A stretch of DNA of 55,389 nt from Clostridia bacterium (GTDB lineage: Bacteria; Bacillota; Clostridia; Christensenellales; Borkfalkiaceae), in the NCBI GenBank assembly GCA_017463425.1, contig JAFTPE010000026.1:1-55389 (forward strand), given 5' to 3'. Numbering within the stretch: position 1 is the stretch's first letter; every line of letters starts with the position of its first letter. The position numbers and the translations under genes were made by a program. This document shows positions 1 through 55,389 of this stretch, one piece after another. The notes below the pieces were generated by a model that was given only the letters and a program-made list of their open reading frames with translations, was not told where the DNA came from and did not search any database.

Positions 1-27
1 AAAAAGAAAGATAAACCGAAAAAATAA
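1..27 (+). CDS. possible 3' end of a plus-strand gene (partial)
   Basis: Read from base 1, the first nine codons give KKKDKPKK followed by TAA. This is only a lysine-rich tail, so no family can be named. The reading is open to the window edge but far too short to prove coding. If real, the gene is convergent with spo0A, and the three hairpins between them would serve as its 3' end. One possibility is the end of a transposon gene such as tnpB, because of the hairpin cluster that follows. That is inference only. Confidence 0.25.
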   Translation, partial: KKKDKPKK

Positions 28-48
28 TTAAAAGGCTTGCTTGTGTGC

Positions 49-136
49 GGTAGGCGGTTTTGGACGGTACTTAAGTACCTGCCGGTATAATGCCCTTTAG
101 GGCAAAGTAAAGCCCCCACTTTTAGTGGGGGATACT
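49..136 (+). other. cluster of three hairpins next to the left edge
   Basis: Three stem-loops follow each other. GGTACTTAAGTACC (66-79) is a perfect 14-base palindrome, and GGTAGG (49-54) can pair around it with CCTGCC (78-83). TGCCC-TTTA-GGGCA lies at 91-104. CCCCCACT-TTT-AGTGGGGG lies at 113-131. This is more structure than one terminator needs. Hairpin series of this kind, with a final strong stem just before the element end, occur at the right ends of IS200/IS605-type elements and their omega RNAs. A pair of terminators between convergent genes is the simpler reading. Only the base pairing is seen directly. Confidence 0.5.
113..131 (-). terminator. likely terminator of spo0A
   Basis: An 8-bp stem of CCCCCACT and AGTGGGGG with a 3-base loop lies 18 bases beyond the spo0A stop codon. 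On the minus strand it is followed by a T-rich stretch (CTTTACTTT). The stem is strong but the U-tract is broken. Confidence 0.55.
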
Positions 137-148
137 TACTTTCTGTTT

Positions 149-910
149 TCAAATCATATTCTCCAATATTAGTTTGTCCGCAACCAAGGCGATAAATTCG
201 CTGTTTGTCGGTTTTTCCGAGCCAAGATAAATTCTTGCGCCGAAAATGGCGTTGATAGCGTCAATGCGTCCTCTGTTCCAAGCCACTTCTATCGCGTGCC
301 GAATAGCGCGTTCCACTTTACTAGGCGTCGTATTAAATTTTTTCGCAATGGATGGATACAGTTCTTTAGTAACGCTGTTGATTATGTACGGACGTTCAAT
401 TGTCATTTTGATACCTTCTCGCAAATACACATATCCTTTGATATGTGGCGGTATACCAATGGAAATAAATATTTCACTGATTTTTTCATCCGTAGTTACA
501 GGTTTTCTCTTCGTTACGTTCGATTCCTTATCCGTCGAAGGCTTGTCTTTCATCAAGTCCCGAATACGTTCCATTGCCGCAGAAATCGAAAACGGTTTTA
601 CCAAATAATACGCCGCGCCCGCTTCCATTGCTTTTTCTACCAACGTATCGTTTGCACTACCTGTTACGATAATTTTTGCCTCAGACCACGTTTTCTTTAC
701 TGTTTCAATCACACCAAATCCGTCCGTGCCTTTTAAAAACATACTTACAAGCAACAAATCAGGTTTCAAGCGCAAAATTTCTTTTATTCCCGCATCCCCG
801 TCGTCGCCTGCATATAATACGTTAAAATCTTTGCTTTCGTCAAGCGCATCTTTCAACTGCTGTAATACCGCTTGATTCATCTCCAATAAGATTACTGAAT
901 TCGTCTTCAT
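149..910 (-). CDS. spo0A: Spo0A-family response regulator with a degenerate receiver
   Basis: 253 aa. Spo0A is the master regulator of entry into sporulation and stationary phase. It is normally activated by phosphorylation of a receiver Asp, then binds 0A boxes. The C-terminal half (about 140-253) is strongly conserved, with HIKGYVYLREGI, KKFNTTPSKVERAIRHAIEV and KPTNSEFIA, so DNA binding looks intact. The receiver (about 1-120) keeps Thr83 and Lys105. At the phosphoacceptor position (Asp56 in Bacillus subtilis) it has Ser56 (codon AGT at 743-745), and the acidic pair is Glu10-Met11 instead of Asp-Asp. A GGAGG ribosome binding site precedes the ATG and a SigA-type promoter lies upstream. The usual neighbour spoIVB is not beside it. 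It may be a paralogue of a normal Spo0A elsewhere, or the only copy in a lineage with altered sporulation. Confidence 0.95.
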   Translation of the reverse strand: MKTNSVILLEMNQAVLQQLKDALDESKDFNVLYAGDDGDAGIKEILRLKPDLLLVSMFLKGTDGFGVIETVKKTWSEAKIIVTGSANDTLVEKAMEAGAAYYLVKPFSISAAMERIRDLMKDKPSTDKESNVTKRKPVTTDEKISEIFISIGIPPHIKGYVYLREGIKMTIERPYIINSVTKELYPSIAKKFNTTPSKVERAIRHAIEVAWNRGRIDAINAIFGARIYLGSEKPTNSEFIALVADKLILENMI

Positions 911-964
911 TGTAATCCTCCTAAAAAATTTTTCAGATTCCCTTTCGGTTCTTCTGTAAGTATC

Positions 965-993
965 ATTATACTACAAATTTTTTAAAGAGTAAA
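965..993 (-). promoter_or_regulatory. SigA-type promoter of spo0A
   Basis: On the minus strand, TTTACT (988-993) and TATAAT (965-970) are separated by 17 bases, and lie about 55 bases before the spo0A start codon. Confidence 0.7.
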
Positions 994-1073
994 GCATTTA
1001 TTTTACAATATTTAAAACTTTTTGTTCAATAATGAAAAATATTTTACAAAAGTCGTAAAATTGAAGCGAATTT

Positions 1074-1080
1074 TGTCGAA
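1074..1080 (+). promoter_or_regulatory. candidate 0A box upstream of spo0A
   Basis: TGTCGAA, within TTTTGTCGAAAG, matches the core Spo0A-binding motif. It sits about 80 bases upstream of the spo0A -35 element, in the short gap after the ABC-F gene. The position would suit autoregulation. A 7-base match can occur by chance. Confidence 0.4.
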
Positions 1081-1088
1081 AGTGAGAA

Positions 1089-1119
1089 ACAAGGCAATTC
1101 GTTTTTTGAATTGCCTTGT
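1089..1119 (-). terminator. hairpin after the ABC-F gene
   Basis: A 12-bp stem, ACAAGGCAATTC with GAATTGCCTTGT, has a 7-base loop. It begins 13 bases past the ABC-F stop codon. The trailing U-tract on the minus strand (GTTTCTCACTTT) is weak. Confidence 0.5.
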
Positions 1120-1132
1120 CGATTATACAATT

Positions 1133-2710
1133 TTAAGCGTGAGTTTCGTCGATATATTCGTCATACGTAACTTGACGGTCATACGTTTTTTCCTCATTGA
1201 TTTCGATAATACGATTTGCAACGGTGTTCATCAATTCTTGGTCGTGTGAGGTAAGCAACATACAACCTTTATAATTGCTAAGTCCGTTGTTCAGTGCGGT
1301 AATCGATTCGAGGTCGAGGTGGTTCGTAGGTTCGTCAAAAATAAGGAAATTGCTACCCTCCAACATCATTTTAGCAAGCATACAACGTACTTTTTCTCCA
1401 CCTGATAATACTTTTGCCTGTTTTAAAGCCTCTTCGCCCGAGAACAACATGCGCCCCAGCCAGCCGCGAAGATATTCTTCATAATGGTCGTTAGAAAATT
1501 GGGACAGCCATTCCACAAGATTCAAATCGCAGCCTAAGAAATATTCGTTATTGTTTTGAGGAAAATAGGAAACAGAAATCGTCTTTCCCCATTTAACAGT
1601 ACCAGAATCAGGCTGTTCCTTGCCCATAAGAATATCGTAAAGCATGGTAAGCGTCGTGCTTTTGTCGGATACGATTCCGATTTTTTCATCACGTTGAACG
1701 GTAAAGGACAAATCTTTAAAATATCCTTCTTTGGTCAAACCTTCTACAATCAAAATATCGTGTCCAATTTCTTTTTCAAATTTAAAATCAATAAACGGAT
1801 ACTTACGAAGCGAGGGTTTAAAATCGTTGATCGTAAGTTTTTCCAATTCTTTCTTTCTTGAGGTTGCCTGTCTTGATTTAGAAGCGTTTGCTGCAAACCG
1901 AGCGATAAATTCTTGCAATTCTTTGGCGCGTTGTTCGGCTTTTTTATTCTGCTCTTTTTGTTGACGGGCAAGCAACTGACTTGTTTGATACCAAAAATCG
2001 TAGTTACCGACGTACATATTGATTTTTCCAAAGTCCACGTCGCAGATATTGGTACAAACTTTGTTTAAAAAGTGTCGGTTATGCGAAACGATAATAATGG
2101 TATTTTCAAAATCCATTAAATAATTTTCTAACCACCTTACCGTTTTGATATCCAAGTTATTCGTCGGCTCGTCCAAAAGCAAAACGTCGGGATCTCCAAA
2201 CAACGCTTGCGCCAACAAAACACGGACTTTTTGCTTTGCGTCCAAATCGCTCATTAAAGAATAATGCAATTCTTCCCCGATTTCCAATGCGTTTAAAAGT
2301 TGCGCCGCTTGAAATTCTGCGTCGTAACCATTCATTTCCGCAAACTCGCTTTCAAGTTCAGCCGCGCGAACGCCGTCTTCTTCGGAAAAATCAGGCTTTG
2401 CGTACAAAGCGTCCTTTTCGTCCATTACTTCCACCAATCTTTTATAGCCCATCATTACGGTACGCAACACCGTTTCGTTGTCGTACATATTTTGGTTCTG
2501 TTGTAATACGGACATACGCTCGTTTTTATTCATACTGACAAAACCTTTCTGCGGTTCAATTTCTCCAGAAAGCACTTTTAAAAACGTAGATTTTCCCGCG
2601 CCGTTTGCGCCGATAATTCCATAACACTTCCCTTTCGTAAACTTCAAATTCACGTCTTCAAACAATTTTTTACTGCCGAATTGCAACGAAACACCCGTAA
2701 CCTGTAACAT
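1133..2710 (-). CDS. ABC-F family ATPase
   Basis: 525 aa from the ATG at 2708-2710; an in-frame TTG just before it is too close to the AGAGG site. ABC-F proteins are soluble, have two ATPase domains, act at the ribosome and lack membrane segments. The first domain has Walker A GANGAGKST (about 34-42) and Walker B VLLLDEPTNNLD. The second has LSGGEKVR and LIFDEPTNHLD. The linker between them is rich in charged residues (about 240-300). Two sites are unusual: the first signature reads LDAKQ where LSGGQ is expected, and the second P-loop reads VSDKSTTL, lacking the GxxG part. It resembles the YkpA/YbiT subfamily overall. Whether it is a translation factor or gives antibiotic protection cannot be told. 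It stands alone with its own promoter. Confidence 0.9.
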   Translation of the reverse strand: MLQVTGVSLQFGSKKLFEDVNLKFTKGKCYGIIGANGAGKSTFLKVLSGEIEPQKGFVSMNKNERMSVLQQNQNMYDNETVLRTVMMGYKRLVEVMDEKDALYAKPDFSEEDGVRAAELESEFAEMNGYDAEFQAAQLLNALEIGEELHYSLMSDLDAKQKVRVLLAQALFGDPDVLLLDEPTNNLDIKTVRWLENYLMDFENTIIIVSHNRHFLNKVCTNICDVDFGKINMYVGNYDFWYQTSQLLARQQKEQNKKAEQRAKELQEFIARFAANASKSRQATSRKKELEKLTINDFKPSLRKYPFIDFKFEKEIGHDILIVEGLTKEGYFKDLSFTVQRDEKIGIVSDKSTTLTMLYDILMGKEQPDSGTVKWGKTISVSYFPQNNNEYFLGCDLNLVEWLSQFSNDHYEEYLRGWLGRMLFSGEEALKQAKVLSGGEKVRCMLAKMMLEGSNFLIFDEPTNHLDLESITALNNGLSNYKGCMLLTSHDQELMNTVANRIIEINEEKTYDRQVTYDEYIDETHA

Positions 2711-2743
2711 CAAAATACCTCTATAACATTATTTTCCTTGAAG

Positions 2744-2772
2744 ATTATACCATATAAATTTTTTTAAAGCAA
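2744..2772 (-). promoter_or_regulatory. promoter of the ABC-F gene
   Basis: TTGCTT (2767-2772) and TATAAT (2744-2749) on the minus strand are spaced 17 bases apart and lie 33 bases before the chosen start codon. Confidence 0.65.
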
Positions 2773-2820
2773 ACGTTTACGCCCGTATTCCGTTTTTTAT
2801 TTCTTATAAATGAAAAAAGA

Positions 2821-2851
2821 AAAAATCCCGAACGTATTATTCGGGATTTTT
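2821..2851 (-). terminator. terminator of acpP
   Basis: AAAAATCCCGAA and TTCGGGATTTTT form a 12-bp stem with a 7-base loop, starting 15 bases beyond the acpP stop. T-runs on both sides make it look bidirectional. Confidence 0.85.
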
Positions 2852-2866
2852 TCAATCGATAACGCC

Positions 2867-3094
2867 TTATTTTACGAGTTTTTCTAATTCCGTAGCGACG
2901 TCCGCAACCGTAATCAGGTTTTCCACTTCGTCGTCGGGAATCACAATTCCGTATTCGTCCTCCAATTCGCTGAGCAATTCAACAACGTCCAACGAATCCG
3001 CGCCCAAATCGTCCACGATTTTTGCGTCGGGTGCTACCTTTTCCAAAGGCAAATTAAGCGCCTCTGCAAGCATTGCTTGAATTTTTTCTAACAT
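2867..3094 (-). CDS. acpP: acyl carrier protein
   Basis: 75 aa, the usual size. It carries growing acyl chains on a phosphopantetheine arm in fatty acid synthesis. The attachment site is Ser34 in GADSLDVVEL, followed by the acidic helix SELEDEYGIVIPDDEV. GGAGG precedes the ATG. It has its own promoter and terminator and no fab genes beside it, so it is a single-gene unit here. It could be the housekeeping ACP or a second, dedicated one. The sequence is typical of the housekeeping type. Confidence 0.95.
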   Translation of the reverse strand: MLEKIQAMLAEALNLPLEKVAPDAKIVDDLGADSLDVVELLSELEDEYGIVIPDDEVENLITVADVATELEKLVK

Positions 3095-3140
3095 ACAATT
3101 ATCCTCCGTATAATTCGAGTTTTAAAAACTTTACTTTCAT

Positions 3141-3169
3141 ATTTTAATATAATCTCCAAAAAATGTCAA
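3141..3169 (-). promoter_or_regulatory. promoter of acpP
   Basis: TTGACA (3164-3169) and TAAAAT (3141-3146) on the minus strand have a 17-base spacer. The -35 box lies just past the tex stop codon. Confidence 0.8.
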
Positions 3170-3181
3170 GCATTTTAAGTA

Positions 3182-5353
3182 TTATTTATTTTTCTTTCTC
3201 ATTGTAAGCCCGATACGATTTTTCTTAACGTCCACTTCTTTTACCCGTACCTGCACAATTTGACCTACTTTCAAAACTTCCGACGGGTGTTTGATATACC
3301 GATCCGTGATTTCGGATATATGCACCAAACCGTCTTGATGTACACCGATATCGATAAACGCGCCAAAATCGACTACGTTGCGAACCGTTCCCGTTACTTC
3401 CATACCAACTTGCAAATCTTCAATTCCCATAATGTCTTTACGGAGCGTTGGCGCGGGTAAGCCCTCGCGAATATCTCTGCCCGGTTTCATCAATTCGGTT
3501 ACGATATCCATTAGCGTAGCTTTGTCAAGTTCGGTTTCTTTTGCCGCTTTTTCCTCTCCGTATTCTTTGATTTTTTGCCTCAAATCGGCAATACGGCGCG
3601 CTTTTACGTCTTCGGTAGTATAAGAGAACAACGAAAGCAGTTTTTCCGCTTTTGTATACGATTCCGGGTGTACCGCTGTATTATCTAAAATATTATCGCC
3701 TCCGTCAATGCGTAAAAATCCTGCGCATTGGGTGTATGCTTTTTCTCCAAGTTTGGGCACTTTCAACAGTTGTTTTCTCGATTTAAATCTACCGTTTTCT
3801 TCGCGATACAAAACGATATTTTTTGCTACGGAAGAATTCAATCCTGCAACGAATTTCAACAGCGATACACTGGCGGTGTTTAAATCTACGCCGACGCTGT
3901 TTACGCAATCTTCCAACACGCCCGCAAGCGCGCCGTCCAAACGTTTTTCATTCATATCGTGTTGATATTGCCCAACCCCTATCGATTTGGGGTCGATTTT
4001 AATGAGTTCTGCAAGAGGGTCTTGCAATCTTCTTGCTATAGAAACCGCGCTTCTTGCCGTAACGTCGTAATCGGGGAATTCTTCCGCGCCAAGCGCGCTA
4101 GCGGAATAAACGGACGCGCCTGCCTCGTTTACGATTACGTAGCCTACTTCTCTGCCTGTTTCCGCTTTGATTTCTTTAATCAATTCAGCAATAAAAATTT
4201 CGCTTTCTTTACTTGCCGTACCGTTCCCGCAAGAGATAACTTCTACTGCATATTTTTCAATCAATTTTTTCAAAACGATTTTTGCTTCTTCGGTTTTGTT
4301 TTGAGGAGGAGTGGGGAACACAACCGTTTTATCAAGCACTTTTCCCGTCCCGTCTACTACGCAAATTTTACAACCCGTTCTAAACGCGGGGTCCCACCCC
4401 ATGGTAATTTTATCCTTTACGGGCGGTTGCATCAACAACGGCTTTAAATTGAGTTCAAACATTTTAATTGCTTGTTCGCTGGCGTCCTCGAATAACTGCG
4501 CGCGCACCTCTCTTTCCACCGAAGGCGCAATCAAACGTTCGTATCCGTCCTCTGCCGCTTCTTTTACAATTTTCGTGCTTTCGCCTCCGTCCTTTAAAAA
4601 GCTCGCCGCGGTGATACGTTTTGCAAATTCCGTATCTACCCGTAAGGAAACCTTTAAAAATTCTTCTTTTTCACCACGATTGAGCGCTAAAATACGATGG
4701 CTTTTCGCTTCGCTGACAGGCTCGCAATAATCCGCGTACATACCATACGTTTTAGTTTGGTCTTCCTCTTCTTTTCCCTTAGCGTATGAAGAAACGATTT
4801 CGCCGTGTTTGAAAAAGAAATTACGCAATTTTTTACGGGTTGCGGCGTCGTCGGAAATTATTTCCGCTATAATATCCCTTGCACCGTCAATCGCTTCGTC
4901 TACGGATTGTACTTCTTCCGTAATATATTTTTCCGCTTCTTTTTTCACATCTACCGTTTTATCCTGCGATAAAATAACGTCGGCGAGCGGTTGCAATCCT
5001 TTGGCGATCGCCATTAAAGCGCGCGTTTTTCTCTTTTGTTTATACGGACGGTAAATATCTTCCACCTCTGTAAGCGTTGCTGCTTTATCCAATGCAAGAC
5101 GAATTTCTTCCGTCATTTTACCTTGTTCGGTAATGGCATTCGTTACTTCTTCTTTACGTTTTTCAAGATTGCGAAGATAGGTCAAGCGGTCAAACAATTC
5201 ACGTAAAATCTGGTCGTCGCAACTGCCCGTCATTTCTTTACGATAACGCGCGATAAAAGGAATGGTATTCCCCTCGTCAATCAGAGCAACGATATTGTTC
5301 GCATGGGTGGGAGTTAAATGAAATTCTTCGGTAATCGTTTGTAAAATATCCAT
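3182..5353 (-). CDS. tex: Tex-family RNA-binding protein with S1 domain
   Basis: 723 aa, full length for the family. Tex proteins are cytoplasmic nucleic-acid-binding factors linked to transcription. The N-terminal Tex domain is clear (FIARYRKEMTGSCDDQILREL near 32-52). A YqgF/RuvX-like fold lies in the middle (GWDPAFRTGCKICVVD). A helix-hairpin-helix region (LNTASVSLLKFVAGL) and a C-terminal S1 domain (about 648-718, GTVRNVVDFGAFIDIGVHQD) follow. It is the last gene of the ten-gene uvrC unit, 17 bases after the alkD-like gene. No obvious terminator follows, so some transcripts may run into acpP. Confidence 0.95.
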   Translation of the reverse strand: MDILQTITEEFHLTPTHANNIVALIDEGNTIPFIARYRKEMTGSCDDQILRELFDRLTYLRNLEKRKEEVTNAITEQGKMTEEIRLALDKAATLTEVEDIYRPYKQKRKTRALMAIAKGLQPLADVILSQDKTVDVKKEAEKYITEEVQSVDEAIDGARDIIAEIISDDAATRKKLRNFFFKHGEIVSSYAKGKEEEDQTKTYGMYADYCEPVSEAKSHRILALNRGEKEEFLKVSLRVDTEFAKRITAASFLKDGGESTKIVKEAAEDGYERLIAPSVEREVRAQLFEDASEQAIKMFELNLKPLLMQPPVKDKITMGWDPAFRTGCKICVVDGTGKVLDKTVVFPTPPQNKTEEAKIVLKKLIEKYAVEVISCGNGTASKESEIFIAELIKEIKAETGREVGYVIVNEAGASVYSASALGAEEFPDYDVTARSAVSIARRLQDPLAELIKIDPKSIGVGQYQHDMNEKRLDGALAGVLEDCVNSVGVDLNTASVSLLKFVAGLNSSVAKNIVLYREENGRFKSRKQLLKVPKLGEKAYTQCAGFLRIDGGDNILDNTAVHPESYTKAEKLLSLFSYTTEDVKARRIADLRQKIKEYGEEKAAKETELDKATLMDIVTELMKPGRDIREGLPAPTLRKDIMGIEDLQVGMEVTGTVRNVVDFGAFIDIGVHQDGLVHISEITDRYIKHPSEVLKVGQIVQVRVKEVDVKKNRIGLTMRKKNK

Positions 5354-5370
5354 AATTCTATACCTTTATA

Positions 5371-6039
5371 TTATTTTATTTTCAAGGAACGTAAATATTC
5401 CTTTTGCGCATTGGTCAAACGATAGCTTTCTATCGCTTTTTGTATTGATTTATTATGCGTTGTTTTATCTAAAAACTCGCTTTGTAATATTTCTAAACCG
5501 AAATCGTAGTATTTAATCAAAATTTCTGCCGTGAGCCATGCCACCGCCATATGTACGTAATAAAGCCGTGTATCTGCCATACGGATATATTTCAAAAGTG
5601 TCGAAAAATATTCTTCTTCAATATACGCGTATAACAGCGTTACAAGGACGTATCTTTGATAAAATTCTCCGCCGTTTGAAAACAGCTGGTCTAAAATAGG
5701 CAAAAATTCGCCTTTATGTTTTTTCAAGCAATTCGTTTTAAAACAATCGCAAGTAGCCCAATTATCTATCCACGAAACGCATTTTTCTACCCATTTTAAA
5801 AATTCTTCGTATGGCAAATCGGCAACTAGGCACAATTTAATAAAAATAACTTCAAAGTATTCGTTTGGAAAAGAAAAAATATCGTCAAAATCCTTTGCAT
5901 ATTTTTTTGCTATTGCTCGCATAGTCGGGGTACGGACGCCCAAAATCGTTTGCTGCGTCGGGATTAGCTTTTTTTGAAATTCTGAAAACGATTGTTCTTT
6001 ATATTCGTTTAATTCGTTAAGAAATTCCGTATACGTCAT
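5371..6039 (-). CDS. AlkD-like DNA alkylation repair protein
   Basis: 222 aa from the ATG at 6037-6039, which has GGAGG 10 bases upstream; the open frame runs further up, but only over the neighbouring gene. AlkD-type proteins are all-helical HEAT-repeat DNA glycosylases that remove alkylated bases. The stretch SWIDNWATCDCFK contains the Trp and Asp typical of the active site (DNWATCD). The start overlaps the end of the hypoxanthine-DNA glycosylase gene by 23 bases, so the two are probably co-translated. Two base-excision enzymes in one overlapping pair suggest a shared role in removing damaged bases. Confidence 0.9.
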   Translation of the reverse strand: MTYTEFLNELNEYKEQSFSEFQKKLIPTQQTILGVRTPTMRAIAKKYAKDFDDIFSFPNEYFEVIFIKLCLVADLPYEEFLKWVEKCVSWIDNWATCDCFKTNCLKKHKGEFLPILDQLFSNGGEFYQRYVLVTLLYAYIEEEYFSTLLKYIRMADTRLYYVHMAVAWLTAEILIKYYDFGLEILQSEFLDKTTHNKSIQKAIESYRLTNAQKEYLRSLKIK

Positions 6040-6508
6040 CAAGCGCGTTCCTCCATATGGTTTCTGAAAAACGTGGATTTGCAGGACTTGTTGACGGCAT
6101 TTTTTCATAAAGGATACCGCAAGTAGCAAAATGTTCGGAAAACAAATTGTACGCCAAAGTGCCGTTTAATAAAATTTTTTCAATCTTTGCCATAGCAAAC
6201 ACTTGGTTTAAATCCGCGATTTCCACATTTTTTATTGAAGAATCCGCCGATCCTTCGATTTCACAAGCCATAACCATATCCCAAAGCGCAATATTGCGAC
6301 GAAACAAAAACTCTTTTTTCCCCTCAATCGTTTCTGGAATTTCTTCGTTGAAATATCCGCAAACCGTCCGCCAAAACCGATTTTGTTTGTTTCCGTAATA
6401 AAAATCGATTTGACGGCTTTTCACAGACGGAAAGCTGCCTAAAATCAGAACTTTGCTATTCTTATCAAATACGGGCGCAAACCCGATTTTTCTTTGTGTA
6501 GTTTCCAT
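6017..6508 (-). CDS. hypoxanthine-DNA glycosylase (UDG superfamily, family 6)
   Basis: 163 aa. Family 6 enzymes excise hypoxanthine, the product of adenine deamination. Motif 1 is LILGSFPSVKSR (about 20-31), followed by FYYGNKQNRFW with the Asn expected in this family. The C-terminal motif MPSTSPANP (about 138-146) matches the second active-site loop. The length is normal. It lies 9 bases after mlpA and overlaps the alkD-like gene. Uracil-DNA glycosylase families have different motif 1 residues, so the family 6 reading is favoured. Confidence 0.88.
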   Translation of the reverse strand: METTQRKIGFAPVFDKNSKVLILGSFPSVKSRQIDFYYGNKQNRFWRTVCGYFNEEIPETIEGKKEFLFRRNIALWDMVMACEIEGSADSSIKNVEIADLNQVFAMAKIEKILLNGTLAYNLFSEHFATCGILYEKMPSTSPANPRFSETIWRNALDDVYGIS

Positions 6509-6517
6509 ACAACGTTA

Positions 6518-7753
6518 TCATTCAAGCGGTTTGTCCGTCGCCCCAACGATAGCCGTGGCTTTATTTTTTTCATCAAACATAGTTTGTATCACGTCTTGCG
6601 CCATTTCGTGCGTCATAGTGTTGATCCGCGCGAGTCTTTCTTCAAAATCGAAAATTTTATCAAAATACAACATATATTTTCCGTACAACAGCATTTGTGA
6701 ATTGCTGCTTTCGTTGCTGAAAAACATACCGGCTTTCATTTGTTCGCGACTGCGTGAAAATTCGTCCTCGGTAATACCTTTTTCTTTCATAATGCGAATA
6801 ACGTCGCAAATTGCCTCATACGCTTCGTTGGTATTGGCAGGATTTACGCCTGCGTAAATATTAAGAGAACCACATTCTGCATACGAAGAAACGTAGGAAT
6901 AGACCGAATACGCCAATCCGCGTTTTTCTCTAACTTCTTGAAACAGCCTTGCGCTCATTGATCCACCCAATACGCCGTTAATTGCGCTGACGATATCCGT
7001 TTTTTCGTCCGCACGAGCAACAGACGGATACGCGAGTGCCAAATGCATTTGTTCGATCGGTTTATTTTTAAACAGATGTTTGCGATTACAAATTATTTTT
7101 TGTTCGCGCGCCTCGAATTTCCCCGTTTCTAACGTCCCAAAATACGTTTCCACCAATGCTTGCGCCGTCGCCATATCCACGCCACCAGCAAAGGAAATAA
7201 CGATATTTTCGGGACAATATCGAGCCCGTTTATATTGATAAATATCTTCGACTGTAAACCCTTTCACGTTTTTTGTCGTACCTAAAATGTTACGCCCGTA
7301 ATTCTCCTTTCCGTAAAACGCAGACGCCAACAAATCCAAACATAAATCTTCGGGCGTATCTTCGTTCATTGAAATTTCTTCGCAAACCACGCCCTTTTCC
7401 CGTTCCATTTCTTCTTCGGGAAATGTCGAATTTAAAAACAAATCCGAAAGCAATTCAAAACACGCCGCGGTATGCTCGGTGATACATTTAGAATAATAAC
7501 ACGTCAAATCCTTACCTGTAAACGCATTTACTTGCGCTCCAAGGCGGTCAAATGAATCGGAAAGCTCGAACGCATTACGTTTTTTCGTGCCTTTGAATTG
7601 CATATGTTCGATAAAATGAGAAATACCGTCCTCCGACGCTGTTTCCACGCTTGCGCCCGTACCGACGAGAATCCCCATCGTTACCGAGCTGAGTCCTTCC
7701 ATTTTTTTCACCACGAGCCGCAGCCCGTTTTCATATCTTTTTTCAAATATCAT
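6518..7753 (-). CDS. mlpA: M16-family zinc peptidase
   Basis: 411 aa. Insulinase-type (M16) peptidases are zinc enzymes of processing-peptidase size. The inverted zinc motif HFIEH is at 46-50, and the third ligand Glu lies in CEEISMNED near 125. The C-terminal half has the usual VREKRGLAYSVYSY motif. It follows the polysaccharide deacetylase gene by 4 bases, the same order as ylxY-mlpA (ymxG) in Bacillus subtilis, which supports the symbol. There the gene belongs to a region with sporulation and protease functions. The substrate is not known. Confidence 0.92.
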   Translation of the reverse strand: MIFEKRYENGLRLVVKKMEGLSSVTMGILVGTGASVETASEDGISHFIEHMQFKGTKKRNAFELSDSFDRLGAQVNAFTGKDLTCYYSKCITEHTAACFELLSDLFLNSTFPEEEMEREKGVVCEEISMNEDTPEDLCLDLLASAFYGKENYGRNILGTTKNVKGFTVEDIYQYKRARYCPENIVISFAGGVDMATAQALVETYFGTLETGKFEAREQKIICNRKHLFKNKPIEQMHLALAYPSVARADEKTDIVSAINGVLGGSMSARLFQEVREKRGLAYSVYSYVSSYAECGSLNIYAGVNPANTNEAYEAICDVIRIMKEKGITEDEFSRSREQMKAGMFFSNESSNSQMLLYGKYMLYFDKIFDFEERLARINTMTHEMAQDVIQTMFDEKNKATAIVGATDKPLE

Positions 7754-7757
7754 TTTT

Positions 7758-8501
7758 TTATCCTTCTTTTTGTAAATTTTCCGACACCGTTATCACGGTT
7801 AAGGAAAGTGTTTCGTAATATTTTAAAATATCATCAAGCGCATCTGCCGTCGCCGCCATGGGATGCATTAAAACAAATTCGCCGCCTTTGATATTTTTCG
7901 TTGCCCGCGTATAAATAAGAGCGGGGTTTTTATCACGCCAATCAATCGTATCTCTCGACCAAAGAATGGTTTTCATTTTTAATAAACGACACGCCGATAA
8001 CGTATTGTCGTCATACGCGCCTGACGGAGGCGCAAACAAAGTCGGTTTTTGAGAAATTGCCAATTCGATAAAACGATTGCAATCGACTATTTCCTTGCGA
8101 TTTTGTTCGACGTTCATTTTTGAATGATCTTTATGAAAATATCCGTGATTGCCGATTTCGTGTCCTGCTGCATAAATATCTTTTAAACAATCTACGTTAT
8201 CGTCCGCCCAACATCCACCTATAAAAAAGGTTGCTTTTGCGCTATGTTCACCCAAAATATCCAATATCCGATATACTTCTTCCGTGCCCCAATATACGTT
8301 AAACATAAGAGATACACCGTTTGATTGATGCGGCGAAGAACGATAAATTTCAGTATGATCGCCCTCAGTTTTCAAAGCTCTTTCCATCGGCGCAAAACAG
8401 AGCGCGCCTATGGACAATACGAGAACGCTAAGCACAACGTTACTTGCAATATTATATCGCAACGAACATAAATCCATTTTTTCGTTTTTTTGAGTTTTCA
8501 C
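7758..8501 (-). CDS. ylxY: YlxY-like polysaccharide deacetylase, membrane anchored
   Basis: 247 aa from a GTG start, chosen because GAGGTGAT lies 3 bases before it. One membrane segment (about 20-37) anchors the enzyme, with the catalytic domain outside. The NodB fold is recognisable: ATFFIGGCW, HEIGNHGYFH (metal ligands His119 and His123), APPSGAYDD, and LMHP near the end. Motif 1, which carries the catalytic Asp (TFDDG in most enzymes, FDxxWG in the YlxY group), reads FNVYWG with Asn68. So the catalytic base is missing, and activity is doubtful or altered. The gene order ylxY-mlpA is conserved with Bacillus. Such proteins are often linked to spore or cell-wall modification. Confidence 0.88.
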   Translation of the reverse strand: MKTQKNEKMDLCSLRYNIASNVVLSVLVLSIGALCFAPMERALKTEGDHTEIYRSSPHQSNGVSLMFNVYWGTEEVYRILDILGEHSAKATFFIGGCWADDNVDCLKDIYAAGHEIGNHGYFHKDHSKMNVEQNRKEIVDCNRFIELAISQKPTLFAPPSGAYDDNTLSACRLLKMKTILWSRDTIDWRDKNPALIYTRATKNIKGGEFVLMHPMAATADALDDILKYYETLSLTVITVSENLQKEG

Positions 8502-8567
8502 GGTATCACCTCGAAAAAAGATTTCGTAATATTGTATTATCGCTCTTTTCGGGTTATGCCTATACCG

Positions 8568-10967
8568 CTATTTGATTTTGACAATCGTAACGCCCGTTTC
8601 CCCTTCGCCGTATTGCCCCAAACGATATTCGGCTACGTTTTTATGTTTACGCAAAAATTCGTGGATTCCTGCCCGTAATTTTCCAGTACCTACACCGTGT
8701 ACGATACGGACTTCCTCTAAATTCGACACCACAGCGGCATCAATAAACGCCTCAACGTCAGGAAGAGCCTCTTGCACCGTCAAGCCTATTACGTTGATTT
8801 CTAGGGACGGAGCGCGCTTTTCTACCAATCGTTTACTGATTTGCACTTTTTCTGACTCGGCTTTCTTTTTCCAAGTCGGCTTTTTAACAGTTTGCGCTTT
8901 TGTTTCGTGAAATACAACAGCCAAATCGGAAATTTTACTGCGAACACGCATATTTCCGCACAAAATTTCCGCTTCGTTCTTTTGCAACCGTATGTTTTGC
9001 ACCACGCCTTCCTGCCCGATATTCGTAACGTAAACTTTTGCGCCCAATTTTAATTCGTCCGCTTTTATCGGCAGATATTTTTCCCCGAAATCTTCTTCCG
9101 TTTCACTTTCATAGGCTTTGTTTTGCAATTTATTTTTTAACGTACGCGCTTTGATAAGCTCGGCTTCGCTGACGCTTTCTTTTGCGAATATTTCTTCGAT
9201 TTCACTAAGCAATTCTTCTGCGTCTGCCGTACGTTCGTTAATGATACGCCTTGATTCGGCTTTTGCCTGCGCGAAAAGTTTTTCTTTTTCTTTCTTCAGC
9301 TTTTCCCTTTCCGTTTCTAAAATCGAAAGTTTTTCTTTCCATTCCGCTTTTAAAAGATTGCATTCTTGCAAGGTTTCTTCCGCTTTAACACGGCTTTCTT
9401 CTGCCGTTCTAACGATATTTTCAAATTTTTGCGCGTCCTCGGATAAATTGCTCAGCGCATCCTTTAAAATAGCCTCGTTCAACCCCAAACGCCGAGAAAT
9501 CGCCAAAGCGTTGCTCGCCCCAGGCAAACCGATCCGAATCACGTAAAGCGGTTGTAAAGTGTTGGTGTCAAATTCCATACACGCATTTTCAATACCCTCC
9601 GCGGAAAACGCAAATTCTTTTAAAGCCGTATAATGAGTGGTAACCACGCCTGCGCAACCGCTCTTTAAGAGATACGCAACGATTGCTTTGGCAAGCGCTT
9701 GGCCTTCGTCGGGATCTGTACCTCCACCCAACTCGTCTATCAAAACGAGGCTCTTTTTATCAGCGCGGTTCACGATATCGATAATATTCGTGATATGTGA
9801 AGAAAACGTAGACAAACTCTCTTCAATACTTTGCGCGTCGCCAACGTCGCAATAAATTTCGTCAAACACCGACAAAACCGCGCGTTTTGCAGGCGTAAAT
9901 AAACCGCACATTGCCATCAAGCAAAATAACCCGACCATTTTTAAAGTAACCGTTTTACCGCCGGTATTTGGTCCGCTGATCAACAAAAAACGATACTCTT
10001 TTCCCAGAGCCAAGCTGACGGGAACAACCTTTTTCCTATCTATCAACGGGTGTCTGCCCATATCGATACGAATCACGCCGTCGGCGTTGAGTTCAGGACA
10101 TACGCAACTGAGTTTATAAGCGTACTCTGCGCGTGCATATGCGCAATCAAGTTCTTCCAATACTTCGATATTTTTCTTTAATTCTGCGCTCATAAATCCG
10201 GCGCGACGGGACAATTCTCCCAAAATGCGTTCTACTTCTTCTTTTTCGTCAATGGCGAGAGAACGCAATTCATTGTTCATTTCCAATACTTCTTCGGGTT
10301 CGATAAAAAACGTTGCGCCGCTTGCCGAGCGGTCATGTATAAAGCCTTTGATATTTCGTTTGTATTCCGCGCGAACAGGCAAAACGTAACGATTGTCGCG
10401 CATTGTAATAATGCCGTCTTGTAAAAATTTCCCCTCGCTGCCTGTTAAATATTCGGCTAAACGAGAACGGATTCTCTCGTTTAACAAACGAATTTCTTTA
10501 CGAACGGTATACAACTTATCGCTGGCGTAATCGCTTACTTCCGAATCGCTGAGAATTTTCGTTTTAATATCTTCTTCCAATACTTCGTCGTAATATAAAT
10601 TGTCTGAAAGTTCCCTTAATTTGTAAATCTCGTCGTCGTTTACGCCACGTATTCCTGTAAAAGCAATTCTTGTAGAACGCAGAAGATTTTCAATTTTTAG
10701 CAATTCACCGCAAGAAAGCGTCGAGCCTTTTTCCGCGCGTTCCAATTCGTCAAAAAATTCGGGAAAATATTCAATTTTTGATATGTCGTAAGAAAAGAGT
10801 AATTTTACTCCTTCTTCCGTCTGTTTCAGTCGATTTTTTGCCTCCGAAATTTGACTGCTCGGTTGCGTGGAAATCATACGCGTTTTGCTACCGTCTAACA
10901 CCGCATATTCTGCAACTATCGACAAAATTTTATTCAGTTCGGTTTTTTCAATAGCTCTTTGATTCAT
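8568..10967 (-). CDS. mutS2: MutS2 ATPase with Smr domain
   Basis: 799 aa, full length. MutS2 suppresses recombination and, in Bacillus (also called RqcU), acts on collided ribosomes. The Walker A motif SGPNTGGKTVTLK is near 328-340, followed by LIDELGGGTDPDEGQALA (Walker B) and VTTHYTALK. A long coiled coil spans about 500-620. The C-terminal Smr domain (about 718-799) keeps HGVGTGKLR, but the LDLR motif tied to nuclease activity is replaced by INVIG. It starts 6 bases after the U32 peptidase gene, in the uvrC operon. The missing LDLR suggests the Smr domain binds rather than cuts; this is inference. Confidence 0.96.
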   Translation of the reverse strand: MNQRAIEKTELNKILSIVAEYAVLDGSKTRMISTQPSSQISEAKNRLKQTEEGVKLLFSYDISKIEYFPEFFDELERAEKGSTLSCGELLKIENLLRSTRIAFTGIRGVNDDEIYKLRELSDNLYYDEVLEEDIKTKILSDSEVSDYASDKLYTVRKEIRLLNERIRSRLAEYLTGSEGKFLQDGIITMRDNRYVLPVRAEYKRNIKGFIHDRSASGATFFIEPEEVLEMNNELRSLAIDEKEEVERILGELSRRAGFMSAELKKNIEVLEELDCAYARAEYAYKLSCVCPELNADGVIRIDMGRHPLIDRKKVVPVSLALGKEYRFLLISGPNTGGKTVTLKMVGLFCLMAMCGLFTPAKRAVLSVFDEIYCDVGDAQSIEESLSTFSSHITNIIDIVNRADKKSLVLIDELGGGTDPDEGQALAKAIVAYLLKSGCAGVVTTHYTALKEFAFSAEGIENACMEFDTNTLQPLYVIRIGLPGASNALAISRRLGLNEAILKDALSNLSEDAQKFENIVRTAEESRVKAEETLQECNLLKAEWKEKLSILETEREKLKKEKEKLFAQAKAESRRIINERTADAEELLSEIEEIFAKESVSEAELIKARTLKNKLQNKAYESETEEDFGEKYLPIKADELKLGAKVYVTNIGQEGVVQNIRLQKNEAEILCGNMRVRSKISDLAVVFHETKAQTVKKPTWKKKAESEKVQISKRLVEKRAPSLEINVIGLTVQEALPDVEAFIDAAVVSNLEEVRIVHGVGTGKLRAGIHEFLRKHKNVAEYRLGQYGEGETGVTIVKIK

Positions 10968-10973
10968 AATTTT

Positions 10974-13184
10974 TTACAGTACGCCTCGTTTTAAATGTCC
11001 CGAAGTATATTTTTTATAAATATCCTTTTGTTTTTCTTCGTCGTGTCTTGCTTCAAAAGCTGTTTTTTTATCGTTCGTAATCGTCAAATCCAACAATTTC
11101 CCTGCCCCGTTTATCCCTTTGGATATTAGATTGGCGCAATTATATACCTCAAACCGACAACTGCCGTCTGCCGACGTATATCTATTTACGGGAAATTCAC
11201 GATTATTTTCGTCCGTCAAGGTATACAAGCTCTTTTTCTCGCAAACGTTGCAAGTTTTTGCAAATGGACAATAACAAAGGTCCATCAATTTTATATCCCC
11301 CGAAGACAACACGAAGGCTTTTTCTCCTATCAACGTCTGTAATTCTTCTGCGTTTAATTCTTTGGATATTGCGTAATAAACAACGTTTGGAATCGTCAGC
11401 AATTCGTTAATCGCAGCCGAATTGAACAAATTCAAACCCGTACCTGCGAAAATTTTTAAACCGTTGCGTTTTGCAAAAACGATTCCTCCATAATTTTCTA
11501 TATATATCCCGTCAATGGTGGTTTCTTGTAACCATTTTTCTAATATTTGTATATCTTTTGAGGTACAAAACGCAGGATAATACAAATATTTTTCAAAATC
11601 GCCTTTTGTAAACGAATTTGGCAAAGGCTCTAGATAAGATTGTGGTTTATAAACGGCAATGTCCGTCCTTAATCCCGTAAAATCGTTTGCAATAACTGCG
11701 GTTTTTTCATTCTTGCCCGTAAGGTTTATTTTTTCTATCTGTAAAACCTCGTATTGTTTGTGGTTTTGAACGGTTATACATTGCGACAACTGTGTATAAA
11801 ATTTACGGCGAAAAGCATTGAGCTGAGATTTTGGAATAAAAATATTCCCCTCCAAACAAATTTTATCAAACGCAATCTCTATTGGCAATCCGTCCGTTTT
11901 TAAGAAACAATTTGTTATTTCTTCTTTCGTCAACGCGCGATTGTCCGCGCTTTGTAAAACTTCGTCGGAAAGTACGGTAAACTCTTTCCATTTGGCAACG
12001 GCTTTTTCATTTTCTTTAAAACACAAAGAAATGGAAATTTGTTCTCGTTTTTCCGCATTTAATACCCGTTCGTTAACCGTAGAATCCGTTGTGATAAATA
12101 CGCTGTCGCCGTTTAATAAACGAGTTTTAGAAGAGATCACAAACCCTCTATTTTTCAATTCGGAAAACATTGCTCCGCCAACTTCTTTTCCATTTCTTAA
12201 AATTTTAAACGCATCTCCTTTACGGGGCGAAAAACGACTTTCTACGTAATATTTGGCATTTTCTACTTTCACAACGCCAACTTTTTCCCCGATATGTCCT
12301 TGCACGGCAGGAGATAAAAACCGCTTGTCCTGTCCAAACGCCAAACCTTTGGTATAATTGCCACGATTGTACGTCCGCTTTAAATCGGACAATGCCTGTT
12401 CTTTCCCCGCCTTTTTATCTAAAATCAAGCGATAATACCGAACTGCTGCGGCAACGTATTCCTCCCGTCGCATTCTCCCCTCAATTTTGAAAGAAACGAC
12501 GCCTGCCTCTATCAATTTTTCGATATCTTCCGACACGCTTAAATCAGAAAGAGAGAGCGCGTAAGTCTTATCCTCGAATCCGTTTCTATCGTAGGAATAC
12601 AATTTGCGGCAAGGCTGTTTGCATCTGCCTCGATTTCCGCTGTTACCGCCTACAAACGAGGAAAAATAACATTGTCCTGAAAAACAGGTACATAACGCGC
12701 CTTGTATAAACGTTTCCGTTTCTATAATTTTCGTAATTTTTTTAATTTCTTCCAAAGGAGTTTCTCTTGCAAGTATCACACGAGAAAAACCACATTCTTT
12801 TGCAAAAATTGCGCCCTCTACAGTACATACGCCCGCTTGCGTGCTTAAATGCAACACGATATCCGGATAACGACTGTGCAATACGCGACCAAGCAAAGCA
12901 TCTTGCAGAATAATTGCGTCTGCGCCTAATCGCCAAACCGTGGCAATCGTCGAAAAGAACTCGTCCATTTCCGTTTCTTTTACGACGGTATTCATAGCAA
13001 CGTATATTTTTACTCCGTTAAAATGGGCGTTCCGAATCACCGCAGACAATCCGTCCACGTCAAAATTTTCCGCGCTTTGTCTTGCGGAAAAAGAACTATA
13101 TCCCAAATATACGGCATCTGCGCCGTTGTTGATTGCCGCCGCGGCACAAGCCGCATTTCCTGCCGGCGCTAAAATTTCCAACAT
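10974..13184 (-). CDS. U32-family peptidase, large form
   Basis: 736 aa. U32 proteins are TIM-barrel enzymes. Several members take part in RNA hydroxylation (for example RlhA, which makes 5-hydroxycytidine in 23S rRNA), and others are annotated as collagenase-like peptidases. The N-terminal barrel is clear (LAPAGN, GADAVYLG, VAMNT, LSTQA). A Cys-rich signature, CTCFSGQC with RGRCKQPCR, lies at about 166-196 and probably holds a cofactor. A second, later Cys group (CYCPFAKTCNVCEKK) lies near 635-650. The long C-terminal half is typical of the large forms of Clostridia. It is 13 bases after hprK. An RNA-modifying role is plausible but not shown. Confidence 0.9.
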   Translation of the reverse strand: MLEILAPAGNAACAAAAINNGADAVYLGYSSFSARQSAENFDVDGLSAVIRNAHFNGVKIYVAMNTVVKETEMDEFFSTIATVWRLGADAIILQDALLGRVLHSRYPDIVLHLSTQAGVCTVEGAIFAKECGFSRVILARETPLEEIKKITKIIETETFIQGALCTCFSGQCYFSSFVGGNSGNRGRCKQPCRKLYSYDRNGFEDKTYALSLSDLSVSEDIEKLIEAGVVSFKIEGRMRREEYVAAAVRYYRLILDKKAGKEQALSDLKRTYNRGNYTKGLAFGQDKRFLSPAVQGHIGEKVGVVKVENAKYYVESRFSPRKGDAFKILRNGKEVGGAMFSELKNRGFVISSKTRLLNGDSVFITTDSTVNERVLNAEKREQISISLCFKENEKAVAKWKEFTVLSDEVLQSADNRALTKEEITNCFLKTDGLPIEIAFDKICLEGNIFIPKSQLNAFRRKFYTQLSQCITVQNHKQYEVLQIEKINLTGKNEKTAVIANDFTGLRTDIAVYKPQSYLEPLPNSFTKGDFEKYLYYPAFCTSKDIQILEKWLQETTIDGIYIENYGGIVFAKRNGLKIFAGTGLNLFNSAAINELLTIPNVVYYAISKELNAEELQTLIGEKAFVLSSGDIKLMDLCYCPFAKTCNVCEKKSLYTLTDENNREFPVNRYTSADGSCRFEVYNCANLISKGINGAGKLLDLTITNDKKTAFEARHDEEKQKDIYKKYTSGHLKRGVL

Positions 13185-13197
13185 GATATCCTCTCGT

Positions 13198-14121
13198 TTA
13201 TCTACCGATACTGCGTGTAATCAATTCTTCCGAAGCGTCGTAACCCATACTTTTCAAACGGAAATTACGCGCCGCGACTTCTATAATAATCGCCAAATTA
13301 CGCCCAGGACTAACGGGAATGGTGAGTTTTGGCACTTTAATACCAAAATACGACGTAGACGACATTTCATCTCCGATACGGTCATATTCCTTACCTTGTT
13401 GCCAATTTTCAAGCTGAATAATCAGTTGTATTTTCTTTTCATCCAAAACCGATCCCGAACCGTACATACTTTTGACGTTAATAATTCCTATCCCACGAAG
13501 CTCCATAAAATAGCGAATGATATCGGGGGCAGTACCGTACAATTCATTTGCAATTTCTTTGATGATAACGTTGTCGTCGGCAATCAATCGGTGTCCTCGC
13601 TTGATAAGCTCCATTGCCGTTTCGCTTTTCCCTACGCCGCTTTTTCCCGTCAGTAATATGCCTACGCCGAATACTTCCATCAATACGCCGTGTTCGCTAA
13701 CCGAAGGCGCTAACAAGCGGTTGAGATAAATATACAAATCGCTCATAAGGTCGGTAGTAACCTTAGGAGAACGGAAAATGGGACACGTGTGCGCTTTCGC
13801 CGTATCTACCAATTCTGGAAGCGCAGGCAAATCACGGCTGAGAATAATGCAAGGCAATTCGCCGTGTGAAAACAGTTGTGTCAATTTTTCTTTCCGTTGC
13901 TCGGAAGAAAACGTGCGCAAATATTCATATTCGGAAAGCCCCAAAACGATAACGCGCTTGCTATCAAAATAATTAAAAAATCCCCCTGCGAGTTGTAATC
14001 CAGGTCTTTCCACGCTCATACTTGCAAGGGTTACTACGCCTCTGCCCGTATATATAATTTCAAGATTTAAATCGTAAGCAAATTTGTCCAGCATTACGCT
14101 ATGTGTTACCTGCCCGCTCAT
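13198..14121 (-). CDS. hprK: HPr kinase/phosphorylase
   Basis: 307 aa. The enzyme phosphorylates and dephosphorylates Ser46 of HPr, the central switch of carbon catabolite control in Bacillota. The P-loop GKSGVGKS is at 159-166, and the family signature MELRGIGIINVKSMYG at about 206-221. The N-terminal domain of about 130 residues is also present. It follows the HAD gene by 3 bases. uvrC and hprK are near each other in many Bacillota. Its presence implies a PTS-type HPr elsewhere in the genome. Confidence 0.97.
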   Translation of the reverse strand: MSGQVTHSVMLDKFAYDLNLEIIYTGRGVVTLASMSVERPGLQLAGGFFNYFDSKRVIVLGLSEYEYLRTFSSEQRKEKLTQLFSHGELPCIILSRDLPALPELVDTAKAHTCPIFRSPKVTTDLMSDLYIYLNRLLAPSVSEHGVLMEVFGVGILLTGKSGVGKSETAMELIKRGHRLIADDNVIIKEIANELYGTAPDIIRYFMELRGIGIINVKSMYGSGSVLDEKKIQLIIQLENWQQGKEYDRIGDEMSSTSYFGIKVPKLTIPVSPGRNLAIIIEVAARNFRLKSMGYDASEELITRSIGR

Positions 14122-14124
14122 ATT

Positions 14125-14955
14125 TTATTCCTCCGAAAAACCAAATTTCTCGATAATTGCCGCTACGGCGTTTTCTTCGTTTGTAAATTCACAAACGTAG
14201 TCAGCTGCTTGTTTTAATAAATCGTCGGCGTTCTTTACCGCGACGCCAAGCCCTGCCTTTTCTATCATAGAGATATCGTTGCGTTGATCGCCGATGGCTA
14301 TCGTTTTAGATAAAGGTACGTTGTAATAATTCGCCAACGTTTCCACCGCCGTTCCCTTGGAATAATTTTTATTGATAACCTCTACTAATACAGCGTCGCT
14401 CTGCGTTGTACAACACCCCTCGAAATTTTCTTTATCCAACTCTTTTAAAATTCGTTGACTGTCGTTAGGTAAAACCATAGCCAAAAATTTATACGAACAT
14501 AACCCCGTTTCTTCGATAAATTGAGAAAGCGGTTTATCTAAAACAAGTTTCGCTTTGCCTCGAACGGCTTTCTCATAAAATTTCAAAGCCTCGTCGTCTT
14601 TGTTGCAATAAAAATCCCATAAATCATAGGCGTGGATATGCAAATCCATTTCTTCCATTTTTTTACAAATTTTCAAGGTGGTATGATGCGGAATTACACC
14701 GCTTGAAATAACTTTTCCCGTTTCTATATCCATAATGATCGCGCCTTGACACACAGACATCATACCTTTAAGCCCAAGTTCTCTTGCACGCGACAAAATC
14801 CCCGACGGCATACGCCCCGTCGAGATTGCAAACGCGCCACCTGCTTCGATATATTTTGAAATGGCTTGTTTATTTGTTTCTGAAATTGTTCCGTCAGCCT
14901 TTACCAACGTACCGTCAAAATCGGAAACGATTAACGGATAATTTATCTTTCGCAT
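14125..14955 (-). CDS. Cof-type HAD phosphatase
   Basis: 276 aa from the ATG at 14953-14955. The upstream open frame overlaps the uvrC end and lacks a better site; GAGAGGAA, inside the last uvrC codons, serves this start. HAD motif I is DFDGTL (about 12-17), motif II ISTGR, motif III the Lys in SKGTAVE, and motif IV IGDQRNDISMI. The alpha/beta cap between motifs II and III marks the Cof (IIB) subfamily. These enzymes dephosphorylate sugar phosphates, flavin precursors and similar small molecules. The substrate cannot be told from sequence. Confidence 0.92.
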   Translation of the reverse strand: MRKINYPLIVSDFDGTLVKADGTISETNKQAISKYIEAGGAFAISTGRMPSGILSRARELGLKGMMSVCQGAIIMDIETGKVISSGVIPHHTTLKICKKMEEMDLHIHAYDLWDFYCNKDDEALKFYEKAVRGKAKLVLDKPLSQFIEETGLCSYKFLAMVLPNDSQRILKELDKENFEGCCTTQSDAVLVEVINKNYSKGTAVETLANYYNVPLSKTIAIGDQRNDISMIEKAGLGVAVKNADDLLKQAADYVCEFTNEENAVAAIIEKFGFSEE

Positions 14956-14959
14956 ACTT

Positions 14960-16768
14960 TTATAATTCCTCTCTAAAATAGGTATAAATTTTTTTTGCAA
15001 GCTCTGGTCCAATCCCTGCAGTTGTCGCCAAATCGTCCACGCTTGCGCTCATAATTTTATCAATCGTACCAAATTTTTCCATCAACGCCATACGTTTTTT
15101 CTTACCAATACCGTTTATCTCCTGTAATACGGAGGCAAGATTACGTTTTGAATGAAGATTACGAAAATAGGTAATTGCAAAACGGTGCGCTTCGTCGCGA
15201 ATCCGTTGCAACATTTTCAACGCGTAATCTCTATGATTGATACGTACGCTGTCTTGCGAAAACAGCGTAAACACTTCTTCCTCTTTTTCAGCAAGAGAAA
15301 TCAGTTCGATATCCGTTACGTTCATTTCGTCAAATACTTCTTTGATTGCAGAAAGCTGTCCCTTTCCGCCGTCGATAATAATCAAATCAGGTTTTGGAAA
15401 ACGTTCTTCCTCTGCCGTTCCTAATTTTGCGAGCCGTCTTCGCATCATTTCTTGATGCGAAGCGTAATCGTTTGCACCCTCTACCGTTTTTATTTTAAAA
15501 CGTCGATAACTGCTGCGTTCCGCCTCTCCGTCAATAAAGACGACCATTGCCCCTACTTTATCCACGCCACTGACGTTGGAAATATCGTAACATTCCATAC
15601 GCTTTGGATATTTTTTTAATCCCAACACGTCTTTTAAGCGCATACAAGCATTTTTCGTCATATCGTTTTTATGTTTGATTTTATCGACAGATTTTGCCAA
15701 ATAGTCTGCCGCGTTTTTTTGAGCCATTTCCAAAAGGCGTTTTTTAACGCCTTGTTTGGCAAGCACGATATCCACTTTTTTTCCAAATTTTTCAAGAAAA
15801 TACTTTTCTAATAAGGCTTTTTCGCAATATTCTTCGGTGATAATTTCAGGCGGTAATTCGTGCGCGTTATAAAATTGAATGATAAATGCCGTCAATGCGT
15901 CCGATTCAGAAAGCGAACTGTCTTCCAACGCAAAATTACTGCTGCCTTGCATAATTCCGCCTCGCGTAATCAATACGTTTACGGAAGAATAGATATAATT
16001 TGTTCGAAGTGAAATGATATCCGCATTTATCGAACGATTGAGCGCGGTAATCCGTTTGAGTTTTAATTTGGAAAGCATATTCAATTTTTCGCGATATTCC
16101 ATTGCCAACTCAAATTCTTCGTTTTCAGCAAAACGCAACATTTTTTCACGTAAAATTCGTTCTGTTTCTTCGTAATTTCCGTCTAAAAACGCAATCGTTT
16201 CTTTCACGCGTTTTGCGTATTCTTCTTTGTCGCAAGCATGCGCGCAAGGCGCAAGACACCGTCCCAAATGATGCGCAAGACAAGGTTTTTTGGGCTTTTC
16301 CCCGATTGCGGTAGAACAGGTGCGAACGTTATGCACCAAGCTGACGATATCCAACAAATCTCCACAGCGCACACCACCCATAAAAGGGCCGAAATATTTT
16401 CCGTCCTTTTGAATTTTTCGCGTAATCGATACCCTGGGAAATTCTTCTTTCGTATGCACTTTAAGATACGGATACGTTTTATCGTCTTTCAATAAAATAT
16501 TGTATTTGGGCTTATATTTTTTTATTAAATTATTCTCCAAAGCCAAAGCGTCGATTTCCGTTTGCGTGATAATATAATAAAAATCCGCAATATTTTCTAC
16601 CATCGCCGCTACCTTTTCAGGTTTTGCAGAAGAATGAAAATATTGACGCACTCGATTTTTTAAAACGCGCGCCTTTCCAACGTAAATTACGATTCCATCT
16701 TTATCCAGCATTACGTATACGCCGGGATTTTCGGGAAGTAAATCAAGTTTTTCTTTCAATTCACCCAT
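14960..16768 (-). CDS. uvrC: excinuclease ABC subunit C
   Basis: 602 aa from the ATG at 16766-16768. UvrC makes both incisions in nucleotide excision repair. The GIY-YIG domain opens with PGVYVML and YVGKA near 15-35. It is followed by the Cys-rich stretch (CLAHHLGRCLAPC), the UVR motif, the RNase H-like endonuclease region (ECYDISNVSG) and C-terminal HhH motifs (INGIGKKKR). The frame stays open upstream, but those codons lie across the promoter at 16847-16875, so they are not translated. The ribosome binding site is weak (TACGGTAC). This is the first gene of the ten-gene unit. Confidence 0.97.
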   Translation of the reverse strand: MGELKEKLDLLPENPGVYVMLDKDGIVIYVGKARVLKNRVRQYFHSSAKPEKVAAMVENIADFYYIITQTEIDALALENNLIKKYKPKYNILLKDDKTYPYLKVHTKEEFPRVSITRKIQKDGKYFGPFMGGVRCGDLLDIVSLVHNVRTCSTAIGEKPKKPCLAHHLGRCLAPCAHACDKEEYAKRVKETIAFLDGNYEETERILREKMLRFAENEEFELAMEYREKLNMLSKLKLKRITALNRSINADIISLRTNYIYSSVNVLITRGGIMQGSSNFALEDSSLSESDALTAFIIQFYNAHELPPEIITEEYCEKALLEKYFLEKFGKKVDIVLAKQGVKKRLLEMAQKNAADYLAKSVDKIKHKNDMTKNACMRLKDVLGLKKYPKRMECYDISNVSGVDKVGAMVVFIDGEAERSSYRRFKIKTVEGANDYASHQEMMRRRLAKLGTAEEERFPKPDLIIIDGGKGQLSAIKEVFDEMNVTDIELISLAEKEEEVFTLFSQDSVRINHRDYALKMLQRIRDEAHRFAITYFRNLHSKRNLASVLQEINGIGKKKRMALMEKFGTIDKIMSASVDDLATTAGIGPELAKKIYTYFREEL

Positions 16769-16799
16769 AACAGTACCGTAGTCCAAAACACGAAAAATC

Positions 16800-16823
16800 G
16801 AACGACGAAATTTCCCGTCGTTC
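16800..16823 (-). other. hairpin in the uvrC leader
   Basis: GAACGACG and CGTCGTTC form an 8-bp stem with an 8-base loop, between the uvrC transcription start and start codon. There is no U-tract, so it is not a terminator. It may shield or stabilise the mRNA 5' end. Confidence 0.45.
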
Positions 16824-16846
16824 AACGTTCGTTCTCGGATACTATT

Positions 16847-16875
16847 ATTATATACCAAATTTGAAAAATTTGCAA
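16847..16875 (-). promoter_or_regulatory. promoter of the uvrC operon
   Basis: TTGCAA (16870-16875) and TATAAT (16847-16852) on the minus strand have a 17-base spacer. No CGAAC-N4-GTTCG type SOS box is seen around it. Confidence 0.75.
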
Positions 16876-16899
16876 GGAAATGAAAGGAAATAATCCTCT

Positions 16900-17238
16900 T
16901 TAACAGCCTAAAAACTCAATTCCTTTTAAAATAACGTCGTTAATTGCGTCGTTTGTTAAACTGTAAAAAACGATTTTGCCTTGCCGACACGCTTTTACAA
17001 TCCCTGCGCCACGCAAAAAGCGCAACTGATGCGAAACCGTAGTTTGATTGATATCCAAAATCCGAGAAAGGTCGGTTACGCATAATTCGCTGATTGCCAA
17101 AGCCGATAAAATCCGTACGCGCGTATAATCCGCAAAAACGGAAAAAAAGCACACAACGCCTTCCAGAATTTCGCCCTGCGGTACGTAATCCTCGATTAAA
17201 CTTTGTGTGCGTTTATCCAATAATAACATTTGCGACAT
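16900..17238 (-). CDS. ArsR-family metal-responsive repressor
   Basis: 112 aa from the ATG at 17236-17238, with AGGAGGT 6 bases upstream. ArsR/SmtB proteins are dimeric winged-helix repressors that leave DNA when they bind a metal ion. The helix-turn-helix spans about 45-85 (ELCVTDLSRILDINQTTVSHQLRFLRGAGIV). ELCVTDL resembles the alpha3 metal site ELCVCDL but has one Cys only, and a second Cys is the last residue (GIEFLGC). It lies 102 bases after copA, so it is probably its regulator, with copper(I) or a related ion as the signal. Copper sensors of this family are less common than CsoR or CopY, so the ligand is uncertain. Confidence 0.88.
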   Translation of the reverse strand: MSQMLLLDKRTQSLIEDYVPQGEILEGVVCFFSVFADYTRVRILSALAISELCVTDLSRILDINQTTVSHQLRFLRGAGIVKACRQGKIVFYSLTNDAINDVILKGIEFLGC

Positions 17239-17282
17239 ATTTATACCTCCTGATATGTTTCTTTGGGAATATGATAACATAT
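17235..17282 (-). promoter_or_regulatory. candidate ArsR operators before the repressor gene
   Basis: ATATG-ATAA-CATAT at 17269-17282 and CATAT-N13-ATATG within 17235-17258 are inverted repeats. ATATG/CATAT half-sites resemble those of SmtB/CadC-type operators. Both lie between copA and the repressor start; the second overlaps the ribosome binding site. Binding is inferred. Confidence 0.4.
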
Positions 17283-17340
17283 ACGCAAACGTTTTTTTTC
17301 ATTTATTTTGTCATATTTAGTTGGATTTTGTACTTTTAGA

Positions 17341-17550
17341 TTAAGAAATTTTTTTCACTTCGTAACCTGCGTTGGTAACGGCTGCCGTCAACGCTTCGTC
17401 GCTTACTTCGCCGTTTACTTCTAAGGTAGCGGTTTTCTTTTTCAAATTTACTTCTACCAAAAGGACTCCGTCCACACCCTCTAACGCTTTAGTTACGTGC
17501 GCAACGCAATGTTGGCACATCATTCCTTCTATTTTTAAGGTCTTTTTCAT
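17341..17550 (-). CDS. possible separate CopZ-like copper chaperone from an internal start in copA
   Basis: The last 69 codons of copA begin with ATG (17548-17550), preceded by AGGAG with 9 bases spacing. The product, starting MKKTLKIEGMMCQHC, would be a full-size CopZ-like chaperone with Cys pair CxxC and the beta-alpha-beta pattern of HMA domains. It is in frame with copA, so the same residues are also made as the pump's C-terminal domain. Whether the internal site is used is inference. Confidence 0.5.
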   Translation of the reverse strand: MKKTLKIEGMMCQHCVAHVTKALEGVDGVLLVEVNLKKKTATLEVNGEVSDEALTAAVTNAGYEVKKIS

Positions 17551-19761
17551 ATCGTTGTTCTCCTGTTTTTTGTTTGTATTTTGTTTAAACCTCGTCAAAC
17601 GCAAGGCATTGGTTACGACAAATAACGAACTACAACTCATACAAGCCGCGCCAATCATAGGATTTAAGGCAAGCCCAGCAAAAGCGAATACGCCTGCGGC
17701 AACGGGAATTGCAATGCAATTATAAAAAAATGCCCAAAATAAATTTTGTTTGATATTCCTTACCGTAGCTTTGCTTAAATCTACCATTGCGCCAACCAAA
17801 TTAAGATCGCCACGAGAAAGTACAACGTCCGCGCTGTCGATAGCAATATCTGTTCCGTTTCCCATTGCAACACCTACGTCTGCCTCCTTCAACGCAGGGC
17901 TGTCATTGATTCCGTCTCCAACCATAGCAACAACTCCGCCCACCGTGCGCACTCTCTTGACTGCCTGCGCTTTATCTTCGGGCATTGCCTCCGCAAAGAA
18001 ATCGTCTATTCCCACCTCGTCGGCAATTGCTTTTGCTACGATTTCGTTATCGCCCGTCAGCATACCGACGCGTATCCCTCGTTCTTTCAAATCCTTTACC
18101 GCCGAAATGCTTTCCTCTTTTAAGGTGTCAGCAATAGCAAATATTGCAAGAATTTCTTTTTCGTCCGACAAATACACAACGGTTTTGCCTTGAGCGGAAT
18201 ACCGTTTTTCCAATTCAACATACTTTTTATTATCAATGTTTTTCAACAATTTTTTATTGCCCAATTTATACGTTGTACTGTCGTATTTCGCCGTTGCGCC
18301 TTTGCCCATTTCGTACGCGTATTCGTCTACGTGTAAATTGTTGTCCTGAATTTGAGTTTCTGCGAAAGCACGAATACATTCCGCAAGCGGATGATTGGAA
18401 TGATTTTCTATCGCCGCGCTCAACCGTAAAAGAAACTCTTTTTCACCATTTAAAACCTCAAAATCCGTAACTTTTGCCGCTCCAACGGTCAAAGTAGCCG
18501 TTTTATCTAACAAAACACAATTGATATCTTTCGCTTTTTGTAACGCCTCCGCGTCCTTATACAAAATCCCGAGCGACATACCTTTTCCCGTTGCCGCCAT
18601 AACAGCAACGGGCGTAGCCAAACCAAGCGAACAGGGACACGAAATTACCAATACGCTGATAGCGTAATTCGCTGCCTTTGAAAGGTCTTTTGAGATAAAA
18701 AGCCAAATCACAAACGTAAACAATGCAATCAGCGTTACGGTTGGAACGAATACGCCTGCAATTTTATCCGCTGTTTTTTGCAAAGGAGCTTTACTTGCGC
18801 CTGCCTCTTTTACCATTTTCACGATTTGAGAAAGCGTGGTTTCTGCCCCTACTTTTTTAGCCAATACTTTGATAAACCCGCTTTTTACGATATCTGCACC
18901 CGTTACTTTATCACCTTTCGCCACTTCTATCGGCATACTTTCGCCTGTAATAGCGGCGCGGTCAACAAATGCGTGGCCCTGTATAATTTCTCCGTCTACA
19001 GGGATATATTCACCCTGTTTTACGACCAAAACATCACCTACCGCGATTTCGGAAAAAGGAATTTTGATATTTGTATCGTTTCGTTCAACCGTTACCGTAT
19101 TCGGCATTAATTTAATCAATTTTTCTATCTCGTCGCCCGTTTTTCTTTTGGATTTTTCTTCCAGCCATTTCCCGAGCGTAACAAGCGTTAAAATCATTGC
19201 AGCAGATTCGTAAAACATATGCGCATGGTGAAGTCTTCCCGCATACAACAAAACCGTAAGCGCAAAACTGTATAAAAACGAAATCCCTGACCCCATAGCA
19301 ACCAAAGTGTCCATATTCGGAACTCTCTTTATCACAGCTTTTGCGCCGTTCGTAAAAAATTTGAAATTTATTCCAATAATAATAACGGCTAAAATCATCT
19401 GCGCTGTAACGCTTATAACGTCGCTTGGTTGAGGCAATCCTATCATACCGCCCATAGAAAAATACATCAGCGGTAATAAAAACGCCATAGACAACCAAAA
19501 CCTTTGTTTTAACGTGTTCGGTTGCGCTTTTCTTTCTTTTAAAACGTTTTCGTCGTATTTTGTCGCCCCGTATCCCAAATCCACTACGGTTTGAATAATC
19601 GTTTCCGTCGAGATCTGCGTTTCGTCATATTCTACAAGCATAGTTTCGCCCATTAACGAAACATTCGTCTGCGTTACGCCTTTCAAACGACAGACAGCTT
19701 TTTCAATACCCGCAGAACACGCGGCGCAAGTCATACCTGAAATTGAGAATTTTTCCTGCAT
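17341..19761 (-). CDS. copA: Cu(I)-exporting P-type ATPase with N- and C-terminal metal-binding domains
   Basis: 806 aa, in the membrane; pumps Cu(I) out of the cytoplasm. The N-terminal HMA domain has GMTCAAC (Cys12, Cys15). The transport site CPC is at 375-377. TM7 has a YN and TM8 an MSCSS pattern, as in PIB-1 copper pumps. MLTGDN and GDGINDSPA follow in the ATP-binding domain. Two features are odd. The phosphorylation motif reads DKTATLT with Ala422 (GCT at 18496-18498) in place of the near-invariant Gly. And residues 738-806 form a complete CopZ-like domain joined by a Lys/Asn/Gln linker. GAGGAAAG precedes the ATG. The promoter is at 19791-19819. Confidence 0.95.
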   Translation of the reverse strand: MQEKFSISGMTCAACSAGIEKAVCRLKGVTQTNVSLMGETMLVEYDETQISTETIIQTVVDLGYGATKYDENVLKERKAQPNTLKQRFWLSMAFLLPLMYFSMGGMIGLPQPSDVISVTAQMILAVIIIGINFKFFTNGAKAVIKRVPNMDTLVAMGSGISFLYSFALTVLLYAGRLHHAHMFYESAAMILTLVTLGKWLEEKSKRKTGDEIEKLIKLMPNTVTVERNDTNIKIPFSEIAVGDVLVVKQGEYIPVDGEIIQGHAFVDRAAITGESMPIEVAKGDKVTGADIVKSGFIKVLAKKVGAETTLSQIVKMVKEAGASKAPLQKTADKIAGVFVPTVTLIALFTFVIWLFISKDLSKAANYAISVLVISCPCSLGLATPVAVMAATGKGMSLGILYKDAEALQKAKDINCVLLDKTATLTVGAAKVTDFEVLNGEKEFLLRLSAAIENHSNHPLAECIRAFAETQIQDNNLHVDEYAYEMGKGATAKYDSTTYKLGNKKLLKNIDNKKYVELEKRYSAQGKTVVYLSDEKEILAIFAIADTLKEESISAVKDLKERGIRVGMLTGDNEIVAKAIADEVGIDDFFAEAMPEDKAQAVKRVRTVGGVVAMVGDGINDSPALKEADVGVAMGNGTDIAIDSADVVLSRGDLNLVGAMVDLSKATVRNIKQNLFWAFFYNCIAIPVAAGVFAFAGLALNPMIGAACMSCSSLFVVTNALRLTRFKQNTNKKQENNDMKKTLKIEGMMCQHCVAHVTKALEGVDGVLLVEVNLKKKTATLEVNGEVSDEALTAAVTNAGYEVKKIS

Positions 19762-19790
19762 TTATCTTTCCTCATTTTATATATATAAAT

Positions 19791-19819
19791 AGTATACAGC
19801 TTTCATACGATTTTGTCAA
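19791..19819 (-). promoter_or_regulatory. promoter of copA
   Basis: TTGACA (19814-19819) and TATACT (19791-19796) on the minus strand have a 17-base spacer. The palindrome TTTATATATATAAA (19776-19789) lies at the start of the transcript and could be an operator or merely AT-rich sequence. Confidence 0.8.
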
Positions 19820-19884
19820 GCATTCATAATAAATCGTTATCCATTGCTAACAAAATTTTGTGGAAATAAATATAACGCAAAAAA

Positions 19885-19903
19885 GCGGGTGTACTCCACC
19901 CGC
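19885..19903 (-). terminator. terminator of rpmF
   Basis: GCGGGTG and CACCCGC form a 7-bp GC-rich stem with a 5-base loop, followed on the minus strand by six T. It lies 27 bases past the rpmF stop. Confidence 0.88.
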
Positions 19904-19929
19904 CTAATTGACGTTACATAGACGAAAAT

Positions 19930-20121
19930 TTAGTCGTTCTTTTCTTCTTTTTGAGCAACAACTTCTGCGCCGTCGTAATAACCGCAGTTCTTGCACACTC
20001 TGTGCGCTACGGTCAATTCGTGGCAATGAGGACATTCCACAAGCGTCGCTGCGGTTGCCTTATAATTTGCAAATCTCTTGTTCGTTCTGCTCTTTGATTG
20101 TTTACTCTTGGGTACTGCCAT
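19930..20121 (-). CDS. rpmF: 50S ribosomal protein L32
   Basis: 63 aa, typical length. It opens MAVPKSKQSKSRTNKR, the usual rRNA-binding stretch. It has a zinc ribbon of CPHC (Cys30, Cys33) and CKNC (Cys43, Cys46), so this is the zinc-containing form. It is preceded by yceD, the most conserved partner of rpmF in bacteria, and followed by a strong terminator. Confidence 0.98.
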   Translation of the reverse strand: MAVPKSKQSKSRTNKRFANYKATAATLVECPHCHELTVAHRVCKNCGYYDGAEVVAQKEEKND

Positions 20122-20166
20122 ATTAACACCTCTCGTTTTAATTCTTTCGATTTTTCATTGTACGGT

Positions 20167-20574
20167 TTATTCGGAAAACCGAATTCCTTCGCAATCTTCC
20201 CCGCAAGAAAGCGTAAACGGCATACTCGCCATAATCGCATCTTCCACTGCTTTCGTAAGATTGACAACTCCGTTTGTATATCCGTAATCTTCATAATCCT
20301 TAATCGGCTGAAAATACGCATCCAATTCACCCACTACGTTTACGGCGGCATCTTTCAAGCATCTGGAACATTGTCCTTCCAAACGGTATTCCACCGTTCC
20401 GCGTATTTCTAAAGAATCGTCTTCATACAAATCGTACTCAAACGAAATTTTGACAGGTGAAGCGAACTTCACGTACGGAATTTCTATTAAGTGTTCGGGC
20501 GCAGAATATTCAAATTCCATTTGTCCCGAATACCTTTTTTGTGCGTTAAGTTTTCTAATATCGATAATCATCAT
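20167..20574 (-). CDS. yceD: YceD/DUF177 family protein
   Basis: 135 aa. YceD proteins are small, widely conserved and encoded before rpmF; they have been linked to 23S rRNA or ribosome assembly, and the biochemical role is unsettled. Two Cys pairs mark the family: CSRCLKD (about 69-75) and SCGEDCEG near the end, which may bind zinc. Two ATG codons stand side by side at 20569-20574; the ribosome binding site is weak for both. It lies 45 bases before rpmF and has its own promoter. Confidence 0.9.
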   Translation of the reverse strand: MMIIDIRKLNAQKRYSGQMEFEYSAPEHLIEIPYVKFASPVKISFEYDLYEDDSLEIRGTVEYRLEGQCSRCLKDAAVNVVGELDAYFQPIKDYEDYGYTNGVVNLTKAVEDAIMASMPFTLSCGEDCEGIRFSE

Positions 20575-20589
20575 AAAACCGACTAAACA

Positions 20590-20618
20590 AGTATAGTATA
20601 TTTCGACGAGTTTGTCAA
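20590..20618 (-). promoter_or_regulatory. promoter of yceD-rpmF
   Basis: TTGACA (20613-20618) and TATACT (20590-20595) on the minus strand have a 17-base spacer. A second TATACT overlaps it 5 bases upstream but is wrongly spaced. Confidence 0.75.
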
Positions 20619-20646
20619 CTTATTTTTCATAAATTTTTCCGAAAAT

Positions 20647-21840
20647 TTACAATAATTCTACGGTTTCTCTCGCAATTACCAATTCTTCATTGGTTGGTAT
20701 AATCAAAACTTTCACTTTTGAATTCTTTCCTGTGATATCGCGAATTGCACCGTTATTCTTTTCGTTGTTCTTTTCCTCGTCGATTTCCAAACCTAAATAT
20801 TGCATATTTGCACAGATTGCCGCGCGTACGCAGGGCGTATTTTCACCTACGCCTGCCGTGAATACGATACAATCGACGCCGTTCATTGCCGCCGCGTACG
20901 AACCCACGTATTTTTTACACGCATACGAAAACATATCCAATGCAAGTTGCGCGCGTTTGTTCCCCTCGCCTGCTGCTTTCGTCAAATCACGGAAATCACT
21001 AGAAACACCCGAAACGCCTGCCATACCGCATTTTTTATTAAGATATGTAAGAGCTTCAGAAACAGTCATTCCCTCTTTCTTTGCGAGATATTCCGCAGCA
21101 GCGAAATCAATATCGCCGCTACGAGTACCCATCGGCACGCCTGCAAGCGGCGTAAATCCCATAGAAGTATCTACGCATTTTCCGCCGTTTACTGCCGTAA
21201 TAGACGAACCGTTTCCTAAATGGCAAGTTACGATTTTTAATTCCTCGGGCTTTTTATTCAAATATTTCGCTGCCTCTTGAGAAACGAATTTATGGCTCGT
21301 TCCATGGAAACCGTAACGACGAATTTTATATTTCTCATAGTGTGTGTAATCGATTGCATACATATACGCATAATCGGGCATTGTAAAATGGAAACTCGTA
21401 TCAAATACAAACGCCATAGGTGTTTTGGGCATAGCCGCGCGACACGCCTTTACCCCAACGATTGCCGCAGGATTATGCAACGGCGCAAGGTCGCACAATT
21501 CTTCCATTTTTTCCAACGTTTCATCTGTTACCAACGTAGGCTTTTTAAACACTTCTCCCGATGCAACGGCGCGATGTCCTACCGCATCAATATCCTCCAT
21601 AGAAGATATCACGCCCGTTTCTTGATCCGTGAGCGCTTTTAATACCAAGGAAACAGCTACGTTATGGTCAGGCATATCTTGCATGATTTCTATTTCTTGT
21701 CCTTTGGCTTTATGGGTCAATTTCGACCCGTCAATGCCAATACGTTCGCAGTTACCTTTTGCAATAACCGATTCTGTTTCCATATCAATAAGTTGATATT
21801 TTAATGAGGAACTTCCTGAATTGATAACCAAAACTTTCAT
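20647..21840 (-). CDS. ackA: acetate kinase
   Basis: 397 aa, normal length. It converts acetyl phosphate and ADP to acetate and ATP, the energy-yielding end of acetate fermentation. Visible are the N-terminal VLVINSGSSSLKYQL, the substrate loop RYGFHGTSHK, the nucleotide-binding HLGNGSS and FTAGVGEN. AAGGAG precedes the ATG. It follows pta by 15 bases, the usual pairing. No proper terminator was found; an AT-only hairpin overlaps the stop (20630-20649). Confidence 0.98.
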   Translation of the reverse strand: MKVLVINSGSSSLKYQLIDMETESVIAKGNCERIGIDGSKLTHKAKGQEIEIMQDMPDHNVAVSLVLKALTDQETGVISSMEDIDAVGHRAVASGEVFKKPTLVTDETLEKMEELCDLAPLHNPAAIVGVKACRAAMPKTPMAFVFDTSFHFTMPDYAYMYAIDYTHYEKYKIRRYGFHGTSHKFVSQEAAKYLNKKPEELKIVTCHLGNGSSITAVNGGKCVDTSMGFTPLAGVPMGTRSGDIDFAAAEYLAKKEGMTVSEALTYLNKKCGMAGVSGVSSDFRDLTKAAGEGNKRAQLALDMFSYACKKYVGSYAAAMNGVDCIVFTAGVGENTPCVRAAICANMQYLGLEIDEEKNNEKNNGAIRDITGKNSKVKVLIIPTNEELVIARETVELL

Positions 21841-21855
21841 TTGTAAATATTCTCC

Positions 21856-22854
21856 TTAAAATTGCGTTTGCAGCGCGGTAATGGCAACCGCCGCTACGAT
21901 ATCTTCCGATTTACAGCCGCGGGACAGATCGTTCAACGGCTTTGCAAAACCTTGACAGATAGGACCAACTGCCATAAAACCGCCAAGACGTTCCGCTATT
22001 TTATAACCGATATTTCCTGCTTGCAAATCAGGGAAAATAAATACGTTCGCCTGTCCTGCCACTTTGGAATCTGGCGCTTTAAGAGCGGCAACAGAAGGCA
22101 CAATCGCCGCGTCAAATTGCAATTCGCCGTCGATTTTTAAATCGGGCGCTTTTTCTTTTGCAATCTTTACTGCCTCCGCCACAAGAGTAACGTTGTCGTG
22201 TTTTGCGCTTCCAAAAGTAGAAAACGACAACATTGCCACTTTCGGGTCAATACCCGCAACCGCTTTTGCCGAATTTGCCGTAGCAATAGCACATTCCGCC
22301 AAGCCCTCGCTGGTGTACGTGGGATTCAAACCGCAATCGGCAAAAAAGATTAATCCGTCGGGACAATACTGATTGCCCTGCGGAGGACAAATCATAAGAT
22401 TAAAGCTGGAAACAGAGGAAACGCCAGGCGCAGTTTTGATAATTTGCAACCCGGGACGAAGTGTATTCGCAGTAGAATGACACGCGCCGGAAACAAGTCC
22501 GTCTACGTCACCCATCTTCAACATCATTGCACCAAAATACGTGCCGTCCGTCAAAAGTTTTGCCGCTTGTTCGGGTGTCATACCTTTCGACGCGCGAAGT
22601 TCGCAGAGTTTTGCGTTATATTCAGGCAATTTATCCGAAGTAAGCGGATTGATAATTGTAACGCCATCGAGGTCAATTTCGGGATTCGCTGCTTTAATTG
22701 CAGATTCGTCGCCAAGTAAAACAATTTTTGCTACACCCTCTTTCGTTGCATCTGACGCCGCTTTTACGACTCTCGAATCCTCACCTTCGCAAAGAACAAT
22801 TGTCTTTTGCAACGCTTTCGCTTTATTTTTGATTTCATCTAAGATATTTTTCAT
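21856..22854 (-). CDS. pta: phosphate acetyltransferase
   Basis: 332 aa, the short form without the DRTGG and P-loop N-terminal part. It makes acetyl phosphate from acetyl-CoA and phosphate. Family marks are LCEGEDSRVVKAA, the SGACHSTANTLRPGLQIIKT stretch and the C-terminal GPICQGFAKPLNDLSRG. AAGGAG lies 8 bases before the ATG. It forms an operon with ackA and gives acetate plus ATP. Its promoter overlaps the start region of the divergent tmcAL gene. Confidence 0.97.
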   Translation of the reverse strand: MKNILDEIKNKAKALQKTIVLCEGEDSRVVKAASDATKEGVAKIVLLGDESAIKAANPEIDLDGVTIINPLTSDKLPEYNAKLCELRASKGMTPEQAAKLLTDGTYFGAMMLKMGDVDGLVSGACHSTANTLRPGLQIIKTAPGVSSVSSFNLMICPPQGNQYCPDGLIFFADCGLNPTYTSEGLAECAIATANSAKAVAGIDPKVAMLSFSTFGSAKHDNVTLVAEAVKIAKEKAPDLKIDGELQFDAAIVPSVAALKAPDSKVAGQANVFIFPDLQAGNIGYKIAERLGGFMAVGPICQGFAKPLNDLSRGCKSEDIVAAVAITALQTQF

Positions 22855-22875
22855 TGCATTATCTCCTTGAAACGC

Positions 22876-22904
22876 TTTATTTATTTTTTAATTTCGTGTA
22901 TAAT
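22876..22904 (+). promoter_or_regulatory. possible promoter of tmcAL
   Basis: TATAAT at 22899-22904 lies 79 bases before the tmcAL start. The matching -35 hexamer, TTTATT at 22876-22881 with 17 bases spacing, is poor, so this is tentative. Confidence 0.4.
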
Positions 22905-22935
22905 GATAGCGGAAATATTTTTATCCGTCTTTTTA

Positions 22936-22964
22936 ATTATAGCACACATTTTTTGTAAAGTAAA
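22936..22964 (-). promoter_or_regulatory. promoter of pta-ackA
   Basis: TTTACT (22959-22964) and TATAAT (22936-22941) on the minus strand have a 17-base spacer. It leaves an 80-base leader before pta and faces the plus-strand tmcAL promoter region. Confidence 0.65.
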
Positions 22965-22983
22965 GGAAATAAGAAGAAATAAA

Positions 22984-24129
22984 ATGAAAATTTGCGCGAT
23001 AATTTGTGAATACAATCCCTTTCATAACGGGCATCTCTATCAAATCAACCAAGCGAAACGTGTTTCAAACGCGGACGCTTTATTATGCCTTATGAGCGGC
23101 AACTTCGTCCAACGCGGCGAAGCGGCTATCTTTGAAAAGCACGTTCGCGCAAAACATGCAATTTCAGCAGGGGCGGATATCGTTTTGGAATTACCTACGG
23201 TGTTTTCTACTTCCAACGCCGAACTGTTTGCCAAAGGCGCAATTCATATTCTTTCTTCCATTCCTGCCGTGTCCAGTCTATGTTTTGGCTGTGAAACCGC
23301 TAATAAAGAACAATTTTTAAACGCCGCAAGACTTTTAAATGAAGAACCTAAAGAAATTTCTCTAACTATTAAAAACGCGCTTGCTATGGGGACAAGTTAT
23401 GCAAAAGCGCGCGCGCTTGCTTGGGCGAAATATATCTCCACCGATTTATTATCCTCTCCCAATAATATTTTAGGGATTGAATACACGAAAGCCATATTAA
23501 AAAAAGGCGCAACCCTTGATATTTTGCCTATACAGCGTCTTGGCGGAGGATATAATGACGTAGCATTGAACAAAGAATATTCTTCTGCCTCCGCAATACG
23601 TACTGCCTTAGCCAACGGAAAATCTATCTTAAAAGACGTCCCCGCCTTTGTGTTGAAAGATTTAAACAAAGTATGTATTTCCAATCTTGAAACGTTGGAA
23701 AAATACGCCTTGCTTTCGCGTAAAACATCAGAAATAGCCCAAATTTGCGATTGCACGGAAGGCTTGGAAAATGCTCTCAAAAAAGCCGCTGAAAGCGAAA
23801 CTTCTATAATCGAAACGTTAACCTCTGCGAGATATACTTCCTCTCGTATTCGACGAATCGCTCTGCAAAACCTTTTAAAAATTGATAAATCTTTAATTGA
23901 ACAAAGCCTTCAAACGCCTTTGTATTGTCGTGTTTTAGCGGCGAAAAAAGAGCGCACCGACATTTTAGCGGCACTGAGCGAATCCTCTTTTCCTATCCTT
24001 GCACGCGCGCACGACCATAAAATGCTGTCAAAGGCGGCGATGGATTGTTATGAAAAAGATTTGTTTGCTGAAAAAATCTACGGTTTGTTTCTTGAAAAAC
24101 AAACCGTAAACAAAACTGTATTTATATAA
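22984..24129 (+). CDS. tmcAL: tRNA(Met) cytidine acetate ligase
   Basis: 381 aa from the ATG at 22984; the open frame upstream crosses the pta promoter and reads as hydrophobic nonsense. TmcAL (YlbM) activates acetate with ATP and makes N4-acetylcytidine at the wobble position of elongator tRNA-Met. The nucleotidyltransferase motif is ICEYNPFHNGH (about 6-16), followed by LMSGNFVQRGEAA and SASAIRTAL. Acetate as the substrate fits its place next to pta-ackA. The ribosome binding site is weak (AAGGAAAT further upstream). Its last codons carry a hairpin that may end the convergent gene. Confidence 0.94.
   Translation: MKICAIICEYNPFHNGHLYQINQAKRVSNADALLCLMSGNFVQRGEAAIFEKHVRAKHAISAGADIVLELPTVFSTSNAELFAKGAIHILSSIPAVSSLCFGCETANKEQFLNAARLLNEEPKEISLTIKNALAMGTSYAKARALAWAKYISTDLLSSPNNILGIEYTKAILKKGATLDILPIQRLGGGYNDVALNKEYSSASAIRTALANGKSILKDVPAFVLKDLNKVCISNLETLEKYALLSRKTSEIAQICDCTEGLENALKKAAESETSIIETLTSARYTSSRIRRIALQNLLKIDKSLIEQSLQTPLYCRVLAAKKERTDILAALSESSFPILARAHDHKMLSKAAMDCYEKDLFAEKIYGLFLEKQTVNKTVFI
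24080..24107 (-). terminator. possible terminator of the histidine phosphatase gene, inside the tmcAL coding end
   Basis: ACGGTTTGTTT and AAACAAACCGT form an 11-bp stem with a 6-base loop. On the minus strand it is followed by AGATTTTTT. It lies about 29 bases beyond the phosphatase stop, within the tmcAL C-terminal codons. Confidence 0.45.
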
Positions 24130-24135
24130 TTATTT

Positions 24136-24777
24136 TTAAATATTTGCAGGTAAACTCGTTTGACTTTCCGCTAAATGCTCCGTGATATTTACTTTTTCTA
24201 ATTGCCAATCGTCATTTTCGACGGAAACTACCGTGATAGAAGCGTTGCCACACCAAGGTACGCTTCTATATTGTTCTATTGGGGTACCTTGCAAGCGCGC
24301 AATCGTTGTTCGTATAGGAGTAGCGTGCGTTGTGATTACCACCGTTTGATTTGGACAAGTTTTTGCAATATCTTGAACGGCAGCCCAAACCCGATTTGCC
24401 ATTTCTTGTACTGATTCTCCACCCGTAGGTCTTGCCAAACCGATATTTTCTAACCAGTTTGCATAATCTTTCGGGAATAGATTTGGCAAATTATCAAATT
24501 TTTCCATTTCCCATTTTCCCGCAAAGATCTCTCGAAATGCCTTCACAGGGATAATTTCTATTCCAAAAAAGTCCGCAATTGGCCGTGCGGTTGTCATAGC
24601 TCGTTTCAAATCGCTAGAAAAAATTTTATCCACAAAATAATGTTCTTTTATGTAATTTGCGGATAATTCCGCCTGTTTTTTTCCGCGTTCCGTCAATTCA
24701 ATATCCGACTGTCCCGTGAATACTTTTTGAATATTCGCTTCACTTTCGCCGTGTCGAACAAAAATCAAAGTTGTCAT
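24136..24777 (-). CDS. histidine phosphatase family protein (phosphoglycerate mutase-like)
   Basis: 213 aa. The catalytic motif is FVRHGESEAN (about 6-15), with FTGQSDIELTERGKKQA and the second histidine in VITTHATPIR (about 148-157). The family covers cofactor-dependent phosphoglycerate mutases, CobC-type phosphatases and broad-specificity phosphatases. A size near 210 aa fits the phosphatases better. It is monocistronic, with a perfect consensus promoter. It is convergent with tmcAL, only 6 bases apart. The substrate is unknown. Confidence 0.92.
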   Translation of the reverse strand: MTTLIFVRHGESEANIQKVFTGQSDIELTERGKKQAELSANYIKEHYFVDKIFSSDLKRAMTTARPIADFFGIEIIPVKAFREIFAGKWEMEKFDNLPNLFPKDYANWLENIGLARPTGGESVQEMANRVWAAVQDIAKTCPNQTVVITTHATPIRTTIARLQGTPIEQYRSVPWCGNASITVVSVENDDWQLEKVNITEHLAESQTSLPANI

Positions 24778-24808
24778 AATCTTTTCTCCTATCGTAAAAC
24801 CTGGCGAT

Positions 24809-24837
24809 ATTATAACATAATTGTTTTATTATGTCAA
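24809..24837 (-). promoter_or_regulatory. consensus promoter of the histidine phosphatase gene
   Basis: TTGACA (24832-24837) and TATAAT (24809-24814) on the minus strand with a 17-base spacer are a perfect consensus match. The rest of the gap to the tRNA terminator (24838-24951) is AT-rich and shows nothing further. Confidence 0.88.
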
Positions 24838-24951
24838 TGAAATCTCTTTTATATCGGCTTACAGTAAATTTATTGTAACAAATTTTTTCTTTCATTTTTT
24901 GTTTTTAATAAATGCTGAGATTTTCACGCCCAATATTTATAAGCAGCCAAA

Positions 24952-24996
24952 AAAATGACCGATTTTCGCGTATTTTTCTGCAAAAATCGGTCATTT

Positions 24997-24997
<1 letters not shown>
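24952..24997 (-). terminator. terminator of tRNA-Thr
   Basis: AAAATGACCGATTTT and AAAATCGGTCATTTT form a perfect 15-bp stem with a 16-base loop, directly after the CCA end, followed on the minus strand by more T. Confidence 0.88.
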
Positions 24998-25072
<75 letters not shown>

Positions 25073-25101
25073 ATTTTCTATTTTTCAAACATCACTATGA
25101 C

Positions 25102-25130
25102 ATTATAGTTAAATTTAAACAAAAAGTCAA
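25102..25130 (-). promoter_or_regulatory. promoter of tRNA-Thr
   Basis: TTGACT (25125-25130) and TATAAT (25102-25107) on the minus strand have a 17-base spacer, and lie 30 bases before the tRNA 5' end. Confidence 0.82.
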
Positions 25131-25181
25131 GCTGAAACAAGCCCCTTTCTTAAAATTTTTCTATAAAATCAAAAAAAATTT

Positions 25182-25211
25182 CCGAAGTCCTCTTTATTTA
25201 GAAGACTTCGG
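25182..25211 (-). terminator. terminator of rny
   Basis: CCGAAGTC and GACTTCGG form the outer 8-bp stem, with two more pairs inside. On the minus strand it is followed by AAATTTTTTTT. It begins 12 bases past the rny stop. Confidence 0.85.
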
Positions 25212-25222
25212 ACGTTTTTCTT

Positions 25223-26839
25223 TTATTTTGCGTATTCGACACCACGGAATTCTCGAATCACGTTTACTTTAATTTGACCGGGATATTCCAATTCCATTTC
25301 AATCTTCTTCGCTATATCTTTCGCCAAGAATAAAGCCTGCGCGTCGTCTACTTGTTCAGGTTTTACAATAACGCGAACTTCACGACCTGCTTGAATGGCA
25401 TAACTCTTTTCTACGCCGTTAAAACCAGAGGCAATTTCCTCCAATTTTTCAAGACGTTTTACATAGTTTGTCCCCATTTCACGTCTTGCGCCGGGACGAG
25501 CCCCTGAAATTGCGTCTGCCGCCTGAATTAGTACAGCCTCGATCGTCTTTGGTTCTACGTCGCCGTGATGCGCCATAATCGCATTAACAATATTGGCATT
25601 TTCCTTATATTTCTTAGCAAGATCAGCACCAATTTGGATATGCGTTCCCTCTTGTTCTTGGTCCACCGCTTTACCGATATCATGCAACAAACCTGCTCGC
25701 TTTGCAAAGTTGACGTCCAAACCAAGTTCTGCCGCCATTTGCCCTGCAATCGTTGCAACTTCTACAGAATGTTTATATACGTTTTGGCCATAACTTGTTC
25801 TAAATTTCAAGCGACCAATCAACTTGATCAATTCGGGATGTAATCCAAAAATACCTGCTTCAAATACGGCTGCCTCACCAGCTTCCTTAATTTGAATATC
25901 CATTTCACGAGAAACTTTTTCAACTGTTTCTTCTATTCTTGCAGGATGAATTCTTCCGTCGTTGATCAATTTTTCCAACGAAATACGCGCAATTTCACGT
26001 CTTACAGGGTCAAAACCAGACAAAATAACCACTTCTGGCGTATCGTCGATAATCAATTCAATTCCTGTTGCATTTTCCAATGCGCGAATATTTCTGCCTT
26101 CCCTACCGATAATGCGCGCTTTCATATCGTCATTGGGCAGAGGGACAACGGAAACGGTAATTTCCGAAGCGTGATCTGCCGCGCATTTTTGAATCGCCAG
26201 CGCAATAATCTTCTTCGCATTCACGTCCGCTTCGTCTTTTGCCTGCTGTTCGAGATTTCGCACCTGTATAGCGACATCATGCCGCGTTTCGTCTAAAATC
26301 TCTTCCGTCAACAAGCGTTTTGCTTCTTCTTTCGTCAACTGCGATACTTTTTCAAGTTCTTGAATCATCAATTCGTGTTGAGAACTGAGCTTGTCCTGCA
26401 ATATACGAACTTCATCTTCTTGTTTTAACAAGTTATTTTTTTGTTGTTCAAGAGCCTCCGTCTTTTTGTCCAAAGCGTCTTCTTTTTGAGTCAATCGTTG
26501 CTCCATTTTTTGAAGTTCCGCTTTCTTTTCCTTGCTTTCACGCTCGAACTCGTTTCTTAATTTTAAATCCTGTTCCTTCGCTTCGAGGAGCGCCTCTTTT
26601 AACGCTCTCTTGCTTTCTTCTTTACCTTGGGCTTTGATTTTTTCCGCTTCCGCTTCGGCTGCAATCACGATTTTACGAACGCGTTCGTCCGCAGAACCGA
26701 CCTTTTTTTCCGTTACGGATTTAAAAACAAGCAAACCCACAAAACCGCCGACCAACAATGTAACGACGGCGATAACGATTCCTATCCATAAAGGCATCGT
26801 AGCTGTGAGAAACAGGACGCTCAAATTAATGTTGTGCAT
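25223..26839 (-). CDS. rny: ribonuclease Y
   Basis: 538 aa. RNase Y is the membrane-bound endonuclease that starts mRNA decay in many Bacillota. One membrane segment (about 16-40) is followed by a long coiled coil (about 55-215), a KH domain with [14 protein letters not shown] (near 240-253) and an HD domain with [16 protein letters not shown] precedes the ATG. It has its own promoter and a leader of about 85 bases with a perfect 18-base palindrome. It lies downstream of recA, as in Bacillus (recA-rny region). Confidence 0.97.
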
Positions 26840-26887
26840 TTTTGTGCCTCCTGTATTAAAATTAGATTGATAAAGCCATTATTTCAA

Positions 26888-26905
26888 CGGATTTTTAAAA
26901 ATCCG
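26888..26905 (-). other. 18-base palindrome in the rny leader
   Basis: CGGATTTTTAAAAATCCG is self-complementary and lies within the rny 5' leader. It can fold as a short hairpin in RNA. There is no following U-tract, so a terminator is unlikely; it may be an operator or a processing site. Confidence 0.45.
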
Positions 26906-26931
26906 ACTTATAATTTTTTCTATCTACTAAT

Positions 26932-26960
26932 ATTTTACAATATATTTCTTAAAAAGTCAA
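26932..26960 (-). promoter_or_regulatory. promoter of rny
   Basis: TTGACT (26955-26960) and TAAAAT (26932-26937) on the minus strand have a 17-base spacer. Confidence 0.72.
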
Positions 26961-27009
26961 ATGTTTGAATGAAAATAGTTTCCAATATATTGAAACAATT
27001 TATAGAAAC

Positions 27010-27041
27010 GGCGCAAAACGTTTGTATCTTCGTCTTGCGCC
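27010..27041 (-). terminator. terminator of the rimO-recA unit
   Basis: GGCGCAAAACG and CGTCTTGCGCC pair over 11 positions with one mismatch, with a 10-base loop. On the minus strand it is followed by the T-rich TTTCTATAAATTGTTT. It lies 33 bases past the recA stop. Confidence 0.6.
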
Positions 27042-27074
27042 TTACTTCCATATAATATATGCTATTAGTATAAC

Positions 27075-28103
27075 TTATTCTTCCTCAGCCGTTTCTTCCA
27101 CTTTCCCTTTGGCTACGTCGCGGATTTTACTTTCGATTTCTGCTTTTATCGTAGGATTATCTCTCAAGAACAAACGCATTTTTTCTCTGCCTTGCGCGAC
27201 TTTATCACCATTATAACTATAAAATGAACCGCTCTTGCCGATTACGTCAAATTGAACGCCCATATCAATAATACAGCCTTCTTGCGAAATCCCTTCGCCA
27301 AAAACAATATCAAATTCTGCTTGTTTAAAAGGAGGCGCAAGTTTGTTTTTCACTACTTTTGCTTTCGTTCTGTTACCCATTGCGCCGTCGGAATCTTTTA
27401 AAACGTCCATTTTTCGAACGTCCAAACGCATACTTGCATAGAATTTCAACGCTTTACCGCCGGGCGTGGTTTCGGGATTACCAAACATAACCCCCACTTT
27501 TTCTCGAAGTTGGTTGATAAAAATAACGCAAGTTTTCGATTTATTGACGATTGCCGTTAATTTTCTCAACGCTTGCGACATCAAACGAGCCTGCAAACCT
27601 ACGTGTGTATCGCCCATATCCCCTTCGATTTCGGCTTTTGGCGTCAATGCGGCAACGGAGTCAATAACGATAATATCCACCGCAGAACTTCTAACCAATG
27701 CGTCCGTGATATCCAAAGCCTGTTCGCCCGTATCAGGTTGCGATACGTACAAATCGTCCAAATTTACCCCTAATTTTTTCGCATATACAGGATCGAGCGC
27801 GTGTTCAGCATCGATAAACGCAGCTACGCCACCCATTTTTTGCGCCTCTGCAATCGCATGCAAGGCAACCGTCGTTTTACCTGAAGATTCAGGTCCGTAA
27901 ATTTCAATAATTCTCCCACGGGGAAAACCGCCTATCCCTAGCGCCAAATCCAAAGTAAGACAGCCCGAGGGAATCACCTCAATTTCTGCTTGTCCAGCCT
28001 CGTCGCCAAGACGCATAATCGAACCTTTTCCGTATTGCTTTTCAATCTGCAACAGTACGGCGTCCAACGCTTTCATTTTTTCCGAATTTTTTTCGTTGCT
28101 CAT
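27075..28103 (-). CDS. recA: recombinase RecA
   Basis: 342 aa, normal length. It forms filaments on single-stranded DNA, drives homologous recombination and triggers LexA cleavage. The P-loop is GPESSGKTT (about 69-77), followed by [17 protein letters not shown] and the L2 loop region [21 protein letters not shown]. The acidic tail (EETAEEE) is usual. It follows cinA by 31 bases with no promoter or SOS box visible in that gap, so it is likely transcribed with rimO, pgsA and cinA. Confidence 0.99.
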
Positions 28104-28134
28104 ATCTATTTCTCCTATTTCATTTTTTCTTAAT

Positions 28135-29238
28135 TTATATGTTTTTCAACTGTTTATACGCCAAAAATAAAGCGTAATTGATTGCAGTTTCCGTAATTTC
28201 TTCCCTTGTTCCGTCAAATTTATACCGATAGACAAATACGCGTTCTTTTACGCCAACTGCAATAAAGCAAAGCCCTATCGGCAACAACGACTTATCCGAT
28301 TTTGGACCAGCCAAGCCCGTCGTTGCAATTGCAATATCGCAATCTCCTGTATTTAACAACCCCGTTGCCATTTCATACGCCGTTTGATCGGATACAACAC
28401 CCATTGTTTTTAACGCATACTCGCTCACGCCCAAGCGTTTCATTTTCGATTGTTCGTTATAGGTATTCAATCCCTCAAAATACACTTCGCTTGCGCCTGA
28501 TACGGACACGATTCGCCGTCCTATTCCACCACCCGTAAACGATTCGGCTACGCTTATTTTTTTACCGCGCAATTTTAACAAACGAACGAGCTGTTCCTCC
28601 AAAGATATATTTTCCAAAGCATAAATACTTTCTCCCAACCCGTCTGCAAACAGCCGAACGGTGTCGTCCAACAACATTTTCGGCGTTTTATCGTCATAAG
28701 TGATTTCTATAACGTCTTCTCCGTATCGTCTTGTATAATTGCAAGCAACGTTCTCACCGCCAAACGTTTTTGCCTCTGCAATCAAACGCTGTAAATGGGT
28801 TTCATTGCCTCCTACGCTGCGAATTACGTATTTTTCGGCGCGCACCCCGTACTTTTTATATAAATAAGGCGCGCATACGTTTTTTGCATAGAAAACGCCC
28901 GTATCGGAAACGTCATCAGATAATAAAAACCACGTCGATTTTGCGCTATCGTAAATCCCTGCGCCATTGACCCCGCCTTGATATACTCCCTCGGGGAAGG
29001 CTTGCGATACATAGCGTTTTACCGCCGTTAACAACGGCTTTTCCGATATAACAACGACGTTGTCAAATTCGTTTTTCAATCCTGAAAGAGTAGAAATAGC
29101 CCTATTTTCTTCCGAAACGACCAATAAGCGTATTTCGTCAAACGCATAACCGTTGAAACAAAAAGCGTCCGCGACAGCCTTCCAACCGTCGCCTATCACG
29201 TCTTTTTCATTTCTTAATACGACGCATACGTTTTTCAT
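28135..29238 (-). CDS. cinA: CinA-family protein with a degenerate N-terminal domain
   Basis: 367 aa, shorter than the usual 410-420. The C-terminal part (about 210-367) is the PncC/CinA domain, which deamidates nicotinamide mononucleotide: [35 protein letters not shown], and ATTGLAGP. The N-terminal part occupies the place of the MoCF (COG1058) ADP-ribose pyrophosphatase domain, but the family motif near the start (G-E-L-L-x-G) is missing and the GGLGPT motif is not found. So that domain is degenerate or replaced. Order pgsA-cinA-recA matches Bacillus and fixes the identity. Confidence 0.85.
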
Positions 29239-29280
29239 CTGCGTTCTCCTCTTTCGTTTAATAGCACATATCGCTTAAAA

Positions 29281-29877
29281 TTATTCTTTGTCTTTCAGAA
29301 CTTGTTTATTCTTCACAACGTAGGAAATCCCCGATACAATCGTAAGAACGGTTGCAACGGCAAACAACGCCATACCAATCCAAAATACGACAACACCTGC
29401 AGTCGAAGCAATATCCGCCGCTAAAATTAAAATAAAAATGGAAATATCTTGGAATGTGGTTTTGTATTTGCCAAGTTTTTCCGCTGCCATTACAATCCCT
29501 CTCGTTGCCGCAATTTGTCTGAACGCGCTAATCATAAATTCACGAGCCATAATCACGCAAATACAAACAGCAATCGCCACGTAAATAGCCTCGCTTCCCC
29601 CGTTTGCTTTGACAAACAAATCGGATTTCATCGTCAACAACAACAGCATTGCCGTAGAAACAAGCACTTTATCCGCAATAGGGTCAAGGAATTTTCCAAG
29701 GTTTGTTACCAAACCTCTCGAACGGGCAATATGTCCGTCGATAAAATCGGTACAAGCCGCGATCGCAAAAACGATTGCCGCAATTCCGTAATGAAACGGA
29801 AAATCCAAGAAAAAGAACAGCATAAACACGGGAATCATAAAAATTCTCGCCAAGGATATTTTATTAGGTAAATTCAT
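29281..29877 (-). CDS. pgsA: CDP-diacylglycerol-glycerol-3-phosphate 3-phosphatidyltransferase
   Basis: 198 aa, an integral membrane enzyme. It makes phosphatidylglycerol phosphate, the first step to phosphatidylglycerol and cardiolipin. The CDP-alcohol phosphotransferase motif is complete: DFIDGHIARSRGLVTNLGKF followed by LDPIADK (about 42-68), with all three metal-binding Asp of DGxxAR-x8-GxxxDxxxD. Hydrophobic segments number about five to six. It lies between rimO and cinA in the conserved block. Confidence 0.97.
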   Translation of the reverse strand: MNLPNKISLARIFMIPVFMLFFFLDFPFHYGIAAIVFAIAACTDFIDGHIARSRGLVTNLGKFLDPIADKVLVSTAMLLLLTMKSDLFVKANGGSEAIYVAIAVCICVIMAREFMISAFRQIAATRGIVMAAEKLGKYKTTFQDISIFILILAADIASTAGVVVFWIGMALFAVATVLTIVSGISYVVKNKQVLKDKE

Positions 29878-29906
29878 AGTTTTCTCTCCTTTATATTACC
29901 TTATTT

Positions 29907-31235
29907 TTATTCGTAATCTTCGGTATGTCCATACAAATCGTAACTATCTGCGCTGTCTATTACGATTTCATACCTCTCGCCTTGCACGGCCTCCGTCGCA
30001 TTAAAATACACTTTTCCGTCGATATCAGGAGCGTTAAAATACGCCCTGCCTACAAAACAACTCTTTTCATAATCAATTCCGTCACACAAAACTTGAATTT
30101 TTTTACCAACGAATTCCGAAAGAATTTTCGCCGAAATTTCTTTTTGTGTTTCGTACAACGCGCGCACTCGACGTTGCTTTGTTGCGTAATGTATTTGAGG
30201 TTTCATTTTCGCCGCAGCGGTGTCTGGTTCTTTGGAATATGCAAAAAAACCGCAATTCAACAATTTCGCCTCTTTCAAAAACGCTTTCATCTCCTCAAAT
30301 TCGCCTTCCGTTTCCGTAGGGAATCCTGTAATAAACGTAGAACGTATCGCAATGGAGGGAATACGTTCGCGTAAGCGTTGGAACAGAGCCAAATATTTTT
30401 CACGTTTGCCTTTTCTGTTCATCAATTTTAAAATACGGTCTTCGCTGTGTTGCAACGGAATATCGATATATTTTAAAATCTTCTCGTTCGATTGGATTTC
30501 TTCAATCAAGTCATCTCCGATTACGTCAGGATAACAATACAACAAACGAATGGTTTGAATATTGTCAAGCGCGGAAAGTTTTCGCAACAATTCCACAAAG
30601 CGATTTTCACCGTACAAATCTTCTCCGTAACGGGTTGTATCTTGCGCCACGACGATCAATTCGGCAATATCCCCCAATTCTTTCGCCTCTTTCAACAAAT
30701 ATTCCATAGGATACGAACGGTATTTACCTCGAATTTTCGGAATCAAACAATACGTGCAATGATTATAGCAGCCGTCGGCAATTTTTAAATACGCCACGTG
30801 TTCGTCTGTGGTTATCACTCTATCAAACGTATACGTATCCTCGCCTTTGCCTACATAATTTTGTCTTTTTTGTTCTTTATACGACCTTTCCAACGCCTCA
30901 AAAATCTTTTCGTAATCGTTTATCCCTAAAAACACGTCCGCCTCTTGTAACGGCACATACAACTCGTCGATAAATTTTTGTGGCAAACAGCCTGTAACGA
31001 CTATTTTTTCAAGCGCGCCTTTTTTATAATCCGCACATTCCAAAACGGTTTCGATCGCCTCTTGTCTTGCCGATTGTAAAAAGGCGCACGTATTAACGAT
31101 AACAATTTGCGCTTTGGATAAATCGTCGGTCAATAAGTATCCTTTGTTCTTTATCATCCCTAACAATTTTTCCGTATCCACGCGATTTTTATCACAACCA
31201 AGCGATATAACGCCGAACAGTTTTTTTGATAACAT
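29907..31235 (-). CDS. rimO: ribosomal protein S12 methylthiotransferase RimO
   Basis: 442 aa. This radical SAM enzyme adds a methylthio group to an Asp of ribosomal protein S12, using two 4Fe-4S clusters. The N-terminal UPF0004 domain has its three Cys in SLGCDKNRVD, VNTCAFLQSA and VTGCLP. The radical SAM motif is CYNHCTYC (about 157-164). A TRAM domain closes the protein. SLGCDKNRVD is the RimO form and separates it from MiaB. It opens the rimO-pgsA-cinA-recA run, 68 bases after ftsK. Confidence 0.97.
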   Translation of the reverse strand: MLSKKLFGVISLGCDKNRVDTEKLLGMIKNKGYLLTDDLSKAQIVIVNTCAFLQSARQEAIETVLECADYKKGALEKIVVTGCLPQKFIDELYVPLQEADVFLGINDYEKIFEALERSYKEQKRQNYVGKGEDTYTFDRVITTDEHVAYLKIADGCYNHCTYCLIPKIRGKYRSYPMEYLLKEAKELGDIAELIVVAQDTTRYGEDLYGENRFVELLRKLSALDNIQTIRLLYCYPDVIGDDLIEEIQSNEKILKYIDIPLQHSEDRILKLMNRKGKREKYLALFQRLRERIPSIAIRSTFITGFPTETEGEFEEMKAFLKEAKLLNCGFFAYSKEPDTAAAKMKPQIHYATKQRRVRALYETQKEISAKILSEFVGKKIQVLCDGIDYEKSCFVGRAYFNAPDIDGKVYFNATEAVQGERYEIVIDSADSYDLYGHTEDYE

Positions 31236-31303
31236 CTTTTTCCTTAATAATCGCAGTATATCATAAATAATATGACATACGCGCGCCTGTTTTTATAAAT
31301 TTT

Positions 31304-34300
31304 TTATAACGGACCGTATTTGCTTTCAAATTCTTCTTTGCTTATCAATACCTTTCTAGCTTTCGCGCCGTCAAAAGCAGAAATATAGCCCATTTCTTCC
31401 ATCCATTCGACGATTTTCCCCGCTTTATTATATCCTGCAGAGCATTTTCTTTGAATCATAGAAATAGACGCGCTACCGCTTAAAATCACGTATCTAAGAG
31501 CTTCAATGTAGACGGGTTCAATACTGCCCTTATCTCCACCGCGACCGCTATCGTCCTTAACCGCGCTCTTAGAATTGTTGATAAACGTCGTTGCTTCTTC
31601 GTCGTAATACGCCTCGTTGTTTGCCTTAATAAAATTAACGACTCGTTGCGAATCTTCGGGGGAGATAAATGCGCTCTGTACACGAATCGGCGTATTTACG
31701 CCCTGCATTGTATACAGGAAATCCCCTTTACCCAGCAATTTTTGCGCGCCCGATTGATCGAGGATAACGCGCGAATCGACATCTGTCGCCACCATAAAGG
31801 CGATACGCGTAGCCAAATTGCTCTTAATAACGCCCGTAATAACGTCTGTAGACGGGCGTTGCGTTGCCACGACGAGATGAATCCCTGCCGCACGCGCTTT
31901 TTGCGTAAGATTTTGAATACGGTCTTCAATATCTTTTTTTGCAGCAAGCATCAAATCGGCAAGCTCGTCGATTATGACGACGATTTTCGGCAATTTGTCT
32001 TTTTTCTCAACCTGAGCGTTGTATTGATCAAGATTAACCACGTACGTTCCCGAACGGCTCATTTGTTCAAATAATCCGTAACGACGATTCATTTCTTTGA
32101 TTGCCCATTCAAGGCTTTGTACGGCTTTGTTTACGTCTGTAATAATCTCGTTAATCATCAAATGCGGTAAATTATTATACAAAACAAATTCCGTCTGTTT
32201 CGGGTCAATCAAAATCAAACGAAGTTCTTCGGGCGAATATTTGTAAATCAAACTGATAATCAAAGCGCCAAGGAACACACTCTTACCCGAACCAGAAGAA
32301 CCGGCAACTAGCAAATGAATCATTTTGGAGATATCCCCATACACCTTTCTATTGGCAACGTCTTTCCCCATTGCAAACATCAAAGACGAAGACTTCGCAT
32401 TAACGAACGTATCGCCCGACAACATACAACCTAGTTGAACAAACTGTCTTTCTTTGTTCGGGACTTCGATACTGACAACACCGTCCTCGTAATTGGGATA
32501 TACGTTTACCCCACTTGAATGCAAACTGATTGCAATCGACTGATCCAGCGCAACCACTTTCCCAGGGGAAATGCCGCGCGGAATGGTTACGTTATACCGC
32601 ATTACCGTCGGTCCGAACGTTACCGACGCAATTGACGCGCCCGTTACTTTAAAATCTTCCAACGTTGCAATAATATTTTGCTTGGTTTCTTCCACCTCTT
32701 GTTCGTTTGCCGTCGGCTCGATATCCCGACAATCAAAATCGTCCAAACTGATACGCTTGTACGGTTTGATAACCCGCGGCTTTGATTGCGCAGGCGGTAC
32801 GGGAGGCGTAGACGGCACAGGTGGCGTAAGAGGCGCAGAGGGTTCAATGGAACGCGTTTCCAAAACGGGCGGCGTTTCATTAAATTCCGAACGAACGGTG
32901 TACGGGTCTTCGTCAAAAAGATTCAATCCGTCCCGTCTTGCGCCACTTCTTTCTTCTTCAACCAATCTGTCAATCAAAGGAGTTTCGTCTGTTCTGCCAC
33001 GTTCTCCACGTGCGTCAAGTTCCCACGAATTTCGTGTTGAAACAGATTCTTCTTCTACGCTTTCTGTTTCTCTATCGCCAAACAAAGATTCGTCGTTAAA
33101 ACGTGTATTTTCTCTTTCGCTTGAAAATAAATTCGGATTAGACGGCGAAAACAAATCCATATATTCGTGCCGACGATATCCCGAATCCGTTTCGTTTTTT
33201 ATTTCCTCGCTCTCTATAATCGTTTCTTTTTCTCTATCGTTTCCGATATTAAAATCACCAAATCTTTCTTCCGTCGGCGGTGTAACTTCTTGCGAAAGGT
33301 TATTATTTACAAATTCCGTCGAGGTTTCAAAGGGCGACACGTAAGGTGTAGCAGGTTGCATAGGCTGTATCGGTTCAACGTTTTCAATCGGTTGCATAGG
33401 CGAAACGTAAGGTGTAGAATTTGACTCATACGCCGTTTGTCCGTATGTATTTTCCGTTTCTTGCGACGTTTGATACTGTCCGTATCCTCCGCCCGAATTA
33501 TCCTTAACGATTTTTAAAGGCATTGTTTCTTCGTCCTCGTTCACCGAATCGGCGTACGCGCCCGAATAGGACGGCGTATAGCCGCTGTCAATTCTAGGCA
33601 AAGTCGGCTCTGCCGCAGGACGTTGATTCGCTTTTGAATTGGGATCAAATATTAAATTCCTTTTATAATTTTCCGCCGGCGTTGCCGACCCGAATAAAAA
33701 TTCGCGACTTTGTTCATAGGAAGGCGCTAACCAATCCGAATTTCTGTTTGCGTTTTCTTGCGGCGCAGCAAACGGCGTATATGCATTGGATTTCATAGAC
33801 GCGCCGTCCGTGGGTAAAATAACGCCGGGACGTTGATTTGCTTGCACCTCTTGATAAGGCGTTGTTGCTTTAGGTGCAGCCATAGGCGCAGGTTCAGTCG
33901 GTTGCACGACGGGAATTTCAAAATTTTCCGTCTTTTTCGTTTCCGTCGTATCTTTGGTTTCTTTTAACGAATCTTGTCGTTTTAAAGTGATGACTGTCAA
34001 ATATACGAAGAACGCGCACACCGTTGCAAATAAAATTAACGCGCCAATTTTCGATAAGAGCAACGTAGCAAGATATACGAGCAAACCGCCCGTCCAACCC
34101 GTTATCGTTGCCTTAGGAAACTTTTCCCCTGCGTAAAAACAGTTTTTAACGTATCCGTCCAACGACCAATCCCAAATCATAGTAGTTTGAACAACGTGTG
34201 CGACAAGCGTAGCAAACACCACCGACAAAGCAATACATACGCCTGCTTTGCGGTTTTTAATCAATCTTTTTCCAAACAACGTCATTACGGAAAGATACAA

Positions 34301-34528
34301 TCCGCTCAAGAGTAAAGGATAGGCGCAATATCCGAATATCCCCGTTAAAAAAGAATGGACAATTCGTCCCATTTCCCCGAATATCAACGACCGCGTAAAT
34401 AAAATAATCAACGCAACGAGTGAAAACAACGCGCAAGCCGCGCTGACGCTCTCTTTTGTTACGAGCTCGGATTCCTTTCTATTTTCTTTTTCTTCTACTT
34501 TCTTCTTTTCTTCTTCCAAAGGAATCAC
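31304..34528 (-). CDS. ftsK: DNA translocase FtsK/SpoIIIE
   Basis: 1074 aa, longer than the usual 750-900. It moves chromosome DNA through the closing septum. The N-terminus has four membrane segments (about 30-185). A long low-complexity linker rich in Pro, Gln, Thr and Ser (about 195-590) follows, then the RecA-like motor with GSSGSGKSVFL (near 740), VVIIDELADLM, and ATQRPSTDVITG. The C-terminal gamma winged helix (SASISMIQRKCSAGYNKAGKI) recognises KOPS/SRS-type sites. It has its own promoter and starts after a murC terminator. Whether it serves division only or also forespore DNA transport cannot be told. Confidence 0.97.
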   Translation of the reverse strand: MIPLEEEKKKVEEKENRKESELVTKESVSAACALFSLVALIILFTRSLIFGEMGRIVHSFLTGIFGYCAYPLLLSGLYLSVMTLFGKRLIKNRKAGVCIALSVVFATLVAHVVQTTMIWDWSLDGYVKNCFYAGEKFPKATITGWTGGLLVYLATLLLSKIGALILFATVCAFFVYLTVITLKRQDSLKETKDTTETKKTENFEIPVVQPTEPAPMAAPKATTPYQEVQANQRPGVILPTDGASMKSNAYTPFAAPQENANRNSDWLAPSYEQSREFLFGSATPAENYKRNLIFDPNSKANQRPAAEPTLPRIDSGYTPSYSGAYADSVNEDEETMPLKIVKDNSGGGYGQYQTSQETENTYGQTAYESNSTPYVSPMQPIENVEPIQPMQPATPYVSPFETSTEFVNNNLSQEVTPPTEERFGDFNIGNDREKETIIESEEIKNETDSGYRRHEYMDLFSPSNPNLFSSERENTRFNDESLFGDRETESVEEESVSTRNSWELDARGERGRTDETPLIDRLVEEERSGARRDGLNLFDEDPYTVRSEFNETPPVLETRSIEPSAPLTPPVPSTPPVPPAQSKPRVIKPYKRISLDDFDCRDIEPTANEQEVEETKQNIIATLEDFKVTGASIASVTFGPTVMRYNVTIPRGISPGKVVALDQSIAISLHSSGVNVYPNYEDGVVSIEVPNKERQFVQLGCMLSGDTFVNAKSSSLMFAMGKDVANRKVYGDISKMIHLLVAGSSGSGKSVFLGALIISLIYKYSPEELRLILIDPKQTEFVLYNNLPHLMINEIITDVNKAVQSLEWAIKEMNRRYGLFEQMSRSGTYVVNLDQYNAQVEKKDKLPKIVVIIDELADLMLAAKKDIEDRIQNLTQKARAAGIHLVVATQRPSTDVITGVIKSNLATRIAFMVATDVDSRVILDQSGAQKLLGKGDFLYTMQGVNTPIRVQSAFISPEDSQRVVNFIKANNEAYYDEEATTFINNSKSAVKDDSGRGGDKGSIEPVYIEALRYVILSGSASISMIQRKCSAGYNKAGKIVEWMEEMGYISAFDGAKARKVLISKEEFESKYGPL

Positions 34529-34547
34529 CTCCTATCTATACTTATTT

Positions 34548-34576
34548 ATTATAACATTTTTTTTTATTTTAATCAA
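34548..34576 (-). promoter_or_regulatory. promoter of ftsK
   Basis: TTGATT (34571-34576) and TATAAT (34548-34553) on the minus strand have a 17-base spacer that is nearly all A. Confidence 0.68.
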
Positions 34577-34594
34577 TAGTTTCAACTAAAAAAA

Positions 34595-34639
34595 TCGACG
34601 AAACCGCGAGTTTTTTTTATTTTCTCACGCCATCGTCGA
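34595..34639 (-). terminator. terminator of murC
   Basis: TCGACGA and TCGTCGA pair outside, with a further CxCGAG-type stem inside a small internal loop. On the minus strand it is followed by seven T. It lies 21 bases beyond the murC stop. Confidence 0.75.
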
Positions 34640-34659
34640 GGATTGATATATTTTTTATT

Positions 34660-36009
34660 TTATTTTAATTCTTTTAACAGATATTGGGCGGCATAATAAA
34701 TATCTCCTGCGCCCAAAAATAAGACGACGTCGCTTTCTCGAACGGTCTTTTTCAGCCACATTTTCAATACGTAGACGTTTTCCGCATACAAACAGTTCCC
34801 TATCGTATGCGCCAACGTTGCCGCGCTGCCCTCCGCGTCGTATTTTTCCCTTGCTGCAAACGTTTTATAAACCATTAAATTTTTTATTGGACGCAACACC
34901 CGAATAAAATCCGACATCAGCAATTTTGTCCGCGAATACGTATGCGGTTGAAACACGACAAACAGCCTGCCTTTACAAATCCCCTCAGCCGTCAATAACG
35001 TGGAATGAATTTCTTTCGGGTGATGCGCGTAATCGCAAATAAAGCTCGCCCCTTTATATTCCCCAATTTTCTCGAATCGTCGTTTAACGGCAGTAAACGT
35101 TTCCAATCCTTTTTTGATTTCAGTTTCATGAAAGCCAAACGAACGCATACAAGCAAACGCCGCAAGCGCGTTATAGACGTTACAACGCCCGATTGCGTTT
35201 AAACGGATTCGGCACAACGCCTTCCCGTATTCTTCTACCGTGAAAGCATATCGCTCCCCGTTCGAGCGCAAATCGATCGCCCGATAATCCGCCAAGGTAT
35301 TGGTGATTCCAAACGTAGAAAATTCACCTAATCCACGGCATTTTTCATCATCAGCGCATACGAACGCTCGATCCGCTTGCTTACAATACTGCCTAAAACA
35401 ATTGATTAAATCCGCTTCGTCTTGATAACATTCCATATGGTCCTTATCGATATTTAATAAAACAACCGCTTCAGCCTGAATCTTTAACAAGTTTTTTTTA
35501 TATTCACACGCCTCGGTTAAGAAATAATCCATTCCTGAAAAATAGAAATTCCCAAAAGTAGCGTCTTCGCCGCCTATATGCGCCGTAAACGGTACGTTCG
35601 TTGCGCGTAAAATATGCGTACACATAGACGTACAGGTAGTTTTACCGTGGCTTCCTGCAATCGCCGCTACGTGAGGAAATTCCGAACAAACCATTTGCAG
35701 AAAATCCCCTCGTTTATAAATGATTTTCTGCAACTTCTGCGCTTGTTTCAATTCCAGATTTTCCTGTGAAATCGCGTCCGTATAGACAACGATATCACTT
35801 TCAATCAATTCCGTACGCTTACTATCTTCTCCTACGTACACTCTAGCCCCATAAAATGCCAACGCTTCTGTCAACTCGCTCTTATGCGCGTCGCTGCCCG
35901 AAACCTCGTATCCGCAAACGGATAAAAATTTGGCAAGCGCGCTCATACTGACACCGCCTATTCCGATAAAATATACTTTTTTAAAATCTTTTAAAGCCTT
36001 TAAACGCAT
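34660..36009 (-). CDS. murC: UDP-N-acetylmuramate-L-alanine ligase
   Basis: 449 aa. It adds L-alanine to UDP-MurNAc in the cytoplasm. Family marks are FIGIGGVSMSALAKFL near the start (nucleotide sugar site), AGSHGKTTCTSM (P-loop, about 117-128) and DYAHHPKEI. The gene lies after the ftsZ unit rather than between ftsW and ftsQ, and murB, its usual neighbour, is not in the window. A strong terminator lies upstream (36082-36108), so it needs its own promoter; none with good boxes was found in the 70-base gap. Confidence 0.97.
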   Translation of the reverse strand: MRLKALKDFKKVYFIGIGGVSMSALAKFLSVCGYEVSGSDAHKSELTEALAFYGARVYVGEDSKRTELIESDIVVYTDAISQENLELKQAQKLQKIIYKRGDFLQMVCSEFPHVAAIAGSHGKTTCTSMCTHILRATNVPFTAHIGGEDATFGNFYFSGMDYFLTEACEYKKNLLKIQAEAVVLLNIDKDHMECYQDEADLINCFRQYCKQADRAFVCADDEKCRGLGEFSTFGITNTLADYRAIDLRSNGERYAFTVEEYGKALCRIRLNAIGRCNVYNALAAFACMRSFGFHETEIKKGLETFTAVKRRFEKIGEYKGASFICDYAHHPKEIHSTLLTAEGICKGRLFVVFQPHTYSRTKLLMSDFIRVLRPIKNLMVYKTFAAREKYDAEGSAATLAHTIGNCLYAENVYVLKMWLKKTVRESDVVLFLGAGDIYYAAQYLLKELK

Positions 36010-36081
36010 ACGATATGTATACGTTCTTTTTCTATACTATATGATACGTATAAGTAATTTTTATATTATAACGTAAAAAAA

Positions 36082-36108
36082 TGACGGCAGATTGTTCGTC
36101 TACCGTCA
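36082..36108 (-). terminator. terminator of the ftsA-ftsZ-lipoprotein unit
   Basis: TGACGGCAGA and TCTACCGTCA form a 10-bp stem with one mismatch and a 7-base loop, followed on the minus strand by seven T. It begins 45 bases past the lipoprotein stop. Confidence 0.85.
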
Positions 36109-36153
36109 AACGTAATTATAATATGTTGATAACGCTTTACAATCAAACGTTGG

Positions 36154-36552
36154 TTACTTTTTCAACGTTTCCATTTCAGCTTGCATTTGGGCAAGTTTGT
36201 TTTCCAGCTCGGCATTTTTTGCCTTTAACGCAGCAATTTCGGCTTGTAGATTGTCAATTTCCGTTTCCGTCGCCTCGCCTTTTTCCTTCAAATCCGTTAC
36301 CGTTGTTTCCAAATCCTCTATATATTCTTCCAATTCGGTTATCGTAGTTTCGAGCTCGGTGATATATTCGTCCAACTGTTCGTCCAACTCTTGAAGCGTT
36401 TTTATCGTTTGTTTAATCTCTTGTATTTGTTCGGTTACGTAATTGATTTTATCGCTTACGTATGCCGTCGTTGCCTCGCAGCCCGAACAAAAAACCGATA
36501 TGAAACCGCAAAGCAACAGCAACAACGCCGTCTTTTTAATCGTAAGTTTCAT
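36154..36552 (-). CDS. small coiled-coil lipoprotein of unknown function
   Basis: 132 aa. The N-terminus is a signal peptide with a lysine pair and a hydrophobic core (about 8-21), ending at a lipobox-like CSGC with Cys25 as the probable lipid site (the -3 residue Cys is unusual). From about 30 to the end the protein is one long acidic heptad-repeat coiled coil (LDEQLDEYITELETTITELE and similar). No known domain was recognised. AGGAGG precedes the ATG. It follows ftsZ by 22 bases and shares its promoter and terminator, so a role at the division site outside the membrane is plausible but unproven. It could also be a general cell-wall tether similar in form to Lpp. Confidence 0.82.
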   Translation of the reverse strand: MKLTIKKTALLLLLCGFISVFCSGCEATTAYVSDKINYVTEQIQEIKQTIKTLQELDEQLDEYITELETTITELEEYIEDLETTVTDLKEKGEATETEIDNLQAEIAALKAKNAELENKLAQMQAEMETLKK

Positions 36553-36574
36553 TATCCCCTCCTCAATTCTCGTG

Positions 36575-37969
36575 TTATTTATCCTCGGAGTTTCTTTTCA
36601 TAAAGAAATCCATAAATTTCGGACGGTGCTTTTTATCCGGCAAACTTTCTTCACGCAATGACGTGTCGGGAATCGGGTCATTGGGTTCAAACGTATCGTT
36701 TTGAGGATAATTTGCCGGCTGAACAGGCTGAGGATATTCGGGCGCAGGGTTACCGTAAGGATTGCCGTACGCCATAGTCTGTGCTTGCCCATACCCGTTT
36801 TCCTGCATACGGGGTTGCGCATAACCAAACGAAGGTTCGGCAGGCGTTTGCGACATTTTGTCGTTGTACGCATATTCAATTTTACGAGAAAGTTCCGTTG
36901 CCTGTTGTAATGAGGCGTAACGAGGATCTAATCCCGTTGAATTTTGCGTGTCGCTAAAACCTGTGGCGATAATAACGACTTCCACTTCGTCTGACATATT
37001 TTCATCTACGCACGCCCCAAAAATGACGTTTGCGGAATAATCGATTACCCCTCTTACGAGATTCGCCGCAACCATAACTTCTTCCAGCGACAAATCTTTA
37101 CCGCCGATTACGTTTAAAATAACCGAACTTGCTCCCTCTATCGTCGTATTGAGCAAAGGACTGCACACAGCGCAACGTACGGCGTCGGAAATTCTCTTTT
37201 CGCCTTTGGCTACGCCAATACCCATATGCGCGAGTCCTTTGCCTTTCAACGTGGTTTGAACGTCTGCAAAATCGAGATTGATAAGCGAAGGTTTCACAAT
37301 CAATTCCGCGATACCGCGAATACCTTGACGAAGCACTTCGTCAGACACTTTCAAAGCGTCTGCAAAAGACGTACCTTTGGGTACGACCTGTTGAATTTTA
37401 TCATTGGGAATGGTGATAATGGCGTCTACGTATTTGCTGAGTTCTTCAATACCCGACAATGCGTTGTCCATACGGCGTTTTGCCTCGAACATAAACGGCA
37501 ACGTTACCACGGCTACGGTAAGAATTTTCTTCTCTTTTGCGATTTTTGCGATTACGGGAGCTGCCCCCGTACCCGTACCACCGCCCATACCTGCCGTAAT
37601 AAACAGCAAATCCGTACCTTCAATCGCCTTTTCCAATTCGTTTTTATTTTCTTCTGCTGCTTGTTGACCAACGGCAGGGTTTGCGCCCGCGCCCAAGCCT
37701 TTCGTTAATTGTACGCCAATTTGTACACGACGATGCGCTTTAGAACGAGCAAGCGCTTGATTGTCCGTATTTACAACGATATATTCCGCGCTTTTTAAAC
37801 CAGATTCAATCAATCTATCTACGGCGTTATTACCTGCACCCCCAACACCTATAACCCTTATTTTAGCAATCCCAGAAGGTGTTTGCATCATTTCGGGCGA
37901 CGGCATACGCGTAGGCGTACCGTATCCGTATTCGCCGTATTTCTTTTCTTCCTCGTAATTTTCTACCAT
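36575..37969 (-). CDS. ftsZ: cell division GTPase FtsZ
   Basis: 464 aa, long for the family. FtsZ builds the cytoplasmic ring that directs septum synthesis. The GTPase core is standard: IRVIGVGGAGNNAVDRLI, VNTDNQAL, and GGGTGTGAAPVIAKIAKEKK (near 130). Both ends are unusual. About 33 residues rich in Glu, Tyr and Gly precede the core, where roughly 10 are common. The C-terminal linker is rich in Pro, Gln, Asn and Tyr, and the tail reads KHRPKFMDFFMKRN, not the usual D-I-P-x-F-L-R peptide that binds FtsA. The start overlaps the ftsA end by 7 bases, with GGAGG inside the last ftsA codons. Confidence 0.97.
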   Translation of the reverse strand: MVENYEEEKKYGEYGYGTPTRMPSPEMMQTPSGIAKIRVIGVGGAGNNAVDRLIESGLKSAEYIVVNTDNQALARSKAHRRVQIGVQLTKGLGAGANPAVGQQAAEENKNELEKAIEGTDLLFITAGMGGGTGTGAAPVIAKIAKEKKILTVAVVTLPFMFEAKRRMDNALSGIEELSKYVDAIITIPNDKIQQVVPKGTSFADALKVSDEVLRQGIRGIAELIVKPSLINLDFADVQTTLKGKGLAHMGIGVAKGEKRISDAVRCAVCSPLLNTTIEGASSVILNVIGGKDLSLEEVMVAANLVRGVIDYSANVIFGACVDENMSDEVEVVIIATGFSDTQNSTGLDPRYASLQQATELSRKIEYAYNDKMSQTPAEPSFGYAQPRMQENGYGQAQTMAYGNPYGNPAPEYPQPVQPANYPQNDTFEPNDPIPDTSLREESLPDKKHRPKFMDFFMKRNSEDK

Positions 37970-39156
37970 TTTCTTTTTCCTCCGAAATAATTAAAGATTT
38001 TATACAACCAGTTATGTTTTTCTCGTTCGGACAAAGCCGCGCTTAATAAGGATATCCTTGAAGAAAACGTCGGTTTGTCGTAATAAGGCAAATCAGGGAA
38101 AACAATTTCCGTCAATCGATTCAACCGTCTGGACACGTGTTCCGTAGCGCCTTTGACAAAAGCAATTCCCTCCCCAGTGATTCCAATGGGATTTACGGTC
38201 AAGCCCGTCGTTACTTTATCGTGATAATATTTACCGAAAAACCGTTCGACGTTTTCACACAAACCGTCTAACACGTATTTAATGATATCGTTAATCGTCT
38301 GAATCGGAAACGATACGTCCTCTTGCTCGTTTGTCCACATCAGTCGTTTATCCACCGTTCCGCCTGAAATATTCGCCGTTTTTAAAATTTCTTCGGCGAT
38401 ATCGTATTCGACGTTAAACTGCGTGGCGATCGCCGCCAAAATTTCCCCAACGCCACAATCGAACGTTTCTTCGTGTACGATTCCGTTCCCATATATTACG
38501 GAAATAGAAGTGGTTAAAAAGCCGATATCCAGTAAAAACGCGTAGCCTTCCCGTTTTTTTTGTGAGAATAAATATTCTGCCTGCGCTACGGTTGACGGAA
38601 TAAAATATATTTTTGAAAATCCCAAATCCGTCGCCAACGCTGCAATTTTTTCGTAAAATTCGTCCTTGACAAAATAATAACACAGCGCGCCTTTCAGCAT
38701 CGTCGTCGGCACGCCGTATAAATCGTTTGCGGTAAAATACTTTCGATTATCCCCCAACGTGAAATACATTGCCGAACGGCGAATACATTGACCTTGCGCA
38801 AGCAATTCGTTCAAACCGCTTTCGTACAACGTTTCTATATCCTGCGGAGAAATTTTGCGTTTCGAGGGATAGGAATTGGTATGTCCTTTGGTTAATATAG
38901 ACACGAATGCCGAGGGTACGCCGATATATACTTCGTCGATTGCCCCCTCGTAATTTTGCCTAACGGAAGTTACGGAAACGCTGACGGCGCGACGAAAGGA
39001 TTCCTCGTCAAAAAATCCGTCCGCAACGGAAAACCCTTCGTATTGTTCCGTGTGCGTTCCGCGGAATACAAACGTTTCGTTGACTCCTTTTGAACCCAAC
39101 AAAAAAGCGACCTCATTTGATCGTATATCTAAAATTGCGACGCTTTCGTTTCTCAT
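37963..39156 (-). CDS. ftsA: divergent FtsA, membrane anchor of FtsZ
   Basis: 397 aa. FtsA is an actin-like ATPase that tethers FtsZ to the membrane. The fold is recognisable from the phosphate loops, the SHS2-like insert region, and a C-terminal amphipathic helix (NWLYKIFNYFGGKRKW). The nucleotide loops depart from the family: phosphate 1 reads LDIRSNEV where LDIGTSKV is usual, and phosphate 2 reads LDIGFLTTS (Asp210 to Ser217) where DIGGGTTD is usual. ATP binding may be weakened. The identity is supported by position directly before ftsZ with overlapping ends, and by the promoter at 39204-39232. Confidence 0.88.
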   Translation of the reverse strand: MRNESVAILDIRSNEVAFLLGSKGVNETFVFRGTHTEQYEGFSVADGFFDEESFRRAVSVSVTSVRQNYEGAIDEVYIGVPSAFVSILTKGHTNSYPSKRKISPQDIETLYESGLNELLAQGQCIRRSAMYFTLGDNRKYFTANDLYGVPTTMLKGALCYYFVKDEFYEKIAALATDLGFSKIYFIPSTVAQAEYLFSQKKREGYAFLLDIGFLTTSISVIYGNGIVHEETFDCGVGEILAAIATQFNVEYDIAEEILKTANISGGTVDKRLMWTNEQEDVSFPIQTINDIIKYVLDGLCENVERFFGKYYHDKVTTGLTVNPIGITGEGIAFVKGATEHVSRRLNRLTEIVFPDLPYYDKPTFSSRISLLSAALSEREKHNWLYKIFNYFGGKRKW

Positions 39157-39203
39157 AAGTGTTTCGCTCCGTATTCCAACCGTATAAAATATTCCTTTAC
39201 ATT

Positions 39204-39232
39204 ATTATACTACATTTATTTTGAATTGTCAA
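39204..39232 (-). promoter_or_regulatory. consensus promoter of ftsA-ftsZ
   Basis: TTGACA (39227-39232) and TATAAT (39204-39209) on the minus strand with a 17-base spacer are a perfect match. It follows the ftsQ terminator, so ftsAZ expression is separated from the upstream cluster. Confidence 0.88.
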
Positions 39233-39248
39233 TAATCTGCAAACAAAA

Positions 39249-39272
39249 AAAACGCGCAAAACCACGCGTTTT
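39249..39272 (-). terminator. terminator of the mraZ-ftsQ unit
   Basis: AAAACGCG and CGCGTTTT form an 8-bp stem with an 8-base loop, followed on the minus strand by more T. It begins 61 bases beyond the ftsQ stop. Confidence 0.75.
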
Positions 39273-39332
39273 CTTTGATTTTTTACTGTTTTTATTTTTT
39301 TTGAATAAAGCATTGGAGCAACCGTTTGATAT

Positions 39333-40133
39333 TCAAGAAACGAATTCGTCATAATCGGAATACGTAATCAATACTTCTCCCCCTTTATCGGACACGGCAA
39401 TTCTACCCGTCAATCTTTCAAAATCCGACAAAGCAAGATATTTTTCAATCGCTTTTTGCGCTTTTTCTTCGGGCATTGACGCAGGATTTCTGACGTATAT
39501 TTTCACGCCCTCTCTCGTCGTAAGTTTAAGAATGGTTTCTTCTTCCGCCGACGCCTTACGAATCACTTCGATAAGCGTTATATTTCTCCGAATCCCATTC
39601 AACAATTTTGACGCTTGATTGCAAATGGTAAACAGCGAATGAACAACCCAATCCCCCGTAAGCGTTTTCCCTTCTTCCCCGTTTACGTTCAAACCTTGAA
39701 TCAACAAATTATCTTTTCCGTCGAAACGGTTGATATACGTTTCTCTAATCCCCAAAACAACGCCGTCTGCGCCAAGGATATAATACAAATTTTGTTGTTC
39801 CAAAACAGGCACGGCGTACATCTCTGCATCCTCTTTGATCTCAATAATCAGTCGATTCGGACCCGCCTTTTTAAACGCCGTCAACCGAAAATAGGGATAT
39901 TCTTTTACAAGAGTTTCAGCTTTTTTACTGTCGCAAGAAAAATAACTGTCTTTATCATACGCTTTTAACAGACGCTCTTCCAATTCTTTTGATTCTGTTT
40001 TTGCGATTTCGGAAACGACCAATGAATTCAACGTGATTTCATCAATTCTATACACCGAAGTAATGCCGAGCATCATCACTGAAACGAATATAATCGACGT
40101 CAAAACGATTACTAAAATTTTCTTCTTGCGCAT
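39333..40133 (-). CDS. ftsQ: FtsQ/DivIB-like cell division protein
   Basis: 266 aa. FtsQ/DivIB is a single-pass membrane protein that joins FtsL and FtsB/DivIC in the divisome. There is a basic start (MRKKK), one membrane segment (about 6-27), a POTRA-like domain (RIDEITLNSLVV to about 100, with YPYFRLTAFKKAGPNRLIIEI) and a beta domain. Sequence identity with known FtsQ is low, as is common; the assignment rests on layout and on position between murA and ftsA. AGAGGAAAG precedes the ATG. Confidence 0.85.
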   Translation of the reverse strand: MRKKKILVIVLTSIIFVSVMMLGITSVYRIDEITLNSLVVSEIAKTESKELEERLLKAYDKDSYFSCDSKKAETLVKEYPYFRLTAFKKAGPNRLIIEIKEDAEMYAVPVLEQQNLYYILGADGVVLGIRETYINRFDGKDNLLIQGLNVNGEEGKTLTGDWVVHSLFTICNQASKLLNGIRRNITLIEVIRKASAEEETILKLTTREGVKIYVRNPASMPEEKAQKAIEKYLALSDFERLTGRIAVSDKGGEVLITYSDYDEFVS

Positions 40134-40184
40134 TCTTCTTTCCTCTTTTGTTAGTTTGAACTTTTATATTTTTTCTATCCGTAG

Positions 40185-41441
40185 TTATACGCGTATACGC
40201 CGAATTTTTGCGCCCAACTTTTTCAGTTTTCCCTCAAAGTCGGCGTACCCTCTATCGATATGGGATAAATCAAGCACGGAACTTTGCCCCTCCGCTTTTA
40301 ACGCCGCCACGACAAGCGCCGCGCCGCCGCGTAAATCGCTGGCTGTAACGCACGCGCCGTGCAATTTTTCTACACCGCGTATAAGCGCCGTCCGACCTCG
40401 CACGGTAATGTCTGCGCCCATACGTTTTAATTCCGCAGCGTAACGATAACGGGTTTCAAACAAATTTTCCACTATAAGCGTCGTACCTTTCGTCGTTGTA
40501 CAAAGCGCGGAATACTGCGCCTGCATATCGGTAGGAAACCCAGGGAAAGGCATTGTTTCTACCAAATCCACCGATTTCAGCTTTCCGTTGCTGTATAATA
40601 TTATTTTATCATTTTTTATATGTATTTTGCAACCATTTTCACGCAATTTATGCAAAAGAGCCGCAATATTTTCGGGCGGCACACCCTCCGTTTGAATTTC
40701 TCCGCCGCACGACGCCGTCGCGATAAGATACGTTCCGACCTCGATTCTATCCCCAATAGGGGTATAATCCACTCCGTGCAAACGTTTCACACCGCGAATC
40801 ACTACCGTACTGCCGCCCGCGCCACGCACGTCTGCGCCCATTGCGTTGAGAAAGTTTTGCAAATCCAAAATTTCGGGTTCTTTGGCGGCGTTGCGAATCA
40901 CCGTCATTCCCTCCGCTTTCACTGCTGCAAGAATAATATTTTCCGTTGCGCCCACGCTAGGAAAATCGAGCAAAATTTCCGCGCCTGTCAATTTATCTGC
41001 TTTACAATCGATATATCCGTCTTTCTCAACGATTTCCACCCCCAAACGTTTTAACCCTGAAAGATGCAAATCAATGGGGCGAAGTCCAATATCACAACCG
41101 CCTGGATAAGAAATTTTTGCGCGGTGAAAACGCGTCAGCACCGAGCCGAGCATAAAAACGGAAGAACGCAGCTCTTTCGTGAGCCGCGTGGGAATTTCGT
41201 GGGAAACCGCATTGGAACTGTCGATAATCGCGCAATGAGTTTGTCGTCGTATTTTACAACCGACCTCGCTTAATATGCGTAACATATTTTCCACGTCGTT
41301 GATGATTGGCACGCCGCGTATTTTCACTTGTTCATCGGTTAAAACAGCCGCAGCAAGCAATGGAAGAACGGTGTTTTTTGCGCTTTGCGCCACCACCTTT
41401 CCGTATAATTTTTCACCGCCGTCTATAATAAATTTATCCAT
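40185..41441 (-). CDS. murA: UDP-N-acetylglucosamine 1-carboxyvinyltransferase
   Basis: 418 aa. MurA makes the first committed step of peptidoglycan synthesis, from UDP-GlcNAc and phosphoenolpyruvate, and is the target of fosfomycin. Lys22-Asn23 (AKNTVLP) and Cys116 in PGGCDIGLRPIDLHL are the expected active-site residues. Cys is present rather than the Asp of fosfomycin-resistant forms. The closing loop (GYADFEGKLKKLGAKIRR) is present. It lies 20 bases after ftsW and 51 before ftsQ. Many Bacillota have two murA genes; a second copy would be elsewhere. Confidence 0.97.
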   Translation of the reverse strand: MDKFIIDGGEKLYGKVVAQSAKNTVLPLLAAAVLTDEQVKIRGVPIINDVENMLRILSEVGCKIRRQTHCAIIDSSNAVSHEIPTRLTKELRSSVFMLGSVLTRFHRAKISYPGGCDIGLRPIDLHLSGLKRLGVEIVEKDGYIDCKADKLTGAEILLDFPSVGATENIILAAVKAEGMTVIRNAAKEPEILDLQNFLNAMGADVRGAGGSTVVIRGVKRLHGVDYTPIGDRIEVGTYLIATASCGGEIQTEGVPPENIAALLHKLRENGCKIHIKNDKIILYSNGKLKSVDLVETMPFPGFPTDMQAQYSALCTTTKGTTLIVENLFETRYRYAAELKRMGADITVRGRTALIRGVEKLHGACVTASDLRGGAALVVAALKAEGQSSVLDLSHIDRGYADFEGKLKKLGAKIRRIRV

Positions 41442-41461
41442 ACGCTAAAGCTCCTTATGCT

Positions 41462-42622
41462 TTATTGTATGAAAAATCGATTGCGTTTTGTTCGTACCTT
41501 CTCGTTACCCTTTTTCTTCATATTATTTCGCGCGGAAACGGAATACAACACACCCATAGACGCCATTGTTATAATTAAAGAAGTATTTCCCGAACTAATC
41601 AACGGCAAAGGCAATCCCGTCGGCGGGATACTGCCGCTGACGACCAAGGCGTTGATTACCGTTTGAATTCCATACACCAAAGTAATCCCTGCCGCCAATA
41701 AAAACGAGAAAAAATCGTCAGCCGACGCGGCTGTTTTTATTCCTCTAAAAATGAGAAAAGCGCTGATAGAAAACAACATAAAAATACCTAAAAAACCCAA
41801 TTCTTCCCCTATGATAGAAAGAATAAAATCGCTTTCTGCAAAAGGTAAAAACCGATATTTTTGCCTTGATTTAAAAAGCCCCGCGCCAAACCAACCGCCA
41901 TTGCCAAGCGCGTAAAGCGATTGAATCAGTTGATACCCTTCTCCTCGCGGATTTTCCCAAGGGTCAAGAAATGCGCTTAATCTTGACAAACGATACGGCT
42001 CGGCGATTATTAAAACGGGAACGGCAAGTAATACGGGAATAAAAATCCAAAGAAAATGTTTCATCTTCATTCCACCTAAAAACAACATAGCCAGCATCAA
42101 CAAGCCCACGCACATAGTAACCGACATATTTGGTTCGATAATAATCAGCAAACATATAACGCCGCCTGCAATCAACACGGGCAATACGCCTTTAAACGTA
42201 CGGATTTTTTCCATATTTTCCGACATATACGCCGAAGAAAAAATGACGAAACCATATTTCGCCAATTCGGAAGGCTGTATCGTAACCCCGCCGATTCCAA
42301 TCCATCGCGTCGCGCCGTAATTGGTTTTCCCAAGCCCTGGCACAAACACCAATCCAAGCAAAATAATGGGAACAACCAACGCTATCCAACGCGCTTTTTT
42401 ACCTATCAATTTTTGATAATCTAACCGTCCGCAAAACAACATTGCCGCCACACCAAACACGAAACCAATCGCCTGCTTTTTTACAAAATACCATTCGTCG
42501 CCGTATTGCGTTTGCGCGACGTAACGGCTGGCAGAATATACCGCCAGCACGCCAAAAGCTGCCAAAAACGCCGTTAAAATTAGAATCGAAACGTCGCCGT
42601 ATACCTTATTCGTTCTCCTCAT
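41462..42622 (-). CDS. ftsW: lipid II polymerase FtsW (SEDS family)
   Basis: 386 aa from the ATG at 42620-42622; the longer open frame upstream is murD read in another frame. SEDS proteins are membrane glycan polymerases working with a class B PBP. About ten membrane segments are visible. Family marks include the FVPGLGKTNYGATRWIGIGG loop and QPSELAKYGF, YQLIQSLYALGNGG (with the usual essential loop), FILSIIGEELGFLG, and TGLPLPLISSGNTS. The start overlaps the murD end by 17 bases; GAGTGGAT is a weak ribosome binding site, so translational coupling is likely. SpoVE, RodA and FtsW are close relatives; the dcw location favours FtsW. Confidence 0.94.
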   Translation of the reverse strand: MRRTNKVYGDVSILILTAFLAAFGVLAVYSASRYVAQTQYGDEWYFVKKQAIGFVFGVAAMLFCGRLDYQKLIGKKARWIALVVPIILLGLVFVPGLGKTNYGATRWIGIGGVTIQPSELAKYGFVIFSSAYMSENMEKIRTFKGVLPVLIAGGVICLLIIIEPNMSVTMCVGLLMLAMLFLGGMKMKHFLWIFIPVLLAVPVLIIAEPYRLSRLSAFLDPWENPRGEGYQLIQSLYALGNGGWFGAGLFKSRQKYRFLPFAESDFILSIIGEELGFLGIFMLFSISAFLIFRGIKTAASADDFFSFLLAAGITLVYGIQTVINALVVSGSIPPTGLPLPLISSGNTSLIITMASMGVLYSVSARNNMKKKGNEKVRTKRNRFFIQ

Positions 42623-44111
42623 ATCCACTCGCGAGGACGCGGTTTTCTGCGGTTGAGGTATCAAAAACTCGGTTAGCGATTTGTTCGTCAACATACTCGG
42701 ATTCGCCTTCGTTTGGCTCGTATTCCGCGTCATCTTCGGTGGATTTATTTGTTTCTTCCAAAGTATACGCTCCTTTAAACGAACGGACGATTTCAACAAA
42801 TTTATCACCCCTTTCTTCATAACTTGCAAACTCGTCAAAGCTCGCGCTGGCAGGACTTAACAGTACCGTTTGCCCGTTTTCGGCTTTTAACGCCGCTACC
42901 CGAACGGCAAATTCAAACCCTTCGCAAACGGTAATTTTATCAAAGCCACATTCCCTCGCGCTCTTTAACAAGGAAAAGCGATTTTCCCCGTATAAAACGG
43001 CATGGACGATTTTTGTTTTGGATAACGCGGAAAACAGCGGGTTATAATTATATCCTTTATTTTTCCCACCCAGCAACAGTATTGTTTCCGTTTTCATACA
43101 ACCTATCGCCTTTAAGGTTGCGTCTACGTTCGTACCTTTGGAATCGTCTATATACGTAACGCCGTCTACTTCGTCCACTTTTTCTATACGGTGTTTCACT
43201 CCTTTAAACTCTGTTAAAGCAGCTACGATATCCGCTGTTTTTATCCCCAAAATCTTTGCCGCCGCAATCACGGCAAGGGCGTTTTGTACGTTATGTAATC
43301 CACCGATAGGCAAGTCGTCCTTTGAAATAATTTTTTCTCTGCCGAAATACAAATCTCCGTTTTCGTAAAATGCGCCGTTGATTCGTTCCCGAACGGAAAA
43401 AAACACAATTTTTGCCTTGGTTTTTTCCGCAAAGCCTCGAACGATAGAATCGTCGTAATTCAACACCGCAAATTCCGCCTCCGAGCTGTTTCTCAAGAGT
43501 TTTGCTTTTAGAAAAATATAATTTTCCATATTGTAATGCCGATTCAAATGGTCTTCGCTGATATTGAGAACGATGGCTACGTGCGGACAAAGAGAATTGA
43601 GGGTTTCCAACTGAAAACTCGATATTTCCGCAACGGCAATCGAATTTTTTTCCGTTTCGCAAAAATCAATCATAGGCGTTCCGATATTCCCACACGAATT
43701 TGCCAAAATTCCGCCCTTGTTTAACACGTCTGTCAACATAGAAACCGTCGTAGTTTTCCCATTCGTACCCGTAATCGCAACCACAGGACAACGCATATAT
43801 CTTGCCGCCAATTCCGTTTCACCTACGACAGCCTTTTTCCCTCTTTTAAACGCAATAGCCAACGGATGATCAATCGGAATCCCTGGGCTTAACACCAAAA
43901 CGTCGCAACGTTCGTGCACGGTTGCAAGATCTTCTTTTTTCATTCGTTTTGCGCCGCGTTTTTCTAACAACTCGGCGATTTGTTCTACTCGCTCCCCTGT
44001 TAAATCGTCATAGATAAACACCGTTGCGTTACGCGCAAGCAAAAATTCCGCAGCCGCGCGACCTGAACGAGATAACCCCAACACCAAAAATATCTGATTT
44101 GAAAGATACAT
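42606..44111 (-). CDS. murD: UDP-N-acetylmuramoyl-L-alanine-D-glutamate ligase with acidic tail
   Basis: 501 aa from the ATG at 44109-44111, behind GGAGGAG. MurD adds D-glutamate to UDP-MurNAc-L-Ala. It has LVLGLSRSGRAAAEFL at the start, AITGTNGKTTTVSML (P-loop), EISSFQLETL, and IDDSKGTNVDATL. The enzyme proper ends near residue 445 (DKFVEIVRSFK). About 50 further residues, mostly Glu, Asp, Asn and Ser, form an acidic tail not usual in MurD, which is normally about 450 aa. The tail carries the ftsW start in another frame. Confidence 0.96.
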   Translation of the reverse strand: MYLSNQIFLVLGLSRSGRAAAEFLLARNATVFIYDDLTGERVEQIAELLEKRGAKRMKKEDLATVHERCDVLVLSPGIPIDHPLAIAFKRGKKAVVGETELAARYMRCPVVAITGTNGKTTTVSMLTDVLNKGGILANSCGNIGTPMIDFCETEKNSIAVAEISSFQLETLNSLCPHVAIVLNISEDHLNRHYNMENYIFLKAKLLRNSSEAEFAVLNYDDSIVRGFAEKTKAKIVFFSVRERINGAFYENGDLYFGREKIISKDDLPIGGLHNVQNALAVIAAAKILGIKTADIVAALTEFKGVKHRIEKVDEVDGVTYIDDSKGTNVDATLKAIGCMKTETILLLGGKNKGYNYNPLFSALSKTKIVHAVLYGENRFSLLKSARECGFDKITVCEGFEFAVRVAALKAENGQTVLLSPASASFDEFASYEERGDKFVEIVRSFKGAYTLEETNKSTEDDAEYEPNEGESEYVDEQIANRVFDTSTAENRVLASGYEENE

Positions 44112-44132
44112 ACTCTCCTCCAATTTTTATTA

Positions 44133-45086
44133 TTATACAACAGTTAACACACACACTGCGCCCAAAACACAACTAACGAGAAAATATGCGTACGATATTT
44201 TGCTTTCTGAATATCCTTTTTCCTGAAAATGATGATGGATAGGCGACATTAAAAATATTCGTTTCCCTCCCGTCGCTTTATAATACGCCACTTGTATTAT
44301 AACGGACACGACGGAAAATACGAACGGTAAGCCAATAACGGCAATATACAAGGCGTTTCCCGTAAAAATACCTATACTTGCGGCAAAACCGCCAAGCGCT
44401 AACGAACCCGTATCGCCCATAAAAACAGAGGCAGGAGATATATTAAATAATAAATACGCAAGCAATGCGCCAACCAAAGAAAATGCCAGCACAGAGAATC
44501 CGTTTTCGCCTTTTTGCAATGCAATCAGTATCCCAATAAAAAGAAAAAAAGGTACGCTCACCCCTGCTGCCAAACCGTCCAAGCCGTCCGTAAGATTGAC
44601 CGCATTTACCGTAGCCACAAACACAAAAACGGACAACGGTAAAATCCAAAAACCGATATCAACGGAAGCGCAAAAAAAAGGCAAATATAACGTCGTCGTA
44701 TCCGCGCGTAAACAATATACGCCGGCAAAAATAGCCACCAATACCTGAAAAAATAATTTTTGCCAAGCCTTTAAGCCCAAATTCTTCTTGTGCTTTTTTT
44801 TCAATAAATCGTCCATAATCCCAATAATCATATAGAAAAGTCCGATTACGATTGTCAATATTATTTGAGTTTTTGCCTGTGGAATAAAAAGAGCTGCGGA
44901 AAAAATAGCGGCTGCAATGAAAGCAATTCCGCCCATAGTCGGCGTGCCGCTTTTTTTGCTGTGTTCTTTTACGTATACGAGAATGTTTTGACCTGCCCCC
45001 ATCTTCCGCAAAACGGCAATCAGCAGCGGACAAAAAGCGCAAGAAAGCGCAAATGCCGTCAATGCAGACGCAATATACAATTTCAT
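44133..45086 (-). CDS. mraY: phospho-N-acetylmuramoyl-pentapeptide transferase
   Basis: 317 aa from the ATG at 45084-45086, with GAGGAGG upstream; the frame open before it is basic nonsense overlapping murE. MraY is a polytopic membrane enzyme that makes lipid I. It has about ten hydrophobic segments. Active-site marks are IGIMDDLLKK (Asp-Asp), NAVNLTDGLDGLA, and PIHHHFQEKG near the C-terminus, with SGTPTMGG early. murF, which normally stands between murE and mraY, is absent; the gap is 23 bases. Confidence 0.97.
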   Translation of the reverse strand: MKLYIASALTAFALSCAFCPLLIAVLRKMGAGQNILVYVKEHSKKSGTPTMGGIAFIAAAIFSAALFIPQAKTQIILTIVIGLFYMIIGIMDDLLKKKHKKNLGLKAWQKLFFQVLVAIFAGVYCLRADTTTLYLPFFCASVDIGFWILPLSVFVFVATVNAVNLTDGLDGLAAGVSVPFFLFIGILIALQKGENGFSVLAFSLVGALLAYLLFNISPASVFMGDTGSLALGGFAASIGIFTGNALYIAVIGLPFVFSVVSVIIQVAYYKATGGKRIFLMSPIHHHFQEKGYSESKISYAYFLVSCVLGAVCVLTVV

Positions 45087-45109
45087 ACGCTCCTCCTCTT
45101 TTTTACCTT

Positions 45110-46588
45110 TTACACAAACGAAGATTTTCCTTTCTTTTCCAACAGCTTCTCGATTATATCTTGGTCGTTGAAAGAATATTTTATACCCATTATTTCTTGA
45201 TACTCTTCCCCGCCTTTCCCTGCAACCAATAAGACGTCGTCTTTTTTTAAACAATCCAAAGCGTATTCTAAGGCTTTCTCTCTATTCGGTACGACGACGT
45301 ATTTTAAAGAAAATCTGCGATAGCCCTTTTCAATATTTGAAATGATATCCAACGGGTCTTCATATCTTGGATTATCCGACGTCAAAACGGCAAAATCCGC
45401 CTTTTTCGCCACCGTTTCACCCATCAAAGGACGTTTGGTTTTATCCCGATTTCCACCGCATCCAAACAAGCAAATCAACCTGCCTTTACAATGCGTTCGG
45501 AGCGAATCCAACGATTTACCCAATCCGTCAGGCGTATGCGCAAAATCTACGTAAATATTAAATTTTTTATTATTTTCTATTCTTTGTAAACGACCTTTTA
45601 CCGTTTTCAAGCCAGAAAGCCCTGCGGCAATGTTCGTCAATGGCACACCCAATTCCGCTGCACAAGCGGCTGCCGCCAACGCATTATAAACATTGTGTTT
45701 GCCTGTCAAAGAAAGGGAGCAACGACACAATTTATCGTTGATATTCAACACACATTCTGCGCCGTAAAGCGTTTCCTCCGTAACGATTGCAAACGCGTCC
45801 GACGGCGTTTCCATACCGTAATACACCGTTTTTCCAACAGTTTCCTTTTCTCGCATCTCCCCGATTTTTCTACCCACCGCGTCGTCGCCGTTCACAATGG
45901 CAATTGGACATATATCGTTGTAAAACAAACTCGTTTTCGTTTGTTCGTAGCGTTGCATAGTTTGAAAAAAATCCAAATGGTCTTGCGTTAAATTTGTGAA
46001 TATACACGCAAAAAATTTTACCCCTAACGTCTTTTTATAATATAGCGCATGCGCAGACACTTCCATTACGACATATTCGATTCCGTGAACGAGCATCTCC
46101 GACAATATTTTTTGCAAAAATATAGGGTCGGGGGTTGTTAAATCGTTGGGAATTTCTTTCACGCCGTAACGAATTCCCAACGTGCCGATTACGCCTGTTT
46201 TTTTGCTGTTTTTTTCTAAAATTGAAGCAAGCATATACGACGTAGTGGTTTTCCCGTTTGTACCCGTGATTCCGATTATTTTCAACCTTTCCGACGGATT
46301 GCCGTAAAATTCCGCGCTGAGCAACGACAACGCCTCCCGTTCGTCCTCAACGATTATTTGAGGAATTTCATAAGACAATTCCCTGTTCGTAACAATGGCA
46401 ACAGCACCGTTTTTAATCGCCTCGCCAACGAGATTGTGCGAATCTACGTTTTCTCCTAAAAGGCAGAAAAACAAACCGTCCGTCATTTTTTCTCTGCTGT
46501 CCGTTACCAAACAAAACACTTCTTTTTCTTCCCCTTTTATGAGAAGCCTTGCGTTCGGTAAATTTTCTACAAGTTTTGACAATCTCAT
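45110..46588 (-). CDS. murE: UDP-MurNAc-L-Ala-D-Glu:meso-diaminopimelate ligase
   Basis: 492 aa. It adds the third amino acid of the stem peptide. The P-loop is GITGTNGKTTTSYML (about 104-118), with LTQDHLDFF and DFAHTPDGL following. The specificity motif reads DNPR in TSDNPRYEDP, the form that binds meso-diaminopimelate and not lysine, so the cell wall is predicted to be of the meso-DAP type. AGGAGGG precedes the ATG. It lies 38 bases after the class B PBP gene. Confidence 0.97.
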   Translation of the reverse strand: MRLSKLVENLPNARLLIKGEEKEVFCLVTDSREKMTDGLFFCLLGENVDSHNLVGEAIKNGAVAIVTNRELSYEIPQIIVEDEREALSLLSAEFYGNPSERLKIIGITGTNGKTTTSYMLASILEKNSKKTGVIGTLGIRYGVKEIPNDLTTPDPIFLQKILSEMLVHGIEYVVMEVSAHALYYKKTLGVKFFACIFTNLTQDHLDFFQTMQRYEQTKTSLFYNDICPIAIVNGDDAVGRKIGEMREKETVGKTVYYGMETPSDAFAIVTEETLYGAECVLNINDKLCRCSLSLTGKHNVYNALAAAACAAELGVPLTNIAAGLSGLKTVKGRLQRIENNKKFNIYVDFAHTPDGLGKSLDSLRTHCKGRLICLFGCGGNRDKTKRPLMGETVAKKADFAVLTSDNPRYEDPLDIISNIEKGYRRFSLKYVVVPNREKALEYALDCLKKDDVLLVAGKGGEEYQEIMGIKYSFNDQDIIEKLLEKKGKSSFV

Positions 46589-46626
46589 ACTATCCCTCCT
46601 TTTTGTAAAACAAACGATATTTTATT

Positions 46627-48381
46627 TTATTCCGTTTTTGACGGAGATATGTTTTTCAACGAAATAATTCCTTGAAAAATCTCCCCCGCAACAGGCGCGG
46701 CAACCACGCTCCCGTAATACGCGCCTTTGGGTTCGTCTACAATGACAAGAGCGAGATATTTCGGTTTATCCGTAGGGAAAAAGCCCACAAACGAAGAAAC
46801 GTATTTTCCTGCGGCAATCCGTCCGTTTTCGTACTTTTGCGCCGTTCCTGTTTTACCTCCTACGCGATAACCCTCTATATACGCCTTTTTACCGCTACCT
46901 TCTTTGATAACCCCCTCTAACATTTCCGCTAAAATTTTCGACGCCTGCTCGCTGATCGTTCTATTTTTCAACGTCGCTTCGTTTTCTTTTAAAACGTACC
47001 CGTCATCCGCGTAAATACGTTTGACAAGCCGTGGCGTATAATAATATCCGCCGTTAATCGCCGAAGCCGTCGCGCAAGCAAGCTGTATCCCTGAAACGGC
47101 TATCGTTTGCCCAAACCCAATACGGGCAAGGTCGCATCCTCGCACTGCTGTTTGCGGCAATAACAAACCGTACGATTCGCCTCCGTAATCTATCCCCGTC
47201 CTTTTCCCAAAACCAAACGCCGATAAATAATCGTAAAACGTATTCGTGCCCAATGACAACGCAATATCTGTAAAACAAGGGTTACAACTGTTGTTTAACG
47301 CTTGCGCCAAAGTTTGATTACAATGTTTTCCGTTTGCATGATTGCTCCAACATTTTACCGTCGTTCCGTCCACCGCGCGCGTACGACTGCTGGGAAATAC
47401 GTAATTTGTAGAAAAAGCTGCTTTATTCCCTTTTAAATATTCTTCTATATTCGCCGCCGAAGTTACGATTTTAAAGGTTGAACCAGGTTCATATATATCA
47501 CAAACCACGCCGTTTCGCGTGAGTTTGTTTAACAATTCCATATCGTTTCTTGGTACGTCGTTTAAATCGTAAGAAGGATAACTCGCTAAAGCCAAAATTT
47601 CAAACGTATTTACGTCTAAAACGATACATTCCGCCGACGTTGGAGTATATTCAACCGCCACCTTTTCAAGCGCGCTCTCCACGATTTCCTGTATCCCGTA
47701 ATCAACGGTCAATTCGACGTTATATCCATCCTCTGCAGGAAGATACGTCGCAACGCTCCCTTTCAAATCAATACCGACCAAATCAGTTTCATACAACAAT
47801 TCGCCGTTTTTCCCCGACAAATATTCGTCGTAATATTTTTCTATCCCCGTAGTGCCTATATTATCCGAAGACGTAAACCCAAGCACTTGGCAAAGCGCGT
47901 TGTTTTTAGGATATCTTCTGATATTATCACGCGAATAATATACCCCGTCAAGCGACGTGGCTGATAAATTTTCAATCAACTCTTTTCCTACTTTTTTCGC
48001 CACCGTTATTTCAGAGGCTTTTTTCTTGGTTAATTTTTCATATACTTTTTGATTGTCCAATCCCAACGTTTGCGCTAAAACAACAGACGTTTTTTCTTTA
48101 TCCAACACTGCATTCGCGCGCGCATAGACGGTGTACGCCGTCGTATTATCTGCCAACACTACCCCATTACAATCGGTTATTTTCCCACGCTGCGCTACAA
48201 TCGGCAATTCTCGCGTCCATTGATCCAACGCGCGATAATTTAATTCTTCACTCCAAATCACTTGCACGTATAAAAATCGCCCGAATAAAAAACAAAAAAG
48301 AAAGGTTACTGCCAACGCTATGGCTAGTAACCTCTTTCGTAAAACTGATACCGAAAATTCCTTATTAATTTGTTTGATAAT
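46627..48381 (-). CDS. class B penicillin-binding protein (FtsI/PBP2B/SpoVD type)
   Basis: Transpeptidase that cross-links septal peptidoglycan, with an N-terminal membrane anchor. Motifs: EPGSTFK (SxxK; Ser279 counted from the TTG at 48313-48315), NNSCNP (SxN) and VGGKTGTAQK (KTG). The dimerisation domain precedes them. No PASTA domains follow, unlike SpoVD and PBP2B of Bacillus. The start is odd. No ATG or GTG lies near the N-terminus; a TTG at 48315 would cut off the basic cytoplasmic tail and has no well-placed ribosome site. GAGGT lies 4 bases before ATT (48379-48381) and 7 before ATC (48376-48378), giving a normal tail KQINKEFSVSVLRKR before the membrane segment. The ATT start is used here. 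Confidence 0.9.
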   Translation of the reverse strand: MIKQINKEFSVSVLRKRLLAIALAVTFLFCFLFGRFLYVQVIWSEELNYRALDQWTRELPIVAQRGKITDCNGVVLADNTTAYTVYARANAVLDKEKTSVVLAQTLGLDNQKVYEKLTKKKASEITVAKKVGKELIENLSATSLDGVYYSRDNIRRYPKNNALCQVLGFTSSDNIGTTGIEKYYDEYLSGKNGELLYETDLVGIDLKGSVATYLPAEDGYNVELTVDYGIQEIVESALEKVAVEYTPTSAECIVLDVNTFEILALASYPSYDLNDVPRNDMELLNKLTRNGVVCDIYEPGSTFKIVTSAANIEEYLKGNKAAFSTNYVFPSSRTRAVDGTTVKCWSNHANGKHCNQTLAQALNNSCNPCFTDIALSLGTNTFYDYLSAFGFGKRTGIDYGGESYGLLLPQTAVRGCDLARIGFGQTIAVSGIQLACATASAINGGYYYTPRLVKRIYADDGYVLKENEATLKNRTISEQASKILAEMLEGVIKEGSGKKAYIEGYRVGGKTGTAQKYENGRIAAGKYVSSFVGFFPTDKPKYLALVIVDEPKGAYYGSVVAAPVAGEIFQGIISLKNISPSKTE

Positions 48382-48401
48382 CGTTACCTCTACTGATTGA
48401 T

Positions 48402-49055
48402 TTAATCCGTCCCGAGTAACCCTTTCGATTCGGCGTATCGACGAATCGTTTCTTCCGATTGCGCATTGTCAATGCGACGCTGAATTTCTGCGTGGCGTTC
48501 GATTAATTCCGCTTTTTGCGTTTCAAGCTGTTCGAGCTGAACGGTTTTCTGTTGTATTGCGTTCGTATTCACGCAAATCCAAGCCAACAGCGCAACGACA
48601 ACCACAGCAAAAGCCGCCAACATCATTTTTGCAAAAGACGTAAACGAATACTCCGTGTTCACCACAGCCGACTCTTCCGATTGCTTGGTTACGTCCGCGA
48701 TAAACGTAGGCTCAACAACAGCTGTAGGCGCAACGTACGCCGTCTGTTGCATTTGTTCCATCACTCTATCCAATTTATCCGTCGTGAACAACCTCATATC
48801 CCCACGGACGTATTCCGTGATTTGAGGATGTTGTTCTACCGTGGAAACCGTATCAAACGTAGGAGCATAATACGTGGTCGCTTTCGTTTGTACCGAATCG
48901 TTTTTCGTATATGTTTGCGTAGGCGTAGCCGTATTAAATTGACTCGTTTCCGCGTCTTGTAACATACGGTAACGCTCTTTTATCTGCGCGTTATGCGCCG
49001 CTTTTTCACTTTCTTCTACCGAATACGTTTCGGTTCTTTCGCGTACCAATTCCAT
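48402..49055 (-). CDS. ftsL: FtsL-like division protein with a long cytoplasmic part
   Basis: 217 aa. FtsL is a single-pass bitopic protein that recruits the septal synthase. One membrane segment (about 141-162, MMLAAFAVVVVALLAWICVN) is followed by a short coiled coil (TVQLEQLETQKAELIERHAEIQ) outside, as in FtsL/DivIC. The cytoplasmic part of about 135 residues, rich in Thr, Gln and Val, is much longer than usual (30-50). Named by position between rsmH and the class B PBP gene, since FtsL sequence is poorly conserved. GGAGG precedes the ATG. Confidence 0.78.
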   Translation of the reverse strand: MELVRERTETYSVEESEKAAHNAQIKERYRMLQDAETSQFNTATPTQTYTKNDSVQTKATTYYAPTFDTVSTVEQHPQITEYVRGDMRLFTTDKLDRVMEQMQQTAYVAPTAVVEPTFIADVTKQSEESAVVNTEYSFTSFAKMMLAAFAVVVVALLAWICVNTNAIQQKTVQLEQLETQKAELIERHAEIQRRIDNAQSEETIRRYAESKGLLGTD

Positions 49056-49127
49056 ATTGTTCCTCCGTGTTTATTGTTTTTCCCCTGTTTCGGCTTTTCT
49101 TATCATTTATCTTATCATTCGTGTTTT

Positions 49128-50066
49128 TTAAATTTTTTCCGCTATACGCAACTTGGCGCATTTACTTCTAGAATTATCTTTCAATTCTTCGTCCGTTGCC
49201 GTAATCGGTTTTTTCGTGATAATTTTCACTTCCGGTTTTTTACCGCATACGCATACTGGGAAATTCCCAGGACACGTACAAGGCGATTCCATATATTTAA
49301 AAGCCTCTTTGACTATTCTATCTTCCAAAGAATGAAAGGTAAGTATTGCAATCCGTCCGCCCTTTTTCAATCTTCTCGTCAATTTTAAAACCAAATCGTA
49401 TAACCCATCTAATTCTCCGTTTACTTCGATTCGCAACGCCTGAAAGGTTTTTCTTTCACAAGGCGCGCCGAAACGGAATTTTGCAGGAATACTGTTTTTA
49501 ATAATTTCAGATAACTCCCCCGCCGTTTTTAACGATTTCGTTTCTCTGTATTTGACAATATTTCGAGCGATTTGTTTCGCAAACGTTTCTTCGCCGTACG
49601 TCTTTATAATTCTTGCCAAATCTTCTTCCAGATAGGTGTTTACAACCATTTCTGCCGTTAGATACGCCGATTGATTCATTCGCATATCCAAAGGCGCATC
49701 CGCTTGACGATAGGTAAACCCTCTATCCTCGTCGTCGATTTGATGAGAAGAAATCCCAAAATCCAGCAACGCTCCGTCGATTTTATCTACGCCTGCTTGA
49801 TTAAATACACTCTCAAAATCTTTATAATTGGATTTATAGATAGAAAATCGATTTGCAAACGGTTGCAATCTTTTGCTTGCTGCGGCAATCGCTTCGTCGT
49901 CCAAATCAGTTGCAATCAATTTGCCGTTCGGTGAAGTTCGACTTAAAATCTCGTAAGAATGTCCGCCTCCGCCTATCGTGCCGTCAAACCATACGCCTCC
50001 GTCTTTTAAAGACAGACCTTGCATACATTCTTCCAGCATAACGGGTTTGTGCGAAAATTCCAACAT
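49128..50066 (-). CDS. rsmH: 16S rRNA (cytosine(1402)-N4)-methyltransferase
   Basis: 312 aa. RsmH (MraW) methylates C1402 of 16S rRNA using S-adenosylmethionine. The start HKPVMLEECMQGL, SAM site DGTIGGGGHSYEIL (about 29-42), DGALLDFGISSHQID, GFTYRQADAPLDMRM and FHSLEDRIVK are all family signatures. It follows mraZ by 3 bases in the usual mraZ-rsmH order. Confidence 0.98.
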   Translation of the reverse strand: MLEFSHKPVMLEECMQGLSLKDGGVWFDGTIGGGGHSYEILSRTSPNGKLIATDLDDEAIAAASKRLQPFANRFSIYKSNYKDFESVFNQAGVDKIDGALLDFGISSHQIDDEDRGFTYRQADAPLDMRMNQSAYLTAEMVVNTYLEEDLARIIKTYGEETFAKQIARNIVKYRETKSLKTAGELSEIIKNSIPAKFRFGAPCERKTFQALRIEVNGELDGLYDLVLKLTRRLKKGGRIAILTFHSLEDRIVKEAFKYMESPCTCPGNFPVCVCGKKPEVKIITKKPITATDEELKDNSRSKCAKLRIAEKI

Positions 50067-50069
50067 AGT

Positions 50070-50495
50070 TTAAATCCCCATTTCTTTCAATTCTGCGTCG
50101 TAATCGACGTCTTCGATATATTCGTAATACTTTTCAGCCGACCATATTTCCAAACGGTTTCCCAAACCTATGGTAACGACGTCCTTTTTAATCCCTGCCA
50201 TTTTCTTTAAAACACCGGGAAGTACAATTCTACCTTGCGCGTCCTCTTCCGCAGGAAATACGTTGCCCATAAATTTTCTAAAACCGCGAGACGTGGACGA
50301 AATCCCCTCATCTGCGTACGGTTCAAGCAAGCCGTCTAAGATGTCGTCGGACATAACGCAAATACAATTGTTCATACCTCTAAAAAAGCTGTACGTCTTT
50401 TCGTTATGTTCGCCCGTCAATTCTTTTCTAAACCGAGAAGGTATACGCAAACGATTTTTATCGTCCAATTGATGCTCGAATATGCCTTTGAACAT
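50070..50495 (-). CDS. mraZ: transcriptional regulator MraZ
   Basis: 141 aa from the ATG at 50493-50495, 9 bases after GGAGGG; the upstream open frame lies in the leader and promoter. MraZ is an AbrB-like ring-forming DNA-binding protein that represses its own dcw operon. Two copies of the fold are seen, each with a D-x-K/Q-x-R motif: DDKNRLRIPSRFRK (about 11-24) and DAQGRIVLPGVLKK (about 84-97). It is the first gene of the dcw cluster. Confidence 0.96.
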   Translation of the reverse strand: MFKGIFEHQLDDKNRLRIPSRFRKELTGEHNEKTYSFFRGMNNCICVMSDDILDGLLEPYADEGISSTSRGFRKFMGNVFPAEEDAQGRIVLPGVLKKMAGIKKDVVTIGLGNRLEIWSAEKYYEYIEDVDYDAELKEMGI

Positions 50496-50525
50496 TTTTC
50501 GTTTCCCTCCTCGTGGTAGTTTTTG

Positions 50526-50545
50526 CGATACTGTTATTAGTATCG
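50526..50545 (-). other. hairpin in the mraZ leader
   Basis: CGATACT and AGTATCG form a 7-bp stem with a 6-base loop, between the transcription start and the mraZ ribosome site. There is no U-tract. Its role is unknown. Confidence 0.4.
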
Positions 50546-50553
50546 TTGAAATT

Positions 50554-50583
50554 ATTATACAACCATTTATACCCACTTGTCAA
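50554..50583 (-). promoter_or_regulatory. promoter of the dcw cluster, with possible MraZ sites
   Basis: TTGACA (50578-50583) and TATAAT (50554-50559) on the minus strand have an 18-base spacer. The spacer holds GTGGG and, 10 bases on, ATGGT. MraZ binds repeated TGGG-like boxes at its own promoter, so these are candidate sites. Confidence 0.75.
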
Positions 50584-50602
50584 GGATTTTTAGGAAAATT
50601 TT

Positions 50603-51547
50603 TCAATTTTTTTTAATTTTTTGGGATTTTTGACCACTTTTGACCTTTTGAAACGCAAACATACGTTCGTAAACGCGTTTATTCTTATGTTTTCCGCTGC
50701 CGAGAAAGACGATTTCGCCCTTTTCCTCAAAATTTTGCCCACCAAATAAACGCGAACATTCGTTTGTTTTCTTTCTTTTATTTGTAAAGGGGTTACGAGT
50801 GGTCAAAGAAAACACGCATTTATGTAAAAACCGAAAAAGTGGTCGCCCGTCCCTATTTTGATTGTTGTCTTGTTTTATTTCGGTGTAATTATTGATTAAA
50901 TTTTGGGATAAAATCGTCTGCAAACGTTTGGCAATTCCCTTTCTGCCGTCATATACGGGACAATGATAAAAATTTTCAATAGCTTCTTTCCTATATATAT
51001 AATGCGTACACCCTAACACCACCGCATTTGGTTCGCCTTTTGGTAAAAACGAAGAAATCTCGAAACTATCGTCAAATATATGTTTTTCAATTTCCCCTGC
51101 CAAGCAAACACAAGGAATAGAACTCAAATGAGCCGCAGGAAAACGAGCTTTCGTCCTTGACAACAAATTTTGAAACCGCGCGCTTTCGCACGTTGCCTTC
51201 GTCGCCAATACATAAACTTCCCCGCCCGCCCTCGCCGCCTCATTTACAGCAGGTTCTGTACCGATAATCGGAAAAGCATAGCGTTTTCTTAATTCTTCTA
51301 TGCATACGGCGGTTGCCGTATTACACGCCAATACCACAGCGCGAACGTTCAATTTTTCAAATTTTTTCAACGCAGCGTTGACGTATTTTTTGATTTTTCT
51401 CTGTGAACGATTGCCATACGGCGCGCGACTATTATCTCCGTAATAATAAAACCTTTCGTCTTTTATATACCGTCGACATTCCGCCATAACGGTCAAACCG
51501 CCTATTCCACTGTCAAAAAAACCAATTCCGTAAGGTGAAAAACGCAT
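50603..51547 (-). CDS. murI: glutamate racemase with C-terminal extension
   Basis: 314 aa from the ATG at 51545-51547, behind GGAGGT; the open frame before it is AT-rich spacer. MurI makes D-glutamate for MurD. The active site has FFDSGIGGLTV (Asp12), the first Cys in VLACNTAT and the second in LGCTHY. The racemase core ends near residue 213. About 100 further residues are basic (LTTRNPFTNKRKKTNE, then SGQKSQKIKKN) and match no domain I know, though GEIVFLGSGKHKNKRVYERM looks like a genuine strand and helix. The stop lies only 20 bases before the mraZ -35 box. Confidence 0.93.
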   Translation of the reverse strand: MRFSPYGIGFFDSGIGGLTVMAECRRYIKDERFYYYGDNSRAPYGNRSQRKIKKYVNAALKKFEKLNVRAVVLACNTATAVCIEELRKRYAFPIIGTEPAVNEAARAGGEVYVLATKATCESARFQNLLSRTKARFPAAHLSSIPCVCLAGEIEKHIFDDSFEISSFLPKGEPNAVVLGCTHYIYRKEAIENFYHCPVYDGRKGIAKRLQTILSQNLINNYTEIKQDNNQNRDGRPLFRFLHKCVFSLTTRNPFTNKRKKTNECSRLFGGQNFEEKGEIVFLGSGKHKNKRVYERMFAFQKVKSGQKSQKIKKN

Positions 51548-51616
51548 ACCACCTCCAAAAAACATAAAAAATTTTTCAAAATTTTCTCTTTTTCGCATTT
51601 TTGTATTGAAAAACAG

Positions 51617-51645
51617 TTTACTTTCCAATAAAATTGTGTTAAAAT
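51617..51645 (+). promoter_or_regulatory. promoter of rpsT
   Basis: TTTACT (51617-51622) and TAAAAT (51640-51645) have a 17-base spacer, 53 bases before the rpsT start codon. Confidence 0.65.
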
Positions 51646-51698
51646 ATTCTACGCAGTTAAATTGATTAAGAAAATATTGGAAAGACAAGGAGAACATT

Positions 51699-51962
51699 AT
51701 GCCTAATATTAAATCCGCAAAGAAAAGAGTTTTGGTTATCGAAAAAAAGACGATGAGAAACAAAGCAGTTAAGTCCGCTTTAAAGACCCAAGTAAAGAAG
51801 TTCTTGGATGCTGTAAATGCTGGCGATAAAGAAGCTGCAACAAAACTTTACCCCGAAACCGTTTCGGCTATCGACGGGGCTGTTACGAAAGGTGTTATCC
51901 ATAAGAACAACGCTAATAACAGAAAAGCAAAGTTGGCTAAAAAACTCAGCGCTTTAAACTAA
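51699..51962 (+). CDS. rpsT: 30S ribosomal protein S20
   Basis: 87 aa, normal length, all-helical and strongly basic. It binds 16S rRNA. It opens MPNIKSAKKRVLVIEKK and ends with HKNNANNRKAKLAKKL, both typical of the family. AAGGAG lies 6 bases before the ATG. It is a single-gene unit with its own promoter and a good terminator, divergent from murI. Confidence 0.98.
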   Translation: MPNIKSAKKRVLVIEKKTMRNKAVKSALKTQVKKFLDAVNAGDKEAATKLYPETVSAIDGAVTKGVIHKNNANNRKAKLAKKLSALN

Positions 51963-51998
51963 ACCTTTTTTATAATATTCAGTATATTATAAATATGA

Positions 51999-52020
51999 GG
52001 GTCTGCCTATTGGTAGACCC
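51999..52020 (+). terminator. terminator of rpsT
   Basis: GGGTCTGCC and GGTAGACCC form a 9-bp stem (one G-T pair) with loop TATT, followed by CCTTTTTT. Confidence 0.9.
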
Positions 52021-52135
52021 CTTTTTTCGTGATATTTTTCAAGCGTTCTATAAACATCAAATTTTTATAAGAAGTATTCTATTTTAATATTTTATTTTTT
52101 TCTAAAAATAATTTTAAAAAAGCCCTTTCAATCGT

Positions 52136-52164
52136 TTGACATATTCCGTCATTTTTCATATAAT
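52136..52164 (+). promoter_or_regulatory. consensus promoter of the regulator-potABC unit
   Basis: TTGACA (52136-52141) and TATAAT (52159-52164) with a 17-base spacer are a perfect match. Bases 52028-52135 before it are AT-rich and show nothing else. Confidence 0.88.
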
Positions 52165-52175
52165 AAATATCGTTG

Positions 52176-52198
52176 AAAGTTTATTTTAACTAAACTTT
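52176..52198 (+). promoter_or_regulatory. inverted repeat at the transcription start, candidate operator
   Basis: AAAGTTTA and TAAACTTT are perfect 8-base arms separated by 7 bases. They lie at or just past the expected start point, where a repressor would block transcription. The XRE-type regulator encoded next is the obvious candidate. Confidence 0.5.
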
Positions 52199-52213
52199 TC
52201 GTTTATTATAAAC

Positions 52214-52245
52214 AAACCCGTATAAACTTCGGTTTTTTCGGGTTT
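52214..52245 (+). terminator. terminator-like leader hairpin (possible attenuator)
   Basis: AAACCCG and CGGGTTT pair outside, and AAAC-TTCG-GTTT makes an inner stem capped by a TTCG tetraloop. The last arm runs into TTTTT. It sits between the promoter and the regulator start codon, so it could reduce or control read-through. It may also be just a stable leader. Confidence 0.45.
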
Positions 52246-52266
52246 TTCCAATTAAATGGAGTCGAT

Positions 52267-52800
52267 ATGGATTTAGGCAAAAAAATAAAACGAATGCGAA
52301 ATCAACTGGGATTAACACAAGAGGAATTGGCTGATCGTTGCGAGTTGACAAAAGGATACATTTCTCAACTTGAAAATAATCTGAACAGCCCCTCGATTGC
52401 AACCTTAACGGATATATTATTTGCCCTTGGTAGCAATCTGTCCGAATTTTTCCAAGAAGAAACGGAAAATAAAGTTGTTTTTTCAAAAGACGAATTTATT
52501 GAAAAGGATTCGGAAGGTGTGCTATGGAATTGGTTGATCCCCAACGCGCAAAAAAATATGATGGAGCCCGTCTTAGTGGAACTGTCCGAAAACGTACGAA
52601 CGTCGGAAGATATCCCCCACGAAGGTGAAGAATTTGGATATGTATTAGAAGGAAAAATTACCATTATATTGGGCAACAAACGCCATATTTGTAAAAGGGG
52701 CGAAGCCTTTTATTATGAAGCAAATAAGCCCCATTCCATCTTAAATAGCGGAAAAAATCGAGCGAAATTCCTATGGATTTCTACCCCGCCCAATTTTTAA
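52267..52800 (+). CDS. XRE-family regulator with cupin domain
   Basis: 177 aa. The N-terminal helix-turn-helix (about 5-60, RMRNQLGLTQEELADRCELT, GYISQLENNLNSPSIATL) is joined to a C-terminal cupin (about 105-170, HEGEEFGYVLEGKITIILG and KPHSILNSG), a layout found in PuuR-type regulators that sense small molecules. It stands directly before potABC, so polyamine-responsive control of the transporter is likely. TGGAGT precedes the ATG. The 80-base gap to potA has no terminator. Confidence 0.9.
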   Translation: MDLGKKIKRMRNQLGLTQEELADRCELTKGYISQLENNLNSPSIATLTDILFALGSNLSEFFQEETENKVVFSKDEFIEKDSEGVLWNWLIPNAQKNMMEPVLVELSENVRTSEDIPHEGEEFGYVLEGKITIILGNKRHICKRGEAFYYEANKPHSILNSGKNRAKFLWISTPPNF

Positions 52801-52822
52801 TTAGATTACAATAATTACTCTA

Positions 52823-52847
52823 TCTGTCATAGGTATTCTATCAGACA
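52823..52847 (+). promoter_or_regulatory. imperfect inverted repeat before potA
   Basis: TCTGTCATAG and CTATCAGACA, with a 5-base gap, match as an inverted repeat at 7 of 10 positions. CATAAT follows as a weak -10-like box. It could be a second operator or promoter for potA; evidence is slight. Confidence 0.28.
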
Positions 52848-52880
52848 TAATACTTTTTAATATTTTTGGAGCATCTACTT

Positions 52881-54395
52881 ATGGAAAGAAAAAAACAGCC
52901 CCCTATTATCGAACTTATCGACGTTTGCAAAGAATTTGACGGCGTTTCCGTTGTTGAAAATATCAATTTTTATATAAGGAAAGGTGAATTTATCACATTC
53001 CTCGGTCCGTCAGGGTGCGGAAAAACAACCACGCTGCGTATGATAGCCGGTTTTGAACTTCCCACTTCAGGAAAAATCCTTTTAAACGGAGAAGATATCA
53101 GCCATTTACCACCCAACAAACGCCCCGTAAACACCGTATTCCAAAAATATGCGCTGTTTCCTCATTTAAACGTATTTGAGAACGTTGCATTTGGCTTAAA
53201 ATTGAAAAAAATTGAAACTACGTATATTGATAAAAAAGGCAACGAAAAAATTAAATATAAAAAGCTCCCGAAAGAGGTTATTGACGAAAAAGTGAAAAAA
53301 GCATTGGAAATCGTTGATCTTTCAGGCTTTGAAAAGCGCAGCATTTCCACTCTTTCAGGCGGACAACAACAACGAATCGCAATCGCGCGCGCTATTGTAA
53401 ACGAGCCCGAAATTCTACTTTTAGACGAACCTCTTGGCGCTCTTGATTTAAAAATGAGAAAGGAAATGCAGCTTGAATTAAAAGCCATGCACAAACGCCT
53501 TGGCATTACGTTTATCTACGTAACGCACGATCAAGAGGAGGCTTTGACAATGTCCGACACCATCGTGGTTATGGCGGACGGCTGCATCCAACAAATCGGT
53601 ACGCCCGAAATGATTTACAACGAACCGCAAAACACCTTCGTGGCCGACTTTATCGGCGAAAGCAATATCTTTACAGGAGTAATGCCCAAAGACAATCAGG
53701 TACGTTTTTGCGGAAAAGCGTTTCCTTGTATGGACGGCGGTTTTGAAAAAGACGAACCAATCGACGTTGTCGTACGCCCTGAAGACGTTACGATTACCTC
53801 ACCTGAGGACGGCGTGTTAAAAGGAAAAGTTACGTCCGTTATTTTCAAAGGCATTCATTATCAAATCCTCGTACAATGCGGACGTTATGAAATTGAAATC
53901 CAAAGCACTTCCGCCCCCGCCGTTGGCGATATCGTGGGATTAAAAATCGCACCCGACGGAATACACGTTATGAAAAAGGAATTTACCGTTAATAAATTCT
54001 CTGGCGTAATCACCAAACGAAACACCGTCGAATTCGGCGACGGCGAATTTGAATGCGACGTTACGCAACTGTATCCAGGCAGTCATCTCGACGAAGAAGG
54101 CTATTTAATCACAACCAAAGGCGAAAAAATCGATTTGACCGATACGGAAGTCAACGTCGAAGTCGGTTTGTTGGATATCACAATGAGCGACAACGAAGAC
54201 GAAGGCGGCGCGCAAGGGCATATTATCTCTCTTATATATAAGAGTGAATATTACCGTTATATCGTGCGTACGGAAAACGAAGAAGATTACGTACTTGCTT
54301 GCGAAGACCTTTGGAATGAAAACGACAGGGTCAGTTTGATTATCCCCAAAGATAAAATCCGTCTTACTTTGAAAACCGCGGAGGGCAACAAATAA
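52881..54395 (+). CDS. potA: spermidine/putrescine ABC transporter ATP-binding protein, long form
   Basis: 504 aa from the ATG at 52881, 9 bases after TTGGAG; an earlier in-frame TTG is part of that site. PotA powers polyamine import. Walker A is GPSGCGKTT (near 43-51), the signature [14 protein letters not shown], Walker [12 protein letters not shown], and the switch [10 protein letters not shown] Lys-rich insert (about 118-135) is common in Bacillota PotA. A TOBE-type domain follows. The last 130 residues add a further acidic beta-rich domain; usual PotA is about 350-370 aa. Together with potB and potC this is a polyamine-type uptake system, though the substrate is inferred. Confidence 0.93.
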
Positions 54396-55249
54396 TGGCA
54401 ACAACGAACGCAAAACCGCATTTTTCACGAAAATTGTTGGCAATTCCTTACGCGTTGTTTCTGCTCGTTTTCGTGGTTATCCCCCTCTTTATTATCGTTT
54501 ATTATGCGTTTACCGACGACAACGGACATTTCACTCTCGAATATCTGCGCGTATTTTTTAACGAAAGCGGAGAAGGCATAAAGGGCTTTTTAACTTCATA
54601 TAACTTTAAAACTATTCTTCGGAGTTTCTTTATTTCTTTGATGAGTACGATTGTCTGTCTTTTAATTGCATACCCTGTTGCGTACATTATCGCAAAATGT
54701 CAATTAAAAAACAAATCGGCGCTACTTCTCATGTTCGTCGTGCCTATGTGGGTAAATTTCGTGCTTCGTATCAACGCCTTGAAAGAATTGTTTATTTGGC
54801 TTGGCACATACAACAAATCCAACGAATGGAATATTATCAACACGATTATCGGTATGGTATACGACTTTTTACCGTTTATGATTTTGCCGATTTATACAAC
54901 GATTATTAAAATTGACAACAGCTATTTAGAAGCAGCAAAAGACCTTGGCGCGACCAATCAACGAGCGTTTTTAAAAATAACGTTACCTCTTTCTAAAACG
55001 GGAATTGCAAGCGGTATTTCTATGGTGTTTCTGCCCTCTATGACAAATTACGTCGTATCCAATTATTTAACGTTCCGCAACGTGAAGATAATCGGAAAAC
55101 TTATTGACGATTATTTTATGGGCGATCTTTGGCACGACGGTTCGTTGATAGCGTTGCTGTTGTTACTGTTTATGTTTTTAATGACCTGGCTTACGGGCGG
55201 TTTTAGCCCCGACGACCAAGCCGAAAAGAGAGGTGCGTCAATATGGTAA
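54395..55249 (+). CDS. potB: spermidine/putrescine ABC transporter permease
   Basis: 284 aa, integral membrane, about six segments. The EAA loop that contacts the ATPase reads EAAKDLGATNQRAFLKITLP (about 189-208). The first segment (PYALFLLVFVVIPLFIIVYY) and NFVLRINALKELF are typical of PotB. The ATG overlaps the potA stop by one base (TAATG), so the two are translationally coupled. Confidence 0.95.
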   Translation: MATTNAKPHFSRKLLAIPYALFLLVFVVIPLFIIVYYAFTDDNGHFTLEYLRVFFNESGEGIKGFLTSYNFKTILRSFFISLMSTIVCLLIAYPVAYIIAKCQLKNKSALLLMFVVPMWVNFVLRINALKELFIWLGTYNKSNEWNIINTIIGMVYDFLPFMILPIYTTIIKIDNSYLEAAKDLGATNQRAFLKITLPLSKTGIASGISMVFLPSMTNYVVSNYLTFRNVKIIGKLIDDYFMGDLWHDGSLIALLLLLFMFLMTWLTGGFSPDDQAEKRGASIW

Positions 55250-55389
55250 AATTCAAAAGCATTTTCAAATGGATCTTTATCGCATTGGTTTTATTCTTTA
55301 TTTATTTCCCGATTATTTTTCTCACGATAAACAGCTTTAACGCTAGCGATATCATCGGGGAATGGACTGGTTTTAGCCTTTCGCATTAT
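55243..55389 (+). CDS. potC: spermidine/putrescine ABC transporter permease (partial, cut by window end)
   Basis: The first 49 codons are visible, starting MVKFKSIFKWIFIALVLF. One membrane segment is followed by FLTINSFNAS, the usual PotC start. The ATG overlaps the potB end by 7 bases, and AGAGAGG lies upstream. The rest, and the substrate-binding protein PotD expected after it, lie outside the window. Confidence 0.88.
   Translation, partial: MVKFKSIFKWIFIALVLFFIYFPIIFLTINSFNASDIIGEWTGFSLSHY

Follow-up and report, generated by a model that had tools for sequence, protein, structure and literature searches.

Near one end of the window, a term used here for the whole 55,389-nucleotide stretch of DNA that was analysed, lies a spo0A-like gene on the reverse strand (149..910), encoding a protein of 253 aa in which a receiver without its aspartate is joined to a Spo0A DNA-binding domain (PF00072 and PF08769). 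The protein scores 236.3 bits against the Spo0A equivalog model TIGR02875, above the cut-off of 200. Its receiver domain (aa 1-120; 551..910, reverse strand) matches PF00072 with 53.6 bits, and AlphaFold2 places in it five alternating strands and helices. The Spo0A_C DNA-binding domain (aa 140-253; 152..493, reverse strand) matches PF08769 with 137.6 bits; its recognition helix (aa 197-217) is nearly invariant in the genus, with an entropy of 0.08 bits per column, in keeping with the initial annotation, which had called this half of the protein highly conserved.

The same annotation had assigned Ser56, Glu10-Met11, Thr83 and Lys105 to the receiver, and the codons agree. Codon 56, where the phosphoacceptor Asp is expected, is AGT for Ser (743..745); codons 10 and 11, where an acidic pair is expected (878..883), specify Glu (881-883) and Met (878-880); and Thr83 and Lys105 lie at 662-664 and 596-598, all on the reverse strand. 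The claim that this receiver lacks the residues for the usual uptake of phosphate thus holds, Asp56 and the acidic pair both being absent. These residues together mark a phosphorylation-controlled Spo0A, and the combination is missing from the window protein and family-wide. What is found, a PF00072 match and a predicted receiver fold with Ser56 in place of Asp, is the signature of an aspartate-less receiver or pseudo-receiver.

The genome that contains the window (1.34 Mb in 48 contigs, 82% complete) carries Spo0A once; at E<=0.001 the only further match is to part of an OmpR-type regulator, with 25% identity over the matched stretch. Elsewhere in the window, reverse-strand genes encode a YlxY/PdaB-type polysaccharide deacetylase (7758-8501; TIGR02873, 174.4 bits, below the cut-off of 391.5), a CinA-like protein (28135-29238) that CinA models match from about position 165 onward, its N-terminal part being missing or replaced, and a SpoVD/PBP2-type penicillin-binding protein (46627-48315; TIGR02214, 512 bits, below the cut-off of 688). 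The last of these is near rsmH, and FtsZ is encoded on the same contig. On the forward strand, a PotA-like ATPase of 509 aa (52866-54395) gives two separate matching stretches, as would be expected of an insertion.

Loss of the phosphoacceptor among relatives

A search of 121 genomes at E<=1e-20 returned Spo0A from 93 and no match from 28. Twenty-three of those 28 belong to the genus of the window genome, in which 34 of 57 genomes, the window genome included, have a match; 22 of the 23 are at most 84% complete and the other, G029, is 93% complete. The resulting alignment held 108 proteins, namely the 93 primary copies and 15 of 16 further copies.

Within the 34 genus genomes, residue 56 is Gly in 22, Ser in nine, Asn in two and Asp in one, so that 33 share the condition of the window protein. 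Residues 10 and 11 are Glu-Ser in 25 of these genomes, Asp-Ser in three and Glu-Ala in two, with Glu-Met, Asp-Val, Glu-Asn and Glu-Thr once each. The lone genus genome with Asp56, G038, carries Glu10-Ser11 and Ile83. The family, which we take to be Borkfalkiaceae in the order Christensenellales, is more mixed outside this genus: the 16 other genomes have Asp (four), Glu (four), Gly (three), Ser (three) or Asn (two), and all four with Asp56 are without an intact acidic pair. Among 43 genomes of other families, 36 have Asp and five have Glu; the remaining two show a gap, where the frame is cut at a contig edge, and a Tyr where the receiver aligns badly. The full acidic triad (acidic residues at 10 and 11 plus Asp56) occurs in none of the 34 genus genomes, in none of the other 16 from the family, and in 25 of 37 from other families (six rows of the 43 omitted).

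Because residue 56 is Asp in just one of the 34 genus genomes, a base error at codon 56 of the window gene, one of the ways in which the initial annotation could have failed, is very unlikely; the non-Asp residue recurs across the genus. The other way, a normal Spo0A coexisting with this one, found no footing either. A single Spo0A is present in 33 of the 34 genus genomes with a match, that of the window among them, and the second copy in the exceptional genome, G045, also has Gly56. The two G045 copies (L026, L113) share Gly56 and each has an upstream 0A box.

A named collection gave a similar picture. In the best 80 of 352 relatives, Asp56 is absent from 43 of the 44 nearest loci, which include Candidatus Gallimonas and gut MAGs titled roe deer, water deer, goat, sheep, chicken and 'Lapin', and present in 36 of the 36 more distant loci (Clostridiales MAGs, Peptostreptococcaceae, Clostridium and Bacilli). 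On Spo0A trees in which many branches are weak, parsimony counts 11 changes of the Asp state (93 rows) or nine (87 rows), and the other genera of the family do not form one clade on these same trees. The set also contains Spo0A_C domains whose receiver is absent or highly degenerate, as the primary copy in G120 (L219) and as second copies in G065 (L131), G070 (L150), G109 (L151) and G103 (L223).

Constraint on the receiver

Is a receiver without its aspartate simply decaying? Pairs of genus sequences share on average an identity of 0.59 in the receiver and 0.86 in the effector. Median dN/dS, obtained from the 7 of 595 genus pairs that were usable, the rest being too saturated, is 0.12 for the receiver and 0.049 for the effector. 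Judged from these codon comparisons, the Spo0A receiver is under purifying selection and is not decaying. Purifying selection and the single copy together rule out a decaying duplicate.

The AlphaFold2 model of the window protein (mean pLDDT 85.5, pTM 0.50) has a five-stranded receiver with pLDDT of 87-96 in blocks of aa 1-120, an ill-defined linker (123-136) and an effector made of helices; the receiver is thus predicted to fold despite the missing Asp. The columns of the former phosphorylation pocket are also more conserved in the genus than other receiver columns, with 0.74 bits of entropy versus 1.34 (one-sided p 0.001), and L9, N12, G41, G61, G84, F107 and E114 are invariant in the genus pocket and variable elsewhere in the order. 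In other families, the pocket columns have 1.74 bits versus 2.46 for the remaining receiver columns, and in the other 16 genomes of the family the difference is not significant (1.73 versus 1.97 bits, p 0.089). Since the contrast is found in other families as well and is weak in the 16 family genomes, it shows constraint and not a new function. The suggestion that the N-terminus may be inert therefore fares poorly against the predicted fold, the selection seen in the seven usable pairs, and the conserved pocket of the genus.

Kinases and the relay

The window genome has three receiver domains in all, and the two besides Spo0A retain the usual residues as judged by eye. One HisKA kinase adjoins an OmpR-type regulator and one HisKA_3 kinase adjoins a NarL-type regulator; no receiver frame of Spo0F size is among the matches in this 82% complete genome, nor among those in nine genus genomes. 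HisKA matches number one to five per genus genome. When all HATPase_c matches of eight genus genomes (G000, G001, G027, G034, G036, G038, G047 and G055) were listed, 21 of 22 kinase-like matches lay within 3 kb of another receiver gene in a count made by eye, the exception, in G034, being a 173-aa fragment close to the end of its contig. This count sets aside frames of more than 600 aa without a nearby receiver as gyrase- or HSP90-like (inferred from length), takes short matches beside SpoIIAA as SpoIIAB, and leaves one 138-aa match in G055 unassigned; for some of the HisKA matches no position is listed. In the genomes covered, the search for spo0F and sporulation kinases that had been proposed at the outset gave nothing of Spo0F size among the matches and few kinases, which in the eight genomes counted are nearly all paired with other receivers.

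G047, which is 96% complete, has two receiver domains, one of which is Spo0A, and a two-component pair stands beside sigG in that genome (L313). A similar arrangement is seen on contig C29 of G000 (L232:3134-11735), where spoIIGA and the sigE-like and sigG-like genes are close to the only HisKA two-component pair of that genome. Loss of Asp goes with a weak drop in kinase number outside the genus (p 0.036 raw, 0.027 per Mb, both uncorrected for kinship). One member of another family, G099 (0.9 Mb, listed as 100% complete), has no HisKA match, and its sole receiver domain is a Spo0A with Glu56; SpoIVA, SpoIIE and a SigG-like match are present and Gpr is not detected. This genome (L145, L169) is possibly a case of sporulation without any histidine kinase.

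0A boxes and promoters

A candidate 0A box, TGTCGAA on the forward strand (1074..1080) and TTCGACA when read towards spo0A, begins 170 bases ahead of the spo0A start codon. In the genus, 29 of 34 regions have an exact 0A box in this sense orientation no more than 200 bases from the spo0A start, against a background of 9 in 1116 windows; the 34 regions come from 33 genomes and from the additional copy in G045, the G018 region being too short. Sense 0A boxes also precede spoIIAA in 20 of 30 genus loci (background 8/806) and spoIIGA in 10 of 16 (background 15/566). The spoIIAA set consists of the 30 best of 57 genomes, all with matches below the family cut-off, and distances there run from the profile match, the start codon not being proven; for spoIIGA, 21 loci were taken, of which five had no SpoIIGA match, leaving 16. 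No 0A box in the opposite orientation was found in the 200-base stretches before spo0A, spoIIAA and spoIIGA in the genus, and no exact box near the spoIIE start in nine genus loci.

In the window genome, candidate boxes stand at spo0A and 86 bases before spoIIGA (PF03419, 108.5 bits), which forms a row with the sigE-like and sigG-like genes; the spoIIA operon was not found there, the best match reaching 49.6 bits. The view that target genes of Spo0A were kept is supported by these predicted 0A boxes at spo0A, spoIIAA and spoIIGA.

The spo0A upstream regions of the genus contain sigma-A-like -10 elements in tandem, near -137 and -95 (at least one of the two in 26 of 35 regions) and near -61 (32 of 35). 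In the window, the proximal promoter has TATAAT at 966..971 and a second upstream promoter has an extended -10 at 999..1010, both on the reverse strand, the latter recognised through alignment with rny. The near-palindrome TATTKTAMAATA is strongly enriched upstream of spo0A, rare in the window genome and seven relatives, and also present at rny and secA. It was considered as the site of a second spo0A regulator, an idea that was dropped because the aligned promoters show it to be a core promoter element, a sigma-A-like extended -10; at rny, a TTGACA-like hexamer lies about 17 bases upstream of the element.

Sporulation genes

SpoIVA is matched in 106 of the 121 genomes, 101 of them above the cut-off, and the window genome is well above it (584 bits versus 459.9). 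SpoIIE, which the initial annotation had listed for checking, is matched in 115 of 121 genomes, three above the cut-off, with 292 bits against 490.8 in the window genome. The best SigG match of the window genome reaches 353 bits, below the 457 that four of the 121 genomes exceed. The SASP protease Gpr is matched in 38 of 121 genomes (35 above the cut-off), and these are unevenly spread: the profile search detected Gpr in none of the 57 genus genomes, in 1 of the 16 other family genomes and in 37 of 48 elsewhere. SpoIVA is mostly kept in those relatives of the window genome in which Gpr is not detected.

Gpr may be too divergent to detect, because several relatives score just 97-202 bits. Sporulation nonetheless looks changed, because Gpr went undetected in 57 of 57 genus genomes. 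The initial annotation had spoken of sporulation changed or lost; the first half of this survives, and the second is too strong given that SpoIVA, SpoIIE, SpoIIGA, SigE-like and SigG-like genes are present. To our knowledge, spores are not known for the genus, and for this reason together with the undetected Gpr the programme may not make classical spores.

Loss of Asp56 and of Gpr tend to go together outside the genus. Gpr is found in 32 of 35 SpoIVA-positive genomes with Asp56 versus 3 of 17 without; outside the family, the figures are 31 of 31 versus 3 of 6. An independent-pairs test with four supported pairs gave no confirmation of this association.

Control of Spo0A without phosphate

In these uncultured gut bacteria, with the phosphorylation site and apparently most of its potential kinases lost, development must start by something other than the textbook route. 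Phosphate on Asp56 cannot be the input, yet the DNA-binding output matters, and the simplest model is a phosphate-independent Spo0A. We propose that a Spo0A without its aspartate, regulated through its abundance and through autoregulation, starts an altered sporulation programme, a reading with a probability of roughly one half in which the mechanism of activation is the conjectural part. In this genus and family of small-genome gut Clostridia, a Spo0A orthologue would have dropped phosphorylation as the input to the sporulation switch. The pseudo-receiver would still fold and most likely permit dimerisation and 0A-box binding without phosphate, so that Spo0A activity would track protein abundance. 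The tandem sigma-A-like promoters would set this abundance together with Spo0A itself, acting at its own upstream 0A box with feedback of a presumed sign, and Spo0A would switch on spoIIA and spoIIG, as it does in other spore-formers, leading to an altered programme in which Gpr is undetected and spores, if any, are surmised. Constitutively active pseudo-receivers controlled through their expression level are described in passages of PMC12632262, alongside ligand-regulated ones. The proposal draws on the family-wide loss of the pocket, the single Spo0A, purifying selection, the predicted fold, the 0A boxes at three classical targets, the sporulation genes that are kept, and the few and mostly paired kinases. 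Against it stand the absence of an exact 0A box near the start at the nine genus spoIIE loci, Asp56 in G038 and in four of the 16 other family genomes, the non-significant pocket contrast in those 16, and the weak fall of kinase number with loss of Asp.

What else could take the place of phosphate? The main rival is a ligand for the pseudo-pocket, a small molecule bound in the former phosphorylation pocket that would turn DNA binding on or off. This has a modest chance of being right. Purifying selection on the receiver is equally well compatible with a ligand role, conservation in the genus pocket exceeds that of the remaining receiver even with the catalytic residues gone, several of its invariant residues vary elsewhere in the order, and the ligand-regulated pseudo-receivers in those passages of PMC12632262 offer precedents. 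The same pocket pattern in other families, however, and its failure to reach significance in the other 16 family genomes suggest that the conservation may be structural. A replacement modification, in which a remaining kinase would act on Ser56 or another residue, is very improbable: Ser56 is there in the window protein and one to five HisKA matches are left per genus genome, but 22 of the 34 genus genomes have Gly at this position, and 21 of the 22 kinase-like matches in the eight genomes have another receiver gene as a neighbour. Ser56 as a general phosphoserine was rejected outright, Gly being the residue in most of the genus.

The input might also have been lost altogether, with sporulation or an engulfment-like cell cycle hard-wired, Spo0A permanently active at one constant level, and the receiver retained for folding and dimerisation only. 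The few kinases, the tandem sigma-A-like promoters, the small genomes from gut samples and the undetected Gpr all fit, and offspring production in Epulopiscium is seemingly hard-wired, although its phospho-acceptor residues are kept (parts of PMC3416734). We give this a small chance, because a 0A box before spo0A in 29 of 34 regions points to regulated Spo0A levels. The chance is slim that Spo0A is a remnant serving leftover or non-sporulation regulons while sporulation is being lost. Gpr undetected throughout the genus, no Spo0A match in 23 of its 57 genomes, and the faster evolution of the receiver than of the effector would agree with a remnant; SpoIVA above its cut-off in the window genome, the presence of SpoIIE, SpoIIGA, SigE-like and SigG-like genes, 0A boxes at spoIIAA and spoIIGA, and the same state family-wide speak against it.

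Beyond control by amount in this one protein, we would suggest, more tentatively, a family-wide dismantling of His-Asp control of sporulation. The phosphoacceptor, the acidic pair and the orphan kinases would have gone, with the early sporulation genes, the 0A boxes and the DNA-binding half retained; sporulation, or a derived developmental programme lacking Gpr, would be set off either by how much of an always-active Spo0A is present or by a receiver ligand, and Asp would have been lost several times in the order.

Relation to known systems

The protein resembles canonical Spo0A of B. subtilis and Clostridium in its TIGR02875 membership, domain order, near-identical DNA-binding half and Lys105, and the genus resembles them in the 0A boxes before spo0A, spoIIAA and spoIIGA. 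It differs in the absent phosphoacceptor Asp and acidic pair, in the small number of unpaired kinases, and in having no Spo0F-size frame in nine genus genomes. Bacilli and clostridia alike are said to launch sporulation through one key switch, phosphorylation of Spo0A (PMC3533761, in part). The clostridial pathway of direct phosphorylation outlined in sections of PMC6136694 likewise needs no Spo0F-size relay protein, as in the nine genus genomes; its kinases, however, phosphorylate the Spo0A Asp, a residue missing here, and hardly any kinase is unpaired in the eight genomes of the kinase count. Like Epulopiscium in the sections of PMC3416734 drawn on here, these host-associated bacteria would have a modified programme built from sporulation genes; unlike them, Epulopiscium has a Spo0A with phospho-acceptor residues and a listed gpr.

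Aspartate-less and pseudo-receivers (PMC4395418, PMC12632262) share with the present protein a predicted receiver fold and replacement of Asp by Gly, Ser or Asn, or by Glu in some relatives; the genus likewise keeps the first acidic residue and the Lys and loses the second acidic residue. The output domain, in contrast, is here Spo0A_C. 'Spo0' is absent from PMC12632262, and PMC4395418 has two mentions of Spo0A, one of them on Asp-to-Glu mutants. No prior report of an aspartate-less Spo0A was found in searches of open-licence PMC papers.

Presence of spo0A has been used to sort genomes by sporulation potential (portions of PMC11536998 and PMC8340488). Such potential was already proposed from gene presence for MAGs grouped with Borkfalkiaceae in PMC11536998, the terms kinase, phospho and receiver being absent from its main text. 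The retention of sporulation genes in reduced-genome Christensenellales has been termed quite unexpected (PMC12306168, in part).

These bacteria offer a natural experiment: Spo0A has lost its phosphate input, and its DNA-binding output is still strongly selected. This opens testable questions about the minimal input of Spo0A and about how pseudo-receivers are switched, and it may bear on those Christensenellales with reduced genomes in which sporulation genes are kept.
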